From Dysgonamonadaceae bacterium (GTDB taxonomy: Bacteria; Bacteroidota; Bacteroidia; Bacteroidales; Azobacteroidaceae), in contig JAISUK010000062.1 of assembly GCA_031272075.1 (NCBI GenBank), positions 1 to 64,000 on the forward strand: a stretch of 64,000 nt of DNA, read 5' to 3'. Position 1 is the first letter of the stretch. The number at the start of each line of letters is the position of its first letter. The translations under genes were made by a program, and so were the position numbers. Below are positions 1-64,000 of this stretch, piece by piece. Below the pieces are notes generated by a model. That model ran no database searches. It saw nothing but the letters and a program-made list of their open reading frames with translations, and was not told the origin of the DNA.

Positions 1-118
1 TGAGCGGTTTGGCAGACGACGGGTGCGTCTGCGCCTGTTTTCCGCCGTCCGTACAAGCCGTCAAACAGCCTGCCACACCTGCGGAAATAACTAATGGATT
101 GATGATGTTTGGGTTCAT
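1..118 (-). CDS. Partial lipoprotein gene (N-terminal 39 codons)
   Basis: Only the first 39 codons lie in the window; the gene continues beyond the left edge on the minus strand. Translating from the ATG at 118-116 gives a start MNPNIINPLV, a short hydrophobic stretch and a lipobox-like LTAC followed by an acidic, glycine-containing stretch (TDGGK), as expected of a lipoprotein signal peptide. A second cysteine (AGC) four residues earlier leaves the lipidated residue uncertain. No catalytic domain is visible, so the function cannot be given. It diverges from the lipoprotein gene starting at 250, leaving about 130 bp of shared upstream DNA. Confidence 0.55.
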   Translation of the reverse strand, partial: MNPNIINPLVISAGVAGCLTACTDGGKQAQTHPSSAKPL

Positions 119-249
119 AAAATAGATATTATAGATCGTCATTTTCATACAAAGTAAGGCTTTTCTTCTGAGAAAAACAAAAAAAGAGGTTACGACAGGA
201 TTGCGTAACACTGCCGCTTCATTAAAAAATGTATTATCTTTGCCGATAA

Positions 250-1077
250 ATGCGAGTTATCATGAAATTGCTTACTTTTCTTTTGTTAATTCTTGGATTA
301 TCATGCAAGAGCGTTGATAATCAGTTACTTGATTCAAATGCGAATAGAGGAGAGAACGCTTTTTCTCTTCCCGATTTTATAGAAAAAGCCACCAATGCAG
401 ATCCTGTCCGCAGAGAAAAACTTATCAAAAATGCGATTCTCTCAGGAAATTTCCCGGATTTTTTACTTGAAACAGTGGAGATTAAAACCTCCGCAATCAT
501 TGATGGAGAGCGAGTTTACGCATCGTACTTCGTCATGCCCGATTATCTTTCTGTGGGAAACAATGATAATTTTTTGAGAGTTCCAATGCAACCGTCTACA
601 GCGCAACAAATTGCTGATTCACTCGGTTTTTTTCTCTCTACGCCCAAAATCTGCGACGAGATTTACCGAACTGCGACACTCAAACTCGAACCTCAACCGC
701 TCACTACTGCCAGAGACAGTTTCCCGACTTTTGTCTTGCATAATGAAATCATTGAAAAACAAAGAAATAATAGAAAAGGCTTGATTGCCGGTATAAAAAA
801 AGATGTGGTTCTTACCGGCGCACTTTTGCGTAATCACAAATCCGACAGAGTGGCAATTTATGGATGGCATAAAATCGACGGAACGCCGATTCAGCAGGTT
901 TATACAGGGCATGTTAATTGGTATGTTGACTACAGTCATGGGATCAGGCTCGTGAGTCGGAAGGTTATAGTCAACAATAAATCCTTTGATTATCGCGATG
1001 TCCTCACAGATCTTAAACTGTACCGGCTGCTTACCTACGAATCCGACAGCGGTTTGTTGGCCTATCCTTCCTTGTAA
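250..1077 (+). CDS. Conserved hypothetical lipoprotein
   Basis: A 275-residue product with a hydrophobic N-terminus ending in a lipobox (LGLSC, Cys19), so probably anchored in the outer or inner membrane. Two starts are possible: ATG 250 and ATG 262 (MKLLTF). The second gives a more typical signal peptide. The C-terminal half carries motif-like blocks rich in aromatic and polar residues (YGWHKIDGTPIQ, around residues 205-216, and YVDYSHGIR, around 228-236), suggesting a conserved globular domain; I do not recognise an assigned function. A TATCTTTG -7 element at 235-242 lies only 7 bases before the first ATG, which favours the second ATG or a nearly leaderless message. It is separated by 227 bp from the next gene and is probably its own transcription unit. 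Confidence 0.75.
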   Translation: MRVIMKLLTFLLLILGLSCKSVDNQLLDSNANRGENAFSLPDFIEKATNADPVRREKLIKNAILSGNFPDFLLETVEIKTSAIIDGERVYASYFVMPDYLSVGNNDNFLRVPMQPSTAQQIADSLGFFLSTPKICDEIYRTATLKLEPQPLTTARDSFPTFVLHNEIIEKQRNNRKGLIAGIKKDVVLTGALLRNHKSDRVAIYGWHKIDGTPIQQVYTGHVNWYVDYSHGIRLVSRKVIVNNKSFDYRDVLTDLKLYRLLTYESDSGLLAYPSL

Positions 1078-1227
1078 CATCCTTAAATATTAGTCGCGAT
1101 TTTTATTACATGAATCACGAACTGCATTTTCTCCTTTCTCCGGTAGTGAAAAACGGCTTGCCGGCCTTCCAAAAAGTGTAAAATTTGGAAATTGAGGGCC
1201 TAAATCGGTTAATAGATTCTAAAGAAT

Positions 1228-1258
1228 TTTGAATATCAAGACTATTCCATTACTTTTG
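1228..1258 (+). promoter_or_regulatory. Bacteroidota-type promoter of the 1305-2060 lipoprotein gene
   Basis: TTTG at 1228-1231 and TACTTTTG at 1251-1258 are separated by 19 bp, matching the known Bacteroidota -33 (TTTG) and -7 (TAnnTTTG) elements. Transcription would start near 1265, about 40 bases before the ATG at 1305. As the genes from 1305 to 10641 are closely packed on the same strand, this may also drive part of that run. Confidence 0.7.
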
Positions 1259-1304
1259 CAGGGCATTAAGATGTAAAAAGAATTATTAATACAAAGAATG
1301 AATT

Positions 1305-2060
1305 ATGAAACCAAAAGTTAGTTTTATCGTATCCGCAATGGTGATGGTTATTGCTTTCACAGGATTAACCAGTTGTTTGACTGAAGGAGGGAACACCAGC
1401 AGTTATGACGGCATTCCTTCGTATGTGCAACCCTATGGGATTTTGGAAAACAATGTCTTGGTAGGTGCTACACGTGTGTATGCCCCCTGGCTGGAAACCC
1501 AAACAGGAATTTTGTCCGGCGACTATGTGGTGGCAAGTTTTACGATTGATTTCGACAATCAGCCGGCAGGGGCGGATTATTATACTGCGGAATTGTATCA
1601 GATATGGGAATCGCCTGTGTCGTATCTGTTTTCCACTTCCGGCCAGTTATACCAGCTGTCGACCAATTCGACGGTCAATGTAGAACCCTATTCTTTGCTC
1701 TTGTTAAACCGGAAAATGTTTGTGACAATCGAAGAATATGCTCCCGAAGACCGGGAATTTGACTACAGAATTGTCTGTAACACCGATTCGACCAAAAACG
1801 GGATTCCTTCTGTCTACATCCAGTCGACAGTGCTTACCGAGGGTTCCGGCGCTGACATCACCTATCAGTCTTTCAGGACATTCGACATGAGCGCGTTGAT
1901 CAGTTCCGAATTTGCCAAACAGGAAACGATTGACCAAGTGTCCTGCACTACCGTGCAGTTTAATCTTTATTATCAAACGGTCAATACAAACGGCGAAGTG
2001 GTGTATAAAGCTTCTGCGAGAAACCCGTGGACAATTACCCATGTAAACGATAGTTATTAA
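1305..2060 (+). CDS. Hypothetical lipoprotein, possibly NigD-like
   Basis: A 251-residue product with a clear lipoprotein signal peptide: MKPK start, hydrophobic core and LTSC lipobox (Cys24). The rest is rich in Tyr, Ser, Thr and alternating hydrophobic residues, as in all-beta proteins. Length and composition resemble the NigD-like lipoproteins common in Bacteroidales, but no diagnostic motif is visible, so this is only a suggestion. It has its own good promoter, and only 8 bp separate it from the downstream membrane-protein gene, so the two are probably co-transcribed. Confidence 0.7.
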   Translation: MKPKVSFIVSAMVMVIAFTGLTSCLTEGGNTSSYDGIPSYVQPYGILENNVLVGATRVYAPWLETQTGILSGDYVVASFTIDFDNQPAGADYYTAELYQIWESPVSYLFSTSGQLYQLSTNSTVNVEPYSLLLLNRKMFVTIEEYAPEDREFDYRIVCNTDSTKNGIPSVYIQSTVLTEGSGADITYQSFRTFDMSALISSEFAKQETIDQVSCTTVQFNLYYQTVNTNGEVVYKASARNPWTITHVNDSY

Positions 2061-2068
2061 ACAGGTCG

Positions 2069-2647
2069 ATGTTGAATGAACTCAAAGAAATAGCGGAACT
2101 GTTCGGCAGGTTTATTTCTCAACCCTCAAAAGAATGGAAGGCGCTATCTGAAAGTCAGGAAACCGACAATGAACAATTTTACAGGCGTTATTTATACCCG
2201 ATCTTCGGAATGATAACCCTTGTCGCATTCGTCGGCCTCTTCTTGACGAACGCACATTTTGATCTTCAATTGGCATTGAAACGCAGCATCCTGTCGATTA
2301 CCTCCGTTTTCATCGGGTTTTATCTGGCTGCTTTCTTGCTCTCGGAGGGGTTGATCCGGGTTTTCCATCAACCCAGGGAATTGAACTTATGCCAACGATT
2401 CACAGGCTATGCCTCCCTGCCGATCTATTCCTCGTTTATTCTGTTGTCACTCTTTCCGGAGTTTTTTTTCATCTACCTGTTTACATTGTATTCGATCTAT
2501 ATCGTGTGGGAAGGCGCAATCCCTTATATGCAAATGAATGAAAGCGAACAACTGAAGTTTACCGTTTTAGCAAGCACAATTATTCTGCTCAGCCCCTACC
2601 TGATCAATTTACTTATGTTTATGCTGATGCCGGGACTTCGTGCATGA
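2069..2647 (+). CDS. Yip1-family integral membrane protein
   Basis: A 192-residue protein with a hydrophilic N-terminus (about 45 residues, including PSKEWKAL, typical of the bacterial Yip1 family) followed by about five hydrophobic segments: roughly residues 46-63, 75-95, 112-130, 132-148 and 165-188. The Yip1 domain is a widespread membrane fold whose bacterial role is unknown. The end overlaps the longest possible reading frame of smpB by 8 bases, so the run continues into translation and methionine genes. Family assignment rests on topology and the N-terminal motif. Confidence 0.65.
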
Positions 2648-2654
2648 TGATTTT

Positions 2655-3110
2655 ATGACAAAACAAAATGACATCGTAATAAAAAACAAACGCGCCTCGT
2701 TCGATTATGAATTTTTGGAGACTTTCGTTGCAGGCGTGGCGCTTACCGGCACGGAAATCAAATCCATACGCCTCGGTAAGGCCAGCCTGGTCGATACTTA
2801 TTGCCTGGTAATCAATAAGGAACTATGGGTGAAAAACATGTACGTGGCCGAATATACCTATGGATCATACAACAACCACAACGTGCGCCGCGATCGGAAA
2901 TTACTCCTCAATCGGAAAGAAATCAACCGAATCGAAAAGTTTTCCAAAGATACCGGTTTTACGGTGATTCCTACCAAACTTTTCATCAATGAAAAAGGAC
3001 TGTGCAAATTGGTGATTGCCGTGGCAAAAGGGAAAAAGAAATACGATAAACGCCAATCCCTCAAGGAAAAAGACGACAAAAGGGATATGGCAAGGGCTTT
3101 CAAACATTAA
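2655..3110 (+). CDS. smpB: SsrA-binding protein SmpB
   Basis: SmpB binds tmRNA and carries it to stalled ribosomes for trans-translation. The 151-residue product shows family landmarks: [11 protein letters not shown] at the N-terminus, the TGTEIKSIR block, and the basic C-terminal tail ([16 protein letters not shown]) that enters the mRNA channel. The start at 2655 (MTKQND) is preferred to 2640 because it gives the usual N-terminal length and leaves the preceding membrane-protein gene free of overlap (its stop is at 2645-2647). The stop is 14 bp before metH, consistent with one transcript. Confidence 0.93.
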
Positions 3111-3124
3111 ACATACAGAGATCT

Positions 3125-6100
3125 ATGGATATTCGTCAATTGCTCAAAGAGCGCATCTTGATCCTCGACGGTGGAATGGGTACGATGGTGCAACGACACA
3201 ACCTGACCGAAGCGGATTATCGCGGCGAACTTTTTCGCGATGCGCCCGGTCAACAGAAAGGAAACAACGACCTGCTGTGCCTCACACAGCCTGCCATCAT
3301 CCAGGACATCCACCGGCAGTACCTGGAAGTAGGAGCGGATATTATCGAAACCAATACACTCAATTCCAACGCCGTGTCGATGTCGGATTACGGCATGGAC
3401 CCCTATGTGACGGACATCAACCTGAATGCTGCCCGAATAGCGCGCGAAGTGGCGGATGAATTCACTGCCAAAACGCCAGGCAAACCGCGTTTTGTGGCAG
3501 GATCTATCGGCCCTACAAACAAATCGGCATCCATCTCTCCGGATTTGTCCAATCCGGGCATCCGGAATATCACGTTCGACGATTTGCGTACTGCATATAA
3601 AGCACAAATCAAGGCATTGATAACGGGAGGCGTCGATCTGATATTAATCGAGACCAGTTTTGACACCCTGAACGTCAAAGCGGCTCTGATGGCTGCGGAA
3701 GAAGGGATGGAAGAACTGCAGCAAACGGTTCCGCTGATGGTTTCGTTTACCTTGTCGGGCAAAAACGGACGCTTGCTGTCGGGACAGACATTAGAGGCGG
3801 CATTCGTTTCTATATCTCATGCCAACCTGCTCTCCATCGGATTGAACTGCTCTTTCGGCGCTTCCGACATGAAACCGTTTATCAAAGAACTGGGACGGAT
3901 AGCGCCCTATTATATCAGTGCATACCCCAATGCAGGTCTGCCAGACAGCCTTGGGCAATATGCGGAAACGCCTGACAATATGGCGCTGCAGATCAAAGAA
4001 TACATCGAGGAGGGTTTAGTGAACATCATCGGTGGATGTTGCGGTACCACCCCCGATCATATCGCAAAATATGCCGATTTAATCGAGGGATTTAAACCTC
4101 ATCTTCCGGCGCCGCCAATCAAGCATCTATGCCTTGCCGGATTGGAAGTGCTGAGAGTAACGCCTGAAAACAACTTTATCAACATCGGCGAACGGTGCAA
4201 TGTGGCGGGTTCACGCAAGTTTCTGAGATTGATAAAAGAAAAGAATTACGACGAAGCGCTGGTTATCGCCAGGCAACAGGTGGAAAACGGCGCCCAGGTG
4301 CTGGACATCAATATGGACGACGGACTGCTGGATGGCGCACAAGAAATGACGACCTTCCTGAACCTGATCGCTTCGGAACCCGACATTGCCCGCGTCCCAA
4401 TCATGATCGACAGTTCCGACTGGAATGTTATTGAAGCTGGATTGAAATGTCTTCAGGGAAAACCGATCGTCAACTCCATCAGCCTGAAAGAAGGAGAAGC
4501 GGAATTTATAGAAAAAGCGATAAAAATTCGTTCCTATGGTGCCGCGGTGGTGGTAATGGCGTTCGATGAAAAGGGACAAGCTGATAGTTTTGAACGGAAA
4601 ATTGAGATTTGCAAACGCGCTTATCTGCTCTTGACGGAGAAAGCGGGATATCAAGCGCATGATATTATCTTCGACCCCAATGTGCTGGCAATTGCCACAG
4701 GTATCGATGAGCACCGGCATTACGCTGTGGATTTTATCCGTGCGACGGAATGGATCAAGCAGCACTTGCCGGGATCGAAAGTGTCGGGCGGCATCAGCAA
4801 CCTCTCTTTCTCTTTTCGTGGAAACAACTATATCCGCGGATGCATGCATGCCGTTTTCCTGTATCATGCCATCGGAAAAGGGATGGACATGGGCATAGTA
4901 GACCCATCTTCCGCCATCGTCTACGAAGATATTCCAGCCGATGTCCTCGAATTGATCGAAGATGTAATCTTCAACCGCAAGGTAGATGCCGCAGAGCGAT
5001 TGACGGAATTTGCGCAACAAAACAGTTTGCAACTCCAAGAAAATGCCCAAAAACAGGAATCCTGGAGAAGCCTGCCGCTCGATGAACGACTGCAACATGC
5101 GTTGATACAAGGGAATGACACTTACCTGGAAACAGATCTCGCGGAGGCCTTAAACATTTATTCCCAACCGACGGAAATCATCGACGGGGTGCTGATGGCC
5201 GGCATGAATCGGGTAGGGAACCTGTTTGGCGAAGGCAAAGTATTCTTGCCGCAAGTGGTGAAATCAGCCCGAACCATGAAAAAAGCGGTGAAAATCCTGG
5301 AGCCGGCAATCATTGCTGCTAATCGCAGCGACAGCGTGAAAGCGGGAAAAATATTGATGGCTACGGTGAAAGGCGACGTTCACGACATCGGGAAAAATAT
5401 CGCCGGCGTGATTCTCTCCTGCAACAATTACGAGATCATTGATATCGGCGTGATGGTGCCTTCCGAAGAAATCATCAGTAAAATAAAGGAAAATGAGGCG
5501 GATATCGTTGGTCTCAGCGGTCTGATAACACCGTCGCTTCATGAAATGTCGTTCGTCGCTTCCGAATTGGAACGCGAAGGATTGCGCCTTCCGCTGCTGA
5601 TAGGGGGGGCGACTACTTCGATGTTACACACGGCGTTAAAGATAGATCCACTCTACAGCGGCCCCGTGGTGCATGTCCGGGATGCTTCAAAGGCGGTAGC
5701 CGTCGTGAATAACCTGATGAATCCTGAAATGAAGGACAATTATGTCTCTGCACTGAAATCGAATTACGACGAACTGCGCATGACGAATGGAAAGCAGGTG
5801 TCGCTCGTGCCGCTCGCTTATGCCCGTCAGCATGCTCTCCGGATTGACTGGACTGATTATGTCCCGCCTAAACCGACTTTTCTGGGGTCGAAAGTCATTC
5901 CTGCAATCACAATTGAAGACATTATTCCATATATCAACTGGGCTTTTTTCCTGACTGCTTGGAAATTGTCTCCCAAATTCGCGGGTTGTTTTGAGTTGTC
6001 CAATGCCGAAGCTGTACAACAATGGCTGCTCTCGTTTGACGGTGAAGACAGGAAAAAAGCCGATGAAACGGTACGTTTGATGCTGGATGCAAAAAAAATG

Positions 6101-6781
6101 TTGAGTGCTTGGGCGACCGAAAATGACAATCTGATAAAAGCCATCATCGGCTTTTATCCCACCAATACTGTGGAAGGAGGGATTGAAGTGGAGGGCAATG
6201 TCATTCCACTGTTGCGTCAGCAAGAAAAACGGGACGACGAGGTATACAAATCATTGGAAGACTTCTTCGATCCTGCAGGCGATTATGTCGGATTCTTTAT
6301 CGTTACCGCCGACAATCAAAGCCTGAATTTTTTCGATGAATACAGGAAAAATGGCGATACTTACAAAGAAATATTGGCGCAAACACTCTGCGATCGACTG
6401 GCAGAAGCAACTGCAGAATACCTTCATATTAAAGTTCGTCGGGATTATTGGGGATATGCCCCCAGTGAATCGCTGGACAAAAAAGCGCTGTTTAAATCGG
6501 CTTTTCGTGGCATCCGTCCCGCTTCGGGCTATCCATCACTGCCGGATATCTCGCTGAATTTTACGGTAGATAGACTCTTGGACATGCAGCGAATCGGTGT
6601 GAGTTTGACGCCAAATGGCGCCATTATCCCCACAGCCTCGGTTTGCGGCATGTATATCGCGCATCCGGAATCCGAATATTTCGCTATCGGGAAGATTGAT
6701 GCAGAACAGTTGGCGGTCTACAGTTCACTGAAAAAAATAACGCCTGAAGAAGGCAAAAAATGGCTGAGCGTTTGTCTATGA
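3125..6781 (+). CDS. metH: Cobalamin-dependent methionine synthase
   Basis: Transfers a methyl group from 5-methyltetrahydrofolate to homocysteine via methylcobalamin in the cytoplasm. At 1218 residues it is full length with all four modules: homocysteine/zinc-binding barrel with the zinc cysteines in GLNCS (about 240-244) and GGCCGTTP (about 302-309); pterin-binding barrel (about 340-610); cap and cobalamin-binding domains with the DVHDIGKN signature (about 751-758), whose His is the lower cobalt ligand; and the reactivation domain with RPASGYPSLPD (about 1132-1142), which binds S-adenosylmethionine. It needs external or salvaged B12. No cobalamin riboswitch fits in the 14 bp before it. Its stop overlaps the murB start by four bases (ATGA), implying translational coupling. 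Confidence 0.97.
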   Translation: MDIRQLLKERILILDGGMGTMVQRHNLTEADYRGELFRDAPGQQKGNNDLLCLTQPAIIQDIHRQYLEVGADIIETNTLNSNAVSMSDYGMDPYVTDINLNAARIAREVADEFTAKTPGKPRFVAGSIGPTNKSASISPDLSNPGIRNITFDDLRTAYKAQIKALITGGVDLILIETSFDTLNVKAALMAAEEGMEELQQTVPLMVSFTLSGKNGRLLSGQTLEAAFVSISHANLLSIGLNCSFGASDMKPFIKELGRIAPYYISAYPNAGLPDSLGQYAETPDNMALQIKEYIEEGLVNIIGGCCGTTPDHIAKYADLIEGFKPHLPAPPIKHLCLAGLEVLRVTPENNFINIGERCNVAGSRKFLRLIKEKNYDEALVIARQQVENGAQVLDINMDDGLLDGAQEMTTFLNLIASEPDIARVPIMIDSSDWNVIEAGLKCLQGKPIVNSISLKEGEAEFIEKAIKIRSYGAAVVVMAFDEKGQADSFERKIEICKRAYLLLTEKAGYQAHDIIFDPNVLAIATGIDEHRHYAVDFIRATEWIKQHLPGSKVSGGISNLSFSFRGNNYIRGCMHAVFLYHAIGKGMDMGIVDPSSAIVYEDIPADVLELIEDVIFNRKVDAAERLTEFAQQNSLQLQENAQKQESWRSLPLDERLQHALIQGNDTYLETDLAEALNIYSQPTEIIDGVLMAGMNRVGNLFGEGKVFLPQVVKSARTMKKAVKILEPAIIAANRSDSVKAGKILMATVKGDVHDIGKNIAGVILSCNNYEIIDIGVMVPSEEIISKIKENEADIVGLSGLITPSLHEMSFVASELEREGLRLPLLIGGATTSMLHTALKIDPLYSGPVVHVRDASKAVAVVNNLMNPEMKDNYVSALKSNYDELRMTNGKQVSLVPLAYARQHALRIDWTDYVPPKPTFLGSKVIPAITIEDIIPYINWAFFLTAWKLSPKFAGCFELSNAEAVQQWLLSFDGEDRKKADETVRLMLDAKKMLSAWATENDNLIKAIIGFYPTNTVEGGIEVEGNVIPLLRQQEKRDDEVYKSLEDFFDPAGDYVGFFIVTADNQSLNFFDEYRKNGDTYKEILAQTLCDRLAEATAEYLHIKVRRDYWGYAPSESLDKKALFKSAFRGIRPASGYPSLPDISLNFTVDRLLDMQRIGVSLTPNGAIIPTASVCGMYIAHPESEYFAIGKIDAEQLAVYSSLKKITPEEGKKWLSVCL

Positions 6782-7791
6782 TGAAGATAAAAGAAAATTA
6801 CTCGTTATTAGCTCACAACACGTTTGGACTGGATGTAAAAACACGTTGGTTTGCAGAATATGAATCGGAAGAAGATCTTGCCCGCTTCGTGTCGGATACT
6901 TTCTTTCGTTCCCAACAATCCTGTCCTGTCGGACAAGGGAGTAATCTGCTGTTTTTGGACGATTTCATCGGAATAATTGTTCATTCTGCGATTCGCAATG
7001 TCTCTGTATTGAAAGAAGATGCCGATTGGGTCTACATACAATCCGGAGCCGGCGTTGTTTGGGATCATTTGGTGGCGTATTGCGTACAAAACGGTTGGGG
7101 AGGCATCGAAAACCTCTCGCTGATACCGGGAGAAGTAGGGGCTGCCGCTGTCCAAAATATCGGCGCTTATGGCTCCGAAATTCAAGATGCCATCGTAGAA
7201 GTACACGCTTTTTCACTGGAAAAAAATCAAAAAGTCATTTTTCATCGGTCGGAATGTGAGTTTGGATATCGTGAGAGTTTTTTTAAAAAAGAACCGAATA
7301 AAGGCCGCTTTTACGTCACGTATGTCGTCTTCCGTTTTTCGAAACATCCGAACTTCAACCTCGAATACGGAAATCTGAAAGAAGTCTTGCATGGCAAAAC
7401 GATCACGCTTCAATCCGTCAGGGAAGCAGTAATTGCTATTCGTCAACACAAACTGCCCGACCCGAAACTGATGGGCAATGCAGGGAGCTTTTTTAAGAAT
7501 CCCTATCTGTGTATCGCTCACTTGCAAGGCCTCCGAAAAGCCTATCCCGACATGCCTTTCTATCCGGTAAATGACGAAGTGGTGAAAGTCCCGGCTGCCT
7601 GGCTGATCGATCAGTGTGGAATGAAAGGCGCTACCGTGGGGGGAGCGGCAATCTTTGAGCGACAACCTTTGGTTATCGTCAATAAAGGCGGCGCTACCGG
7701 CAATGATATCGCACAACTGGCGGAAAAAGTCAAAACGGCCGTCAAACAGAAATTCGGCGTCGAATTGCGCCCTGAAGTGAATTATATATAA
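6778..7791 (+). CDS. murB: UDP-N-acetylenolpyruvoylglucosamine reductase
   Basis: FAD-dependent reduction of UDP-GlcNAc-enolpyruvate to UDP-MurNAc in peptidoglycan precursor synthesis. Visible family motifs are the FAD-binding GQGSNLLF, SLIPGEVGAA and NIGAYGSE blocks, the catalytic-serine segment GNAGSFFKNP, and the C-terminal catalytic glutamate in LRPEVNY. The length (about 338 residues) fits the E. coli-type (type I) enzyme. The ATG pair at 6778/6781 is chosen because its ATGA overlaps the metH stop; an upstream ATG at 6760 would lie inside metH. The stop abuts the uvrA start directly. Confidence 0.95.
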   Translation: MMKIKENYSLLAHNTFGLDVKTRWFAEYESEEDLARFVSDTFFRSQQSCPVGQGSNLLFLDDFIGIIVHSAIRNVSVLKEDADWVYIQSGAGVVWDHLVAYCVQNGWGGIENLSLIPGEVGAAAVQNIGAYGSEIQDAIVEVHAFSLEKNQKVIFHRSECEFGYRESFFKKEPNKGRFYVTYVVFRFSKHPNFNLEYGNLKEVLHGKTITLQSVREAVIAIRQHKLPDPKLMGNAGSFFKNPYLCIAHLQGLRKAYPDMPFYPVNDEVVKVPAAWLIDQCGMKGATVGGAAIFERQPLVIVNKGGATGNDIAQLAEKVKTAVKQKFGVELRPEVNYI

Positions 7792-10641
7792 ATGGAAACA
7801 GAGATTATTGAGCATACAGGAAAAATCAATATCGAAGGCGCTCGTGTAAACAACTTGAAAAATATCAGCCTTACAATCCCGCGCAATCGTTTTACCGTGA
7901 TTACGGGATTGAGCGGCAGCGGCAAATCGTCGCTGGCTTTCGATACGCTCTTTGCCGAAGGACAACGCAGGTATATCGAAACTTTCTCTGCTTACGCCCG
8001 CTCGTTTTTAGGTAATATGGAGCGCCCGGACGTGGATAAGATCGAAGGATTAAGCCCCGTCATCTCCATAGAACAAAAAACGACAAACCGCAGTCCGCGA
8101 TCTACCGTAGGGACTGTCACCGAATTATACGACTTCTTACGCTTGTTGTATGCCCGCGCCGGAGAAGCATATTCCTATAATACCGGTGAAAAAATGGTGA
8201 AATACACCGAAGAACAGGTGTTGGATTTGATTGTAGACAGCTATATCGACCGGAAAGTCTATCTGCTGGCTCCGGTTGTCCGTAATCGTAAAGGGCATTA
8301 CAAAGAACTGTTTGAACAACTGCGGAAAAAAGGGTTTTTGAACGTCCGGGTCGATGGAGAACTGCGGGAATTGCTCCCGGGGTTGAAACTTGACAGATAC
8401 AAAATCCACTCCGTGGAGGTTGTCGTAGATAAGTTGCTGGTGGCAAAGAAAGACCTCAAACGCATCAAACTCAGTGTGCAGACAGCGATGAAACAGGGCG
8501 ACGGATTGATCCTTGTCCTGGATGTCGAAAGCAATAAAATTCGCTATTTCAGCCGTCGCTTGATGTGCCCTTCCACCGGATTGTCGTACAATGAACCGGC
8601 ACCGCATAATTTCTCGTTCAATTCTCCGCAAGGCGCATGTCCCAAATGCAAAGGCATCGGAACCATCTTTCAGATCGACCGGCAAAGAATCATCCCAAAT
8701 CCGGAATTGAGCATCTATCATGGTGGAATCGCTCCATTGGGGAAATATCGCGATATCATGCTCTTCTGGCAAATCGACGCCATCTGTAAAAAATACAGCG
8801 AAACCATCAAAACACCGATCAAAGACCTGCCGGAAGATGCGATGGATGAAATCCTCAACGGCACGGACGAACGTCTTCAGATCAAAAATGAATCGCTTGG
8901 CAATTCCAATTATTTCCTTTCTTATGAGGGTGTCGCCAAATACATCATGATTCAACAGGAATCTGAAACCTCAATGGCTGCTCAGAAATGGGCGGAACAA
9001 TATATCCGTCCGGTCGTATGCCCGGAATGTAATGGCCAACGCCTCAATAAAGAGGCTTTGCACTACTTTATTCACGAAAAAAATATCGCCGACCTGGCAG
9101 CAATGGATATTTCGGAATTGTATCGCTGGATGAATCAACTTCCGGTGTCGTTAAGCGAAAAACAAAATCAAATCGCTACCGAAATTCTCAAAGAAATCAA
9201 ATCGCGATTGCAATTCCTGCTGGATGTTGGTCTGGACTACCTCTCCCTGAATCGTCCCTCTACAAGCCTGTCGGGAGGAGAAAGCCAACGGATACGTCTG
9301 GCGACACAGATCGGCTCAAAATTGGTGAATGTACTGTATATCCTGGATGAACCGAGCATCGGGCTCCATCAGCGTGACAACAACCGATTGATCGATTCGC
9401 TCAAACAACTGCGGGATAACGGCAATTCGGTGATCGTGGTTGAGCATGATAAGGACATGATGTTAAATTCCGATTACGTCGTTGATTTAGGACCCGGCGC
9501 AGGCAGGCTGGGAGGGGAAGTCGTATTTTCCGGAACAATAAAAGAAATGATCCGGTCAAATACCCTGACTTCTGCATATCTGAACGGTGTGAAAAATATT
9601 CCTGTTCCAACCAAACGTAGAAAAGGAAATGGAAAACAGATCATTCTGAAAGGCGCTGCCGGAAACAACCTGAAACAGGTGGACGTCAAATTCCCCTTGG
9701 GAAAATTTATTTGCGTCACAGGCGTCTCTGGAAGCGGCAAGTCGACTTTGATTAATGAAACCCTGCAACCGATCTTGAGCAAAAAAATCTACCGTTCGCT
9801 GCAAGACCCACTCCAGTATCAATCGATTGAAGGCCTGGAATATGTCGATAAGATAGTGAATGTGGATCAACAGCCGATAGGGAAGACGCCCCGATCGAAT
9901 GCTGTTACCTATATCGGCGTCTTTTCGGATATCAGAAACCTATACGTAGGCCTCCCGGAATCCAAAGTTCGGGGCTATAAACCCGGACGTTTTTCTTTTA
10001 ATGTCGCCGGCGGTCGGTGTGAAACCTGCAACGGAAACGGTTATAAAATCATTGAGATGAATTTTCTGCCGGATGTGATGGTGCCGTGCGAATCCTGTCA
10101 TGGTAAGCGCTACAATCGTGAAACACTGGAAGTCAGGTATAAGGGCAAATCCATCGCAGATGTGCTGGATATGACGATTAACATGGCTGTGGAGTTTTTT
10201 GAAAACGTACCTTCCATCTTGCACAAGATCAAAGTCCTTCAGGATATCGGCCTGGGATATATCCGTCTCGGACAATCGTCGACGACGCTGTCTGGCGGCG
10301 AAAGCCAAAGGGTGAAATTGGCGGCGGAATTGTCGAAACGTGATACCGGGAAAACAGTCTACATCCTGGATGAACCCACTACAGGACTGCATTTCGAAGA
10401 CATCAATGTGTTGCTGAGAGTGATTAATCGCTTGGTTGACAAAGGAAATACGATGATTGTGATCGAACACAATATGGATGTGATCAAATGTGCGGATCAT
10501 ATCATCGACATGGGGCCTGAGGGCGGTAAAGCTGGCGGATATATCCTGTTTGAAGGAACTCCTGAAGCATTGGTTCAACAATCAGATACTTATACTTCGC
10601 AATTTCTAAAAGCAGAATTGTACGGTCATCAACAGGCGTGA
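7792..10641 (+). CDS. uvrA: Excinuclease ABC subunit A
   Basis: Damage-recognition ATPase of nucleotide excision repair. The 949-residue protein contains two ABC ATPase modules: Walker A GLSGSGKSS (about 39-47) and GVSGSGKST (about 643-651), and signatures LSGGESQRIR (about 493) and LSGGESQRVK (about 833). Zinc-binding CxxC pairs occur around 282 (CPKC), 409-412 (CPEC) and 743-769 (CETC, CESC). It starts in the base after the murB stop, so it is presumably translated from the same mRNA. Downstream, hemH converges with 8 bp between stops. No uvrB lies in the window. Confidence 0.97.
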   Translation: METEIIEHTGKINIEGARVNNLKNISLTIPRNRFTVITGLSGSGKSSLAFDTLFAEGQRRYIETFSAYARSFLGNMERPDVDKIEGLSPVISIEQKTTNRSPRSTVGTVTELYDFLRLLYARAGEAYSYNTGEKMVKYTEEQVLDLIVDSYIDRKVYLLAPVVRNRKGHYKELFEQLRKKGFLNVRVDGELRELLPGLKLDRYKIHSVEVVVDKLLVAKKDLKRIKLSVQTAMKQGDGLILVLDVESNKIRYFSRRLMCPSTGLSYNEPAPHNFSFNSPQGACPKCKGIGTIFQIDRQRIIPNPELSIYHGGIAPLGKYRDIMLFWQIDAICKKYSETIKTPIKDLPEDAMDEILNGTDERLQIKNESLGNSNYFLSYEGVAKYIMIQQESETSMAAQKWAEQYIRPVVCPECNGQRLNKEALHYFIHEKNIADLAAMDISELYRWMNQLPVSLSEKQNQIATEILKEIKSRLQFLLDVGLDYLSLNRPSTSLSGGESQRIRLATQIGSKLVNVLYILDEPSIGLHQRDNNRLIDSLKQLRDNGNSVIVVEHDKDMMLNSDYVVDLGPGAGRLGGEVVFSGTIKEMIRSNTLTSAYLNGVKNIPVPTKRRKGNGKQIILKGAAGNNLKQVDVKFPLGKFICVTGVSGSGKSTLINETLQPILSKKIYRSLQDPLQYQSIEGLEYVDKIVNVDQQPIGKTPRSNAVTYIGVFSDIRNLYVGLPESKVRGYKPGRFSFNVAGGRCETCNGNGYKIIEMNFLPDVMVPCESCHGKRYNRETLEVRYKGKSIADVLDMTINMAVEFFENVPSILHKIKVLQDIGLGYIRLGQSSTTLSGGESQRVKLAAELSKRDTGKTVYILDEPTTGLHFEDINVLLRVINRLVDKGNTMIVIEHNMDVIKCADHIIDMGPEGGKAGGYILFEGTPEALVQQSDTYTSQFLKAELYGHQQA

Positions 10642-10649
10642 GAGCTACG

Positions 10650-11645
10650 TTACTCCAACTCCCTGATAATCAATGTTTCCAAACAGTCTATCCACAGTGG
10701 TTCATCGTTTAAGCATTGAACTTGTGCATATCGAAGTCCGCCATGGCGTAGAAACAGTTGCTTATATTCTTTTCCTAACTCAATAACCGTCTCCAGGCAA
10801 TCGGCTACAAATGAAGGAGATACTATCAACATACTTTTGATGCCTGCTTTGGCTTCGGCAACAATCGTTTCGTTGGTATGCGGGCCTAACCACCTGCTGG
10901 ACAGCTGTGATTGAAAAACAGTTTTGTAACGATCACCATGGAGATTTAATGTTTCGGCGATCAATTTCGTGGTATGACGACATGCCGTTTCATAATCGAA
11001 AGGCGTCCCAACTACTTTCCGTACATGGCTGAGCGGCAGACTGTGATAAGTAAACAGAATCATTTCATACGATTCATAATCCATCGCTTTAATTTTTTCT
11101 GATAATGCTTTTATATATAATGAATTATCATGGAAAGAATGAACTGTTTGGATTTGCGGAATAAGCGCATTATGATTTATGGCTTTGGCGACTTCTGCCA
11201 GGACAGCTCCCGAAGAAGAAGAAGCGTATTGGGGAAACAAGGGTAGCAGGATCAATTTTTTATACTGCTTTTCAATAATTTCTCGAATTTGGCTTTCGAT
11301 CGATGGATGCCCGTAACACATTCCCAGATAAATGCTTACATTGCTATTGTTAAATCGTTTTTGCAAGTTGTTTTGCAGAGATAATCCATAATGAAGAAGC
11401 GGGAATTTTCCACCGAACTGATTCCATAGTTGCAGGTATCGTTTGCTCGAACGAAAACACCGTAAAGGAATGATGAAAACATTCACTACAATTTTTCGCA
11501 GCAAATAGGGGAGTGTGATCACATGTTTGTCGCCAAGCAATCGCGACAGGTAAACGCTCACATCCGATATTTCCGGGCTGTCGGGTGTCCCGGTATTTAA
11601 AAGTAATACGGCAGTTGAACAATGATCGATTATTTTTCGCGTCAT
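10650..11645 (-). CDS. hemH: Ferrochelatase
   Basis: Inserts Fe(II) into protoporphyrin IX, the last step of heme synthesis. The 331-residue protein shows LLLNTGTPDSPE at the N-terminus, the metal-binding histidine segment FTYHSLPLSH and the conserved glutamate segment DCLETVIELG, all expected of class-I ferrochelatases. No other heme genes are nearby; many Bacteroidales keep hemH while scavenging porphyrins, so it may act on imported protoporphyrin (inference). Its start overlaps the stop of the upstream PDZ-protein gene by four bases, so the two are translationally coupled. Confidence 0.93.
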   Translation of the reverse strand: MTRKIIDHCSTAVLLLNTGTPDSPEISDVSVYLSRLLGDKHVITLPYLLRKIVVNVFIIPLRCFRSSKRYLQLWNQFGGKFPLLHYGLSLQNNLQKRFNNSNVSIYLGMCYGHPSIESQIREIIEKQYKKLILLPLFPQYASSSSGAVLAEVAKAINHNALIPQIQTVHSFHDNSLYIKALSEKIKAMDYESYEMILFTYHSLPLSHVRKVVGTPFDYETACRHTTKLIAETLNLHGDRYKTVFQSQLSSRWLGPHTNETIVAEAKAGIKSMLIVSPSFVADCLETVIELGKEYKQLFLRHGGLRYAQVQCLNDEPLWIDCLETLIIRELE

Positions 11646-13075
11646 TTGTAATTCTCAAAAACTTGCTCAACTCGGACGGTCGGAGTCACCTTCACACTGA
11701 ATTTGTCTTTTCCGCGCTTGATCTCAAAGAAAAGAATATTGGTGCCGGAGAGATTAATATAGGGCTCAAAGTAAAACAAATACGCATACATCGTCTTGTA
11801 TTCCGGATTCTTAAATGCTTCGGCTACTTGCACATATTGAAATTTATCCCAAAACATACATTTCGTAAATCCACTCGCATCGGTATAAGTGGTTTTTGAA
11901 TCCCGCAATGGCATCGTCTTGTATATAAATTGTTTATACGCATTGCTCGCTTCTTTGGAGTCGCCTTCCAATTTGATTCCACAAATCCGTTCAACCTCAT
12001 CTCCTGGCCGTATAGATGCTTGATACGCAGGAGAAAAACGATCGATGTCTACAATCTCCTTTAAGTTGTCGATATTGTAATTCAGACCGGTGTAATTGTA
12101 TTTAATTTTTTTATAACTAAAATGAGCGGCTTCCCTGGTTTTGATGTATGGATACTGCATCAGCATCAACGGGATATGAAATTTAGAATATGCTTCAAGT
12201 CGATAGTCGCCGCTCAACATCTCGTTGGCTTCACATTCCCAGACGACGAATAAATTATTGTTTGCAGAACGCCTTCTGTCAATCAGCCGAATGCCGAAAT
12301 TTAAGAAATATTGCGCTTGCCTTTGATTAATCAAAGGATGATAATAGATAGGCAAAGTCTCTATCGTAGAGCTATGTACATTATACCGGCAAGCCGTTGG
12401 GAATTTGTCGGCATTCACATTTCCTTCGTAATTCAGGTTTTTGTTGTAAGAATAATAGGTATGCACAATGAGGTCGGCACTTTCGGTTACATACGTTAAA
12501 CCTATTTTCTCTAGAAAAGATTTAATTTCTTCATTGATAATGTTTTCCAAATCTTTGTGATTTTCATCGATCATCGGAAAAGTGAATGTTTTGTATTTCA
12601 TTAAATTCACTTCACTGTTCACATTGGTCTTGAAAGGGCAGGTAAAATTCCGCAATTGCACATCTTCCAAGCTATAAAAAGCATGCGAATAGGCCAAATC
12701 TTTTTCGTTGATGGCATTGGCCAACTTGCAATCTTTGAAAAGCGTCAAGTCTTTATTGCTGTACTTCAAGTTGCTCACAGTCAACCGTATCTGATCGTCT
12801 GTGTTGTTGTATAGCCAATCGTGGATAATATTCACCATCTGCCCCTCAGTAGGAGCAAAATTGATGGATTCGATAATATCGTTCACCTTCAATCCCGCTG
12901 CATCAGCCGGAGAAAGCGGTTGAATCGCAATGACAACCGGCTTGTTTTGTCCCCAACCGGCTTGTTGACTCATCTCGAAAGTAAATCCCAACTGACACAC
13001 ATATTCTTCCACAGGTTTGGAATATACAAACGAGTAAACGGTAATACTAACTAAAAACAATAACAATGGTTTCAT
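11642..13075 (-). CDS. Secreted protein with two PDZ-like domains
   Basis: A 477-residue protein with an N-terminal signal sequence (MKPLLLFLVSITVYSFVYS) and no lipobox. The first PDZ-like region (about 40-105) contains the carrier loop and IQPLSPADAAGLKVNDII. A second (about 325-372) contains DIDRFSPAYQASIRPGDEV. The middle segment (about 150-320) is polar and resembles proteins with a beta-rich lipoprotein-like domain; its ADLIVHTYYSYN stretch recalls DUF4136-type folds (weak). No protease catalytic triad is seen, so it is probably a scaffold or chaperone, not a protease. It overlaps hemH by four bases. Confidence 0.75.
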   Translation of the reverse strand: MKPLLLFLVSITVYSFVYSKPVEEYVCQLGFTFEMSQQAGWGQNKPVVIAIQPLSPADAAGLKVNDIIESINFAPTEGQMVNIIHDWLYNNTDDQIRLTVSNLKYSNKDLTLFKDCKLANAINEKDLAYSHAFYSLEDVQLRNFTCPFKTNVNSEVNLMKYKTFTFPMIDENHKDLENIINEEIKSFLEKIGLTYVTESADLIVHTYYSYNKNLNYEGNVNADKFPTACRYNVHSSTIETLPIYYHPLINQRQAQYFLNFGIRLIDRRRSANNNLFVVWECEANEMLSGDYRLEAYSKFHIPLMLMQYPYIKTREAAHFSYKKIKYNYTGLNYNIDNLKEIVDIDRFSPAYQASIRPGDEVERICGIKLEGDSKEASNAYKQFIYKTMPLRDSKTTYTDASGFTKCMFWDKFQYVQVAEAFKNPEYKTMYAYLFYFEPYINLSGTNILFFEIKRGKDKFSVKVTPTVRVEQVFENYK

Positions 13076-13131
13076 CTGTTTTTTACTTTTTATTAATCAG
13101 GTGTGATAATTTATACGAATTAAATTCTCTA

Positions 13132-13162
13132 CAAAATTATAATATTTAACGGAATTGGCAAT
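13132..13162 (-). promoter_or_regulatory. Promoter of the PDZ protein-hemH pair
   Basis: On the minus strand TAATTTTG (13139 to 13132) is a full match to the Bacteroidota -7 element, and ATTG (13162 to 13159) lies 19 bp upstream as the -33 element. The start would be near 13125, about 50 bases before the ATG at 13075. It lies in the divergent region shared with grpE. Confidence 0.55.
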
Positions 13163-13262
13163 AAATTTGATGATAAACAAGTAGACAAGGTAGATGAAAC
13201 GAACTGTCAAATATGAAACAACTATCTGTCTATTAATAAAATAACTATAAACAAGATAATAT

Positions 13263-13826
13263 ATGAAGCAAGTAGATTTTGAAGAAAATATTCAAAATAA
13301 TGCATGTCAGGCTGACAATCTGACGGAAGAAAGAAAAAATGAGCCGGTCGAACAAGAAAATCAAAATACCGAATCCGACCAAACTGACAATATGGCAGCA
13401 GAACTGAATGAACTGAAAGATTCTTATTTGCGCCTGATGGCTGAATACGACAATTATCGTAAGCGAACATTGAAAGAAAAGGCAGATTTGATAAAAAACG
13501 GCGGAGAAAAAGTTCTTTTTGGATTGCTTCCTGTCGTCGATGATTTTGAACGTGCGGTAAACAACCTCGAAAATGCAACTGACATCCAGGCAGTCGCTGA
13601 AGGCATCAGGTTGATATACACGAAGTTTATGGCATTCCTGAATCAAAATGGCGTCAAACCAATCGAATCGATCGGATCGCCGTTCAATGAAGATCTATTC
13701 GATGCCGTTGCCATCGTTCCGGCACCTGAAGAACAGCTGAAAGGAAAAGTAATCGACTGCGTGCAAGCTGGTTATAAAATCAATGATAAAGTCCTGCGTC
13801 ATGCTAAAGTAGTCGTGGGAGAGTAA
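13263..13826 (+). CDS. grpE: Nucleotide exchange factor GrpE
   Basis: Releases ADP from DnaK during the chaperone cycle. The 187-residue protein has an acidic, disordered N-terminus (about 1-45), a long helix containing LRLMAEYDNYRKRT (about 58-71), and the C-terminal beta domain with FNEDLFDAVA and the end VLRHAKVVVGE typical of GrpE. It is followed after 12 bp by dnaJ, the usual Bacteroidota pairing; dnaK is not in the window. No consensus heat-shock inverted repeat (CIRCE) was seen in the upstream 187 bp. Confidence 0.95.
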   Translation: MKQVDFEENIQNNACQADNLTEERKNEPVEQENQNTESDQTDNMAAELNELKDSYLRLMAEYDNYRKRTLKEKADLIKNGGEKVLFGLLPVVDDFERAVNNLENATDIQAVAEGIRLIYTKFMAFLNQNGVKPIESIGSPFNEDLFDAVAIVPAPEEQLKGKVIDCVQAGYKINDKVLRHAKVVVGE

Positions 13827-13838
13827 ATTATATAAGAA

Positions 13839-14987
13839 ATGGCTAAGAGAGATTATTATGAAATTTTGGAAGTTGCTAAATCAGCTTCGCAGGAAGAGAT
13901 AAAAAAGGCCTACCGGAAAAAGGCTATTCAATATCACCCGGATAAAAATCCGGGAAACAAAGAAGCGGAAGAAAAGTTCAAGGAGGCGGCAGAGGCTTAC
14001 GAAGTCCTCAGCAATGAAGAAAAACGGAAACGCTATGATCAATTCGGTCATGCTGGTGTCGGTAACGGAGCCTCCGAAGGTTGGGGCGGCGGAGGCATGT
14101 CGATGGATGACATCTTCGCACAGTTCGGCGATATCTTTGGTGGCCATTTCTCCGGTTTTGGCCGTTGGTCTTCCGGCGGTTTCTCCCAAAAAACGGTGAA
14201 CAGAGGCTCGGATCTAAGGGTTAAAGTAAAACTTACTCTGAAAGAAATCGCTACAGGAATCGAAAAGAAAATCAAAGTGAAAAAATATGTCGCATGCAAG
14301 CATTGTAAAGGGACAGGCGCCGATGGCGAAAATGCCTTTACCACTTGCTCTGCCTGCAAAGGATCAGGACATATCACACGGGTCAGCAATACCATTCTGG
14401 GTCAGATGCAGACTACTTCCGTCTGCCAAAACTGCGGCGGCGACGGTAAAATCATCACAAAAAAATGCCCTGAATGTAACGGCGAAGGCATCGTGAAAGA
14501 CGATGATGTCATCACGATCAATATCCCGTCGGGCGTGGCCGAAGGAATGCAGCTTTCTTTAAGCGGAAAGGGAAATGCCGCCAGAAGGGGAGGAATCAAC
14601 GGCGATTTGTTGGTGGTGATCGAAGAAGAACCGCACCCTGAATTGATACGCGACGAAAATGACCTCATCTACAATCTTTTGTTGAGTTTTCCGGTGGCTG
14701 CCATCGGTGGACAGGTGGAAGTCCCAACGCTCGACGGTAAAGCCAAAATCAAGATTGAACCGGGCACTCAACCAGGGAAAATACTGCGTTTGCGCAACAA
14801 AGGACTTCCGTCGGTGAACCGTTATGGTACAGGCGATTTGTTGGTCAATATTTCTGTATATATCCCGAAAGAACTGACAAAAGAACAGAAAAAAGTGTTG
14901 GAAGAAATGGATGCCTCTTCCAATTTCCAACCAAGTAAAGAGGTAAAAGACAATCTGTTTAATTACTACCGCAACCTCAATAGTTAA
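13839..14987 (+). CDS. dnaJ: Chaperone protein DnaJ
   Basis: Hsp40 co-chaperone that stimulates DnaK ATPase activity and delivers substrates. The 382-residue type-I protein has a J domain with the HPD triad (residues 33-35), a Gly/Phe-rich region (about 75-125), four CxxCxGxG zinc repeats ([32 protein letters not shown]; about 148-220) and the substrate-binding C-terminal domains. It is co-transcribed with grpE (12-bp gap). Its last four bases overlap the stop of the convergent ispH gene. Confidence 0.97.
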
Positions 14988-15871
14988 ACAGAAGGTGATG
15001 TCGGAGACGCGGACATCTCCGACACTTTTTCGGCGATTTCTTCCATCAGCCACTTCGGCGTGGAGGTGGCGCCGCAAACCCCAACCGAGGAAACATGCCG
15101 TATCCACGCCGGATCAATCTCTTCAAAAGTAGAAATCAGGTGTGTGTTGGGGTTGACTTTCAGACATTCGTTATATAACACTTTGCCGTTAGAACTTTTT
15201 TGCCCGGCTACAAAGAGAATCAGATCATGGCGGGTAGCGAATCTCTTGATGTTGGGCATGCGATTGGCCACTTGACGACAAATGCTGTCCAGATATGTAA
15301 ATGCCACGCCGGCTTTCATGCGCGCCTGTATCGTTTTTACAATCTCTTGGAAATCAGCCACCGACATGGTCGTTTGAGAAAACAACGAGATTGCTTTCGT
15401 ATAATCCAATTGATCCAAATCTTCGATTTTTTCTATGACGATGGCTTTGCCTTCCGTTTGCCCCACCAAGCCGTTCACTTCCGCATGTCCCAGCTTCCCG
15501 TAGATGACAATCTGTACGTCATCGCTTACGGAAGATTGGTATCTTTTTTTAATTTTTTTCTGTAACTGTATGACTACCGGACAAGTAGCGTCTATGATGC
15601 GGATGTTGTTGGCTTCAGCAATTTGATAGGTCGATGGAGGTTCGCCATGCGCCCGCAGCAATACCTTTTTTCCGCTGAAAGAGGGGAGTTGTTGGTAATT
15701 GATGGTTTGAAGTCCCTTTTCTTGCAGTCGCTTCACTTCTTGGTCATTGTGTACGATGTCGCCCAAACATACCAATTCTTTGTTTTGCATCAATTCTTTT
15801 TCCGCACTGCTGATTACATTGACGACGCCAAAACAAAACCCGGAATTACAGTCAATCTCTACTGTCAGCAT
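14984..15871 (-). CDS. ispH: 4-hydroxy-3-methylbut-2-enyl diphosphate reductase
   Basis: Iron-sulfur enzyme making IPP and DMAPP in the last step of the MEP isoprenoid pathway. The 295-residue product has the cluster cysteines in [15 protein letters not shown] and the later VGVCGAT and DSICRQ segments, and the substrate-binding His residues in VHND, RAHG and GHAEVNG. The start at 15871 (MLTVEIDC) is chosen over the in-frame 15913 because it puts the first cysteine at the usual distance and leaves 5 bp after the cmk stop. It lies third in a porQ-cmk-ispH run. The isoprenoid link to the polyprenyl synthase at 17739 is by pathway, not operon. Confidence 0.95.
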
Positions 15872-15876
15872 ACAAA

Positions 15877-16578
15877 TCAAGCATTGTTCTTTTGCAGCGT
15901 CTGATCGACCCAATCCATCAACAGCCGATTTTGTTCTTCGATGGTCAGATCCGAATTATCCAATACCATGGCATCCTCCGCTTGCCTTAGCGGGCTTTCG
16001 CTGCGCGTGGAATCAATAAAATCTCTTTTTTTCAGGTTCGCCAGCACTTCTTCGAATGACACTCCCTTGTCTCCGCGCGCTTTCAATTCCAAAATGCGAC
16101 GTTGCGCCCGCACTTCGGGACTTGCGGTGACAAAGATTTTGAGTTCGGCGTCAGGGAAAACAACCGTCCCGATATCGCGGCCATCCATGACGATGCCTTT
16201 ATCTTTGCCGAACGCTTGCTGAAGTTGTACCATTGCACGACGGACAAATCCGATCACTGCAACCGGACTTACTTTATCCGCCACACTCATGGAGCGGATT
16301 TCTTTTTCAACATTCCTCCCGTTGAGGTAGGTCTCTGAAATTCCCGATGCAGGATTGAAAATAAAATCAATCCGAATGTCGTCAATGGCATTGCGTAATT
16401 TGTCTAAATCAGGTTCATCGTCAATAAAAATGCCGTTCTCCAGACAATACAAGGTAACGGCGCGATACATGGCTCCACTATCTATATACTTGTATCCCAA
16501 TGCTTTGGCAAGGTCTTTCGCCATCGTGCTTTTTCCGCATGACGAATGACCGTCGATGGCGATGATAATTTTTTCCAT
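15877..16578 (-). CDS. cmk: Cytidylate kinase
   Basis: Phosphorylates CMP and dCMP to the diphosphates. The product has the P-loop [12 protein letters not shown] near its N-terminus, the DSGAMYRA block, the [13 protein letters not shown] substrate-binding motif and the C-terminal [10 protein letters not shown] stretch. The start at 16578 ([10 protein letters not shown]) gives the usual N-terminus and length (233 residues); alternatives at 16593/16596 would add five or six residues. The longest frame runs into porQ and is not credible. It lies between porQ and ispH on the same strand. Confidence 0.95.
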
Positions 16579-16601
16579 ATTGCTGTTTTTCATCATTCCG
16601 A

Positions 16602-17591
16602 TCACAATTTCACTTCCGAGAACGAAGTTGTCAGGCCGACAATAAAAGAAGAAGCCGACGGGTGGTATTTGGCCATGGCGCAACTGATTTTGATTGATTT
16701 GAGATTCAATCCCGCACCGATAGAAAAACCGCCCATCTTATTCCCTTGTTCCAGACTCATATCGGAAGCTGTCCGCGCATTATACCCAACTGCAATCCAT
16801 AAATTTTCTGTCGGGATGAAATCCACCCCGAAAATCAAATGCTGGACAAAGGTGTTTGAAAAAGATTTTTTTTCTCCGGTAACCATATCGAAATAGTTCC
16901 AACGGTTCAAATCAACGGCAGTGACGGAAAAGCGTATCGGCGCATGTGCCAGTTTTTTAGAGATCCCGAACTGAATTTCCCAAGGCATATTCAGGTATTC
17001 TTCATCGTATGCTTTCACCTGTCGGCCCAGGTGCTTGCCAACCAACCCCATCGAAAAATTATTTTCTTGATCGAAATAACTGAGTCCCAGATCTACGCCG
17101 ATGCCGATGGAAGTGTACTCGTCGTAGAGCGAATAGACAAATTTTGCATTGACACCGCCTCGCAGTTTCTCTGTCAAATCGTGGGCATAAAATATATTCG
17201 TTCCGATATCTTTGATAGCCAAGTCGCCGACAATCACATCCTGTTCAGTCGTCTCCTGCATATTTCCGTAATTGACATAGTTGACGCCGATGCCCCAACA
17301 GTTCCGTTCTCCAATCGCTTTGGTATAGGTGGCATTCCCAATGCCGATGTCCGCAACGTAAAACATATAATTGACATTGAGACTTTTATCCATCTCTGTG
17401 CCAAGAAATGCCGGATTTTGATAGATCAAAGAAATATCGTTTTCAATGATGGAAACATTCGAGCCCCCCAACGCGCTCGCACGGGCAGAATAGGGGAATT
17501 TTAGAAATTGAAACACGACATTGCTTTCCTGGGCGGAAGCTACCAGAAGACCAAATGACAGAAACAAACAACTATATAATGTCCTTAACAT
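16602..17591 (-). CDS. porQ: Type IX secretion system protein PorQ
   Basis: Outer-membrane beta-barrel protein of the T9SS attachment machinery. The product (about 329 residues) has a signal peptide ending near SAQESN, the early motif [16 protein letters not shown] typical of PorQ/PorV-type barrels, repeated amphipathic beta strands with aromatic residues, and the ending [14 protein letters not shown]. Its place directly before cmk and ispH is the same as in Porphyromonas gingivalis, which supports the identification. The start at 17591 (MLRTLYSC) is preferred to 17612 because it gives a cleaner signal peptide. It is the only dedicated T9SS gene here, but 48331-49674 encodes a protein with a T9SS sorting tail. 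Confidence 0.88.
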
Positions 17592-17738
17592 ATCGATTCG
17601 AATGGGTCTCAAATATACAAATACAAATATAAATGAAACTGTTGTTATATAAACGGAAGATTTCTGAAAAAGGTATGTATTTCTTTGATTTTTTTATGTT
17701 ACTTTGCAAAATGGAATATAAAAAACAGTTTAATTCTT

Positions 17739-18713
17739 ATGATCACTTTTGAAAACGCGCTTGAGATCATCAATGAAAAGATTAAAGAAATCCCTTATCC
17801 GAAGGAACCTAAAAATCTCTATGCGCCGATACAATATATATTGGCATTGAAAGGCAAGAAGATTCGTCCGGCATTGACACTTCTGGCCTGCAACTTGTTT
17901 CAGGACGATATCTCCAAAGCAATTTACCCCGCCTTGGCGTGGGAAATATTCCATAATTTCACGCTGATGCACGACGATGTCATGGATAAAGCTGCCATCC
18001 GGCGTGGAAAACCTACCGTCCATAAGGTCTGGAATGAAAATACCGCCATGTTGTCCGGTGACGCGATGCTGATTTTAGCCTATCGGACGATGACTAAATC
18101 CGAACCGCACTGCCTCAAACAATTGTTGGATCTGTTTTCCGCTACCGCCGCCGAAATCTGCGATGGCCAGCAATACGATATGGAGTTTGAAACTCGCATG
18201 GACGTTACCGAAGCGGAATACCTACAGATGATCCGGTTAAAAACAGCGGTAATGCTCGGCGCATGTCTGAAAACCGGCGGTATTGTGGCAGGTGCGGATA
18301 TCGAAACGCTGGAGCAGTTATACGATTTTGGCATCAATCTGGGACTGGCGTTTCAGATCAGAGATGATTTGCTGGATGTCTATGGCGATCCGCATGCTTT
18401 TGGAAAAATAACCGGCGGAGATATCCTCTGCAATAAAAAGACTTTTTTTCTGGTAAATGTGCTGGAATTTTGCGATGAAAATGACAAAAAAAACTTGTTA
18501 TTCCGGCTCTCCGAACCAAATTTCGATCCCAACGAAAAAATCATATCTGTTACCGCCATGTATGAAAAATACGGATTGAAAGCGCTTGCAGAGGACAAAA
18601 TAACGAAGTTATACGATAAAGCAATGCGAGCCTTTGAGTTGATACACGTCCCCACAGAACGAAAAACCGTGTTATACAATTTTGCCGAACAATTAATCGC
18701 AAGGGAATCATAA
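17739..18713 (+). CDS. Polyprenyl diphosphate synthase
   Basis: Trans-prenyltransferase that condenses IPP with allylic diphosphates. The 324-residue product has the first aspartate-rich motif in LMHDDVMDKA, followed by RRGKPTVHK, and the second in QIRDDLLDVYGD, plus the GEA-type region with CDGQQYDMEFE. The residues before the first motif (FHNFTLM) are not enough to set chain length from sequence alone. The start at 17739 (MITFENALEI) is chosen because the 18 residues before it have no family counterpart. The stop overlaps the tatD start by one base (TAATG), so the two are coupled. Confidence 0.9.
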   Translation: MITFENALEIINEKIKEIPYPKEPKNLYAPIQYILALKGKKIRPALTLLACNLFQDDISKAIYPALAWEIFHNFTLMHDDVMDKAAIRRGKPTVHKVWNENTAMLSGDAMLILAYRTMTKSEPHCLKQLLDLFSATAAEICDGQQYDMEFETRMDVTEAEYLQMIRLKTAVMLGACLKTGGIVAGADIETLEQLYDFGINLGLAFQIRDDLLDVYGDPHAFGKITGGDILCNKKTFFLVNVLEFCDENDKKNLLFRLSEPNFDPNEKIISVTAMYEKYGLKALAEDKITKLYDKAMRAFELIHVPTERKTVLYNFAEQLIARES

Positions 18714-19474
18714 TGATTGATACACATACACATATCTATCTCGATGATTTTGACGTTGATCGTGCGGAAATGCTCGATAGAGCGAAAAGAGTAGGGGTCT
18801 CGAAACTCTTACTCCCTAATATAGACGCAAATACGGTTGAAAAGTTAAACCGGATTTGTGAAGAAAACCCTGATTTTTGCTTCCCGATGATGGGATTGCA
18901 TCCGACAAGCGTCTCAACGAACAGCAAAACGGATTTGTTGCGCATTCGTTCGTACTTAGAACAGAAGAAATACCTGGCAATCGGAGAGATAGGGATCGAT
19001 TTGTATTGGGATCAAACTTATATCTGTGAGCAGAAATCTGCTTTTACGGAACAACTTCGATGGGGGATAGAAATGGATTTGCCTGTCGTCATCCACAATC
19101 GCAATGCTTTTCACGAAGTCAGGGAATGTTTGTCAAACGTGGATACCTCCAAACTCAGAGGTGTATTTCACAGTTTTGCAGGTACTGCGGATGAAATGGA
19201 AGAGCTGCTTGTTTACAAAAATTTTCTGTTTGGAATCAATGGAATTGTGACTTTCAAAAATTCACATCTTCCGGAATATCTGGATCGGATCCCGATACAG
19301 CGCATTGTTACCGAAACCGACGCCCCGTATTTGTCTCCGGTTCCTTTTCGCGGAAAAAGAAATGAACCGGCTTACTTGATTCATATCCTCGAAAAATTAG
19401 CAGCTATTTACCATTTGCCTCCGGAAACGGTCGATAATATTACGTCTGACAATGCTAAACAGTTATTCATCTAA
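18713..19474 (+). CDS. TatD-family metal-dependent deoxyribonuclease
   Basis: The 253-residue TIM-barrel hydrolase shows the TatD metal ligands: HTH near the N-terminus (residues 4-6), GEIGID (about 87-92), VVIHNR, VFHSF and the ETDAPYLSP motif (about 202-210). Family members are 3'-5' exonucleases or other metal-dependent DNases. The ATG overlaps the last base of the preceding synthase stop. A short hairpin follows at 19478-19495, then a long non-coding region. Confidence 0.92.
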   Translation: MIDTHTHIYLDDFDVDRAEMLDRAKRVGVSKLLLPNIDANTVEKLNRICEENPDFCFPMMGLHPTSVSTNSKTDLLRIRSYLEQKKYLAIGEIGIDLYWDQTYICEQKSAFTEQLRWGIEMDLPVVIHNRNAFHEVRECLSNVDTSKLRGVFHSFAGTADEMEELLVYKNFLFGINGIVTFKNSHLPEYLDRIPIQRIVTETDAPYLSPVPFRGKRNEPAYLIHILEKLAAIYHLPPETVDNITSDNAKQLFI

Positions 19475-19477
19475 TCT

Positions 19478-19495
19478 GATATTATTGGTAATATC
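19478..19495 (+). terminator. Hairpin after tatD
   Basis: GATATTA (19478-19484) and TAATATC (19489-19495) form a 7-bp stem with a TTGG loop, beginning 3 bases after the TatD stop codon. It is AT-rich and lacks a following U tract, so termination is likely but weakly supported. Confidence 0.4.
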
Positions 19496-19549
19496 TGATT
19501 ATACAGAATTAATTTTAAGAAAAATAGTTGAGTACAAAAGTTAATGTAA

Positions 19550-19583
19550 ATATTACAATTGTAATATGCATTATCACAATTGT
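19550..19583. promoter_or_regulatory. Two ACAATTGT palindromes 21 bp apart
   Basis: The first site is an 18-bp perfect palindrome at 19550-19567 (ATATTACAA followed by its reverse complement). A second copy of the central ACAATTGT is at 19576-19583. Centre-to-centre spacing is 21 bp, two turns of B-DNA, as expected for paired dimeric repressor sites. The nearest regulator gene is the HTH protein at 20031, but the sites lie about 400 bp upstream of its promoter, so the bound protein is unknown. Confidence 0.45.
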
Positions 19584-19960
19584 AAACGCCGATCACACCG
19601 TAAAAAATACAAATATACTACTCAAAATTCACATTTAAATCCATGTTATACATGCGTAAAATTAGCGTTCAAATGGCATAATAAGAAATTACATGTTTTG
19701 TCTAAATAAATATTACCCAGTAAAATAAACCTCTTATTTAATCCAATTTTCAAATACGGGCGGAGTTTGCTCATCGTCCCTTATAAAAAAATGTATAATT
19801 CAATCATTTACAAGTGTTTTTGTTTTAATAATCAGTAAATTAAGATTAATAATTAAACCTAATTATATTATTGTTAATCTCAATTTTTCATTTTTATCGA
19901 AACAAATGTACGTAAATATCCAAATGTAAATCCAAAAATAAATCAAGAAAACGATTAACG

Positions 19961-19992
19961 TTTGTGTAATTTAATTATTTGTATTACATTTG
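19961..19992 (+). promoter_or_regulatory. Promoter of the XRE-type regulator
   Basis: TTTG at 19961-19964 and TACATTTG at 19985-19992, separated by 20 bp, match the Bacteroidota -33/-7 consensus fully. The start would be near 19999, giving a leader of about 30 bases before the ATG at 20031. Confidence 0.75.
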
Positions 19993-20030
19993 TGCGCTTT
20001 ATGATTCTATAACCTCAAATAATTAATACA

Positions 20031-20501
20031 ATGGTAGAGCGCATAAAAAAAATTTTGGAAAAAGAAGATATGGTTCCATCCCTGTTTGCCGACCGTATCG
20101 GGATCAGTCGTGCAACGATGAATCACATTTTGAATGGACGCAACAATCCCAGTTTAGACGTTGTATCCAAGATACTGATCAAATTTCCGGAGATCGGTAC
20201 GGAATGGTTGATGTTTGGTAAAGGCCCGATGTATAAAGGTGAAAAACATTTCCATCAACCCCATTTATTCGATGATTTCGCGTATAAAACGGAAACAAAA
20301 CCGTCGAAAATGCCTGAAGAACCACGAAAAATCGAGAAAAAACCGGAAGAACCGCGGATAAAGGAACCTGTGAGTCAGCCTCCCGTTATCAAGCAACCGA
20401 AGATCGAAGAATTTCGTTATGAAAAAAGCAGCGCTAAAATCATTGAAAAAATAATTATCTATTTTTCTGATAATACCTACGAAAACTTCATTCCGGAATA
20501 A
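20031..20501 (+). CDS. XRE-type helix-turn-helix regulator with proline-rich linker
   Basis: The 156-residue protein has an N-terminal HTH domain (about 1-60) with the recognition-helix segment ISRATMNHILNGRNNPS and the following WLMFGKGPM. A charged Pro/Glu/Lys-rich linker (about 85-125) contains a repeated EEPR-type unit. The short C-terminal segment KIIEKIIIYFSDNTYENF looks conserved and beta-like and may be an interaction tail. The DNA target and ligand are unknown. The gene lies 73 bp before pyrK in the same direction, but pyrK has its own -7 element, so a functional link to pyrimidine synthesis is only possible. Confidence 0.8.
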   Translation: MVERIKKILEKEDMVPSLFADRIGISRATMNHILNGRNNPSLDVVSKILIKFPEIGTEWLMFGKGPMYKGEKHFHQPHLFDDFAYKTETKPSKMPEEPRKIEKKPEEPRIKEPVSQPPVIKQPKIEEFRYEKSSAKIIEKIIIYFSDNTYENFIPE

Positions 20502-20527
20502 AGTTATGATCTTTTCAGTATTTTATT

Positions 20528-20535
20528 TAATTTTG
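20528..20535 (+). promoter_or_regulatory. Likely -7 element before pyrK-pyrD
   Basis: TAATTTTG matches the TAnnTTTG element, 39 bases before the pyrK ATG. The -33 position holds only TATG, so the promoter is incomplete by eye. Confidence 0.4.
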
Positions 20536-20574
20536 TAGCACAATATTTTTACAAAGAGAAATGAATTATTACAA

Positions 20575-21357
20575 ATGAAAAAATACGTCGCTGATTGGAT
20601 TGTAACTGAGAACAAACGGATAAATCACGATCATTTTTTATTGAAAGTGGCTCTAAATGAGTCCCTCCCGGAGATGATGCCGGGTCAGTTCGTTCAAATC
20701 AAAATCGCTGATTCACCCAATACTTTCTTGCGCCGTCCGATTTCGATCCATTATGCGGATCCACTCAATAATGAGATCGGATTGCTGATTCAGCTTGTTG
20801 GCGCCGGTACCCGCAAATTGGCAGAATTGCGGAAAAATAGCCGCCTAAACCTGGTTTTCCCTCTGGGAAACGGCTTCTCCTTGCCTGATAAATCCCCTTC
20901 TATCAAACGTTTCCTGTTGATTGGCGGCGGTGCTGGCGTCGCGCCGTTGTATTTTCTGGGATCCGCTCTGCTTCGTTTAGGGCATACTCCGGTGTTTCTC
21001 ATCGGAGCGAAGACCGCAGAAGATTTGCTCCTGATTGAGGAATATGAGCAACTCGGAGCAGTCCATCTTACCACCGAAGACGGGAAGGTTGGAGAAAAAG
21101 GCTTTGTTACTAACCATTCATTGCTTAAAACGAACTCATTTGACGGGATTTACACCTGCGGACCACTGCCGATGATGCAGGCGGTGGCGGCGTATGCTAA
21201 ATCCTTTAACTACCCCTGCGAAGTGTCACTCGAAAACAGGATGGCGTGCGGAATCGGGGCTTGTTTGTGTTGTGTGGAAAATACAGTCTCCGGAAACCGC
21301 TGCATCTGCACCGAAGGGCCGGTAATGAATATTGAACAATTGACATGGCAGATCTAA
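20575..21357 (+). CDS. pyrK: Dihydroorotate dehydrogenase electron-transfer subunit
   Basis: FAD/[2Fe-2S] subunit that passes electrons from dihydroorotate oxidation by PyrD to NAD+. The 260-residue protein has the ferredoxin-reductase FAD motif RRPISIH (about 44-50), the nucleotide-binding [12 protein letters not shown] stretch, and the C-terminal cluster ligands in CGIGACLCC and NRCIC. It overlaps pyrD by 13 bases, the usual arrangement of class 1B enzymes. Confidence 0.94.
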
Positions 21358-22253
21358 ATGTAAAAATAGGAACGCTATCCTTACGAAATCCCGTCACGAC
21401 GGCGTCAGGCACCTTCGGTTATGGCACCGAATACCTGGATTTCATCAACCCGGCGCGTATCGGTGGCATTTTCATGAAAGGCACCACCCTCCTCCCACGC
21501 GAGGGGAACCCGTACCCACGGATGGTGGAAACAGCTTCCGGGATGCTGAACGCCGTTGGCCTTCAAAATAAAGGCGTGGATTATTTTATTTCGTATATCT
21601 ATCCTGAAATCAAGAATTATCCCACTTGCATGATTGTGAACGTATGCGGTTCAACAATAGAAGATTATGTTGCATGCGCAGAAAAAATTGATTCCCTGGA
21701 AGCCATTCCAGCCATTGAATTGAATATTTCTTGTCCAAATGTGAAAGAAGGCGGCATGGCTTTCGGTACCGATTGTAAAAGCGCGGCTCAGATTGTCAAG
21801 GCCGTTCGTAAATCATATTCCAAGACATTGATAGTCAAACTCTCTCCAAACGTGACCGACATTACCGAAATTGCACGTTCCGCTGAAGCCGAAGGCGCCG
21901 ACGCCGTCTCCCTAATCAATACGGTGATGGGGATGGCTATTGATGTGGATAAACGGAAACCTTTCCTGTCAACCGTCACCGGTGGACTTTCAGGCCCTTG
22001 CATCAAACCGATTGCATTGAGGATGGTCTATCAGACACACAAAGCGGTAAAGATTCCCATCATTGGAATGGGAGGTATCGCCAATGCGTCGGATGCGATC
22101 GAATTTATCCTGGCCGGAGCCGCTGCAATCCAAATCGGGACAGCCAATTTCATCGACCCGACTATCTCAGTCCAAATCGTCGAAGGAATCAATGACTATC
22201 TGGATAAACATGGATTCCATTCGGTTCGTGATCTGACAGGTGCATTGGAATAG
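21345..22253 (+). CDS. pyrD: Dihydroorotate dehydrogenase, class 1B catalytic subunit
   Basis: Oxidises dihydroorotate to orotate in pyrimidine synthesis, working with PyrK. The 302-residue FMN barrel shows [13 protein letters not shown] at the N-terminus, the substrate loop [13 protein letters not shown] including the catalytic cysteine, VKLSPNVTD, and the FMN-phosphate loops GLSGPCIKP and GMGGI. The cysteine base and the adjacent pyrK mark the NAD-linked type 1B enzyme. A hairpin directly after the stop separates it from the convergent pfkA. Confidence 0.95.
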
Positions 22254-22267
22254 CGCTTCGAAAAGCG
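22254..22267. terminator. Hairpin between pyrD and pfkA
   Basis: CGCTT (22254-22258) and AAGCG (22263-22267) form a 5-bp stem with a CGAA loop, followed on the plus strand by TTTAT. It lies between two convergent stop codons and could serve both genes. Confidence 0.5.
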
Positions 22268-22281
22268 TTTATCGAGGAATC

Positions 22282-23259
22282 TTATATGGACAGTATTCTC
22301 AATGTGTTAAGCAATTCCCTGTTGATCGGCTTATCATTTTTAATCGCCTGTGAGAAAGGAACATAAACAATCTTGTCATCGCGGATGCCAATCATCACAT
22401 TGCGCTGATCTTCCAGCAAAGCCTCAATTGCCGCTGCACCCATCCGGCTTGCCAGAATACGATCGGAGGCCGTGGGAGAGCCACCGCGTTGGATATGACC
22501 CAGAATCGTCACCCGCACATCGTATTGCGGGTATTCTTTTTTTACACGTTCGGCCATTCCAAGCGCTCCGCCGGTCATTTCACTTTCCGCTACCAACACG
22601 ATGCTGCTGTTTTTCGACTTACGGAAGCCATTTTTTATCAATTCTTCCAATTGATCCACTTCGGTGAAGATTTCCGGGATGATGGCGGCTTCTGCTCCTG
22701 CAGCAATGGCGCCGTTCAATGCCAGAAAACCGGCATCGCGTCCCATTACTTCAATAAAAAACAGTCGTTCGTGCGAAGTAGCGGTATCGCGAATTTTGTC
22801 TACCGCATCCATGATGGTATTCAAAGCCGTGTCGTAGCCAATGGTGATGTCCGTGCCGTAAAGATCATTATCTATCGTACCCGGAAGCCCCACAATCGGG
22901 AAATTAAATTCCTGAGCAAAGATGCGTGCACCTGTCAATGATCCATCGCCGCCAATGACGACCAATGCGTCGATGGCTTCTTTTTGCAAGGTCTCGTAGG
23001 CCTGTTTACGTCCTTCAACTGTCATAAATTCCTGAGAACGGGCTGTTTTTAAGATTGTGCCGCCCTGTTGGATGATATTGCTCACGTTGTTCGTTTTGAA
23101 CTCCACAATTTCGTCTGTGATCAGACCGCGATAACCTCGATATATTCCTTTTACTACAAAGCCGTTATAGATTGCGCTTCGTGTCACTGCGCGAATGGCA
23201 GCATTCATTCCGGGAGCATCGCCTCCGGAAGTGAGAATTCCTATACATTTAATTTCCAT
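22282..23259 (-). CDS. pfkA: ATP-dependent 6-phosphofructokinase
   Basis: Commits fructose-6-phosphate to glycolysis. The 325-residue protein has [14 protein letters not shown] at the N-terminus, the GGDGS motif and the LPGTIDND substrate loop. Glycines at the two nucleotide-selecting positions (second Gly of GGDG, and Gly in PGTIDND) indicate ATP, not pyrophosphate, as donor. The length matches bacterial PfkA. It is downstream of radA on the same strand with a 91-bp gap containing its own TATCTTTG element. Confidence 0.95.
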
Positions 23260-23311
23260 TCTTCTTGCCTTTTGTCGCCCATATATACAGGGCTTTTGTT
23301 GTTTTCGGCGA

Positions 23312-23319
23312 CAAAGATA
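23312..23319 (-). promoter_or_regulatory. -7 element before pfkA
   Basis: The minus strand reads TATCTTTG (23319 to 23312), a full TAnnTTTG match, about 53 bases before the pfkA ATG. No well-spaced TTTG is present upstream, so only this half of the promoter is supported. Confidence 0.4.
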
Positions 23320-23350
23320 AGGATATTATTGCAATTTCGTGTCAATTTTG

Positions 23351-24715
23351 TTATCCGAATAATTCCCTGAAGGCTTCTTCTACTTTTTTTACAGGGATCA
23401 TTTTGATCTGTTTGATTTTATGCCCCAGTCCTTTGAAATTATTATAAGGAATAATGATGGTATTGAACCCCAGTTTTTTCGCTTCTAAAATCCTTTGCTC
23501 TATGCGATTGACAGGTCTGATTTCACCCGAAAGTCCTACCTCGCCTGCCATACAGATATCCGATTCGATTGCCACATCGAGGCTTGAAGAGAGTATAGCA
23601 GCAATGACCGACAGGTCAATGGCAGGGTCGCTGACTTTCAACCCTCCGGCAATATTCAGAAAAACATCCTTTTGCATCAGTTTGAAACCCGCCCGTTTTT
23701 CCAGTACCGCCAACAACATATTCATCCGGCGGGAATCGAATCCTACTGTACTGCGCTGCGGCGTCCCGTATGCAGCTGAACTCACAAGCGCCTGTGTCTC
23801 AAGCAAAAATGGCCTGATTCCTTCAATGGAAGAAGCGATGGCGATGCCGCTCAAGCCTTCATGATTTTGAGTCAGCAACAATTCCGAGGGATTGGACACT
23901 TCGCGTAATCCGTCTTGTCTCATTTCATAGATTCCCAGTTCGGAAGTATTGCCATACCGATTTTTAATGCTTCTGAGGATTCGGTACATGTCGTGCTGGT
24001 CGCCTTCAAATTGAATGACCGTATCCACAATGTGTTCCAGGATTTTCGGGCCTGCAATGTTTCCTTCCTTATTGATGTGACCGATAAGTAGGATAGGGGT
24101 ATTGGTCTTCTTTGCATACTTCAATACCGCTGCCGTACATTCCCGCACCTGGGTGATGCTTCCGGGAGAGGATTCAATCCCTTCGATGTAAATTGTTTGT
24201 ATGGAATCAATTATAATTAGGTGAGGATTAACGTTTTGGATATGTACAAACAATTGTTCTAGCGAAGTCTCGCATACAATATAAACATGTCCATCATCAG
24301 CATAATTCAATCGTTTTGCCCTCAATTTCAGCTGCTTAGCACTTTCTTCTCCCGAAATATAGAGTATCGTGTAATCTTTCAACCGCAATGCGGTTTGCAG
24401 TACCAAGGTCGATTTTCCAATACCGGGTTCGCCGCCGATCAGCACCAGCGAACCGGGTACCAATCCGCCGCCCAGGACACGGTTAAATTCTTCATCGTGC
24501 ATATCAATCCGATGCTCTTCATTGGTATCGATTTCATGCAGTAACAGCGGACGCGACTTGTCGGACGCAACCACGTTTCGCGACAACACAGGTTCATTTA
24601 CCTGTAATTGTTCTTCATACGTGTTCCATGCATTGCAAACCGGACATTTGCCGATCCATTTCGGCGATTCGCTTTGACAATTCGAGCAAATATATACTGT
24701 TTTGGTTTTTGCCAT
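23351..24715 (-). CDS. radA: DNA repair protein RadA
   Basis: RecA-like ATPase/helicase that processes recombination intermediates. The 454-residue protein has the N-terminal four-cysteine zinc finger (YICSNCQ then GKCPVC), Walker A GGEPGIGKSTL, the RadA-specific KNRYG motif, and a C-terminal Lon-like domain with GGLKVSDPAIDL and AGEVGLSGEIRPV. All are typical. It lies between a TPR-protein gene and pfkA on the same strand. Confidence 0.95.
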   Translation of the reverse strand: MAKTKTVYICSNCQSESPKWIGKCPVCNAWNTYEEQLQVNEPVLSRNVVASDKSRPLLLHEIDTNEEHRIDMHDEEFNRVLGGGLVPGSLVLIGGEPGIGKSTLVLQTALRLKDYTILYISGEESAKQLKLRAKRLNYADDGHVYIVCETSLEQLFVHIQNVNPHLIIIDSIQTIYIEGIESSPGSITQVRECTAAVLKYAKKTNTPILLIGHINKEGNIAGPKILEHIVDTVIQFEGDQHDMYRILRSIKNRYGNTSELGIYEMRQDGLREVSNPSELLLTQNHEGLSGIAIASSIEGIRPFLLETQALVSSAAYGTPQRSTVGFDSRRMNMLLAVLEKRAGFKLMQKDVFLNIAGGLKVSDPAIDLSVIAAILSSSLDVAIESDICMAGEVGLSGEIRPVNRIEQRILEAKKLGFNTIIIPYNNFKGLGHKIKQIKMIPVKKVEEAFRELFG

Positions 24716-24765
24716 TTGTTATGTATCAGTAGGAGACCCCAATTTTACAGTTTTGCTGTTAAAAC

Positions 24766-24829
24766 CAGAAATCGAAATACCTAATTAAACATAATAGTAA
24801 TTATCATTAAATAGATACTTCGATTTCTG
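24766..24829. repeat. 11-bp inverted repeat between TPR gene and radA
   Basis: CAGAAATCGAA (24766-24776) and its reverse complement (24819-24829) are separated by 42 AT-rich bases that themselves can fold through ATAAT/ATTAT. It lies after the stop of the TPR gene and upstream of radA on the transcribed strand, so it could be a terminator or processing site. There is no poly-U tail. Confidence 0.4.
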
Positions 24830-24869
24830 ACGGCAATTTCAAGGCGCCTCACAATGGATTAAATCGCAT

Positions 24870-26108
24870 TTATTCAGTATCAGCCGGGGTATTCAATTCC
24901 TTTTCAATTTTTTCAAATTGTTCATTCATATTCAGGTTGTAATAAATACTTCGGAGCGCGTTGATATAATCACGGTCGGCAGGTTTCAACTCATGTGCTT
25001 TTTCAAAGAACGGCAGTGCGCTTTTGAAAATTTCTTTGGCTTTTGCGATTTCTTCGTTATACAATTTATTATCGGAGATATCATTTGCTGCCGCTTGAGC
25101 GTCTACACCTTTATTATAATAGATGCGCCCCATATTTCCGAGCGCTTCAACGTAATTGGGATCAATTTGCAAAGCTTTTTCAAAATATTCCGCAGCTTTA
25201 TCAATTTCTTTTTTGTTTTCGTAAATACGTCCGAGCACGTCATATAATTGAGGATCTTGCGGTTTGCGTTCGATTGCCTTCAGCAGATAATCGACGGCAT
25301 CATCGTAGAGATTGGCATAGATATATTGATTGATCAAACCCAACAGAAAATAAGGTTCATTCGGGAATTTATCTACGCCTTCTTTCAAAGTAGCGATCAA
25401 ATTGAGCGTATCGCCCGCTTGTTCATATTCAAAACAAAGGTATTGATAGACTTCATTGGTCTTGTAGTCATCACTTTTCAGGCTGGTGTACATGTCAATC
25501 GCTTTTTGGCGACCGTCTTCTCCCATCTGTGAAGCTGCGACAGCCGCATAGAATTTTATCTGGGAATACAGCGTGTCGTTCAGTGCGATATTATCTCCTT
25601 TGAACATATCCATTTTGGGAATATCCAGGTAGATCATAAAAAAATCATACGCTTGTTTGTAATCCCTTTTGTCGAAATAAAATGCGCCGCCATTGATATA
25701 ATAAGGCCGGTTTGCATTGATGATCGATTTGATATCTTTGCGATATTTCGGCTTTACTTTTCCTTTGGCATCAGGAAGTTGATCTAATTTGTCTGCCTGA
25801 GTGAAATACGGAATAATCGCCAGCAAACTCTGATACATGGTTTCTTCGTTCGGTTGCTGTCCCAACAATTCTTTCGTTCTTTCCTGATCGAATTGTTTGT
25901 TTTCAATCATTCCTGCAACGTAATACGTTTTTGCATCATCTTTCGTTTCAGGATCAGACATGGCGCCCTTGATAGATGTTCTCGCATCAGCGAGGTTGGG
26001 TTTATCACTTTTAATCTCATTTTCAGCCGATTTAACAGCTTTTTTCTGCCCGAAAGAAGACAATCCGACTGCCAGGCATAGCGCAAAGGTAAATACGATT
26101 TTTTTCAT
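24870..26108 (-). CDS. Secreted tetratricopeptide-repeat protein
   Basis: A 412-residue protein with a signal peptide (MKKIVFTFALCLAVGLSSFGQ) and no lipobox cysteine, so probably periplasmic. The C-terminal half (about 225-400) contains several TPR units, the clearest being around 290-325 with the pattern LYDVLGRIYENKKEIDKAAEYF then ALQIDPNYVEALGNMGRIYY. The N-terminal half has a looser helical repeat pattern. It probably acts as a protein-interaction scaffold; no partner is evident. It follows gyrA by 64 bp on the same strand. Confidence 0.8.
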   Translation of the reverse strand: MKKIVFTFALCLAVGLSSFGQKKAVKSAENEIKSDKPNLADARTSIKGAMSDPETKDDAKTYYVAGMIENKQFDQERTKELLGQQPNEETMYQSLLAIIPYFTQADKLDQLPDAKGKVKPKYRKDIKSIINANRPYYINGGAFYFDKRDYKQAYDFFMIYLDIPKMDMFKGDNIALNDTLYSQIKFYAAVAASQMGEDGRQKAIDMYTSLKSDDYKTNEVYQYLCFEYEQAGDTLNLIATLKEGVDKFPNEPYFLLGLINQYIYANLYDDAVDYLLKAIERKPQDPQLYDVLGRIYENKKEIDKAAEYFEKALQIDPNYVEALGNMGRIYYNKGVDAQAAANDISDNKLYNEEIAKAKEIFKSALPFFEKAHELKPADRDYINALRSIYYNLNMNEQFEKIEKELNTPADTE

Positions 26109-26172
26109 TTTTAATAGCTATTTTTAGTTCAACTTTAATTCAATGAATTTATTTGAGTGTAAAGTTACTGTA

Positions 26173-28683
26173 TTATTCTGAAATTGCAGTCGATTCCTGA
26201 TCATTTTCACTTATTTTTACATCTTCTTCCGTTTCAGAAGCGACTTTACAAATAGATGCGATCTCGTCATTTCGTTTTTCCAGGTTGATCAGACGTACGC
26301 CTTGCGTGGCTCTGCCGATGACTTTGATGGTGTTTACCTTCATGCGGATGGTAATCCCCGATTTGTTAATAATCATCAAGTCATTGTCGTCGGTAACGCT
26401 TTTGATGCCTACCAACGGCCCGGTTTTATCGGTAATATTCAGTGTTTTCACACCTTTGCCGCCTCGATTGGTAATGCGGTAATCATCTATTTTCGACCTT
26501 TTACCGTAACCCTGTTCCGAAACTACCAATATCGTTTCATTTTCGAGGTCTTTCATGCAAATCATGCCTACAACTTCATCGGTTGGGTCATTGCTCAGCG
26601 TGATTCCTTTCACACCGGCAGCCGTACGACCCATGCAACGAATCCGGCTTTCGTGGAAACGAAGCGCCCTACCCTTTCTGTTGGCAACGATGATTTCGTT
26701 GTTGCCGTTTGTCATGCGAACCTGAATCACTTCGTCCTCTTCGTGCAGGGCGATGGCTATGACGCCATTTTGACGCGGACGTGAATAGGCTTCCAGCAAA
26801 GTCTTCTTGATAACGCCCTTTTTCGTACAGAAAAGCAAATAATGCGACATGACAAAATCTCTGTCATTCAGATGTTTAATACGAACGAAAGCATTGACCT
26901 TGTCATCTTGATCGATATTCAGCATGTTTTGAATTGCCCGACCTTTGGAAGTGCGGGTTCCTTCGGGTATTTCGTAGACTTTCAGCCAGTAACACCTGCC
27001 CTTTTGCGTAAAGAACAACATGGTAGCGTGCATGCTGGCAGGATAAATGTATTCCACAAAATCATCATCACGGGTGTCGGTGCCGCGAGAACCGACCCCT
27101 CCCCTGCCCTGCGCATGAAACTCAGCCAAAGGTGTCCGTTTGATATATCCCATGTGCGAAATGGTTATAATCATCTCATCGTCGGCATAAAAATCTTCCG
27201 GATTGAGATCTTCGGTAGCATAGATGATGTCCGTTTTCCGTTCGTCGCCGTATTTTTCCCGAATCTCAATCAATTCGTCTTTGATTACCTGCATGCAAAG
27301 TTCCTCATTATTTAATATGTCATTCAGATGAATGATCAACTTCTGCAATTCATCATATTCGGCATGCAGCTTGTCCTGTTCCAGGCCGGTCAACTGCCGC
27401 AAACGCATTTCAACGATCGCGCGCGCCTGTATTTCCGAGAAGCTAAATCGTTTAACAAGGCGTTCTATGGCCTCAGAAGGATTTTGAGAAGAACGGATAA
27501 TCTGGATCACTTCGTCGATATGATCGGAGGCAATCAGCAACCCTTCGAGGATATGTGCACGCTCTTCGGCTTTGCGCAAGTCGAAACGGGTTCTTCTGAG
27601 CACGACATCCTGTCGGTGTTCAACGAAATATTTGATCAGGTCTTTCAGGTTCAACGTCTTCGGTCGTCCTTTGACCAGAGCAATATTGTTGACGCTGAAA
27701 GAAGAATGTAATGCCGTCAGTTTGTATAATTTATTCAGCACGACACCGGAATTGACATCGCGTTTGATGTCAATCACGATACGCATTCCCTGACGGTCGG
27801 ACTCGTCGTTGACATTGGAGATGCCTTCCAGTTTCTTTTCATTCACCAGGTCGGCAATGTGTTTGATCAATTCCGATTTATTCACCAGGTACGGAATTTC
27901 GGAGATGATGATTTTTTCGCGTCCTTGCTCATTTTCTATCTCGGCTTTTCCGCGCAACACGATTCGTCCGCGACCGGTTTCAAATGCTTCCTTCACGCCG
28001 GCATAGCCATAGATATAGCCGCCTGTCGGGAAGTCGGGGCCTTTGATATGATTCATCAATTGCGAAACAGTGATCTCGCCATGCGCATCGATATATGCCA
28101 CAATGGCATTGATGGATTCCGTCAGGTTGTGCGGAGGCATGTTGGTTGCCATACCGACGGCAATACCCGACGCGCCGTTTATCAATAAACTTGGAATACG
28201 TGTCGGAAGTACGGTCGGTTCTTTCAACGAATCATCGAAATTAAGCTGGAAATCGACCGTTTCTTTATCTATGTCGCGCAGCATTTCTTCCGCCAACCGA
28301 CTGAGCCGTGCTTCGGTATACCGCATTGCAGCGGGCACGTCGCCGTCCACAGAGCCGAAATTCCCTTGCCCGTCGATCATCGGGTAACGCAACGACCAGG
28401 GTTGCGCCATTCTGACCATGGCATAATAGACAGAGCTGTCGCCGTGCGGGTGGTATTTCCCCAATACGTCCCCTACCGTTCTGGCTGACTTTTTATAAGG
28501 TTTGTCGGAGTTATTTCCAAGTTCATTCATTCCATACAATACCCGGCGATGCACCGGTTTAAAACCATCCCTGACATCCGGCAGCGCCCTGGATACAATG
28601 ACCGACATAGAATAATCAATGTAGGCCGATTTCATTTGTTCCTCGATATCAATTCTGATAATTCGATCTTGATTGTCAATCAT
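26173..28683 (-). CDS. gyrA: DNA gyrase subunit A
   Basis: Breakage-reunion subunit of DNA gyrase. The 836-residue protein has the catalytic tyrosine in AAMRYTEAR (Tyr122), the HPHGDSS region, the coiled-coil gate and a C-terminal six-blade wrapping domain with the gyrase-specific QGRGGVG box (about residue 520). That box separates it from ParC. Numbering of the N-terminal domain is the same as in E. coli, so position 83 is Ser and position 87 is Tyr; see the finding on quinolone-site residues. It is followed by the TPR-protein gene. Confidence 0.96.
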
Positions 28684-28767
28684 TTATTCTTTATTTATTA
28701 ATTAATTTGCTTAAAAATGAAATTCAAAAAACGGACTAAATTACTACTTTTTCTTGAATAATACCAA

Positions 28768-29616
28768 CTAAATTGCATAAAAAACGGTTTCGAAGATGTG
28801 ATGATGTTGCCGTATATATAGTTTGTAATCGGGGTTGAGTCGGTGAATATATAAAGGTATTTCCCATAAGTCGGCAGGTCGATGATAAATGCAAATGGCC
28901 AATTTGGGTTTAAATGTTGCAATCGTTTCCTTCATGCCTTCAAGCGCTTTCATTTCCGAGCCTTCGATATCCAGTTTGATGTAAGTGACCTGACTGCGTT
29001 CTGCTTCCGGAAGATGTTCGTCAAACTTTACCAGTGTTACAATCTCTTTTCCTGCTCTTGCGGCGCGCGACCCACTGCCGTTGTCCTCGAAAACGGTTTT
29101 AGTATGTTCCGAGTAAAGGCCTGCGTTATACAACACTATTTTATCTTTCAAATGCGCCGTATTTTTCACCGCTTGTTGATAAATTCCTGAGATGGGTTCA
29201 AAAACATAAATTTTATTGAAAGCGCCTTTGGTCTGCTCCACAAAATTGATGACTGTGTCGCCGATAAAACCGCCGCCGTCGACGAAAACTTCATCGGACG
29301 TCGTTGCAATGATCCCCGGCGGGAAATATTGCGTCGTATCAATGGTCATCGGATTGCCCGTCGCGAAAGTGATTTCCTTTTCAAAACGGTTGTCGTAATA
29401 TGGCGACAAATACTTGTAATTCCTTGTTTTCCTGCATTTTAAAGCAGCGTCAAGAATGTTTATTGATAAATCATCTTCCAATATTGATTTTAGATAATCA
29501 ATGTCTGCCTTGTGTTTGCGACATTTGATTCTGAATGGAAATGCATAACGGATATATTTGTATCCAAAAAATTTAGCGATATTTTCTAATGTCTTTTTTA
29601 TTTTATACATCATCAT
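28768..29616 (-). CDS. FkbM-family methyltransferase
   Basis: The product (282 residues from the start at 29616) contains the class-I SAM-binding motif FVDGGGFIGDTVINF, the acidic strand end YVFEPISG, and the conserved TYIKLDIEGSEMKALEGM segment that defines FkbM methyltransferases. The family O-methylates sugars or other small substrates. The longer frame from 29715 adds 33 unsupported residues; the MMM cluster at 29616 is preferred. No polysaccharide-synthesis genes are adjacent, so the substrate is unknown. It diverges from clpC. Confidence 0.82.
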   Translation of the reverse strand: MMMYKIKKTLENIAKFFGYKYIRYAFPFRIKCRKHKADIDYLKSILEDDLSINILDAALKCRKTRNYKYLSPYYDNRFEKEITFATGNPMTIDTTQYFPPGIIATTSDEVFVDGGGFIGDTVINFVEQTKGAFNKIYVFEPISGIYQQAVKNTAHLKDKIVLYNAGLYSEHTKTVFEDNGSGSRAARAGKEIVTLVKFDEHLPEAERSQVTYIKLDIEGSEMKALEGMKETIATFKPKLAICIYHRPADLWEIPLYIHRLNPDYKLYIRQHHHIFETVFYAI

Positions 29617-29744
29617 CTTGGTTTTATTACACACCAGCGTGTAAAGGTAGAAATTTTTTTCCAAAACAGCAATTATCTTTGGATTTTTGTTGAACAAAAC
29701 CACCATTTTTGGCACATATTTTGATTGTAGTTCTAAAAAAATTC

Positions 29745-29773
29745 GTTTGCTATCTTTAATATTATTATATTTG
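29745..29773 (+). promoter_or_regulatory. Promoter of clpC
   Basis: TTTG (29745-29748) and TATATTTG (29766-29773) with 17 bp between them fit the Bacteroidota pattern, slightly short. The start would be near 29780, about 15 bases before the ATG at 29796. Confidence 0.6.
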
Positions 29774-29795
29774 TATTCGATTTTAAGTGATTTTT

Positions 29796-32336
29796 ATGGA
29801 ACGTAACTTTTCAGACAGCATTAAAGAGGTACTCACTTTCAGCCGTGAAGAAGCTGGGCGACTGCATAATAACTATGTGGGAGTCGAGCATTTGCTTTTG
29901 GGCATCATTCGCAAAAAAAACAGCATCGCCTCTTCCATTATATATACATTGGGTGTTGACCCTTATGAGATCAAATCGGCGTTAGACAACAGACTTTTCG
30001 ATGAGAAATCGTCGTATATTCCCGAACAGCAATTGGTTATTGACAAAAGCGTGGAACAATTGCTACGCTTAAGCATGTTGGAATCAATCGGTTTGCAAAA
30101 CAAAGAGACGGATACACAACATTTATTGTTGGCCATCCTGAAAAATGAGGACAATTTGGCAACCCAGATCTTGCACCAGCATGACATCAATTATCATAAA
30201 GTCTACAGCATCCTGTCGGACACGAAAAGTCCCGGCGACGAAGAAATGAACAAACCCCTTATGGGAGCGGGTTTTACGGAAGAAAGCGAAGAAGACGAAG
30301 ACCAGTTTTCCAGAAAAAAAGGCACTGTAAAATCCGGACAACAAGGCAGTAAAGGCAGCGACACCCCTGTCCTGGATAGTTTTGGTACCGATATGACACG
30401 CGCTGCCGAAGACAACAAGCTGGATCCGATCGTGGGTCGGGAACGTGAAATTGAACGCCTCGCCCAGATACTCAGTCGTCGTAAAAAAAACAATCCCGTT
30501 CTTATCGGAGAGCCGGGCGTCGGGAAATCCGCTATTGTAGAAGGACTTGCGCTGCGGATCATCCAGCGAAATATCTCGCGGGTGCTTTTCGATAAAAGGG
30601 TCATCAACCTGGATATGGCATCCATTGTGGCCGGCACCAAATACCGCGGTCAGTTTGAAGAACGGATCAAAGCGATATTGAATGAATTGTCGAAAAATCC
30701 CAATATCATCCTTTTTATTGATGAGATCCATACCATCGTCGGTGCAGGTGGCGCTTCCGGTTCAATGGACGCCGCAAATATGTTGAAACCGGCGCTGTCG
30801 AGGGGAGAGATTCAATGTATTGGCGCGACTACGCTGGATGAGTACCGGAAAAACATAGAAAAAGACGGTGCGCTCGAACGCCGTTTCCAGAAAATCATGG
30901 TAGACCCCACCACGCCTGAAGAAACCTTGCAAATCCTGGAAAATATCAAGCAGAAATACGAAGATCACCATAACGTGACCTATACCCACGATGCGCTCGA
31001 AGCCTGTGTCCGGTTCACGGATCGTTATATCAGCGACCGGAATTTTCCGGACAAAGCAATCGATGCATTGGATGAAGCCGGCTCCAGGGTGCATATTTCC
31101 AACATTGTCGTTCCGAAAATCATCGAACAATTGGAAGTGGAAATGGAAGATACGAAACAATCCAAACTCCAGGCGGTGCAATCGCAAAATTTTGAATTGG
31201 CTGCCAGTTTCAGGGATCGAGAACGGCACTTGCAGCACAAACTGGCAAATTCAAAAACCAAATGGGAAGAAGAATTGCAGCAAAACAGGCAAATTGTGGA
31301 TGAAGAAAAAGTGGCGGAAGTCGTGGCGATGATGTCGGGTGTCCCCGTTCAACGAATTGCGAAGGCAGAAAACCAAAAATTGCTGGAAATGGGCGATGTC
31401 CTCAATGCAAAAGTCATTGGTCAGGAAGAAGCCGTGGCTAAAATCGTTAAAGCCATTCAACGAAACCGAATCGGATTGAAAGATCCGAATAAACCGATCG
31501 GCACGTTCATGTTTTTAGGGCCTACCGGCGTCGGGAAAACACATCTGGCAAAAAAATTGGCCGAATACCTGTTTGATTCTGCCGACACATTGATCCGGAT
31601 CGACATGAGTGAATACATGGAGAAATTTTCCGTCTCCCGCCTCATAGGCGCGCCTCCGGGATATATTGGTTATGAAGAAGGCGGCCAGTTGACCGAGCGC
31701 GTCCGGCGTAAGCCCTATTCTGTCATCCTGTTGGATGAAATCGAGAAAGCGCATCCGGATGTATTCAACCTCTTGTTGCAGGTGATGGACGAAGGGCATT
31801 TAACCGACAGTCTGGGCAGGCGTGTCAATTTCAGGAACACAATCCTGATTATGACTTCCAATATTGGAACCCGTCAATTGAAAGATTTCGGTCGCGGGGT
31901 TGGGTTCATTTCTTCTGCATCGGCTGTCGACGACAAAGAATTTGCCAGGGGGGTGATTCAAAAAGCATTGAACAAGGCTTTTGCTCCCGAATTCATCAAC
32001 CGTGTCGACGATATTGTCATGTTTGACCAACTGGACAAAACGGCCATTTTTAAAATCATTGATCTGGAACTCCAAAGTTTTCATAATCGCGTTGACGGCA
32101 TCGGATATAAATTGAACGTTACGGACAAGACCAAAGAATTTATCGCTTCCAAAGGGTATGACATTCAATTCGGCGCACGTCCGCTCAAACGGGCGATCCA
32201 GAAGTATCTGGAAGACGAATTGGCAGAGATGATTGTCAGGTCGGAAGTGACCGAAGGCGATTCCGTTACAGTGGATTTTGACAGCGAAAATCAGAAAATC
32301 GTCACGCAAGTCGAAAAGTTGGTTGCGAACGCTTGA
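29796..32336 (+). CDS. clpC: Clp protease ATP-binding subunit ClpC
   Basis: Class-I AAA+ unfoldase that feeds proteins to ClpP. The product (846 residues from 29796) has two N-terminal Clp repeats (about 5-145), an acidic, glycine-rich linker (about 150-200), the first AAA+ module with GEPGVGKSA, a middle domain containing the UVR-like segment SQNFELAASFRDRE, and the second AAA+ module with GPTGVGKTHLAKKLAE. The middle domain is short, as in ClpC and unlike ClpB. The first in-frame ATG at 29787 is three codons earlier; MERNFSDS at 29796 matches the family. No ctsR-like gene is adjacent. Confidence 0.95.
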   Translation: MERNFSDSIKEVLTFSREEAGRLHNNYVGVEHLLLGIIRKKNSIASSIIYTLGVDPYEIKSALDNRLFDEKSSYIPEQQLVIDKSVEQLLRLSMLESIGLQNKETDTQHLLLAILKNEDNLATQILHQHDINYHKVYSILSDTKSPGDEEMNKPLMGAGFTEESEEDEDQFSRKKGTVKSGQQGSKGSDTPVLDSFGTDMTRAAEDNKLDPIVGREREIERLAQILSRRKKNNPVLIGEPGVGKSAIVEGLALRIIQRNISRVLFDKRVINLDMASIVAGTKYRGQFEERIKAILNELSKNPNIILFIDEIHTIVGAGGASGSMDAANMLKPALSRGEIQCIGATTLDEYRKNIEKDGALERRFQKIMVDPTTPEETLQILENIKQKYEDHHNVTYTHDALEACVRFTDRYISDRNFPDKAIDALDEAGSRVHISNIVVPKIIEQLEVEMEDTKQSKLQAVQSQNFELAASFRDRERHLQHKLANSKTKWEEELQQNRQIVDEEKVAEVVAMMSGVPVQRIAKAENQKLLEMGDVLNAKVIGQEEAVAKIVKAIQRNRIGLKDPNKPIGTFMFLGPTGVGKTHLAKKLAEYLFDSADTLIRIDMSEYMEKFSVSRLIGAPPGYIGYEEGGQLTERVRRKPYSVILLDEIEKAHPDVFNLLLQVMDEGHLTDSLGRRVNFRNTILIMTSNIGTRQLKDFGRGVGFISSASAVDDKEFARGVIQKALNKAFAPEFINRVDDIVMFDQLDKTAIFKIIDLELQSFHNRVDGIGYKLNVTDKTKEFIASKGYDIQFGARPLKRAIQKYLEDELAEMIVRSEVTEGDSVTVDFDSENQKIVTQVEKLVANA

Positions 32337-32339
32337 TTT

Positions 32340-32999
32340 ATGGATTATATTGCTTATATCATAGACTTCATTCTGCATCTTGATATTCATTTAGAACAAC
32401 TGATCGAAGCTTATGGCACATGGATCTATGTCATTCTGTTCTTGGTAATTTTCTGTGAAACAGGCTTGGTTGTTACCCCATTCCTCCCCGGCGACACTTT
32501 GTTGTTTGTTGCCGGCACCCTGTCCTCTATCAATTCCAATCACCTCAATGTGCATCTGTTGGCGATCTCATTGATTGGCGCCGCCGTATTGGGGGATTCT
32601 ACAAATTACATTATCGGGAAATTTTTTGGAGAGAGACTGTTCCGCAATCCTAACTCCAAGTTGTTCAAACAGAGTAATCTGGAGAAAACGCGTACATTTT
32701 ATCAGAAACACGGTGGAAAAACCATTGTTCTGGCGCGTTTTTTCCCTATCATTCGCACTTTTGCACCATTTGTCGCCGGTATGGGAAGCATGAGCTACAA
32801 ACGCTTCAGCAGTTTTAATGTCATCGGTGGCGTTGCCTGGGTATCGCTTTTTTCCTATCTCGGTTATTTTTTCGGAGGACTGAGCATTGTAAAGAACAAT
32901 TTATGGGTGTTGGTCATTGCGATCAATTTCATTTCACTCATCCCTGCTGCAGTCGAATATTTACGGTCGCGTAAAGTCGCGAAGACAGACCTTCAATGA
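32340..32999 (+). CDS. DedA-family membrane protein
   Basis: The 219-residue protein has the DedA/SNARE-associated pattern: a first hydrophobic segment (about 27-47), the ETGLVVTPFLPGDTLLF motif (about 42-58), a second hydrophobic segment, the conserved FARFFPIIRTFAPFVAGMG stretch (here LARFFP; about 133-150) with its essential Arg residues, and two C-terminal membrane segments. Family members act in membrane homeostasis and undecaprenyl-phosphate or phospholipid flipping. It starts 4 bases after the clpC stop and overlaps the stop of the convergent gene by 7 bases. Confidence 0.9.
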   Translation: MDYIAYIIDFILHLDIHLEQLIEAYGTWIYVILFLVIFCETGLVVTPFLPGDTLLFVAGTLSSINSNHLNVHLLAISLIGAAVLGDSTNYIIGKFFGERLFRNPNSKLFKQSNLEKTRTFYQKHGGKTIVLARFFPIIRTFAPFVAGMGSMSYKRFSSFNVIGGVAWVSLFSYLGYFFGGLSIVKNNLWVLVIAINFISLIPAAVEYLRSRKVAKTDLQ

Positions 33000-34024
33000 T
33001 TGGTATGCTTTTTCTTCCTGCGCTTCCTCGTTACTTTGGGAAAATTGGAAGAAATAATCGCCCGTATCCTGTTCAGCCAATTGCGTGAAGGTTCATCTTT
33101 CAAGAAAGACTCGATATGACGTTGTCTTTTTTCTTCAAAAATCTCGTGGAAATTGATTAAAATGCCGGTCTCTTCCACATCGCCGAAATGGGTGTTTACC
33201 GCTGTACCAAAAACCTTCATACTGGGCGAAAGCCGGATGTAGGCGCTGACGAGTGGCGGGATATTGATGCCGAATTTCCGTACTTCGGTGTTCAGAATTT
33301 TGTAATCTTCCTTGTAGGTCCAGCCCTTAAACAATCGTTTTAATTGAAGATTGGGATCTTCTATTTTCAACGGAAGAATCGGACGGATCAGTTTTCGCCT
33401 GTCACGAAAATATTTATCCAGAAAATAGAGGATCATGTTGCGCGCCTCGCGGTTGTAGGTGCTGTACATGGTGACTTTCCCGAAAAAGAATTGCAAGCGC
33501 GGATCAATGACCGTCAGTGCACCCAAGCCGTCCCAGAGATTATCCAGTGCGTATAGCCCTTTCGATCCTGTCTTGGTGGACTGGTAGTCCAGCGAAACAA
33601 ATGAGCGGCCGAGTTCTACTGTCCGGGGAAGGTATTTGCGGATAAAACGCTCCGAAAAATGAAACAGTTCGGAAGTCGCCAGGTTGGAGGGCTGACCTTC
33701 GGCATTGAATATCACTTCATTGCCGCAAATAAACCGATAGCCGCCCAGGATTTCTTCTTCCTCAGGATCCCAAACGATGAGTTGGCGGTACGGATTTTCC
33801 ATCACGTCAAACTCATCTATATCTGCCGATTTCCCGCTTCCGCCTCCATAATAGCGGAATGCGATTTCCCGCAGCCGACCGACTTCCTGCATGAGATTAG
33901 GAGCTGAATGTGCTGTAAATAAATAGATTTCGTTACCGGATTTATTCGTTTTACGAAGCAATTTGTCGGCAGTTAATTCCTTTTTCAACAGACCTCGATC
34001 AATTCTGGGAATAATCTGTTCCAT
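32993..34024 (-). CDS. Acyl-ACP-dependent glycine N-acyltransferase-like (GlsB-like)
   Basis: The 343-residue protein belongs to the OlsB/GNAT-type acyltransferases often misnamed hemolysins. It shows REIAFRYYGGGSGKS, LIVWDPEEEEILGGYRFI and the VELGRSFVSLDYQ segment of the acyl-carrier-binding core, followed by a basic tail. In B. thetaiotaomicron such a protein (GlsB) N-acylates glycine and, with GlsA, makes glycine lipids needed for stress survival. A GlsA-like acyltransferase occurs at 46592-47422, separated by the 12.5-kb PUL1. Assignment to GlsB is by family, not test. Confidence 0.72.
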   Translation of the reverse strand: MEQIIPRIDRGLLKKELTADKLLRKTNKSGNEIYLFTAHSAPNLMQEVGRLREIAFRYYGGGSGKSADIDEFDVMENPYRQLIVWDPEEEEILGGYRFICGNEVIFNAEGQPSNLATSELFHFSERFIRKYLPRTVELGRSFVSLDYQSTKTGSKGLYALDNLWDGLGALTVIDPRLQFFFGKVTMYSTYNREARNMILYFLDKYFRDRRKLIRPILPLKIEDPNLQLKRLFKGWTYKEDYKILNTEVRKFGINIPPLVSAYIRLSPSMKVFGTAVNTHFGDVEETGILINFHEIFEEKRQRHIESFLKDEPSRNWLNRIRAIISSNFPKVTRKRRKKKHTNH

Positions 34025-34154
34025 TATAGTTTGTAAGAGATGTCATTTATCCAACTGTAAATCAATTGATTGAAAATTATCAATATTCGTGTGCAAAAAT
34101 ACGAAATAATTATCAAAGAATTGATAATAAATATACTTTTTTCTCTTAAGCGGA

Positions 34155-36212
34155 TCAATCATGGATATAAGTGACATCGGGATCCCAATTGACTCTCACG
34201 GGATTTTGCTCACAACTGCTTCTGACGACAAAGCGGATGGCGTCGCCGCTTTTTACTTTGACTGTAAAATCATACGGAAGGTTTAAAAGGTCATCATCCG
34301 GATCCGGGCTCCAGACCTTTTTGCCGTTTACCGAGATCAGCACTGTAGGCGTTTTTATATCGAATCCGTCTTGCTCTACTTCGCCTTCGAGCCTGACAGT
34401 CCCGTCGTGAGGCGCGATCCACTTGCGAATCACATCGCCGGTGACGGCAAACATTTTCTTGAAGCTGATTTCGTTACGCCAAAAACCGAGGTTGGTTGCA
34501 CATTGATCGCCAGTCCATGGCTGGACACTGATATCCATACCATTGCGCATTTCCGTCAGCGACTGCATTTCTTTCTCAAAACCGCCCGTATTTTGTAAAT
34601 AATACCAATTGTTATTCCCCATAATATTCGAAAAACAGTCCGAGGATCGGTAGTTTTCGGCTGAATATTCGAACAGCAAATGCCGGATCTTATTTCCTGA
34701 CGACAAGCGGCATTTTTCTCCCTTTACGACAATCATAATGATGTGGTTGTCATCCGTCAATCCTTTTTTGATGAAGGCGAACTGGTAAGGCGTATTTTGG
34801 CTGGCATAGCAATCGACTGTCGCTTGCCATTTTCCATCGATATAGACATCGGCTTTTCCGCAGTCCGGGCCTTTTACCGCCCGCCAATAGACGTCGGTTC
34901 CGCGGAAAGCAAACTGCACCGATTCATCCGGAGTTGAGCTGGTTTTCACTTGCCTGACCACCTTTTCGGCTGTCCATGCACCCTGATAAGTCATTTCCTT
35001 GTGTTGACAATCCACCCTTCTGGTTCGTCGGCTGTCGATTGGGTTGCACGATTCGTAAATCGGTTCCAGAGGATAAAATGTTGTCGGATCCATTGTTGTA
35101 ATTGCGTTCCCGAACATGCCTTCAGGGCTATATCCTTCCTCGGCAAGTGTTTCGCCCGCTTCGATGTTAATTTTATAACACTTGGCTTGATTATCCGGCA
35201 TGGATCCAAAATAAGTATAGAGATAAAACGTTTTACCACAATGAAAGATGTCCTTTTTATCCACATCCACCAGGTGCCAAGCGTAGGTATCAAAATCCAT
35301 ACCCCAGTAATTTCCTATTTTGATACCGCTGCTCCAGTTTTGTTTTTCCAGATCGTCGCATACCGCCATGCCACTGTTGAAGTTTGTTCCGATATATTTT
35401 TTTATTGCAGTGTTGTAGGTTATATAATAAGCGTTTACGTATGACTCTTTTCCTCCAAGTCCGGGTTCATCCCAAGTTCCGTTATAAAATTTGTGCCAAG
35501 CATTGGTATTGGCCATGTCTTTCATTGCGCAACGCGCTACGAGATGGCGATTAAATCCCGTCAGGTCTTGGCGACCTTCTTTCATCCAGAGATACGTCGA
35601 CGCATAGAGATAAACATATCCGCTGCGTTCATCGGGATAAAGCTGGAAATCTCCTGCCCCACCATCCCAGAGCAATCCGGAAAACTCCGAAGGTTTTCGT
35701 ATATGTTCCGAAGGGTCGTCGCGAGTTACGATCGGGCCTTCGTATTGCCATGTCAATCCCTTGTCGGCGCTGGATGCCAGATGAATATGCCTGTGAGGCT
35801 GCGATGCCCCGTCAAAATATTCGCAATGCAACGGCGCATACAGTTTTTTCGCGGTTTTGTCGTACCATATTCCACCCAGGATATAGGGTCGCCAAACAGG
35901 GAAAGATGCGTTGCCATCCGATTGACGTACGGCATCTTCTATGTTTGTTCCTTTCCAGCGGAAGACGCACGGCCCGTCGCCACCTTTATAAAAAACCCAG
36001 TATTCATCGTCGATTTGTACCGGACAGACCGGGAAATCCACCCAGGTCCAAGGATTGCCTTTGCCGCCGCCGAAATAATCCGGGCGTGGTGCAGGCTCAT
36101 ACGTAGTGATTGTCATCTTGAACGGCAATTTGTCGATGGAGCTGTTTGTCTGTGTCAGCGCATTTGTAAAAAATAATACGCTGAAGATAAGGAGAATAAA
36201 TTGCTTTTTCAT
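34155..36212 (-). CDS. Secreted beta-propeller protein, putative glycoside hydrolase, PUL1
   Basis: A 685-residue protein with a signal peptide (MKKQFILLIFSVLFFTNA). The first about 390 residues have repeated W/Y-rich blades (WVDFPVCPVQIDDEYWVFYKG, IHLASSADKGLTWQYEGP, DAFTW-like segments) typical of five-bladed propeller glycosidases of the GH43/GH32-like and related uncharacterised groups. A galactose-binding-like beta sandwich follows (about 425-535; GTDVYWRAVKGPDCGKADVYI) and then another beta module (about 575-685; VKSGDAIRFVVRSSC). I cannot name the GH family or catalytic residues. It is the last gene of PUL1, starting 4 bases inside the GH36-type gene's end, so it is part of the alpha-galactoside degradation set. 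Confidence 0.7.
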   Translation of the reverse strand: MKKQFILLIFSVLFFTNALTQTNSSIDKLPFKMTITTYEPAPRPDYFGGGKGNPWTWVDFPVCPVQIDDEYWVFYKGGDGPCVFRWKGTNIEDAVRQSDGNASFPVWRPYILGGIWYDKTAKKLYAPLHCEYFDGASQPHRHIHLASSADKGLTWQYEGPIVTRDDPSEHIRKPSEFSGLLWDGGAGDFQLYPDERSGYVYLYASTYLWMKEGRQDLTGFNRHLVARCAMKDMANTNAWHKFYNGTWDEPGLGGKESYVNAYYITYNTAIKKYIGTNFNSGMAVCDDLEKQNWSSGIKIGNYWGMDFDTYAWHLVDVDKKDIFHCGKTFYLYTYFGSMPDNQAKCYKINIEAGETLAEEGYSPEGMFGNAITTMDPTTFYPLEPIYESCNPIDSRRTRRVDCQHKEMTYQGAWTAEKVVRQVKTSSTPDESVQFAFRGTDVYWRAVKGPDCGKADVYIDGKWQATVDCYASQNTPYQFAFIKKGLTDDNHIIMIVVKGEKCRLSSGNKIRHLLFEYSAENYRSSDCFSNIMGNNNWYYLQNTGGFEKEMQSLTEMRNGMDISVQPWTGDQCATNLGFWRNEISFKKMFAVTGDVIRKWIAPHDGTVRLEGEVEQDGFDIKTPTVLISVNGKKVWSPDPDDDLLNLPYDFTVKVKSGDAIRFVVRSSCEQNPVRVNWDPDVTYIHD

Positions 36213-38284
36213 TTTTCAATTTGATAAATCACTTCCCATTGCGCTATCGTCTTTTGCGGACTACTCAAATGGATTTCGCGGAGGTTATTTTTCATCTGGG
36301 AACTTACCACAGTGGCGTTCTCACATTCGACGCCTGAAAATCCGAACCCTTTGGGTTCGAGGATATAAATCACATATTCGTCATCGGCAACCAGTTCGCT
36401 TTTGCCTGAAAGCCGGTTGTTTTTCCACTCCAGATCGCTGATTTCCAGCGCTCCGCACGAAATATGCCTGTTTGTTGCAACCAATTGCGGGTGCGTTTCC
36501 TCTTTTCGGATACAAAACAATTGGCATTTAAATGCAGGATCGATATCGCCCGGAGCAAAACCGTCGTTGAAAGATCCCAAATATTTTTTATGCCAAAAAT
36601 CGAATACGAGGTATTTTTCTTCCCTGTCCAGACCAAGACGTTCAAATCCGAGGTAATTCACCCGTTCGCCGGTACGTCCCACCAGCATCCAGTTTTCGTA
36701 AGGTTTATTTATTTCCAACAGGAAAAGATCATTGAAAGAAGTGGGGGCTGCATCGAAGATTCGTTCTCCGTTTCCCGATATTTCTGCGTCTACGCGATCC
36801 AGATACATGGAACGTGTCGGATCGACGTCATAAATTTGTCCGGGTAGCGTATGGAGTACCGGAATGCTGCGAATGATCGGCTCAATATTCCCTTTTTCGT
36901 AATTTTCAGGCTTATCGGTAATCATATACAAAGAACCGGTCAACGAAGTAGCCATACAATCGCGATAAGCATATTCGCCGAAAGCCTCGATGTGATCGGG
37001 GTCATTTTGCCACACCACGTTGTTGAACGAATTGTATTGCGACAATCCTCCAAGTCCGTAACCATCGGTGCCGATACGGCAAGCATCAGCGATCCCGATC
37101 AGTTCGGGACGGATGCCCCAACACGCCAGCATATAATTATCCTGTCCTATCTCATTGCGTACCGACCGTAGTACATTTCGGAAAGCCTCAGTGCGAGAGA
37201 CATTTTTCTTTTTGAAAAAATCGGCAAAACTGTTGTAGCCGTCGTAGCGCAAATGCCGGAGTGCGTCAACTTTGAAATATTTCCAGCCCATTGCTTTCAA
37301 TCCGTTGTACACCGGACTGATGAGTGTTTCAATGGTTTTGGGGTTTGAGCCATCCATGATGTATCCGATCCATTGGCCATTGGCCGGGTTTCCTTTGCTG
37401 TCGAGTACGAACAAATCTTTGTCGGCGGTCGCCACTTTTCTGTCCTGGAAGCTGACATTCGTCCAAATGCCCGGCTGGAGGTTTTTTGAAGCGATGTAGT
37501 CGGCCAGGTATTTCATCCCATTCGGGAATTTTTCGTTGGCAGTCAACCAATTTTCCGGAATCCCGATGGGGTCGCTTTGGTATCCGTCGTCGATTTGCAG
37601 GTATTCGAGTCCATAGGGGACCAGTTTTTCCGACAGCACATCGGCTGTGCGGCAGATATCCGATTCTGTGACGCGATTCCAAAATGCGAACCATGAACAC
37701 CAGCCGACGACCGGTTTTTTAGAAAGTCGGTATTCCCAAGGTTTGTAGTAAGTTAAGCCCTTGTGAATTTGGTAGAAATGCGGACGAAAGCGGAAGCAGA
37801 TTTCTCTGCCTTGCACCGAAATTTTGAATTTTCCGACTTGAAGCGGTGTGATCAGCACTTTCGCTGACTGTTCGTCCACCGATAAAACCCAGTCGTCCTG
37901 CCGATCGTAAACCGCTCTGTTGAGACGGCTGTGGCTCAATCCAACCGAGTGTCGTACCGGATCATATTTATTAGAAATACGGCGATCCGCTTCACAGGGA
38001 AAAGCTTGTTCACTGCCGGAAATTTCGCCTTCAATCGTGATGTTTCTCCCTTGAAACATAAGCACTTGATTGACTTTTTCTCCTTCGTTAAAAGAAACTT
38101 CATACTGTTTAACCGGTTGTTCCGACTTTATTTCTCCTTGAAAAATCACTTTTTTATTGTACGAAACGATGATTTGATTTTTATTGAGTGTGATTTTTGC
38201 AGGCACGTTGGCGGGTTCCGTTTGGGCGCCGACATAACTGAAACAAATCAGAAAACAAAACGACAGGGTTTTAAATCTTTGCAT
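36209..38284 (-). CDS. GH36-type alpha-galactosidase, PUL1
   Basis: A 691-residue secreted enzyme (signal peptide, first about 20 residues). After an N-terminal beta domain (about 30-185) comes a clan GH-D TIM barrel with VVGWCSWFAFW (about 192-202), YLQIDDGYQ (about 228-236), the nucleophile in KYFKVDALRH (Asp340) and the acid/base in ACRIGTDGYG (Asp407), then a C-terminal beta domain. This gives retaining action on alpha-galactosides; some GH36 relatives act on other alpha-linked sugars, so specificity is inferred. The gene is 1 base after GH27 on the same strand and overlaps the next gene by 4 bases. Confidence 0.85.
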   Translation of the reverse strand: MQRFKTLSFCFLICFSYVGAQTEPANVPAKITLNKNQIIVSYNKKVIFQGEIKSEQPVKQYEVSFNEGEKVNQVLMFQGRNITIEGEISGSEQAFPCEADRRISNKYDPVRHSVGLSHSRLNRAVYDRQDDWVLSVDEQSAKVLITPLQVGKFKISVQGREICFRFRPHFYQIHKGLTYYKPWEYRLSKKPVVGWCSWFAFWNRVTESDICRTADVLSEKLVPYGLEYLQIDDGYQSDPIGIPENWLTANEKFPNGMKYLADYIASKNLQPGIWTNVSFQDRKVATADKDLFVLDSKGNPANGQWIGYIMDGSNPKTIETLISPVYNGLKAMGWKYFKVDALRHLRYDGYNSFADFFKKKNVSRTEAFRNVLRSVRNEIGQDNYMLACWGIRPELIGIADACRIGTDGYGLGGLSQYNSFNNVVWQNDPDHIEAFGEYAYRDCMATSLTGSLYMITDKPENYEKGNIEPIIRSIPVLHTLPGQIYDVDPTRSMYLDRVDAEISGNGERIFDAAPTSFNDLFLLEINKPYENWMLVGRTGERVNYLGFERLGLDREEKYLVFDFWHKKYLGSFNDGFAPGDIDPAFKCQLFCIRKEETHPQLVATNRHISCGALEISDLEWKNNRLSGKSELVADDEYVIYILEPKGFGFSGVECENATVVSSQMKNNLREIHLSSPQKTIAQWEVIYQIEK

Positions 38285-38285
38285 T

Positions 38286-39470
38286 TTATTGATTTTTAAT
38301 AAATTGGTATACTTTGACCGAATGAGGAGGCATGGTCACTTTGATGATGTATTCATCGGCTTTCAGTTTCAAATTCTGATGTTCCCACAAATCTCTGACG
38401 ACATAGTTTTTCATTACGTACGGATCGGTCGACCAGTAGCTGTTGTTTGCCTTCAATAGCGTTAAGAGGTTGACTTCTACCGTTTTTGTTTCGTCGCCCT
38501 TATTGAGCAGACAGACGGCTTTTTCTTTGTTATTCAGTGGTTTTACCCATATTTCGTAATCGCCGTTATCGCGCATGCAGAATGCCTGTATGCCCAATGA
38601 ATCCTGATTGATGGCAATGAGATCTTTGTTTGTCAATATTTGCAGTGTAGCATCGTCCATTTTTCTGAGGTCATTCCCGGCCATCAAAGGAGAAGCCAGC
38701 ATACACCAGAGAGAGAAGTGGGTTTTGTATTCTTCCGCGCTCATGCCGCCATTCCCCACTTCGAGCATGTCGGGATCGTTCCAGTGGCCAGGACCGGCAT
38801 ACTTTGCAAGGTCTTTCTGCAAATCGAATATCCCGATCATGGCATCCCAACGATCGACAATATCGCCGGTGGTACGCCAGAGGTGTCCGACATTTTTGGC
38901 CCATTCCCAAGGTTTCGATCCGCCCCATTCACACAGGCTGAAGACAATAGGCCGTCCTGCTTTGTAAAGCGCATCCCGCATGATTTCGTACGAGGCTTTG
39001 GGATTCTGGGTAGAAGAGTTGCACCAGTCGTATTTCAAGTAGTCAACCCCCCAACGGGCATAAGTTCTAGCATCCTGAAATTCATAGCCGCGACCGCCGG
39101 GTCGACCTTGGCAGGTTTTAGTGCCTGCACACGAATAAATTCCAAATTTCAATCCTTTGGAATGGATGTAGTCCGCCAGGTATTTCATGCCGTTAGGAAA
39201 TCGGTCTTTATCTACCACGATTTCTCCATTCTCGTCGCGGTCAACCTGCCAGCAGTCGTCGATGACGACGTATTCATAACCGGCATCTTTCATCCCGCTA
39301 CTCACCATGGCATCAGCGATTTCCATGAGGAGTTTTTCACTAACATTGCATCCGAATTTGTTCCAGCTGTTCCAACCCATGGGTGGCGTTTTGGCCAATT
39401 GTTCGAATTTTTGAGCAAAAGAAAGGTGTCCTAAAAAGAGGACTAAAGATAAAAAAATACACTTTTTCAT
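38286..39470 (-). CDS. GH27 alpha-galactosidase, PUL1
   Basis: A 394-residue protein with a signal peptide ending near SFAQ. Clear GH27 landmarks are TPPMGWNSWNKFGCN (about 28-42), VIDDCWQ (about 69-75), KFGIYSCAGTKTC, the nucleophile in DYLKYDWCN (Asp148) and the acid/base in RTTGDI (Asp203), followed by a C-terminal beta domain. It releases terminal alpha-galactose with retention. It follows susD by 37 bases, the central enzyme of PUL1 and the best evidence that the locus targets alpha-galactosides such as galactomannan side chains or raffinose-type sugars. Confidence 0.93.
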   Translation of the reverse strand: MKKCIFLSLVLFLGHLSFAQKFEQLAKTPPMGWNSWNKFGCNVSEKLLMEIADAMVSSGMKDAGYEYVVIDDCWQVDRDENGEIVVDKDRFPNGMKYLADYIHSKGLKFGIYSCAGTKTCQGRPGGRGYEFQDARTYARWGVDYLKYDWCNSSTQNPKASYEIMRDALYKAGRPIVFSLCEWGGSKPWEWAKNVGHLWRTTGDIVDRWDAMIGIFDLQKDLAKYAGPGHWNDPDMLEVGNGGMSAEEYKTHFSLWCMLASPLMAGNDLRKMDDATLQILTNKDLIAINQDSLGIQAFCMRDNGDYEIWVKPLNNKEKAVCLLNKGDETKTVEVNLLTLLKANNSYWSTDPYVMKNYVVRDLWEHQNLKLKADEYIIKVTMPPHSVKVYQFIKNQ

Positions 39471-39507
39471 AAATAAAATTTATTAATTATCAATATTAGT
39501 TATGTTA

Positions 39508-41229
39508 TTAATATCCGGGATTTTGATTTAAACTGATTTTATCCAGTTCGTATTGTGGAATTGGCTGTAAATAATATTTTTCAGGCCAAGTACGTTGCTG
39601 AAACTCAAAAACATTATACACCATTTTGTCGGACGATTTGTCTTTCACAATGCGGATTCCTTTTGCCGGTTGGCTGAAGTCTTCCACGGCGGTTTTCCAC
39701 CTGCGGGCATCGAAATAGCGATGGGCTTCAAAGCAGAGTTCAATACGGCGTTCGTGCTGTATTTTCTTCCGCAGTTCGCTTCCGGAAGCGGTGATTTTAG
39801 GCATCCCTACCCTGCTGCGAACTTGATTTAAATAAGTCCGCACAATATCTTCAGATCCACCGGATTCGTAGAGAGCTTCGGCGTAGTTAAGCAAAATTTC
39901 CGCATAACGGAAAATGATCCAGGGCACACTGTATGGATATTGTTCGGCGTTGGTATCGTATTTCGGATTCATGGCTTTCTGATAAATATAGCCCATTTCG
40001 GGGCAATCTTGCCGTTGTCCGGGATTTCCCACACTGTTTCTTCCGTAGACGGTATAGTCAATTTCAAAATCGGAGTCGAACGGATTTTTCGTATAGTTGT
40101 TTGATTTCTCGCAGATCCAAAATTGAATAAGCGAATCTGCGATCCAGGAAGTGCCGTCGTGGGTTACGCTGGCATCGAACCTCGGATCACGATTTTTATA
40201 TGGATTGGCTCTGTGTTCGGGATTATTCCAGTCGAAAGGTGTGCCATCGATCATTTCGAAAGCGTCAACCATATTTTGTGTTACCATCGAAGTAGACCAC
40301 CCCGATGCATAGCCGTTACCATCGATGCCGCCGCCGACACCTTCCACTACTCCGAAATACCCGAAGTAACCATCATCGTTGATGTTATCATTTCCGCGAC
40401 TGAGGATGATTTCGTCGTTTTTGTTTTCAAGGAACAGTTGTTTATAGTCCGGTTCCAATACGTAGAGTCCCAAATCGATCACTTTTTTCGCTGCTTCAGC
40501 TGCAGCCGTCCATTTCGATTTATCGTTCGACGTATTGAATAAAGGGGAAGCTGCATAGAGGAGCATCCGCGACTTCATGGCCATGGCTGCGCCTTTTGTG
40601 ATGCGTCCCCAATCTTTGTCTCCCGAATAGCTCTCCGGAAGAAGGGCGATTGCTTTATCCAAGTCATCTATCACCAGGTCCACGGTTTCATCAAACGAGC
40701 TTCGTTCTCTGGCGAAGTCATCGTCAAGCTCGAAAGGTTCCGTCACGAGGACTACTCCCCCATAACGAGCGGCGAGGTCCATATAGCTCCACGCCCGCAG
40801 TGCGTAAATTTCTCCTTCCATGCGCGCTTTCTTATCTTTTTCATCATCCGAATTGGCAGGCACTTTGTCGATACTTTGAAGAAACACATTGCATCCTTTG
40901 ATGAATTGATAATGATAGCGCCAGACATCGATTCCCGTTACCAGAGAAGGCCCCATCAGACCGCGCCAATAGTCTTGAACGTTGTTGTAGCCGTATTTGT
41001 GTACGGTTTCGTCGGTGAAAGTCCCCAGTTGATGAGCGCGAATCCATTCGTACCAACCGATTTTCGGGAGCACTTTGTATTGATAGTTCACGTATGCTTC
41101 CGTCAGATTGAGATCGTTCCACACCGCTGATTCCGAGAATTTATCGAGCGGCATTTTATCCATCAAGTCACTGCTGCAGGCAGAAGCAAAAAGCGCTAAA
41201 ATCAGCGAAAATTGATATATTGTTTTCAT
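39508..41229 (-). CDS. SusD/RagB-family glycan-binding lipoprotein, PUL1
   Basis: A 573-residue surface lipoprotein with lipobox FASAC (Cys18). It captures oligosaccharides and forms the lid over its SusC partner. Family hallmarks are the helical TPR-like core with ALRAWSYMDLAARYGGVVLV (about 145-164), IFRYAEILLNYAEALYE (about 438-454), the conserved RRIELCFEAHRYFDARRW segment (about 498-515) and the C-terminal LNQNPGY. Its start codon is directly preceded by TTGACGT, as in three other surface-lipoprotein genes of the window. Confidence 0.95.
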   Translation of the reverse strand: MKTIYQFSLILALFASACSSDLMDKMPLDKFSESAVWNDLNLTEAYVNYQYKVLPKIGWYEWIRAHQLGTFTDETVHKYGYNNVQDYWRGLMGPSLVTGIDVWRYHYQFIKGCNVFLQSIDKVPANSDDEKDKKARMEGEIYALRAWSYMDLAARYGGVVLVTEPFELDDDFARERSSFDETVDLVIDDLDKAIALLPESYSGDKDWGRITKGAAMAMKSRMLLYAASPLFNTSNDKSKWTAAAEAAKKVIDLGLYVLEPDYKQLFLENKNDEIILSRGNDNINDDGYFGYFGVVEGVGGGIDGNGYASGWSTSMVTQNMVDAFEMIDGTPFDWNNPEHRANPYKNRDPRFDASVTHDGTSWIADSLIQFWICEKSNNYTKNPFDSDFEIDYTVYGRNSVGNPGQRQDCPEMGYIYQKAMNPKYDTNAEQYPYSVPWIIFRYAEILLNYAEALYESGGSEDIVRTYLNQVRSRVGMPKITASGSELRKKIQHERRIELCFEAHRYFDARRWKTAVEDFSQPAKGIRIVKDKSSDKMVYNVFEFQQRTWPEKYYLQPIPQYELDKISLNQNPGY

Positions 41230-41260
41230 ACGTCAATAATTTTTTATTTTTAACTGTGTT

Positions 41261-44200
41261 TTAGAAAGTAAGATTCACGCCGAAGTTGTAAACTTTGGTT
41301 GCCGGATAAAAAACGCCCACCGTATTGACAATTTCCGGATCATAATCTTTGATTTTGTCAAACAGCAATAGATTCAGTCCGCTCACGTAAAGTCGGACAT
41401 TCTTGCATGAAGCTTTGCGGGCGATGTTTGCAGGCAGATTGTAACCCAATTCGAGGCTTTTCAGTCTTAAGAACGAGGCGTCTCTCAACCAGAAATCCGA
41501 AGTAAGGGTATTGTAGCTTTCGGAACGGTGATAAAAAGCGCGAGGCATTGTGGCGTTTGCAGCGTTTTCGGGTGTCCAGCGGTTTTCGTACATCCACATC
41601 GGGATATTGATGTCGCCGTTTCTGATTGTTGGATTGACGTAGGTTTTTGCGCCTGCTTGACCTTGCCACAGTATATTCAAATCGAATCCTTTCCAGGAGG
41701 CATCGAAGATCAATCCGAAGATCATTTTCGGGATGCTTGATTCGTAGAGTCTCACCATATCCAGGTTGTCGATAGCCTCTATATCGTCGCGATTGAGGTA
41801 TTTGATATCGCCCAATTGAGCGCCGGCACGTTTGGAAGTGGTGGCGTCAAATTCTTCCTGTGTATTGAAGATGCCATCGGTCAGGTAAAGCAGATAAGAA
41901 TCGATTGGATGTCCTTCTCTTCGTTGATAATCAGGGACATTCGGTGATTCGTCCATGTAAATAATTTTATTGGCATTGTAGCTGAAGTTGCCTGAAACTT
42001 TATAAGACAGATCGCCGTCTTTTCTGGCATGACTCAACACAATTTCAAAGCCTTTATTCTGTGCTTTACCGATATTTTCTGCAGGCAGAGTCATACCGGT
42101 GTATACCGGTACGGAAGCATTGCGTGTTGCGAGGATATTGCTGCGTTTAGAGAAGAAATATTCGAGTTCAAACCCCAGCAGGCCATTCCACAACGAGCCT
42201 TCGAGCGCTGCATTGTAGGTATTCGCCACTTCCCATGAGATATTCGTATTGGGAGTTCCCGAAAAGCTCAGCGTTGAGACTACCGAAGCGGGATTGCCCA
42301 GTACATAACTGTCGAAGGTACTGTTCAGCGTAGCGGTTGCCAAATACTGGAAATCGCCCACATTGTCGCTACCCATCTGTCCCCACGACGCTCTCAGTTT
42401 CAAGTTATCGACAAAATCATACTGTTCTTTCATAAACTGTTCTTCCGAGAGTCTCCAACCAGCGGAAAGGCCGGGGAACCACCCTACCCGTTTGTTTTCC
42501 GGGAATTTCAGCGATTCATCGCGACGCAAAGTGAAGTCCAGCATATATTTGTCCATGTAAGTATAGGCAAATCGTCCGAACATATTGCGGTAGGCATATT
42601 CGGAACCGGAGCCGTCATTCTTTTGTGTGTTGGCGTCACCGGCAAAGAGGTATGGAATTTGATCGGACAGGAAGGTGCTGCGCGAAGCTGATATCCATTC
42701 CGTATCAATCGAGTACTGTTCGTATGCGACAAATGCATTGATGTTGTGGTCGCCGAATTTCTGCTCATAGCCTAATTTTCCATTGAGTGTATAACGATAA
42801 GAATTGTAGTAATAATCGTATAGACTGCGGCTCATGGTTGGGTTAACATTCAGGTTGGTATATTCACCGGTCGAATTGTCGTACTGGTAGAAGTCGAAAC
42901 TGTTCGAGAACTGTTTTGTTCTGACGTTCGCATAGTCATACGCGGCAGTACCTTCCAGGAATAGCCCCTTGGTGATGAAAGGAAGATCCCATCGGGCAGT
43001 GAATTGTGAATTGATTGTATTTGTTCTGTCATCTTTCGTACCGCTCTTGCCTTTAATCATTTCAACCAGATTGGTGCCATACATCGGCGCAGGCAATCCG
43101 TTTTCGTAGAGGATCGGTTTTGTAGGTTCGTAAGCCGACAGCCATTCAAAGAAACCGACATCCACGCCATCCATGGTAGAAGAACCCAAAGCCCTCATGA
43201 CGTCATCTCTACGACCCAGGACATTCACTCCGACAGAAAAATTATTGGTTACCTGAGCATCGACATTGGCGCGTAATTGATAGGAATTGTAGTCGTCGAT
43301 GCCGTCCTTGAAGAAGGATGCTTTATACAGATACCTTCCTGATAAATAGTATTTTACATTATTATTTCCTCCTCGCAGCGAGATGGTATGCGTCGTTTGT
43401 GGAGCGAAGTCCGCCAGGATGTAATCGCGCAAGTCGTAATTGGGATACAGGTTAGGATCGGATCCGGCTTTGAACTTGGCGATTTCGTCGTCTGTCCAGA
43501 TATAACCGCTACGTTTCGCCTCGGTAAAATAGGTTGCATTTTGCCATGAACGAGCCATTTCCGGGACGCGTGTGGGTGCGGTAAGGCCATAATCGCCGGT
43601 ATATTCGATGGTTGGTTTCCCTTCTTTACCGTGTTTTGTAGTAATCAAGATGACGCCATTGGCGGCTCGGGAGCCGTAGATGGCCGCCGAAGCGTCTTTC
43701 AGCACGGAGATGCTTTCGATATCGTTGGGGTTCAGTCGTTCAAATCCGGAACGGTTGGCAATGCCATCAATGATAATCAGCGGACTGCCTCCCTGCCAAC
43801 TGCTTTTCCCACGAATGTACAAATCCACGCTTTCAGTTCCGGGAGCGGATCCGCGTGTATTGACGATAACGCCGGTCATGCGGCCTGTCAATGATTGTGC
43901 CAGGTTGGTGCTTGGCATCTTTACCAGTTCGCCTCCCTGCACCGAAGCCACCGAGCCGGTCACGGTAGCGCGTTTCTGTATGCCGTAACCGATAGCTACC
44001 ACTTCATCGATAACGACAGCGTCTTCCTGCAACACCACGGAGAGGTTTGCACGTGTTCCAACGATCACTTCCTGGGTTTTCATTCCGAGAAATGAGCACA
44101 CCAGTGTGGCGCCCGTTGGGATGTTGGGGAGAGAGAATACGCCATCTTCGTTCGTTACGGTGCCGGTTTGCGTACCTTTTACCATCACCGAAGCGCCGGC

Positions 44201-44650
44201 GACCGGGATTCCTTTGGCGTCGGTGATCACGCCGGTAACAGGCCGGTTTTGACTGACAATCAAGCGATTGGTTTCAGCTTTTTTGCTTCTTTCTTTCAGG
44301 ATAATCTGCCGGTCATTGCGAATTTCGTAATCCACTTTGGCAGTTTCGCAAACCGATTTCAATAAATCCTCGAACGAGATTTGTTGAAAATCTACAGAGT
44401 AGCGCTGTTTCCGGTCAAATATTTCATCTTTATACAAAAAGACGTAACCGGTCTGTTGTTCAATAGTTCCAATCACTTGCTGGATGGTCGCATTTTCGAG
44501 TTTCAGCGATAATTGTATCTCCGCAAGTTGGTGGTTTATTCCGAAAGAAGACAATGTCGACAAGGCAAAAAATAGCGTCAGCATCGTCCTTCTAAACGAG
44601 TAAATCTCTCTTTCCGGAGAAAGGAAATGAATTTTTCGGGTTTTTTTCAT
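41261..44650 (-). CDS. SusC/RagA TonB-dependent transducer, PUL1
   Basis: An 1129-residue outer-membrane importer. After the signal region (about 1-40) it has an STN signalling domain (about 50-115), a carboxypeptidase-regulatory-like beta domain (about 137-215; VTGVITDAKGIPVAGASV), a TonB box-like and plug region with LYIRGKSSW, LIIIDGIANR and SVLKDASAAIYGSRAANG (about 230-345), and a 22-strand barrel ending YNFGVNLTF. The STN domain is known to contact FecR-type anti-sigma factors, matching the FecR gene directly upstream (30 bp). Import of bound substrate would therefore turn on the locus through the ECF sigma factor. Confidence 0.96.
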   Translation of the reverse strand: MKKTRKIHFLSPEREIYSFRRTMLTLFFALSTLSSFGINHQLAEIQLSLKLENATIQQVIGTIEQQTGYVFLYKDEIFDRKQRYSVDFQQISFEDLLKSVCETAKVDYEIRNDRQIILKERSKKAETNRLIVSQNRPVTGVITDAKGIPVAGASVMVKGTQTGTVTNEDGVFSLPNIPTGATLVCSFLGMKTQEVIVGTRANLSVVLQEDAVVIDEVVAIGYGIQKRATVTGSVASVQGGELVKMPSTNLAQSLTGRMTGVIVNTRGSAPGTESVDLYIRGKSSWQGGSPLIIIDGIANRSGFERLNPNDIESISVLKDASAAIYGSRAANGVILITTKHGKEGKPTIEYTGDYGLTAPTRVPEMARSWQNATYFTEAKRSGYIWTDDEIAKFKAGSDPNLYPNYDLRDYILADFAPQTTHTISLRGGNNNVKYYLSGRYLYKASFFKDGIDDYNSYQLRANVDAQVTNNFSVGVNVLGRRDDVMRALGSSTMDGVDVGFFEWLSAYEPTKPILYENGLPAPMYGTNLVEMIKGKSGTKDDRTNTINSQFTARWDLPFITKGLFLEGTAAYDYANVRTKQFSNSFDFYQYDNSTGEYTNLNVNPTMSRSLYDYYYNSYRYTLNGKLGYEQKFGDHNINAFVAYEQYSIDTEWISASRSTFLSDQIPYLFAGDANTQKNDGSGSEYAYRNMFGRFAYTYMDKYMLDFTLRRDESLKFPENKRVGWFPGLSAGWRLSEEQFMKEQYDFVDNLKLRASWGQMGSDNVGDFQYLATATLNSTFDSYVLGNPASVVSTLSFSGTPNTNISWEVANTYNAALEGSLWNGLLGFELEYFFSKRSNILATRNASVPVYTGMTLPAENIGKAQNKGFEIVLSHARKDGDLSYKVSGNFSYNANKIIYMDESPNVPDYQRREGHPIDSYLLYLTDGIFNTQEEFDATTSKRAGAQLGDIKYLNRDDIEAIDNLDMVRLYESSIPKMIFGLIFDASWKGFDLNILWQGQAGAKTYVNPTIRNGDINIPMWMYENRWTPENAANATMPRAFYHRSESYNTLTSDFWLRDASFLRLKSLELGYNLPANIARKASCKNVRLYVSGLNLLLFDKIKDYDPEIVNTVGVFYPATKVYNFGVNLTF

Positions 44651-44680
44651 GATTTCTATTATTATAAATGATACAACACT

Positions 44681-45871
44681 TTATTTTCCTATTTCATAAT
44701 CGTCATTTCCAATATTTTTAATTTTTACCGCAGCGGCGACAGCGACCCTGTTGATGATTTCGTCCCGATTTTCATCCAATTCGAGTTTTCCTGAAATTTT
44801 GATGACGCCCAACATCGGATCCGCGTAAATAAAATGGATGTTGTAGTAACGTTCCAGTTTTTTTATTACTCGGCTTAAGTCAGCGCTTTCAAATTTCAAT
44901 AATTGATCTTTCCAAAGGGTGTAATTGTCGGTATCGACCAGATACAGTTTTACTTGACGATCGGTTTTGTTGATTTCCGCAAGTTGGCTGGGAATCATAT
45001 CGATGGATTCATCAAACAGATTTGTGTTGTTGTGCTCCAGCCTTACTTTTCCTTCGGTAAGCACGGTTTCGATCATGTTGTCGGAAGGGTAAGCCGAGAC
45101 ATTAAACTTGGTGCCCAATGCCTTGATGCGGATGTCGGAAGTTTGGCAAACAAAGGGGTGTTTGCTGTCGTGATTTACTTCGAAGAATGCTTCACCGGAT
45201 AAGAATACTTCCCGGTTTTTATTGACGAACGTGTCGGGATAGATGAGTCGACTGCCGGCATTGAGGTAGACTTTTGTGCCGTCGGGTAATACAATTTCGG
45301 AGGTTTTGCCAAAAGGAACGATGAGTTGGTTGAGAGCAGAAGCGTCTTTTTTTGTCGGCTGTGAGGGGGATAACACATTGCTGTTCGCGATCACCCGGCC
45401 GTCGGCGCGGTGTTCGATATGCGATTGCGGTTCATCGAATACGATACTCTCGCCATCCGGACGAATCAACCGAACAACGTCTCCGGAGAATGATTCTTCC
45501 ATTTTTTGGGTGTAGAGTTGCGGATGATGGTTGTCGAACCTGTAAAACAGCAATGCGCCGGCTGCAAAGAACAAGACAGCCACGGCTGCGTACTTCAGCA
45601 ATCCGAGGAAAACCCTCAATTTCGCGCGCTTTTCCTGTTTCTCTTCGATTTGTTTCAATATGTTGGTAAACAGGTGGATTTTTTCTTCATCAGTGAGCTG
45701 TTTGTTGTTGGTTTGCAGGCAATAAAGAATCTTTCGCGCCGAAAGGATTGATTGCTTTTCTTGCGGATTTTCCGTCTCAAAAGTCAACCACCAGGCTTCC
45801 AATTCTTCATTGGGCGAAAACACCCAATGGATAAAGTTGTCGTCTTCGAGGTATTTGCTTAATTTTTCCAT
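44681..45871 (-). CDS. FecR-type anti-sigma factor, PUL1
   Basis: A 396-residue inner-membrane regulator. The cytoplasmic N-terminus (about 1-88) would bind the sigma factor, one membrane helix spans about 91-110, and the periplasmic part contains the FecR domain (about 185-290; LIVPFGKTSEIVLPDGTKVYLNAG region, with LSGEAFFEV) and a C-terminal STN-interacting DUF4974-like domain (about 318-390; FESADLSRVIKKLERYY). It lies between the sigma gene (117-bp gap) and the STN-bearing SusC gene. Confidence 0.93.
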   Translation of the reverse strand: MEKLSKYLEDDNFIHWVFSPNEELEAWWLTFETENPQEKQSILSARKILYCLQTNNKQLTDEEKIHLFTNILKQIEEKQEKRAKLRVFLGLLKYAAVAVLFFAAGALLFYRFDNHHPQLYTQKMEESFSGDVVRLIRPDGESIVFDEPQSHIEHRADGRVIANSNVLSPSQPTKKDASALNQLIVPFGKTSEIVLPDGTKVYLNAGSRLIYPDTFVNKNREVFLSGEAFFEVNHDSKHPFVCQTSDIRIKALGTKFNVSAYPSDNMIETVLTEGKVRLEHNNTNLFDESIDMIPSQLAEINKTDRQVKLYLVDTDNYTLWKDQLLKFESADLSRVIKKLERYYNIHFIYADPMLGVIKISGKLELDENRDEIINRVAVAAAVKIKNIGNDDYEIGK

Positions 45872-45988
45872 ATACCAATTGTAGGTCTTATTTAAAGAGG
45901 ACTTTGATTGCTCAAATGTGGACAGTTTTTTCGTTTTTTTTTGAAAAGTTATTTTTTCTTAAGGAGAAATGACATGAACCGGCGTGGG

Positions 45989-46531
45989 CTAGGACAGTAG
46001 TTCGCGGAGGGTTTTAATTGCCCTGTACACTTGTTTTCGTGCCGATTCGATCGAGATATCCATAATTTTTGCAATTTCGGGATAAGCGATCAATTCGTTA
46101 TATCGCAGGTAGAGCGCTTCTTTCTGTTTTGAGGGCAATTTTTTGAGCGCCGTTCCCACCCGATATTTTATTTCCCGCGCTTCTTCGTTGTCGATGATCG
46201 CCTCTTCGATATTGTATTCGGGCAGGAACAGGGATTCAAATTCTTCGTCGGAGAATATTTTTTCGCGCTGAATTTTCTTTATCAGGTTGTGTTTCAAGGC
46301 TGAAAGAAGGTAATATTTTAATTTTTCAGGTTCCGTATTGATTTTTTCGCGTTTGAGGTACAGGTCAAGAAATATTTCCTGAATGGCATCTTTTACCAAT
46401 TCTTTATCAGGGCACAACTTGATCCCATAATGGTAGAGCGAGTCGAGGTAAAGGTTGTAAATGGTTGCAAATGCTTCTTTGCTTCCGGACTGAAAATTTT
46501 TCCAAACAGTATACATCAGATCAGTCGTCAT
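45989..46531 (-). CDS. ECF RNA polymerase sigma factor, PUL1
   Basis: A 180-residue sigma-70 family protein with region 2 (about 15-85; IYNLYLDSLYHYGIKL, DAIQEIFLDLYLKRE) and region 4 (about 125-178; LPSKQKEALYLRYNEL, ISIESARKQVYRAIKTL). Together with the FecR protein it forms the trans-envelope switch expected to activate susC-susD and the hydrolase genes. It is the first gene of PUL1 and begins 60 bp after the acyltransferase gene on the same strand. Confidence 0.94.
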   Translation of the reverse strand: MTTDLMYTVWKNFQSGSKEAFATIYNLYLDSLYHYGIKLCPDKELVKDAIQEIFLDLYLKREKINTEPEKLKYYLLSALKHNLIKKIQREKIFSDEEFESLFLPEYNIEEAIIDNEEAREIKYRVGTALKKLPSKQKEALYLRYNELIAYPEIAKIMDISIESARKQVYRAIKTLRELLS

Positions 46532-46591
46532 GGTTTTTCAGGTTGTATTTGCTCAATATTTTCTTTTGCCGTTAAGAGCAAGCCGATGGAT

Positions 46592-47422
46592 TTATTTGTT
46601 GTTTTTTAATTCGTAAACCATTTGCTTCACCCACTCCGCCCATTCCGGCATACTCTTGGAAGAATCGAATGTTTGCCAGGGAATCGGTTCGCCGAAATAC
46701 AGGGTAAAAGTCGAACCTTTCGCCTTAAACATTTCACGGGGCAAGAACAACATCTCCAGGTTGAATTTCAATTTTAATCGCTTTCGAATGGTTGCTAAAT
46801 GATAAAAGAAAGCGGAATTGGCAGCCTCAAAGTAGATGGGAACAACATCGCGGTGGTATTCAATGGCTTTGGAGACGAACATTTTTTTCCATTCCATGTC
46901 GGCAATGATTCCGTGTTGTTTTCGCGAACACAAGCCTGCCGGGAAAGTGATGATCTGATTATCTGACAAAAACGCGGCATTGAGTGACAACATGTCCTGT
47001 TTTGCCTGCGAGCCGTGTTTGTTGATCGGAATAAACAGCGGTTGCAGCGGTTTGATGAAATACAGCAAATCGTTGACCAGGTATTTGATTTTCCCATCAA
47101 ACAAGTTGCCCAACACGGCGGAGAGGCAAATGCCGTCCAATCCGCCCAACGGATGATTCGACACAAAAATCAAGCGCTTGCCTTCTTTAGGAATCTTTTC
47201 GGGATGAATCAGGTTCAGGTGGATATCGAAATAGTCGACGGCATTGCGCATGGTTTCAACCCCCACTGCCGTACCACTATAACGGAGAAACGCATTGAGT
47301 CCGTCCTGTTTGACGATCCAGGCCAGCAATCGCGTGAGGAATTTCGGAATTTTCCGGCGATTTCCCAGTTTCTCACTCACTATTCGATGAATATCTATCT
47401 GAAACAGTTCATTATTATCCAT
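46592..47422 (-). CDS. PlsC-type acyltransferase (GlsA-like)
   Basis: A 276-residue acyltransferase with the HX4D-like catalytic motif in FVSNHPLGGLDGI (about 114-126) and the FPAGLCSRKQHG substrate segment (about 178-189). Bacteroidales proteins of this type include GlsA, the O-acyltransferase that completes glycine lipid after GlsB. The start at 47422 (MDNNELFQ) is chosen because the longer frame to 47539 is made largely of the intergenic R repeat (47490-47541), which also occurs at 49894-49945. It is upstream of PUL1, while the GlsB-like gene lies downstream of it. Confidence 0.75.
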   Translation of the reverse strand: MDNNELFQIDIHRIVSEKLGNRRKIPKFLTRLLAWIVKQDGLNAFLRYSGTAVGVETMRNAVDYFDIHLNLIHPEKIPKEGKRLIFVSNHPLGGLDGICLSAVLGNLFDGKIKYLVNDLLYFIKPLQPLFIPINKHGSQAKQDMLSLNAAFLSDNQIITFPAGLCSRKQHGIIADMEWKKMFVSKAIEYHRDVVPIYFEAANSAFFYHLATIRKRLKLKFNLEMLFLPREMFKAKGSTFTLYFGEPIPWQTFDSSKSMPEWAEWVKQMVYELKNNK

Positions 47423-47489
47423 ATTCGCATCTGTAAAGTGATGCAAAAGTAACTTTTTTTTCCATACTTCAATATAAAGTATTACATTT

Positions 47490-47541
47490 AGTGGTTGGTG
47501 GTTAGTTAATTCGTAATGATTTTCCGGTGAGCCAAACATCC
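47490..47541. repeat. Repeat R, copy 1 (heptamer-containing)
   Basis: A 52-base sequence repeated at 49894-49945 with three mismatches. It starts within imperfect 7-base units (GTTGGTG, GTTAGTT) and ends at CATCC. It lies between the acyltransferase gene and the toxin-antitoxin pair. Here the hairpin that follows the second copy is lost after CATCC. Confidence 0.85.
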
Positions 47542-47641
47542 TTACGAAGACAGCAGCAACAAATTTTGAATCTTATGCTGTTGAATTGGAGATTGATCGG
47601 GCGCTAACCGCCAGAATAAAAAAGCAATTACATTTATTAAA

Positions 47642-47905
47642 CTAATACAACTCTGAATGTGAGCCTATTGCAACAAAAACAACAATTACGTGATTAGGCT
47701 CTTTTTCATAATAGTGCAGTCGGATATCACCACCTGCGCTAATAGAACGAAACTTGGATAATTTCGCTTTCAATTGATGATTGCGTAATTTTTCTGCAAA
47801 TGGCTCATTTGCAAACAGTTTTAATACTTCTATCACGCGAACTTGCTCGTTTCGTTGGAGTTTCTCAAATTGCTTAGTAAAGTTTCGGTGGTATTCGATT
47901 TTCAT
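47642..47905 (-). CDS. RelE/YafQ-type toxin
   Basis: An 87-residue basic protein with the RelE-superfamily fold pattern: MKIEYHRNFTKQFEKL at the N-terminus, a central KLRNHQLKAKLSKFRSI segment, GGDIRLHYYE, and the C-terminal GSHSELY typical of YafQ-like ribosome-dependent mRNA interferases. It overlaps the upstream antitoxin gene by four bases, the normal order and coupling of a type II module. The length is complete. Activity is not proven by sequence. Confidence 0.85.
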   Translation of the reverse strand: MKIEYHRNFTKQFEKLQRNEQVRVIEVLKLFANEPFAEKLRNHQLKAKLSKFRSISAGGDIRLHYYEKEPNHVIVVFVAIGSHSELY

Positions 47906-48207
47906 TTCATCAGTTTTTCCAAATAATGTAGCCCCTCCTCATTATCAGCAAAATGCAGAATATTTTTGTCTTGTTCGATATCTTTCAGTGTGGAAAGCAG
48001 GTAATCCGAAAACTCCTTGGAAACTTTCGGTGGATTATCACTGTTCTCATAGCCGATAGAAAACGGCACTGAGCGGGTTTGTTTGACTTTAAACAGGAAC
48101 ATACGAATGGCAGTGGACAAATCCAAACCAAAATCGTTCAAAATCTGCTCAGAAGTTTCTTTTACTTCTATTGGAACTTTTGCTTGCACTAAAACTGAAT
48201 TTTTCAT
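47902..48207 (-). CDS. RelB/DinJ-type antitoxin
   Basis: A 101-residue protein with the ribbon-helix-helix-like N-terminus of RelB/DinJ antitoxins (VLVQAKVPIEVKETSEQILNDFG, then LDLSTAIRMFLFKV), followed by an acidic, flexible C-terminal half that would wrap around the toxin. It is the first gene of the pair, has a good promoter (48251-48282) and would normally repress it. Confidence 0.87.
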   Translation of the reverse strand: MKNSVLVQAKVPIEVKETSEQILNDFGLDLSTAIRMFLFKVKQTRSVPFSIGYENSDNPPKVSKEFSDYLLSTLKDIEQDKNILHFADNEEGLHYLEKLMK

Positions 48208-48250
48208 GCTTTTTACGTATTTTATAATGTTTCTGTCTTTATTTTTAATA

Positions 48251-48282
48251 CAAAAATACGGCTTTATTATGAATTGACCAAA
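48251..48282 (-). promoter_or_regulatory. Promoter of the toxin-antitoxin pair
   Basis: The minus strand reads TTTG (48282 to 48279), 20 bp, then TATTTTTG (48258 to 48251), a full Bacteroidota -33/-7 match. The start would be near 48244, about 37 bases before the antitoxin ATG. Confidence 0.7.
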
Positions 48283-48330
48283 TATTTATCCCCCTTATCG
48301 CGTTTTTATTTTGATAGGTGTTTCGGATAG

Positions 48331-49674
48331 CTATTCCATGACCACCTTTTTAGCGATTCCATTGACTTTGACAATATAAATTCCTTGAGGAAGTGTGAGG
48401 CGTGTGATACCCGACTGGATCTGTTGCTGCCTGAATTGCACCCCTGCCAAAGTGAAAACCTTGACTGTTGTATTATTAAATGGCGCGTTCACAAATAATT
48501 CGTTTCCGTACGTCCATATCGATGGATCGGCATCCGACTTGAACGTGTCGATACCGTTGTCATTGTATTCTGCAAAAATTTGTGTTTTGAAATGCAGTTT
48601 TTTAAAGCTGGCATGGTATGGGTTTACCATGGCGAGACCATATTCCGGCGTACCTTCATAAACATTATGGACTGCACGAGTATAAAAAACCTCATTGTAT
48701 TTTTCCACATACTCACTTGCCGATTTTTCTGTCTCCAATACCACAGAACGATAATGAAACAGCTTCAGGCTGTCATCGCTCAGAAACCCGTTGGTTGTGA
48801 ACAGGACAATCGCAGCGTCATAATTGTTATCGCTTGTCCGATAACTCGGTATTCTTTCGCCTCCATATAAGTTGAAGAGATCTGATTTTGACAGCGTTAC
48901 AAGCGCATCTCCCTTTACATTTTCAACCAAAGCAAAATCCTCAGCGTAATCCCCGAGATCGGTGAAAGTTACAATATCATAATCATGCCAATAATTTTTG
49001 ATTGTCACCAGATTGTCCGGCGCATCCCACAGACCGGCAAGATAGCCTTCCAATCGTCCGGCAAAACCTGATGAATACCCCTGTCTGTAGGAAAAAAGAT
49101 TGGGGCCTGTCTGTTGAAATTTACGTCGAAAATTCTCAAAAACAGTGGTATTATCTTCCACCAATCCGGTATGACTGGACGGATCTGCGAGCCAATAATT
49201 TAATTCGTTTGATGTACCCTTGTGAGTACACCATTGATGGAATATTTCATGTGTAACAATATTGGGGTTGATGTCACTGCCTACCAGTAATCTTGTGATA
49301 CGCAATAATTTATTGGAATTATATGATTCCGAATTATCAAGTGGGCCTATTCCAATATTTTGAACATGATTTTGAACATGAAATGAATGGGCGGTCGTAT
49401 AGCCTGACACATAATAAAAGCCATCATAACACAGAATCAAAAAATGTTTATCCGGAATGATGTCAAATACACGTTTGATATAATTGAGTTCTTTTGCTTC
49501 TGTCCAATCAGCGGCATCTACCGAAGGAACGTTGATATTAATGATATGTGAGGTAATCCGAAAATCCGCAGGCTGCCCCGGAAGTTGCAATATTGTCGGC
49601 ATCGGCTTGTTTAGAACTGACGGAGGGAGCGCATGCAAAAAGTTTATGTTAAAGATTGTCAGCGCAAACAGCAA
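48331..49674 (-). CDS. Secreted HExxH protein with T9SS sorting tail, translationally phase-variable
   Basis: From the TTG at 49674 the open frame encodes 447 residues; the frame is open further upstream through the CAAAA tract. It has a hydrophobic secretion core (LLFALTIFNINFLHA), a putative zinc site HEIFHQW (His142, Glu143, His146), a large polar middle, and an 80-residue tail with VKVFTLAGVQF, GITRLTLPQGIYIVKV and the final KKVVME: a type A T9SS sorting domain. So it is probably an exported, surface-attached or released metalloprotein, maybe a peptidase. There is no ATG in this frame before the tract; the only upstream ATG (49769-49767) abuts the tract in another frame and runs to a stop after 35 codons (OFF state). 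The Lys-rich residues coded by the tract and KGKLSFWSSGV would form the positive end of the signal peptide when in frame. Confidence 0.8.
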   Translation of the reverse strand: MLFALTIFNINFLHALPPSVLNKPMPTILQLPGQPADFRITSHIININVPSVDAADWTEAKELNYIKRVFDIIPDKHFLILCYDGFYYVSGYTTAHSFHVQNHVQNIGIGPLDNSESYNSNKLLRITRLLVGSDINPNIVTHEIFHQWCTHKGTSNELNYWLADPSSHTGLVEDNTTVFENFRRKFQQTGPNLFSYRQGYSSGFAGRLEGYLAGLWDAPDNLVTIKNYWHDYDIVTFTDLGDYAEDFALVENVKGDALVTLSKSDLFNLYGGERIPSYRTSDNNYDAAIVLFTTNGFLSDDSLKLFHYRSVVLETEKSASEYVEKYNEVFYTRAVHNVYEGTPEYGLAMVNPYHASFKKLHFKTQIFAEYNDNGIDTFKSDADPSIWTYGNELFVNAPFNNTTVKVFTLAGVQFRQQQIQSGITRLTLPQGIYIVKVNGIAKKVVME

Positions 49675-49705
49675 AACGCCACTCGACCAGAATGAAAGTT
49701 TACCT

Positions 49706-49766
49706 GTTTTGTTTTGTTTTGTTTTGTTTTGTTTTGTTTTGTTTTGTTTTGTTTTGTTTTGTTTTG
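49706..49766 (-). repeat. (CAAAA)12 pentanucleotide tract, phase-variation switch
   Basis: Twelve perfect units occupy 49706-49765 (GTTTT on the plus strand) plus one extra base. On the coding strand they follow directly after ATG (49769-49767). Because 5 is not a multiple of 3, each unit gained or lost by slipped-strand mispairing shifts the frame. With 12 units the ATG reads 15 non-tract codons and meets TGA near 49662-49664; with 11 or 14 units it joins the secreted-protein frame. Confidence 0.92.
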
Positions 49767-49893
49767 CATAATTAACGAGTATTAAAAAAGATGTACAACT
49801 TGTTTACAAAGTTCGGATATTTTTGGGAAATATGCAAGAAAATAGGAAAAAAAATGAGCGGCGAGACGGGGAAATAATCAGTTGTTAGTTGTT

Positions 49894-49945
49894 AGTGGTT
49901 GGTGGTTAGTTAATTCGTAATGATTTTTTGGTGAGCTAAACATCC
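49894..49945. repeat. Repeat R, copy 2
   Basis: Second copy of the 52-base repeat at 47490-47541 (three mismatches). It overlaps heptamer units and runs into the CATCCC-GTTA-GGGATG hairpin, which is absent after copy 1. Confidence 0.85.
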
Positions 49946-50047
49946 CGTTAGGGATGAATTGTTGGTAGCGGATAGTTGTCGTTTTTGCGCTTTCGACACG
50001 TCCAGGGTCGAATGTGGATGACCGCTGTTTTTTCAGGCATAAAAATG

Positions 50048-50077
50048 TTTGTAAGATGAAAAAAATAGTTATATTTG
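50048..50077 (+). promoter_or_regulatory. Promoter of the small antitoxin-like gene
   Basis: TTTG (50048-50051), 18 bp, TATATTTG (50070-50077): a full Bacteroidota promoter. The start would be near 50084, about 18 bases before ATG 50102. Confidence 0.7.
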
Positions 50078-50101
50078 CGACGATAATTATTATATTGAAA
50101 T

Positions 50102-50323
50102 ATGATACGAACAGTTATAACACCGCAACAGACAACATTTCCGTTGGATATTCCGAAGCAGTATGTTGGTAAACAATTGGAAATTTTGCTCTTTTGTCTT
50201 GATGAGGTCACTGACGGTTTAAATCTTCCGAGTTTGGACAAATCAATTGCCGAGGCAAAAGCAGGGAAAACCGTGCGTTGCAAATCGGTTTCCGAACTGA
50301 TGCAAAGTTATGTACGAGATTGA
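50102..50323 (+). CDS. Small orphan protein, antitoxin-like
   Basis: A 73-residue protein starting MIRTVITPQQ with a beta-rich N-terminal half (FPLDIPKQYVGKQLEILLF) resembling the DNA-binding part of AbrB/MazE-like or other small antitoxins, and a C-terminal helix ending KSVSELMQSYVRD. Such short proteins often pair with RelE or PIN toxins in Bacteroidota, but no toxin gene follows; the next 50 bases lead to an orphan T9SS tail. It may be a decayed or solitary antitoxin. It has its own promoter. Confidence 0.6.
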   Translation: MIRTVITPQQTTFPLDIPKQYVGKQLEILLFCLDEVTDGLNLPSLDKSIAEAKAGKTVRCKSVSELMQSYVRD

Positions 50324-50372
50324 GTCATCCGCATCCGCATCCGGCTCAAATTGACCACCCTCTGGTGAGTTT

Positions 50373-50423
50373 CTATTCCATGACCACCTTTTTAGCGATT
50401 CCATTGACTTTGACAATATAAAT
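50373..50423 (-). pseudogene. Orphan copy of the T9SS C-terminal tail
   Basis: These 51 bases are identical to 48331-48381, the last 16 codons plus stop of the secreted HExxH protein (IYIVKVNGIAKKVVME). On the coding side the copy passes straight into an octamer repeat and has no gene body. It is a remnant of a lost paralogue or a partial duplication. Confidence 0.75.
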
Positions 50424-50448
50424 ATATAAATATATAAATATATAAATA
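50417..50448. repeat. (TATAAATA)4 octamer repeat
   Basis: Four perfect 8-base units abutting and partly overlapping the orphan T9SS tail. It may mark the joint of the duplication or have grown by slippage. Confidence 0.8.
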
Positions 50449-50485
50449 GAGATAAATAGATATATCAATATTTTTTTAAATAATT

Positions 50486-50554
50486 GGCAGTTATTATCGT
50501 GATCAGGCTCTTTATGAGTGGTCGGATATTGATGTAGCTCTTGTAGCCGATTGA
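50486..50554 (+). pseudogene. Fragment of a minimal nucleotidyltransferase (MNT)
   Basis: In one frame the DNA reads GSYYRDQALYEWSDIDVALV followed by AD and a stop. The GS motif, 10 to 12 residues and a DxD (SDID) are the core of MNT-type nucleotidyltransferases, known as antitoxins of HEPN-MNT modules. A TAA two codons before it and the early stop show that only about 22 codons remain. No HEPN partner is present. Confidence 0.65.
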
Positions 50555-50572
50555 AGAAATGGCCCTACCCCA

Positions 50573-52180
50573 TCAAATCCCGATTTTCATCACATTGCTC
50601 TCAAAATCTTCGCGGTTGCCTTTTGCTTTATTTCTCAGTTTCGTCCTTTTATTATAAACGGTCTGCACCGAATATCGCATGAATGAGGCGATTTTGGAAT
50701 TATCCTGAATACCCAATCGTATGAGTGCGTAAATGCGCAACTCGGAGTTCAATATTTCTTCTTTCTTTAGCGTAATTTGCTGATCGTCGTCCAATAAAGC
50801 GTTCATTTCTTCAATAAAAGTGGGATAGAGTTTGAGGAAAGCCCTGTCGAAATTTTGCATAAATTCCGACAGCAGGACATCCGTTTTTTCGGGAGAACGG
50901 GTTTGATTCAATAGATCGTCGACCTGATTGGCCAATATTTTTCGGGAAACGATCTTTCGGTATTTGTTCATCTGATCTACGTACGAAGAGCACAACCCAA
51001 TAAAAAACCCGACATATTTTTCTTTCGTTTTGTTGGCGTCCTTCAATCGTTCGTTTATTTCGTACAGCTGATGGTTTAAGAATCCCAATTCCTCGCTGTT
51101 TTTATTCAGCAGCTTCATTTGCTTGAATATATACATCAGAAACACGATTGTCAACAGCAGCAGCACCAACACGATGAATATCGAGAGTTTCAATTTGCGC
51201 TTTTCCAGGTCGTTTTTTGTCTTGTACGTCGAGATGATAACCGGCAATTTATACCCTATCTGCACCGCCCGCACCCTGTTGTTGAAGAACTTGGCATCAT
51301 CCATCGAGATCTGAATATATTGGTATGCCCGTTCCACTTCATCGGGTTTTTCCTGGTATAAATAGAACGCCAGCGTTTGCAGCGACAGGTTTTCTTTCAA
51401 TGCGCATACTTGGTCGGATATGGCGGATTTGATGATAAACTCCTCAAATTTTTCGTTGTTTTCGGTAATTTTATACAACGAGGCCAGATAGTAAGTGACG
51501 ATGGCATACAACCGGGTTGAGACCTCCAGCTGGCGATACACTTCCAACAGCACCTTCTCCGCTTTCGCGTATTCGCTGTTGGTTTTCAAAATATACCCTT
51601 CGTAGGTTTTATAGCGTAACGAATTGACCGGCAGGTGCATATAAACCGAATCTACATAAGCCATGTTGATATCGAAATATTCAGGAAAAAAAACCGAGTC
51701 GTTCACGTAGATACGGGCTTTCTGATAGGCCCATTCGGAGGTTTCATAGTATTTTAGCAACAAATCCGCCGTGATCTTAGATCGGTCGATCGACTCCAGT
51801 TTATCCATGGCCTCTTTGATCAGTCCTGCCGTCGACAACAACGAAATATAGTCCAGATCGGCATCCAATCTGTAGTAATCATCGTCCAGCCGGAGGGCGA
51901 GCTTTTCTTTTTTCATCACATAATTCATGGCAGAATCGAACCGATAAGTGGCGTATTCATCGTAAATTTGACCATATAAAAGAAATTTTGACCGGACAGA
52001 CATCGTATCTGAAAACAGATGCTTCAGGCTGTCGATTCGATTTTCTTTCGTTTTCATATAATTGCCTCTATTTTTCAATTCAGCATCCAACGCCCGCAGC
52101 AAATGAGTATCCAATGCGAATCCCTCGTTCAGAAACAAGCAAGAAAAAATACAATATGCGATGATATATGGAATTTTCAT
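50573..52180 (-). CDS. DUF6377-type membrane regulator of PUL2
   Basis: A 535-residue protein with a signal peptide, a periplasmic TPR-like helical part (about 25-315), one membrane helix (about 330-352; IVLVLLLLTIVFLMYIF), a cytoplasmic coiled coil (about 355-400; ELGFLNHQLYEINERLKDA) and a C-terminal region with an HTH of the LuxR-like kind (about 480-520; LRIYALIRLGIQDNSKIASF, SVQTVYNKRTK). This layout is that of the DUF6377 regulators found beside PULs in Bacteroidales, which sense sugar in the periplasm and bind DNA. It diverges from PUL2 across 335 bp. Confidence 0.8.
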   Translation of the reverse strand: MKIPYIIAYCIFSCLFLNEGFALDTHLLRALDAELKNRGNYMKTKENRIDSLKHLFSDTMSVRSKFLLYGQIYDEYATYRFDSAMNYVMKKEKLALRLDDDYYRLDADLDYISLLSTAGLIKEAMDKLESIDRSKITADLLLKYYETSEWAYQKARIYVNDSVFFPEYFDINMAYVDSVYMHLPVNSLRYKTYEGYILKTNSEYAKAEKVLLEVYRQLEVSTRLYAIVTYYLASLYKITENNEKFEEFIIKSAISDQVCALKENLSLQTLAFYLYQEKPDEVERAYQYIQISMDDAKFFNNRVRAVQIGYKLPVIISTYKTKNDLEKRKLKLSIFIVLVLLLLTIVFLMYIFKQMKLLNKNSEELGFLNHQLYEINERLKDANKTKEKYVGFFIGLCSSYVDQMNKYRKIVSRKILANQVDDLLNQTRSPEKTDVLLSEFMQNFDRAFLKLYPTFIEEMNALLDDDQQITLKKEEILNSELRIYALIRLGIQDNSKIASFMRYSVQTVYNKRTKLRNKAKGNREDFESNVMKIGI

Positions 52181-52515
52181 ATTAATGAAATATAGCTAAT
52201 TATCTTCTTAGGTAGTCTATTCAACATACCGGATTCAAATGTAAAGAGAAAAAGCAGAATAAAAAAATAAAAACAAAAATATTTCATATCTTCCGCTATT
52301 TTCATAAAAAAATTTAGTATGTGAAACTACTTTCCAGTCCGAATTGAACAATTATATCGTACTTATTTTCAAATTTTTACATTTAGATTATTCAAAAATG
52401 GGACTACTTCGGTCGTTTTATTGTTTCCGATTGCGGATTTTTTATTATAATATTGCAAATAAATGATTAAAAATAGTGTAAAAATGATTGAATTATTGAT
52501 AAAAATCTATGTATC
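52181..52515. promoter_or_regulatory. Divergent control region of PUL2
   Basis: 335 AT-rich bases between the DUF6377 regulator (minus) and the PUL2 enzymes (plus). A minus-strand TACATTTG (52243 to 52236) is a full -7 element for the regulator. On the plus side TAATATTG at 52448-52455 is one base from consensus, without a well-placed TTTG, as might be expected of an activator-dependent promoter. No coding frame was seen. Confidence 0.5.
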
Positions 52516-53994
52516 ATGAGAAAAAGGTATTTTAGCTTATTTCTGATGTTGGTGGGTATTTTGCTGTCAGTGAACGCGAAGATTGAGCTCCCTCGCCTGC
52601 TGGGCGACAATATGGTGCTGCAACGCCATGCCGAAGTCAATCTGTGGGGAAAATCCGACACCGGAAAAGAGATTGCTGTCCGCACTTCTTGGAACAACAA
52701 AGCCTATAAAACAAAAGCGGATAAAAGCGGAAACTGGGCAGTCAAAGTTCAGACAGGCGAAGCAGGAGGCCCTTATTCCATCACCCTGAATGACGGAGAA
52801 GAACTGATCCTCAACAATGTATTGTTGGGCGAAGTATGGATATGTTCCGGGCAGTCGAATATGGAATTTCCGATATGTGGTTTTATCAACCAGTACAACG
52901 AGGGATCGCTCGAAACGATCATCGAAGCGAAGAAATATCCTGATATTCGCTTGTTTACAGTAGAAAAGAACGCCGTCGACACCCCGCAGGACGACTGCAA
53001 AGGGGGAAAATGGCTGATTTCGGATTATGCCAGTGTAAGCGCATTTTCGGCAGTAGCGTATTATTTCGGAAAAATGCTTCACGAGGCATTGGATGTCCCG
53101 ATTGGTTTGATCGCTACCAGTTGGGGCGGCACCCGAATCGAAGCATGGATGACCGAAGAGAGCATCTCTAAACTGCCGAATATCAATCAGACGATTGCTT
53201 TTTCCGGCGACGGGCCCAACAAGGCTGCGGTATTGTACAACGGGATGATTCATCCGCTGATTCGTTATCAGGCCAAAGGGTTTATCTGGTATCAGGGAGA
53301 ATCGAACCGCGAGGCGTATTTCGATTATAAAGATCTATTGACCAGGATGATTGCATTGTGGCGTCATTTGTGGAATAATGACAAAATGCCTTTTTACATG
53401 GTGCAGTTGGCGCCTTACAATTATGATGGAGCGGATCTGCGGTCGTTGGCATTGACGGTCGAGGCGCAGACAAAGGTTGTAGCCGAAGTCCCGCACACAG
53501 GCATTGCCGGCACGACGGATATCGGGCATCAGTCTAACATTCACCCTCCAAAGAAAAAAGAAGTCGGCATGCGTTTGGCATTCCTCGCGCTGCAGCACGA
53601 TTATGGCGTCGAAGGGTTGCCGCTCGATGCGCCTACTTTCAAGTCGATGGAAGTAAAAGATTCGTTAGCGATTCTTTCTTTCAACAATGTATCGGATGCG
53701 AGCGACGCCATGGCGCCCAACAGCCTGGCGGGATTCAATGACATCCATATTCATTCGGTAAACGGATTTGAGATAGCCGGCGCAGATCAACGGTTTTATC
53801 CTGCGAAATCGCGTTTGTTGTGGTGGAAGAATCAGATAGAAGTCTCTTCCGACAGTGTCAAGTCGCCGGTCGCTGTGCGTTATGCTTTCAAAAACTTTCC
53901 CAAGGCCAATGTCACCACCACGTTTGGAATCCCGCTGATTCCTTTCCGGACGGATCAATGGGAGATTCCCAAGAAAGAAATTTTTAAACAATGA
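52516..53994 (+). CDS. Sialate-O-acetylesterase-family esterase, PUL2
   Basis: A 492-residue secreted protein (signal peptide ending near LSVNA). It shows the SGNH-type catalytic serine in ICSGQSNMEF (Ser114), the GFIWYQGESN block (about 253-262) and the catalytic His region TDIGHQSNIHPPKK (about 335-348). Relatives remove O-acetyl groups from sialic acids or from plant-polymer sugars, so the acetylated substrate is not fixed by sequence. It is the first gene of PUL2 and overlaps GH97 by four bases (ATGA). Confidence 0.87.
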   Translation: MRKRYFSLFLMLVGILLSVNAKIELPRLLGDNMVLQRHAEVNLWGKSDTGKEIAVRTSWNNKAYKTKADKSGNWAVKVQTGEAGGPYSITLNDGEELILNNVLLGEVWICSGQSNMEFPICGFINQYNEGSLETIIEAKKYPDIRLFTVEKNAVDTPQDDCKGGKWLISDYASVSAFSAVAYYFGKMLHEALDVPIGLIATSWGGTRIEAWMTEESISKLPNINQTIAFSGDGPNKAAVLYNGMIHPLIRYQAKGFIWYQGESNREAYFDYKDLLTRMIALWRHLWNNDKMPFYMVQLAPYNYDGADLRSLALTVEAQTKVVAEVPHTGIAGTTDIGHQSNIHPPKKKEVGMRLAFLALQHDYGVEGLPLDAPTFKSMEVKDSLAILSFNNVSDASDAMAPNSLAGFNDIHIHSVNGFEIAGADQRFYPAKSRLLWWKNQIEVSSDSVKSPVAVRYAFKNFPKANVTTTFGIPLIPFRTDQWEIPKKEIFKQ

Positions 53995-55988
53995 AGGTCA
54001 TGTATTGGAAATACTGTATTATCTGCTTATTGTTGATGCCCATTGGTTTAGCCGCTCAAAAGCAATTCCGGCTCAATTCGCCAAACAACAAGATCGCCGT
54101 TGAAATCGATATCAACCTAGAATTGCAATATGCTATTTTCCATGACGGAGACGAATTGATCAGCAAATCGCCGATCGCTGTCATGCTCGAAAACGGGATG
54201 TCGTTCGGCATTGCTCCGAAATTGCAAAAATACGATAAACGGCATGTGGACAACAAAATCTATCCTCCTGTATATAAGAAGAAAGAAATTACAGATTGTT
54301 ACAACGAATTGAACCTCCGATTCAAGGGCAATTATGCCGTTGTTTTCAGGGCTTACGACGACGGGGTGGCTTACCGCTTCGTCTATACCGGAAAAGATCC
54401 CGTCATCGTCAACGAAGAACGGGTGCAATTCAATCTGCCTGCCGACAACACGGTATATCTCCCATACGTGAAACCACGGGAGAAGGACGGAACGCTCAAT
54501 GCGCAGTTTTACAGCGCGTTTCAAAATCTGTACGTCCATATCCCTGTTTCGCAGTGGGATAAGAAGCGCTTGGCCTTCGCGCCGGTGTTGATTGATGGGG
54601 CAAACAACAAGAAAATCTGTGTGACGGAAGCGGATTTAATGGATTATCCGGGCATGTATTTGTCGAATTTCGATGGTTCGACTACCATCAAGGGCGTGTT
54701 CCCGCCCTACCCCAAAACGGTCGTGCAGGCCGTTAGAGGACTGAAAGGCGAGGTGAAAGAGCGGGAATCCTATATAGCAAAACTGCAGGGCAATGCCAGC
54801 CTGCCTTGGCGGGCGCTGATCATTGCAGAACAAGATAAAGAATTGCTCGACAACGACCTGATCTACAAATTAGCTACGCCTGCCTACGAATCGGACTATT
54901 CCTGGATAAAGCCGGGGAAAGTCGCTTGGGATTGGTGGAATAACTGGAACCTCTCGCAGGTGGATTTTGAGACGGGAATCAATAACGATACGTATAAATA
55001 TTATATTGATTTTGCTTCCAGAAATGGCATTGAATATGTCATCCTGGACGAGGGATGGTCGGTCTACGGCAAAGCAGACCTTTACCAGGTGGTGCCGGAA
55101 ATCAACCTGGAAGAACTGATCGCTTACGCTGCAGCCAGAAATGTCGGGATCATCCTCTGGGCAGGATATTTCGCTTTCGATAAAGACATGGAGGGGATAT
55201 GCCGACATTATGCGAAGATGGGTGTCAAGGGCTTCAAACTGGATTTTATGGACAGGGACGATCAGTTGATGGTGGATTTCCATCGAAGAGCGGCAGAGAT
55301 TGCCGGCAAATACAAGCTGATGATAGATTTCCATGGCACTTACAAACCGACGGGATTGCAGCGCACTTATCCCAACGTAGTCAATTTTGAAGGCGTGCAT
55401 GGTTCGGAAGAAATGAAGTGGATGGCCGACACGACAAATCAGGTGGAATACGATGTGACGGTGCCGTTTATTCGCATGGTGGCCGGTCCGATTGATTATA
55501 CGCAAGGCGCCATGAAGAACGCCAATAAAACCAATTACAGGTCGATCTACTACGAACCGATGAGCCAAGGCACCCGCTGTCGGCAATTGGCGTTGTATGT
55601 GGTGCTGGAATCGCCGCTGAATATGCTTTGCGACAGCCCCACAAACTATCTCAAAGAGCAGGAATCCACCTCTTTTATTGCCGGAATACCTACTGTATGG
55701 GACGAGACAATCGCCTTAGACGGGAAAATCGGCGAATACGTCTCCATCGCCCGCAGATCGGGATCGGTGTGGTATGTGGCAGCATTGACCAATTGGGATG
55801 AGCGCGAGTTGGAGTTGGATTTGTCCTTTCTCCCCGGTGACGGATACCGGCTCGATATCTTTCAGGATGGCGTCAATGCCGACAAGGTGGCCACAGACTA
55901 CGCCCGAAAGCATATATCGTTGCCTGCGGATAAAAAGTTGAGAGTAAAACTGGCATCCGGCGGCGGGTTTATCGCAAAAATAGAATAG
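53991..55988 (+). CDS. GH97 glycoside hydrolase, retaining (alpha-galactosidase type), PUL2
   Basis: A 665-residue periplasmic enzyme with a signal peptide, an N-terminal beta-sandwich (about 25-275; SPNNKIAVEIDI), the catalytic barrel with KVAWDWWNNWN (about 305-315), YVILDEGWS, and FKLDFMDRDDQ with a candidate nucleophile Asp418, plus HGTYKPTGLQRTYPN. Inverting GH97 enzymes such as SusB have no acid at this position, whereas retaining ones have Asp and include alpha-galactosidases; so alpha-galactosidase is the better call. A C-terminal beta domain closes the chain. Confidence 0.9.
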   Translation: MKVMYWKYCIICLLLMPIGLAAQKQFRLNSPNNKIAVEIDINLELQYAIFHDGDELISKSPIAVMLENGMSFGIAPKLQKYDKRHVDNKIYPPVYKKKEITDCYNELNLRFKGNYAVVFRAYDDGVAYRFVYTGKDPVIVNEERVQFNLPADNTVYLPYVKPREKDGTLNAQFYSAFQNLYVHIPVSQWDKKRLAFAPVLIDGANNKKICVTEADLMDYPGMYLSNFDGSTTIKGVFPPYPKTVVQAVRGLKGEVKERESYIAKLQGNASLPWRALIIAEQDKELLDNDLIYKLATPAYESDYSWIKPGKVAWDWWNNWNLSQVDFETGINNDTYKYYIDFASRNGIEYVILDEGWSVYGKADLYQVVPEINLEELIAYAAARNVGIILWAGYFAFDKDMEGICRHYAKMGVKGFKLDFMDRDDQLMVDFHRRAAEIAGKYKLMIDFHGTYKPTGLQRTYPNVVNFEGVHGSEEMKWMADTTNQVEYDVTVPFIRMVAGPIDYTQGAMKNANKTNYRSIYYEPMSQGTRCRQLALYVVLESPLNMLCDSPTNYLKEQESTSFIAGIPTVWDETIALDGKIGEYVSIARRSGSVWYVAALTNWDERELELDLSFLPGDGYRLDIFQDGVNADKVATDYARKHISLPADKKLRVKLASGGGFIAKIE

Positions 55989-56022
55989 AAATTGAGAGTG
56001 AATCATCCTAATTATAGTATAT

Positions 56023-59000
56023 ATGAAAAGAGAAACAAAAAATCTAAAAACCTTGGTGTTGATATCGCTTTTGTTGGCTATATCGATACCTGCGTCCTTT
56101 GGTGCCGATTACAAGACGGACACCAAAGAACAAACGAATACTGTTGCAGAAACGACAGTGATTGATCAAACTGCTCAATCGAAAGTGATTACCGGAACGG
56201 TAATCGACAGCGAAGGAGGCCCTGTAGTGGGAGCTACCGTTGCGATAAAAGGCACTACCAATGCCACCATCACGGATATCGACGGTCATTTCTCACTCAG
56301 AAATGTCAACGAGGAAGACATTTTGCTCGTGACGTTTATCGGCTACAAAGAGGAAGAAATTCCGGTGCAAGGCAGGAACAGCTTTGTGGTCATGCTGAAA
56401 TTGAAACCGGTGGATGTGGAAGACATCGTGATCGTTGGATTCGGCACCCAGAAGAAAGAATCGGTGGTCGGCGCGATCTCTACCGTCAAACCGGCAGACT
56501 TGCAACGCGTCCCGGTGCGTTCACTGACACAGGTGCTGGCAGGAAATCTTTCGGGTTTGATCTCCTTACAGTCATCCGGTGAGCCGGGCAAAGACGACGC
56601 CCAATTCTGGATTCGCGGGATTTCTACCTTCACCGGCAGTCAGACCCCACTGGTGCTGGTTGACGGGATTGAACGTCCGTTGGAAAATGTCGACCCGCTC
56701 GAAATCGAATCGTTCAGCGTATTGAAAGACGCCAGTGCAACAGCGGTTTATGGTGTGCGAGGCGCCAACGGGGTAATCCTGATCAATACGAAACGGGGAT
56801 TCGACGGGAAGCCGAAATTGGAAGCGCGCGTCGAGCAGGGATTTACTTCTCCGACCAAACGGCTGAAGTTTGTCGATGCGGCAACGCGATCGATGCTGTT
56901 TAACGAAGCGGTAAAAAATTCCAATTCTTCCGAATCGTTGAAATACCTTGACTCCGAAATAGAAGCGATGCGAACCGGCTCCGACCCCGAATTGTATCCG
57001 AATGTCGACTGGCAGGAGTTGTTGATGCGCGATATTTCCTATTCCGAAAAGATCAGTGTCAATTTTTCGGGAGGCGGAAAAAATGCCAAATACTACACTG
57101 CGGTCTCGTTTTATAACCAGGATGGACAATACACCGTCAATCCGGGAGATTATTCCTGGGTAAGTCCAACAATCGGGGCTTTCGGCACCAATGTCAATTA
57201 CAAACGTTACAACTTCCGCACCAATGTCGATATGGATGTTACCAAGACCACTGTGGTCACAGTCGGATTGTGGGGAAATATCCAGGAAAACATCGAACCT
57301 CAGGACGGCGGATCGGCAGCCATCTACCGCGATATTATCAATGCTGCACCCAATGCTTTTCCTGCAATATTGAAAGACGGCAGGTATGCAGGCAGGATTG
57401 GGTTGAATAACCCCTACAATTTATTGACTCAAAAAGGGTATACCTCCACCACTACCAACGACTTGCGCGCCAATATGTCGATTGAACAGGATTTTTCTTT
57501 CCTCACGCCGGCATTGAAAGGACTGAAGTGGATTGTGCGTTACGCTTACGATGCCATCAACTACAACAATGCGATTCGCGCCCGCACAATCAACTACTTC
57601 ACGCCGATTGGTCGCAATCCGGTTGACAATTCGTTGGAAGTCCAGGAAGAAGACGCTTCCAGCTATATGGACTATATGAATTATTCGTCCAGCGCCTGGG
57701 GCAACAAGACGCAATATTTTGAAGGCTCGCTCAATTACGAGGGGAAGTTCAAAGACAAACATGATGTAGGCGCTTTGTTCTTGTTTTATACCAAGAATTA
57801 TAAGACAAACACTGCAGGCGATTACCTGAGCAGTTTGCCGAACAAATCGCTCGGCATTTCGGGCAGGGTGACCTACGCTTACAGCAACCGTTATCTGCTG
57901 GAATTGAACTTGGGCTACAATGGTTCCGAAAACTTCCCGAAAGGGAACCGGATGGGGTTCTTTCCGGCCATTGCAGCAGGATGGGTCGTCAGCGAAGAGG
58001 CTTTCATGAAAAACCAACAGTTGATCGACTGGTTCAAATTGCGTGCTTCGGTCGGACAGGTTGGTAACGGCGATATTCCCAGCACACGGTTTGCCTACCT
58101 GGGTACGATTGACAGTGCCAATGGCTGGGGACAATATTATGCCGGTTGGGGGTTGAATTACGACAAAAGCGCTTCCGGACTTGCCGAAAGCCGTCTCGCC
58201 TCCGAAGATGTCACCTGGGAGGTCTCTACCAAGTATAACCTGGGTGTGGAATTGGGCATCTTCAACGGCCTGCGTCTGAATACCGATATTTTTTATGAAA
58301 ACCGCGACAATATCTTTATTCAACCGCAGACTTCCATCGTCACCGGATATCCGGTAACCATCTACCAAAACTTGGGCGTCATGGAAAACAAGGGTTTTGA
58401 AATCTCAGGAGAGTACATGAAACAACTGAATAAAGATTTGATGGTTTCACTCAGAGGAAATTATACTTTTGCGCGCAACATCATCAAAGAAGACAAACAG
58501 TTCTACGCTTACGATTGGCAAAACAGAAGGGGGTCGCGCTACGGCACGCTCCAAGGTTACAGAGCCATGCACCTGTTTACACAGGACGAATTAGACGCAC
58601 TCCCGGATTATTATACGCAGTTTAACCTGACAAAGACACAGTTGCAACCCGGCGACATTCGTTATGAAGACCTCAACGACGACGGCAAAATCACGGAAAC
58701 AGACATGACGTGGATCGGCAATCCCCGTACCGCGCCGGAAATCGTGTACGGCTTCGGCGCCACGGTCTCGTATAAGCAATTTGACGTCTCTTTTCTGTGC
58801 CAGGGAGCGGCCAACCGTTCGACTTACCTGAGCGCCGCCTGGTATTTTCAACCTTTCCAGGCTGACCGCGAACCCAAATACATGGGAAATGTGATGACGA
58901 TCTTCCTCGACAGGTGGAACGAAAACAATCAGAATCCCAACGCTTTTTCTCCCCGCTTGTCCTATGGAGCAAATGTAAACAACTACAAGACATCTACCTG

Positions 59001-59229
59001 GTGGTTGAGAGACGCCGACTACCTGCGGCTGAAAAACCTGGAGTTGGGATATACCATCCCGAAAGATTTCTCCAAGAAATACCATGTGCAGACGGCCAGG
59101 ATTTATGCTTCCGCATTCAATCTGTTGACGTTAAGCAAGTTTTATAACGATTTCTGGGATCCTGAAACCGGAGCAGATGCTTATCCGCTCCAGCGACAGA
59201 TATTCGTAGGTCTCAATCTAACATTCTAA
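56023..59229 (+). CDS. SusC/RagA TonB-dependent importer, PUL2
   Basis: A 1068-residue outer-membrane importer: signal peptide (about 1-28), carboxypeptidase-regulatory-like domain (about 50-130; ITGTVIDSEGGPVVGATV), plug with FWIRGISTF, LVLVDGIERP and SVLKDASATAVYGVRGANG (about 140-260), and a long barrel ending in QIFVGLNLTF. Unlike the PUL1 SusC it lacks an STN domain, matching the absence of sigma/FecR genes and the use of a DUF6377 regulator. It starts 34 bp after the GH97 stop. Confidence 0.96.
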   Translation: MKRETKNLKTLVLISLLLAISIPASFGADYKTDTKEQTNTVAETTVIDQTAQSKVITGTVIDSEGGPVVGATVAIKGTTNATITDIDGHFSLRNVNEEDILLVTFIGYKEEEIPVQGRNSFVVMLKLKPVDVEDIVIVGFGTQKKESVVGAISTVKPADLQRVPVRSLTQVLAGNLSGLISLQSSGEPGKDDAQFWIRGISTFTGSQTPLVLVDGIERPLENVDPLEIESFSVLKDASATAVYGVRGANGVILINTKRGFDGKPKLEARVEQGFTSPTKRLKFVDAATRSMLFNEAVKNSNSSESLKYLDSEIEAMRTGSDPELYPNVDWQELLMRDISYSEKISVNFSGGGKNAKYYTAVSFYNQDGQYTVNPGDYSWVSPTIGAFGTNVNYKRYNFRTNVDMDVTKTTVVTVGLWGNIQENIEPQDGGSAAIYRDIINAAPNAFPAILKDGRYAGRIGLNNPYNLLTQKGYTSTTTNDLRANMSIEQDFSFLTPALKGLKWIVRYAYDAINYNNAIRARTINYFTPIGRNPVDNSLEVQEEDASSYMDYMNYSSSAWGNKTQYFEGSLNYEGKFKDKHDVGALFLFYTKNYKTNTAGDYLSSLPNKSLGISGRVTYAYSNRYLLELNLGYNGSENFPKGNRMGFFPAIAAGWVVSEEAFMKNQQLIDWFKLRASVGQVGNGDIPSTRFAYLGTIDSANGWGQYYAGWGLNYDKSASGLAESRLASEDVTWEVSTKYNLGVELGIFNGLRLNTDIFYENRDNIFIQPQTSIVTGYPVTIYQNLGVMENKGFEISGEYMKQLNKDLMVSLRGNYTFARNIIKEDKQFYAYDWQNRRGSRYGTLQGYRAMHLFTQDELDALPDYYTQFNLTKTQLQPGDIRYEDLNDDGKITETDMTWIGNPRTAPEIVYGFGATVSYKQFDVSFLCQGAANRSTYLSAAWYFQPFQADREPKYMGNVMTIFLDRWNENNQNPNAFSPRLSYGANVNNYKTSTWWLRDADYLRLKNLELGYTIPKDFSKKYHVQTARIYASAFNLLTLSKFYNDFWDPETGADAYPLQRQIFVGLNLTF

Positions 59230-59325
59230 AAAATTTATGTTTATGAAACGAGCACGATTTTCAAACATCCAAGTGGATGACAATAATGACATGCGAGTTC
59301 CATACGACCTTTTAAAAACAAATTA

Positions 59326-59332
59326 TTGACGT
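59326..59332 (+). promoter_or_regulatory. TTGACGT leader motif at a surface-lipoprotein start
   Basis: TTGACGT lies directly before the ATG of PUL2 susD. The same seven bases directly precede the ATG at 61191 (61184-61190), at 62901 (62894-62900) and at 41229 on the minus strand (41236 to 41230). All four genes encode surface lipoproteins. No Shine-Dalgarno sequence is present. Confidence 0.5.
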
Positions 59333-61165
59333 ATGAAAACAAAATTATATGCAATTGTAGCGCTTTCGACGATGTTGTCATTCTTTTCCTGTTCAAATTA
59401 TCTGGACATTGACCCGGAAGAATTGAATACCATCGAGAAAGTCTTTTCGTCAAGGACGGAAACAATTAAATGGTACAACACCCTTTACAACGATAACAAT
59501 TCGACTACCAATCACTGGTATGTACAGAATATCCATACTGCCGACCAGATTCCTTATTTCTGGTGCGACGATGATGCGATCAACCTGCTCAGCTCCGGAT
59601 TGTCTAATGTGTCGAAAGGTCTGACCAGTCCTGAGAATCCCAATCCGGCGGGCAAAGACCTGTATTCGATGTACTACAAAGGCATCCGACATGCGAATAT
59701 TTTTCTGGAAAATATTGACCAGTGTCAGGAAATGGGAGAATTGGAGAAACGTCGCTACATCGCCGAAGCGCGTTTCATGCGGGCGATGTTTCATTTCTGG
59801 GTGCTTCGGATGCACGGCCCGATCCGGATACAAGATTCGAGCATCAGCGTTTCGGAAGTCACCAATCAATATCCGCGCAACACCCTGGATGATTGTGTGA
59901 AATGGATCTTAAGCGAATTTGAATTTGCTATCAACAATGGACTGAATCAAACACAGTCGAACGAAGAACTCGGCTTCCCGACGATCGGCGCCGCCAAAGC
60001 CATGAAATCACGATTGCTGTTGTTGGCGGCCAGCCAGCTGTATAACGGGAATGCTACCTTTAAGAATTGGACGAACAAAGACGGAACGCCCTTGTTGTAT
60101 GCCCAATACGACAGAGAAAGATGGAAAGCGGCGGCGGATGCTGCAAAAGAAGTGATCGACATGCCGATCTATTCGCTGAAGATGCCGAGCGATCCGAAGG
60201 ATTTTATGAATGTGGTAGACAATTACCGCTCGATCACGACTACCTGGAATGACGAAATTATCTGGGGACAGCCCAGCACTACCCAGTGGTATTCCCGCAA
60301 CTCTATGCCCGGCGCATGGTATGGATGGAACGCTCGAAATTCGGTGACGATCGACCTTGTGAATGATTATTTCATGGCGGATGGATCCGTAGCGCGCCCG
60401 CTGGAAGAGTGGTTCGCTAATAAACAGTTCTCTACTGCCGACGGCAATGGCACCAAAGCCAACACTTTCTGGATGTTTGTCGGACGGGAAGCTCGTTTCT
60501 ATGCTTCTTTGCATTTTCCCAACCAGTATCTGACGTATGCCTACTCCACCACATCGGCGGATAAACGCTGGAAATATGTTGATTTCTGGTATGCCGGAGA
60601 AAGCGGCTATTCGCATACGCCGGGCGATAAGAACTCTTCCGGATTTTCCGTCAGGAAGAACATCCCGATGGACATGCAGACCGACAAGGAAACCTCTTCG
60701 GATACCTGGAACCTGAAGATTCCATTCCCGCATATCCGATTGGGAGAGATTTATCTGAATTATTGCGAAGCCATCAACGAATATGAAGGTCAAGGAGGCC
60801 ATGCCAAATTGTTGCCTTATCTGAATCAGATACGCAACCGGGTGGGATTGCCGAGCTATACCGGCAATTATACACAAGATGAGATGCGAGAAATGATCCG
60901 GCACGAACGCCGCCTGGAACTCGCTTTTGAATGTCAGCGCTTCTTCGATGTCCGCAGGTGGTTTATCGGACACGGACCTTCGGGGCTTTTCAATCAGCCC
61001 GCTTATGGATTAGACATGACACGGGGAGAACATGCCACCGACCCTTCTTTCTTCTCGCTTGTCAAACTACAAGACAGGGTATTTCGGCTGGAACATTACT
61101 TTTTGCCTATCGCTTCCTCTGAAGTAACCATGAATACAGAATTGGTTCAAGCGCCGTTTTATTGA
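59333..61165 (+). CDS. SusD/RagB-family glycan-binding lipoprotein, PUL2
   Basis: A 610-residue surface lipoprotein with lipobox FFSC (Cys20) followed by SNYLDIDPEE. It has SusD landmarks: AEARFMRAMFHFWVLRMHG (about 142-160), a Trp/Tyr-rich binding core, IRLGEIYLNYCEAINEYE (about 468-485), RRLELAFECQRFFDVRRW (about 524-541) and the ending with LPIASSEV. It should form the lid of the preceding SusC. TTGACGT abuts the start codon. Confidence 0.95.
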   Translation: MKTKLYAIVALSTMLSFFSCSNYLDIDPEELNTIEKVFSSRTETIKWYNTLYNDNNSTTNHWYVQNIHTADQIPYFWCDDDAINLLSSGLSNVSKGLTSPENPNPAGKDLYSMYYKGIRHANIFLENIDQCQEMGELEKRRYIAEARFMRAMFHFWVLRMHGPIRIQDSSISVSEVTNQYPRNTLDDCVKWILSEFEFAINNGLNQTQSNEELGFPTIGAAKAMKSRLLLLAASQLYNGNATFKNWTNKDGTPLLYAQYDRERWKAAADAAKEVIDMPIYSLKMPSDPKDFMNVVDNYRSITTTWNDEIIWGQPSTTQWYSRNSMPGAWYGWNARNSVTIDLVNDYFMADGSVARPLEEWFANKQFSTADGNGTKANTFWMFVGREARFYASLHFPNQYLTYAYSTTSADKRWKYVDFWYAGESGYSHTPGDKNSSGFSVRKNIPMDMQTDKETSSDTWNLKIPFPHIRLGEIYLNYCEAINEYEGQGGHAKLLPYLNQIRNRVGLPSYTGNYTQDEMREMIRHERRLELAFECQRFFDVRRWFIGHGPSGLFNQPAYGLDMTRGEHATDPSFFSLVKLQDRVFRLEHYFLPIASSEVTMNTELVQAPFY

Positions 61166-61190
61166 TTAATATATTGAAAATTTTTGACGT

Positions 61191-62852
61191 ATGAAAAATA
61201 TGAAACTTTTATCATGCTGTGTGTGGATACTCTTCACAATGGCCACATGCAGTTTTGAACAGGACCCGATCGTCATCCATAACAACATCTCTTTTGAATC
61301 TTATGGATTGACGTATCTGAATACGATTTCTATTTATCCGAACGATCATCAGGTCATCAACCTGGTGAGAACGCAAGGATTATCGAAAGACGTCGTCGTA
61401 GACATCCTCATCGATAAAGCAATCATCGATGAATACAATGAATTGAACTCCGCTTCGCTCGTCGAATTGCCTGCGAAATATTATGAATTGCCTGCAACGG
61501 CGACATTCAATAAGGAGACAAAAGTGATGGAAATCCCGATCGACATCAAATCTTCTTTGCTCTACAGTGAAGTCGGCGCCAATCTGAAGAATATGGTGAT
61601 TCCGATCCGAATTGCGCCGAATGTCGATCTGGCAATCGAAGATTATAAACTGCAAGCACTGGTCAGGATCGATGTGTATCAGCCGACATTGGATGTGCAG
61701 ATTCCGGCGTATGACCAGAGCTATTTGTTTATCGGAGGCGTCCAGGTAACCCGTCATTTCGAGTTTACCGCGCTTTCCAATTTCACGACCCTCGAAACGG
61801 GGAAAGTGCGGATAACCGCAAGTCAGCAAGATGTAGACGCCTACAATCAGGAAAACGGAACCGACTACGTGTTGTTGCCCAGCTCCGTTTATTCTTTAAG
61901 CATCAAAAGTTTTGACGTTGAAAACCTGACATTGCCGTTTGATGTGTCGTTGGCATGCTCCGATTTGGATTTCACGAAGACTTATTTGTTGCCGCTGCGC
62001 ATCGAAAGTGAGGATTATACGGTCTCGCAATACAAGCCGGTTTACGTCGTCATCTCCATCCAGAGCATCATCATTACTTTGCAGGAAAGTGTAGACAGAC
62101 TGGAGTACTCCAATAAAACCTCCCACCTTATTCCGTTTACTTTCAAGATGAATGCGGTCATCAATGATCCGGAACCACTCAAATTGACGTATCGACCGGA
62201 ATTGGTTACGTCGTATAATGCGGAAAATGGAACGGCTTACACCGCCATCAGTGCCGGATTGCTGACAATCCCTGAAATATCCCTCGATGGGGGAGAAATG
62301 AGCGCTGTCGTGAATGTGGCGGCGAATCTGAGTGACGTAGCATTTGAAACGGAGTTCTTGCTCCCGTTCCAGATCGATAAATCCATCCTGGTGGAAGGAA
62401 CGCAATTGCCGGATGAAATATTCTATGTACGGCTGAAAAAGACCATGTACGGATTATATTCTCCGTCAGCGCCTCCGGGATATTCCAATTACAGTACGAA
62501 CTACATGAACTCTGCCGGCGCAGGAAATCTGGTGAACGACTATATCCTCACGGATGAATATCCCTATATGTTCAAGTATTGGACCTGGGGACACGGATTT
62601 TTCTGGAAGATTTTGTGGGATCAGAACTACAACAATGATCCTACAAAGAAGAAAATCTCCTGCTTCAGCACCGTCACGAGTGGACTTTCCACTCAGGAGC
62701 AGATTGACTTTGTCTATGACAACAACAGTTATTTCGACATGACGACAGGGGAAATCATCCTGATCTTCAAGTATTATTACAGTCAGTCGGACAAAGACAG
62801 CAGTAAACCCCAAAATATTTGGGTAAAATGGACAGATCTTAAAGCACCCTAA
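61191..62852 (+). CDS. DUF1735-type surface glycan-binding lipoprotein, PUL2
   Basis: A 553-residue lipoprotein with lipobox MATC (Cys20). Three repeated immunoglobulin-like segments are visible (about 30-155, 165-290 and 300-420), each with a pattern such as VDAYNQENGTDYVLLPSSVYSL or VTSYNAENGTAYTAI, characteristic of DUF1735 (BT_3987-type) domains. The C-terminal about 120 residues are Trp/Tyr-rich and may bind glycan. Its place after susD is typical of PUL glycan-binding proteins. TTGACGT abuts the start. Confidence 0.85.
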   Translation: MKNMKLLSCCVWILFTMATCSFEQDPIVIHNNISFESYGLTYLNTISIYPNDHQVINLVRTQGLSKDVVVDILIDKAIIDEYNELNSASLVELPAKYYELPATATFNKETKVMEIPIDIKSSLLYSEVGANLKNMVIPIRIAPNVDLAIEDYKLQALVRIDVYQPTLDVQIPAYDQSYLFIGGVQVTRHFEFTALSNFTTLETGKVRITASQQDVDAYNQENGTDYVLLPSSVYSLSIKSFDVENLTLPFDVSLACSDLDFTKTYLLPLRIESEDYTVSQYKPVYVVISIQSIIITLQESVDRLEYSNKTSHLIPFTFKMNAVINDPEPLKLTYRPELVTSYNAENGTAYTAISAGLLTIPEISLDGGEMSAVVNVAANLSDVAFETEFLLPFQIDKSILVEGTQLPDEIFYVRLKKTMYGLYSPSAPPGYSNYSTNYMNSAGAGNLVNDYILTDEYPYMFKYWTWGHGFFWKILWDQNYNNDPTKKKISCFSTVTSGLSTQEQIDFVYDNNSYFDMTTGEIILIFKYYYSQSDKDSSKPQNIWVKWTDLKAP

Positions 62853-62900
62853 ACAAGTTAATAATGAATGCGGCCGCAAGGCCGCATTCTACTTTGACGT

Positions 62901-64000
62901 ATGAAACTCAAATTATTAAGATACAAATACGGCTTATTCGCACTGTTGGTGGTCTGGATGACCACTTGCGGCAGCAGCGACGAGGATCCGGACGACCCCA
63001 ACGAAAACCCCACCGAAGAGGACGGGGTGAAGTATGTGAAGTTGGAAAATCAGGATTTTGAGACTGAAATCAATTTTGCTGACGGCAGCGGCGTATGGAA
63101 AAGGGTTAACTTTTCCAATGCCAATGACGTCCAGGTAGAATGGAGCAAGACCGGTGGATACGAAAACAGCGGATGCATCAAAATCACTGCACTGCCGGCC
63201 AACGGGAAGGTAGGCGTCGGCGTGAGTCAGAAGATCACCAACCTGAAGCCGAATACGCTGTATCGGTTTACGGCCAAAGTCAAAATTTCCGATGTCGCGG
63301 ATGGCCGAGGCGCCAATCTGTTTACCTCCTCTACCGGACAGATATGGAATTCTTCAGAATTTCAACTCGGCACAAATCTTACCTGGAAATCTATTTTCAT
63401 CGATTTTATCTCGGAAAAAGACGGTACGGCGGAACTGATTTGCGGACTGGGATTCAGGTATGGCGGCACAAGCAGCGGCGGCATGGCTACCGGCGTCGTC
63501 TGGTACGACGAGGTACGCCTGATTGAAGTGCAGGAAGAATTGCTGGTCATCACCGGAGAATACGTCGATATGATCCTGATGCCGAAAACCGCAGCGCCTT
63601 ACGACCCGGACAAGCTGAAAAACTGGGTTGCACACCTGGACGAGGTGTATCAGTCGTACGAAACCCTGATTGGCGACCGACCATACGGCGGTGCGAAAAT
63701 CAGAGTGCTTTCGACTTACGGTATCGAAAGTGGCTATTGGGCGCTAGCAGGCAATCCCATTTTATGGAATGCCAATTATGTAAACAGTACGCTTCAGGAA
63801 ATCAGCACCTACGACAATTGGGTGTTCGGCATCATGCACGAAATGGGACATGTGTTCAATACCGGAAATTTTGAAGGAAAATACCAGGGCGCCTGGAATT
63901 GGAATGATGAAATGTTTGCCAATTTCAGAATGTATTACGCACTGACACAACATGAAGATTCCTACGTCTATATCAACAGCAAATTATACAAAAGTGCGGA
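62901..64000 (+). CDS. Surface zinc metallopeptidase lipoprotein (M60-like), 5' part
   Basis: The gene runs off the right end; 366 codons are present. It begins after TTGACGT at 62901 with lipobox MTTC (Cys23) followed by an acidic run (SSDEDPDD), the kind of signal that sends lipoproteins to the surface in Bacteroidota. A beta-sandwich, carbohydrate-binding-like domain (about 45-205) with WYDEVRL is followed by a peptidase domain containing HEMGHVFN (His313, Glu314, His317) and a downstream NDEMFANF with candidate third ligand Glu337. This is the gluzincin arrangement of M60-like peptidases, which cleave O-glycoproteins such as mucins. It would make PUL2 able to act on the protein part as well as the glycan. 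Confidence 0.75.
   Translation, partial: MKLKLLRYKYGLFALLVVWMTTCGSSDEDPDDPNENPTEEDGVKYVKLENQDFETEINFADGSGVWKRVNFSNANDVQVEWSKTGGYENSGCIKITALPANGKVGVGVSQKITNLKPNTLYRFTAKVKISDVADGRGANLFTSSTGQIWNSSEFQLGTNLTWKSIFIDFISEKDGTAELICGLGFRYGGTSSGGMATGVVWYDEVRLIEVQEELLVITGEYVDMILMPKTAAPYDPDKLKNWVAHLDEVYQSYETLIGDRPYGGAKIRVLSTYGIESGYWALAGNPILWNANYVNSTLQEISTYDNWVFGIMHEMGHVFNTGNFEGKYQGAWNWNDEMFANFRMYYALTQHEDSYVYINSKLYKSA

Follow-up and report, generated by a model that had tools for sequence, protein, structure and literature searches.

A perfect run of twelve CAAAA units, placed directly after an ATG and ahead of a long open reading frame, raises the question whether changes in unit number switch the gene on and off. 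The tract lies in the first 64,000 nucleotides of contig JAISUK010000062.1 (assembly GCA_031272075.1, Dysgonamonadaceae bacterium), the whole of which is referred to here as the window. We take the family of this organism to include Ca. Azobacteroides pseudotrichonymphae, and the source to be probably an uncultured Bacteroidales bacterium of the termite gut. The gene is likely to be a contingency locus subject to slipped-strand mispairing; slippage, length variation and the effect on expression are inferred from a single draft assembly.

Start codon, tract and reading frame

On the minus strand the order is CTCGTTAATT, the ATG, (CAAAA)12 and CAGGTAAACTTT (Table 1), as read from the sequence. 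The initial annotation, which had placed the ATG and twelve units in this way, held exactly. TRF returned the CAAAA array as the top-scoring array of the window, with 12.4 copies and 100% match. The tract contains no stop codon in any frame and encodes a QNKTK cycle in each, so that the n-region ahead of the hydrophobic core is Lys-rich at every in-frame length. Bacteroidales promoters follow the consensus TAnnTTTG. Matches with one mismatch occur at 0.77 per kb (both strands counted) and, because they are so common, the promoter-like site in Table 1 is weak and carries no weight.

Translation from the ATG yields 472 aa at 8 units, 477 aa at 11 and 482 aa at 14, in each case beginning with MQNKTK repeats and continuing into GKLSFWSSGVLLFALTIFNINFLHALPPS; at 9, 10, 12, 13, 15 or 16 units merely 19-41 aa are obtained. 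A Sec signal peptide, complete by inspection, and the entire protein are encoded when the unit number equals 2 mod 3 (ON). The unit number sets whether the ATG and the intact ORF share a frame. By its frame the assembled 12-unit state is OFF; that this silences expression is inferred.

Upstream of TTG 49674 the 447-codon frame continues for 43 open codons, as far as a TAA before 49803, and it contains no ATG, GTG or TTG in that stretch; rare-start codons do occur there, for example one ATA. TTG 49674 lies within the hydrophobic core, and a start there leaves no charged n-region. The earlier statements that this frame lacks an ordinary start before the tract end, and that removal of one unit or addition of two brings the ATG into frame, were both borne out (ON at 11 and 14, OFF at 12). 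The TGA that closes the ATG frame had been put at about 49664; the counted position is about three bases away (Table 1).

Table 1. Features of the proposed switch gene in the window, and coding tracts of related Bacteroidales genomes.
Feature	Location	Strand	Remarks	State
ATG start codon	49769-49767	minus	Directly 5' of the CAAAA tract; read from the sequence
(CAAAA)12, perfect pentanucleotide tract	49707..49766	minus	62 nt when the next CA is counted, to 49705
Possible Bacteroidales-type promoter	49807..49837	minus	TTG, 20 nt, GAACTTTG; one mismatch to TAnnTTTG
TGA closing the ATG frame at 12 units	49661-49659	minus	36 codons	OFF
Signal-peptide codons GKLSFWSSGVLLFALTIFNINFLHA, ON frame	49630..49704	minus	Cleavage site by inspection
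Intact ORF downstream of the tract	48331..49706	minus	Remainder of signal peptide, HExxH protein, sorting domain; stop 48331-48333
HExxH motif HEIFH, residues 142-146 of the 447-aa ORF	49237..49251	minus	Conserved in L039
T9SS type A sorting domain TIGR04183	48355..48495	minus	Profile match
(TTTTG)5	L040 (G041)		Within signal-peptide codons; lipoprotein-like ORF, 270 aa	OFF
(GTAT)11	L133		Within signal-peptide codons; secreted protein, Ig_7 domains	OFF
(ATACA)13.6	L291:1852-1919		In a capsular-polysaccharide glycosyltransferase (PF05704, 3.7e-64)	OFF
(TACAA)5.6	L290:2043-2070		In an acyltransferase	OFF
(TACAA)5	L289:770-2225 (G032 contig 34)		Between an alpha-L-fucosidase and a T9SS sorting domain	OFF for sorting
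(AATTC)7.6	L281		Directly after ATG; 415-aa lipoprotein-like ORF in a genome of a different family	ON
(CATA)7	L135		Near the start of an FkbM-type methyltransferase	ON
(ACAT)8.5	L131		Within a GT87 protein	ON

Encoded protein and secretion route

No further stop codon or frame break occurs within the 447 codons, and the sorting domain is matched at 25.5 bits (NCBIfam cut-off 23). In the source genome SprA, the T9SS translocon and the sole component of the machinery that was searched for, is found at 2731 bits, and there are 36 sorting-domain matches; the T9SS secretion route is thus present. The product is predicted from its sorting domain to be a T9SS type A cargo, surface-exposed or exported, its export being inferred. 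This agrees with the initial annotation, in which T9SS cargo with a Lys-rich signal peptide in the ON frame was proposed; the signal peptide rests on inspection.

The main domain matches no Pfam or NCBIfam family and has no PDB relative, the PDB matches being confined to the sorting domain, and an AlphaFold model built from two sequences (pLDDT 28) was rejected as evidence of fold. An HExxH motif is insufficient alone, and without a family, a PDB relative or a usable model the identification as zinc metallopeptidase is only a guess.

Homologues, selection and rarity of the tract

A scan of genome_contigs delivered one homologue, L039, from the MAG Prevotellaceae bacterium Nc350_bin194. It shares 47% identity over residues 1-368, retains HEIFHQW and likewise ends in a sorting-domain-like stretch; its gene start has no tract. 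Over 356 aligned codons pN is 0.34 and pS 0.77 (saturated), with pN/pS 0.44, which indicates purifying selection on the protein. Otherwise the homologue search in 149 relatives and 392-393 sampled genomes of the order returned sorting-domain matches only. As the gene is missing from three genomes of the same genus and from 392 sampled genomes of the order, it is regarded as accessory.

Perfect tracts of period 4, 5, 7 or 8 reached at most 15 nt in 30 order-3 Markov simulations of the window, compared to 62 nt here, and the length is far beyond chance expectation. A pattern search of the 3.0-Mb assembly found no other CAAAA/TTTTG tract of at least 4 units, and at least 5 CAAAA units occur in 3 of 394 related genomes, the source genome included. 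The source genome was studied by pattern searches and by sampled stretches totalling 346 kb, not as the whole assembled sequence.

Surroundings of the gene

Directly downstream of the switch gene and on the same strand, a RelB-type antitoxin and a YafQ-type toxin form a pair (window 47642-48207). A dispersed motif of 30 bases, ATTACGAATTAACTAACCACCAACCACTAA, is present twice on the minus strand (window 49880-49922 and near 47517); heptamer-like repeats, CCACTAA and TAACAAC, accompany it upstream of the switch gene. An octamer array, ATATAAAT, with 4 perfect units is located upstream of the region (window 50416-50464). Elsewhere in the source genome, intergenic heptanucleotide arrays (TTAGTGG, TAATTTC, GTTAGAA x10; L172:1757-1826 and L173:1493-1562) often stand just 5' of a start codon and are possible modulators of expression.

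Coding tracts in related genomes

Related genomes, which the initial annotation did not cover, contain similar tracts, one of them before a T9SS sorting domain. The family (48 genomes) and samples from the order were searched with degenerate patterns, and the frames on both sides of each tract were compared. This revealed eight additional tracts of period 4-5 within genes of other Bacteroidales genomes (Table 1). The survey was limited to AT-rich units and one genome per species and is not exhaustive. All eight host genes encode secreted, lipid-anchored or glycan-modifying proteins, and five are frame-broken at the tract.

In L040 the lipobox (...VSCSNEE) is read in a frame other than that of the ATG. 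L133 is listed with the caveat that in-frame ATGs are present inside its tract. About 57 residues, without a family match by themselves, precede the glycosyltransferase of L291 in a different frame, and in L290 the acyltransferase profile PF01757 is matched at positions 3-208 before the tract and, in a different frame, at 220-323 after it. In L289 the fucosidase (PF01120, 1.6e-80) and the sorting domain (TIGR04183, 27.6 bits, cut-off 23) are in different frames, and this tract could possibly switch secretion rather than expression. The neighbours of the fucosidase gene encode flippase-like and polymerase-like membrane proteins. The layout closest to that of the window gene, ATG followed by a pentamer tract, is found in L281, but there it is ON.

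Together with the window gene, three tracts are ON and six OFF, as expected from free drift of unit number among three frames. For the frame breaks at the tracts of genes in five cases among relatives it is hard to find an explanation without changes in tract length, be it in cells or in assembly.

Four ambiguous tracts (L134, L279, L282, L286) and two lying before or at a start codon (L141, L142) were left out of the count, and tracts between genes (GATA in G010 and others) were not taken as frame switches. Since the order-wide comparison found perfect pentamer tracts outside the family as well, mostly without clear gene context, no restriction to the family is claimed. A search with units containing two G/C positions gave mostly chance matches and one long GGTAT tract. 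At L282:400-489 (G017 contig 100, same family) a 102-codon open frame enters a (GGTAT)18 tract. GATA or CTAT tracts of 7 to 22 units lie outside long ORFs in G010 and G044 (L125, L126, L127, L128, L132); an action of such long tracts on promoters is possible.

Proposed mechanism and alternative explanations

In the mechanism proposed here, replication slippage in the CAAAA tract would change the unit number at a high rate, and each unit gained or lost would shift the frame, with one length in three ON. Cells would thereby alternate between making and not making the exported protein. When ON, the protein would take the Lys-rich n-region of its signal peptide from the tract and would cross the inner membrane via Sec and the outer membrane via the T9SS. 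Support is drawn from what the sequences show: the layout with its lone ordinary start codon, the rarity of the tract, the intact and conserved ORF with a homologue, the presence of the T9SS, and similar tracts in relatives. That slippage happens in cells and governs expression is inferred. Against the switch count the lack of a tract in the sole homologue, the lack of the gene in genomes of the same genus, and the fact that length variation was not observed in the single assembly.

The alternative that survives best, although we consider it unlikely, is a tract without control, with protein made at every unit number because translation starts elsewhere or slippage restores the frame. Candidate routes are TTG 49674, a rare start such as the upstream ATA, and slippage, either ribosomal or transcriptional, in the A-rich tract. 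In its favor, no stop interrupts the ORF frame across the tract and as far back as 49803, runs of A are slippage sites, and ribosomal frameshifting appears in the title of a gonococcal opa paper cited in PMC3960869. However, the TTG start would fall inside the hydrophobic core without a charged n-region, the upstream stretch offers no ATG, GTG or TTG, the A runs of the tract are of four only with no long homopolymers, and similar tracts in relatives are found both in and out of frame.

There is very little to recommend a dead gene, that is, an early pseudogene left by an out-of-frame expansion of the tract. The frame is indeed broken at 12 units and the gene is missing from same-genus genomes, but no other stop or frame break is found across the 447 codons, the sorting domain is intact, HEIFHQW is conserved, pN/pS is 0.44, and a loss by way of such a tract is reversible by design. 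An assembly or sequencing error hiding a fixed in-frame number such as 11 or 14, to which the draft state of the assembly (94 contigs) lends some support, is also very improbable, as the 60-nt tract lies well within a 67.6-kb contig and fits one ordinary short read, and a long perfect pentamer tract after an ATG is a switch candidate at any length.

If the switch reading is correct, slippage acting on T9SS cargo would give Bacteroidales a second way of diversifying their surface, one without a recombinase; the bacteria in question probably live together with protists of the termite gut. A bolder reading, for and against which the evidence seems to us evenly balanced, is that termite-gut and related Bacteroidales phase-vary secreted proteins and glycan-modifying enzymes by dispersed tetra- and pentanucleotide coding repeats, with T9SS cargo affected at either end: at the signal peptide in the window gene and at the C-terminal sorting domain in the G032 fucosidase. 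Where a tract separates an enzyme from its T9SS sorting domain, the switch would act, unusually, on where the protein goes and not on its expression; if this holds, the enzyme stays on and the tract switches whether the T9SS delivers the fucosidase.

Comparison with known systems

No report of a coding SSR switch for T9SS cargo was found in the open-access literature searched (most subscription papers were outside the search), and within that literature the corresponding statement of the initial annotation held. Its remark that Bacteroides is known for promoter inversions is likewise supported by two reviews, which describe phase variation in Bacteroides as DNA inversions (PMC11868660, PMC12632263), though 'Bacteroides' is too narrow a name for the source genome. 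The proposed switch shares with these invertible promoters and genes a random ON/OFF control of surface features in Bacteroidales; it differs from their site-specific inversion at inverted repeats by relying on replication slippage in a tandem repeat, for which no recombinase is needed. For B. fragilis slippage has merely been suggested, at a short C run (PMC3090145).

In Gardnerella the NanH3 sialidase is reported to be subject to slipped-strand mispairing (cited in PMC11868660, PMC11388281). There too a single enzyme, secreted or on the surface, is phase-varied by an SSR outside the classical organisms, but the organism is an actinobacterium, the enzyme a sialidase and no T9SS is involved. 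The tetranucleotide contingency genes of Haemophilus influenzae (PMC2651432) resemble the present case in SSR frame switching of surface-structure genes with tracts near gene starts, and differ in their tetranucleotide units, in the gene families concerned and in that phase variation is experimentally proven there.

Among described systems opa of Neisseria comes closest; there, (CTCTT)n pentamers in the leader-peptide coding region switch at about 1e-3 per cell per generation (PMC3960869). Common to both are a pentanucleotide coding tract in the signal-peptide region, the setting of the frame by unit number and a surface or exported product. The window gene belongs to a different phylum, has CAAAA as its unit and carries the tract in the n-region directly after the ATG rather than in the leader sequence as in opa; its product is a predicted T9SS cargo and not an outer-membrane barrel, and it is a single gene rather than a family. 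Slippage has been measured in opa and is inferred in the window gene. Slipped-strand frame switching as in Neisseria is known; what has no counterpart in the literature searched is a slippage-type switch, proposed here with its variation inferred, for T9SS cargo in Bacteroidales.
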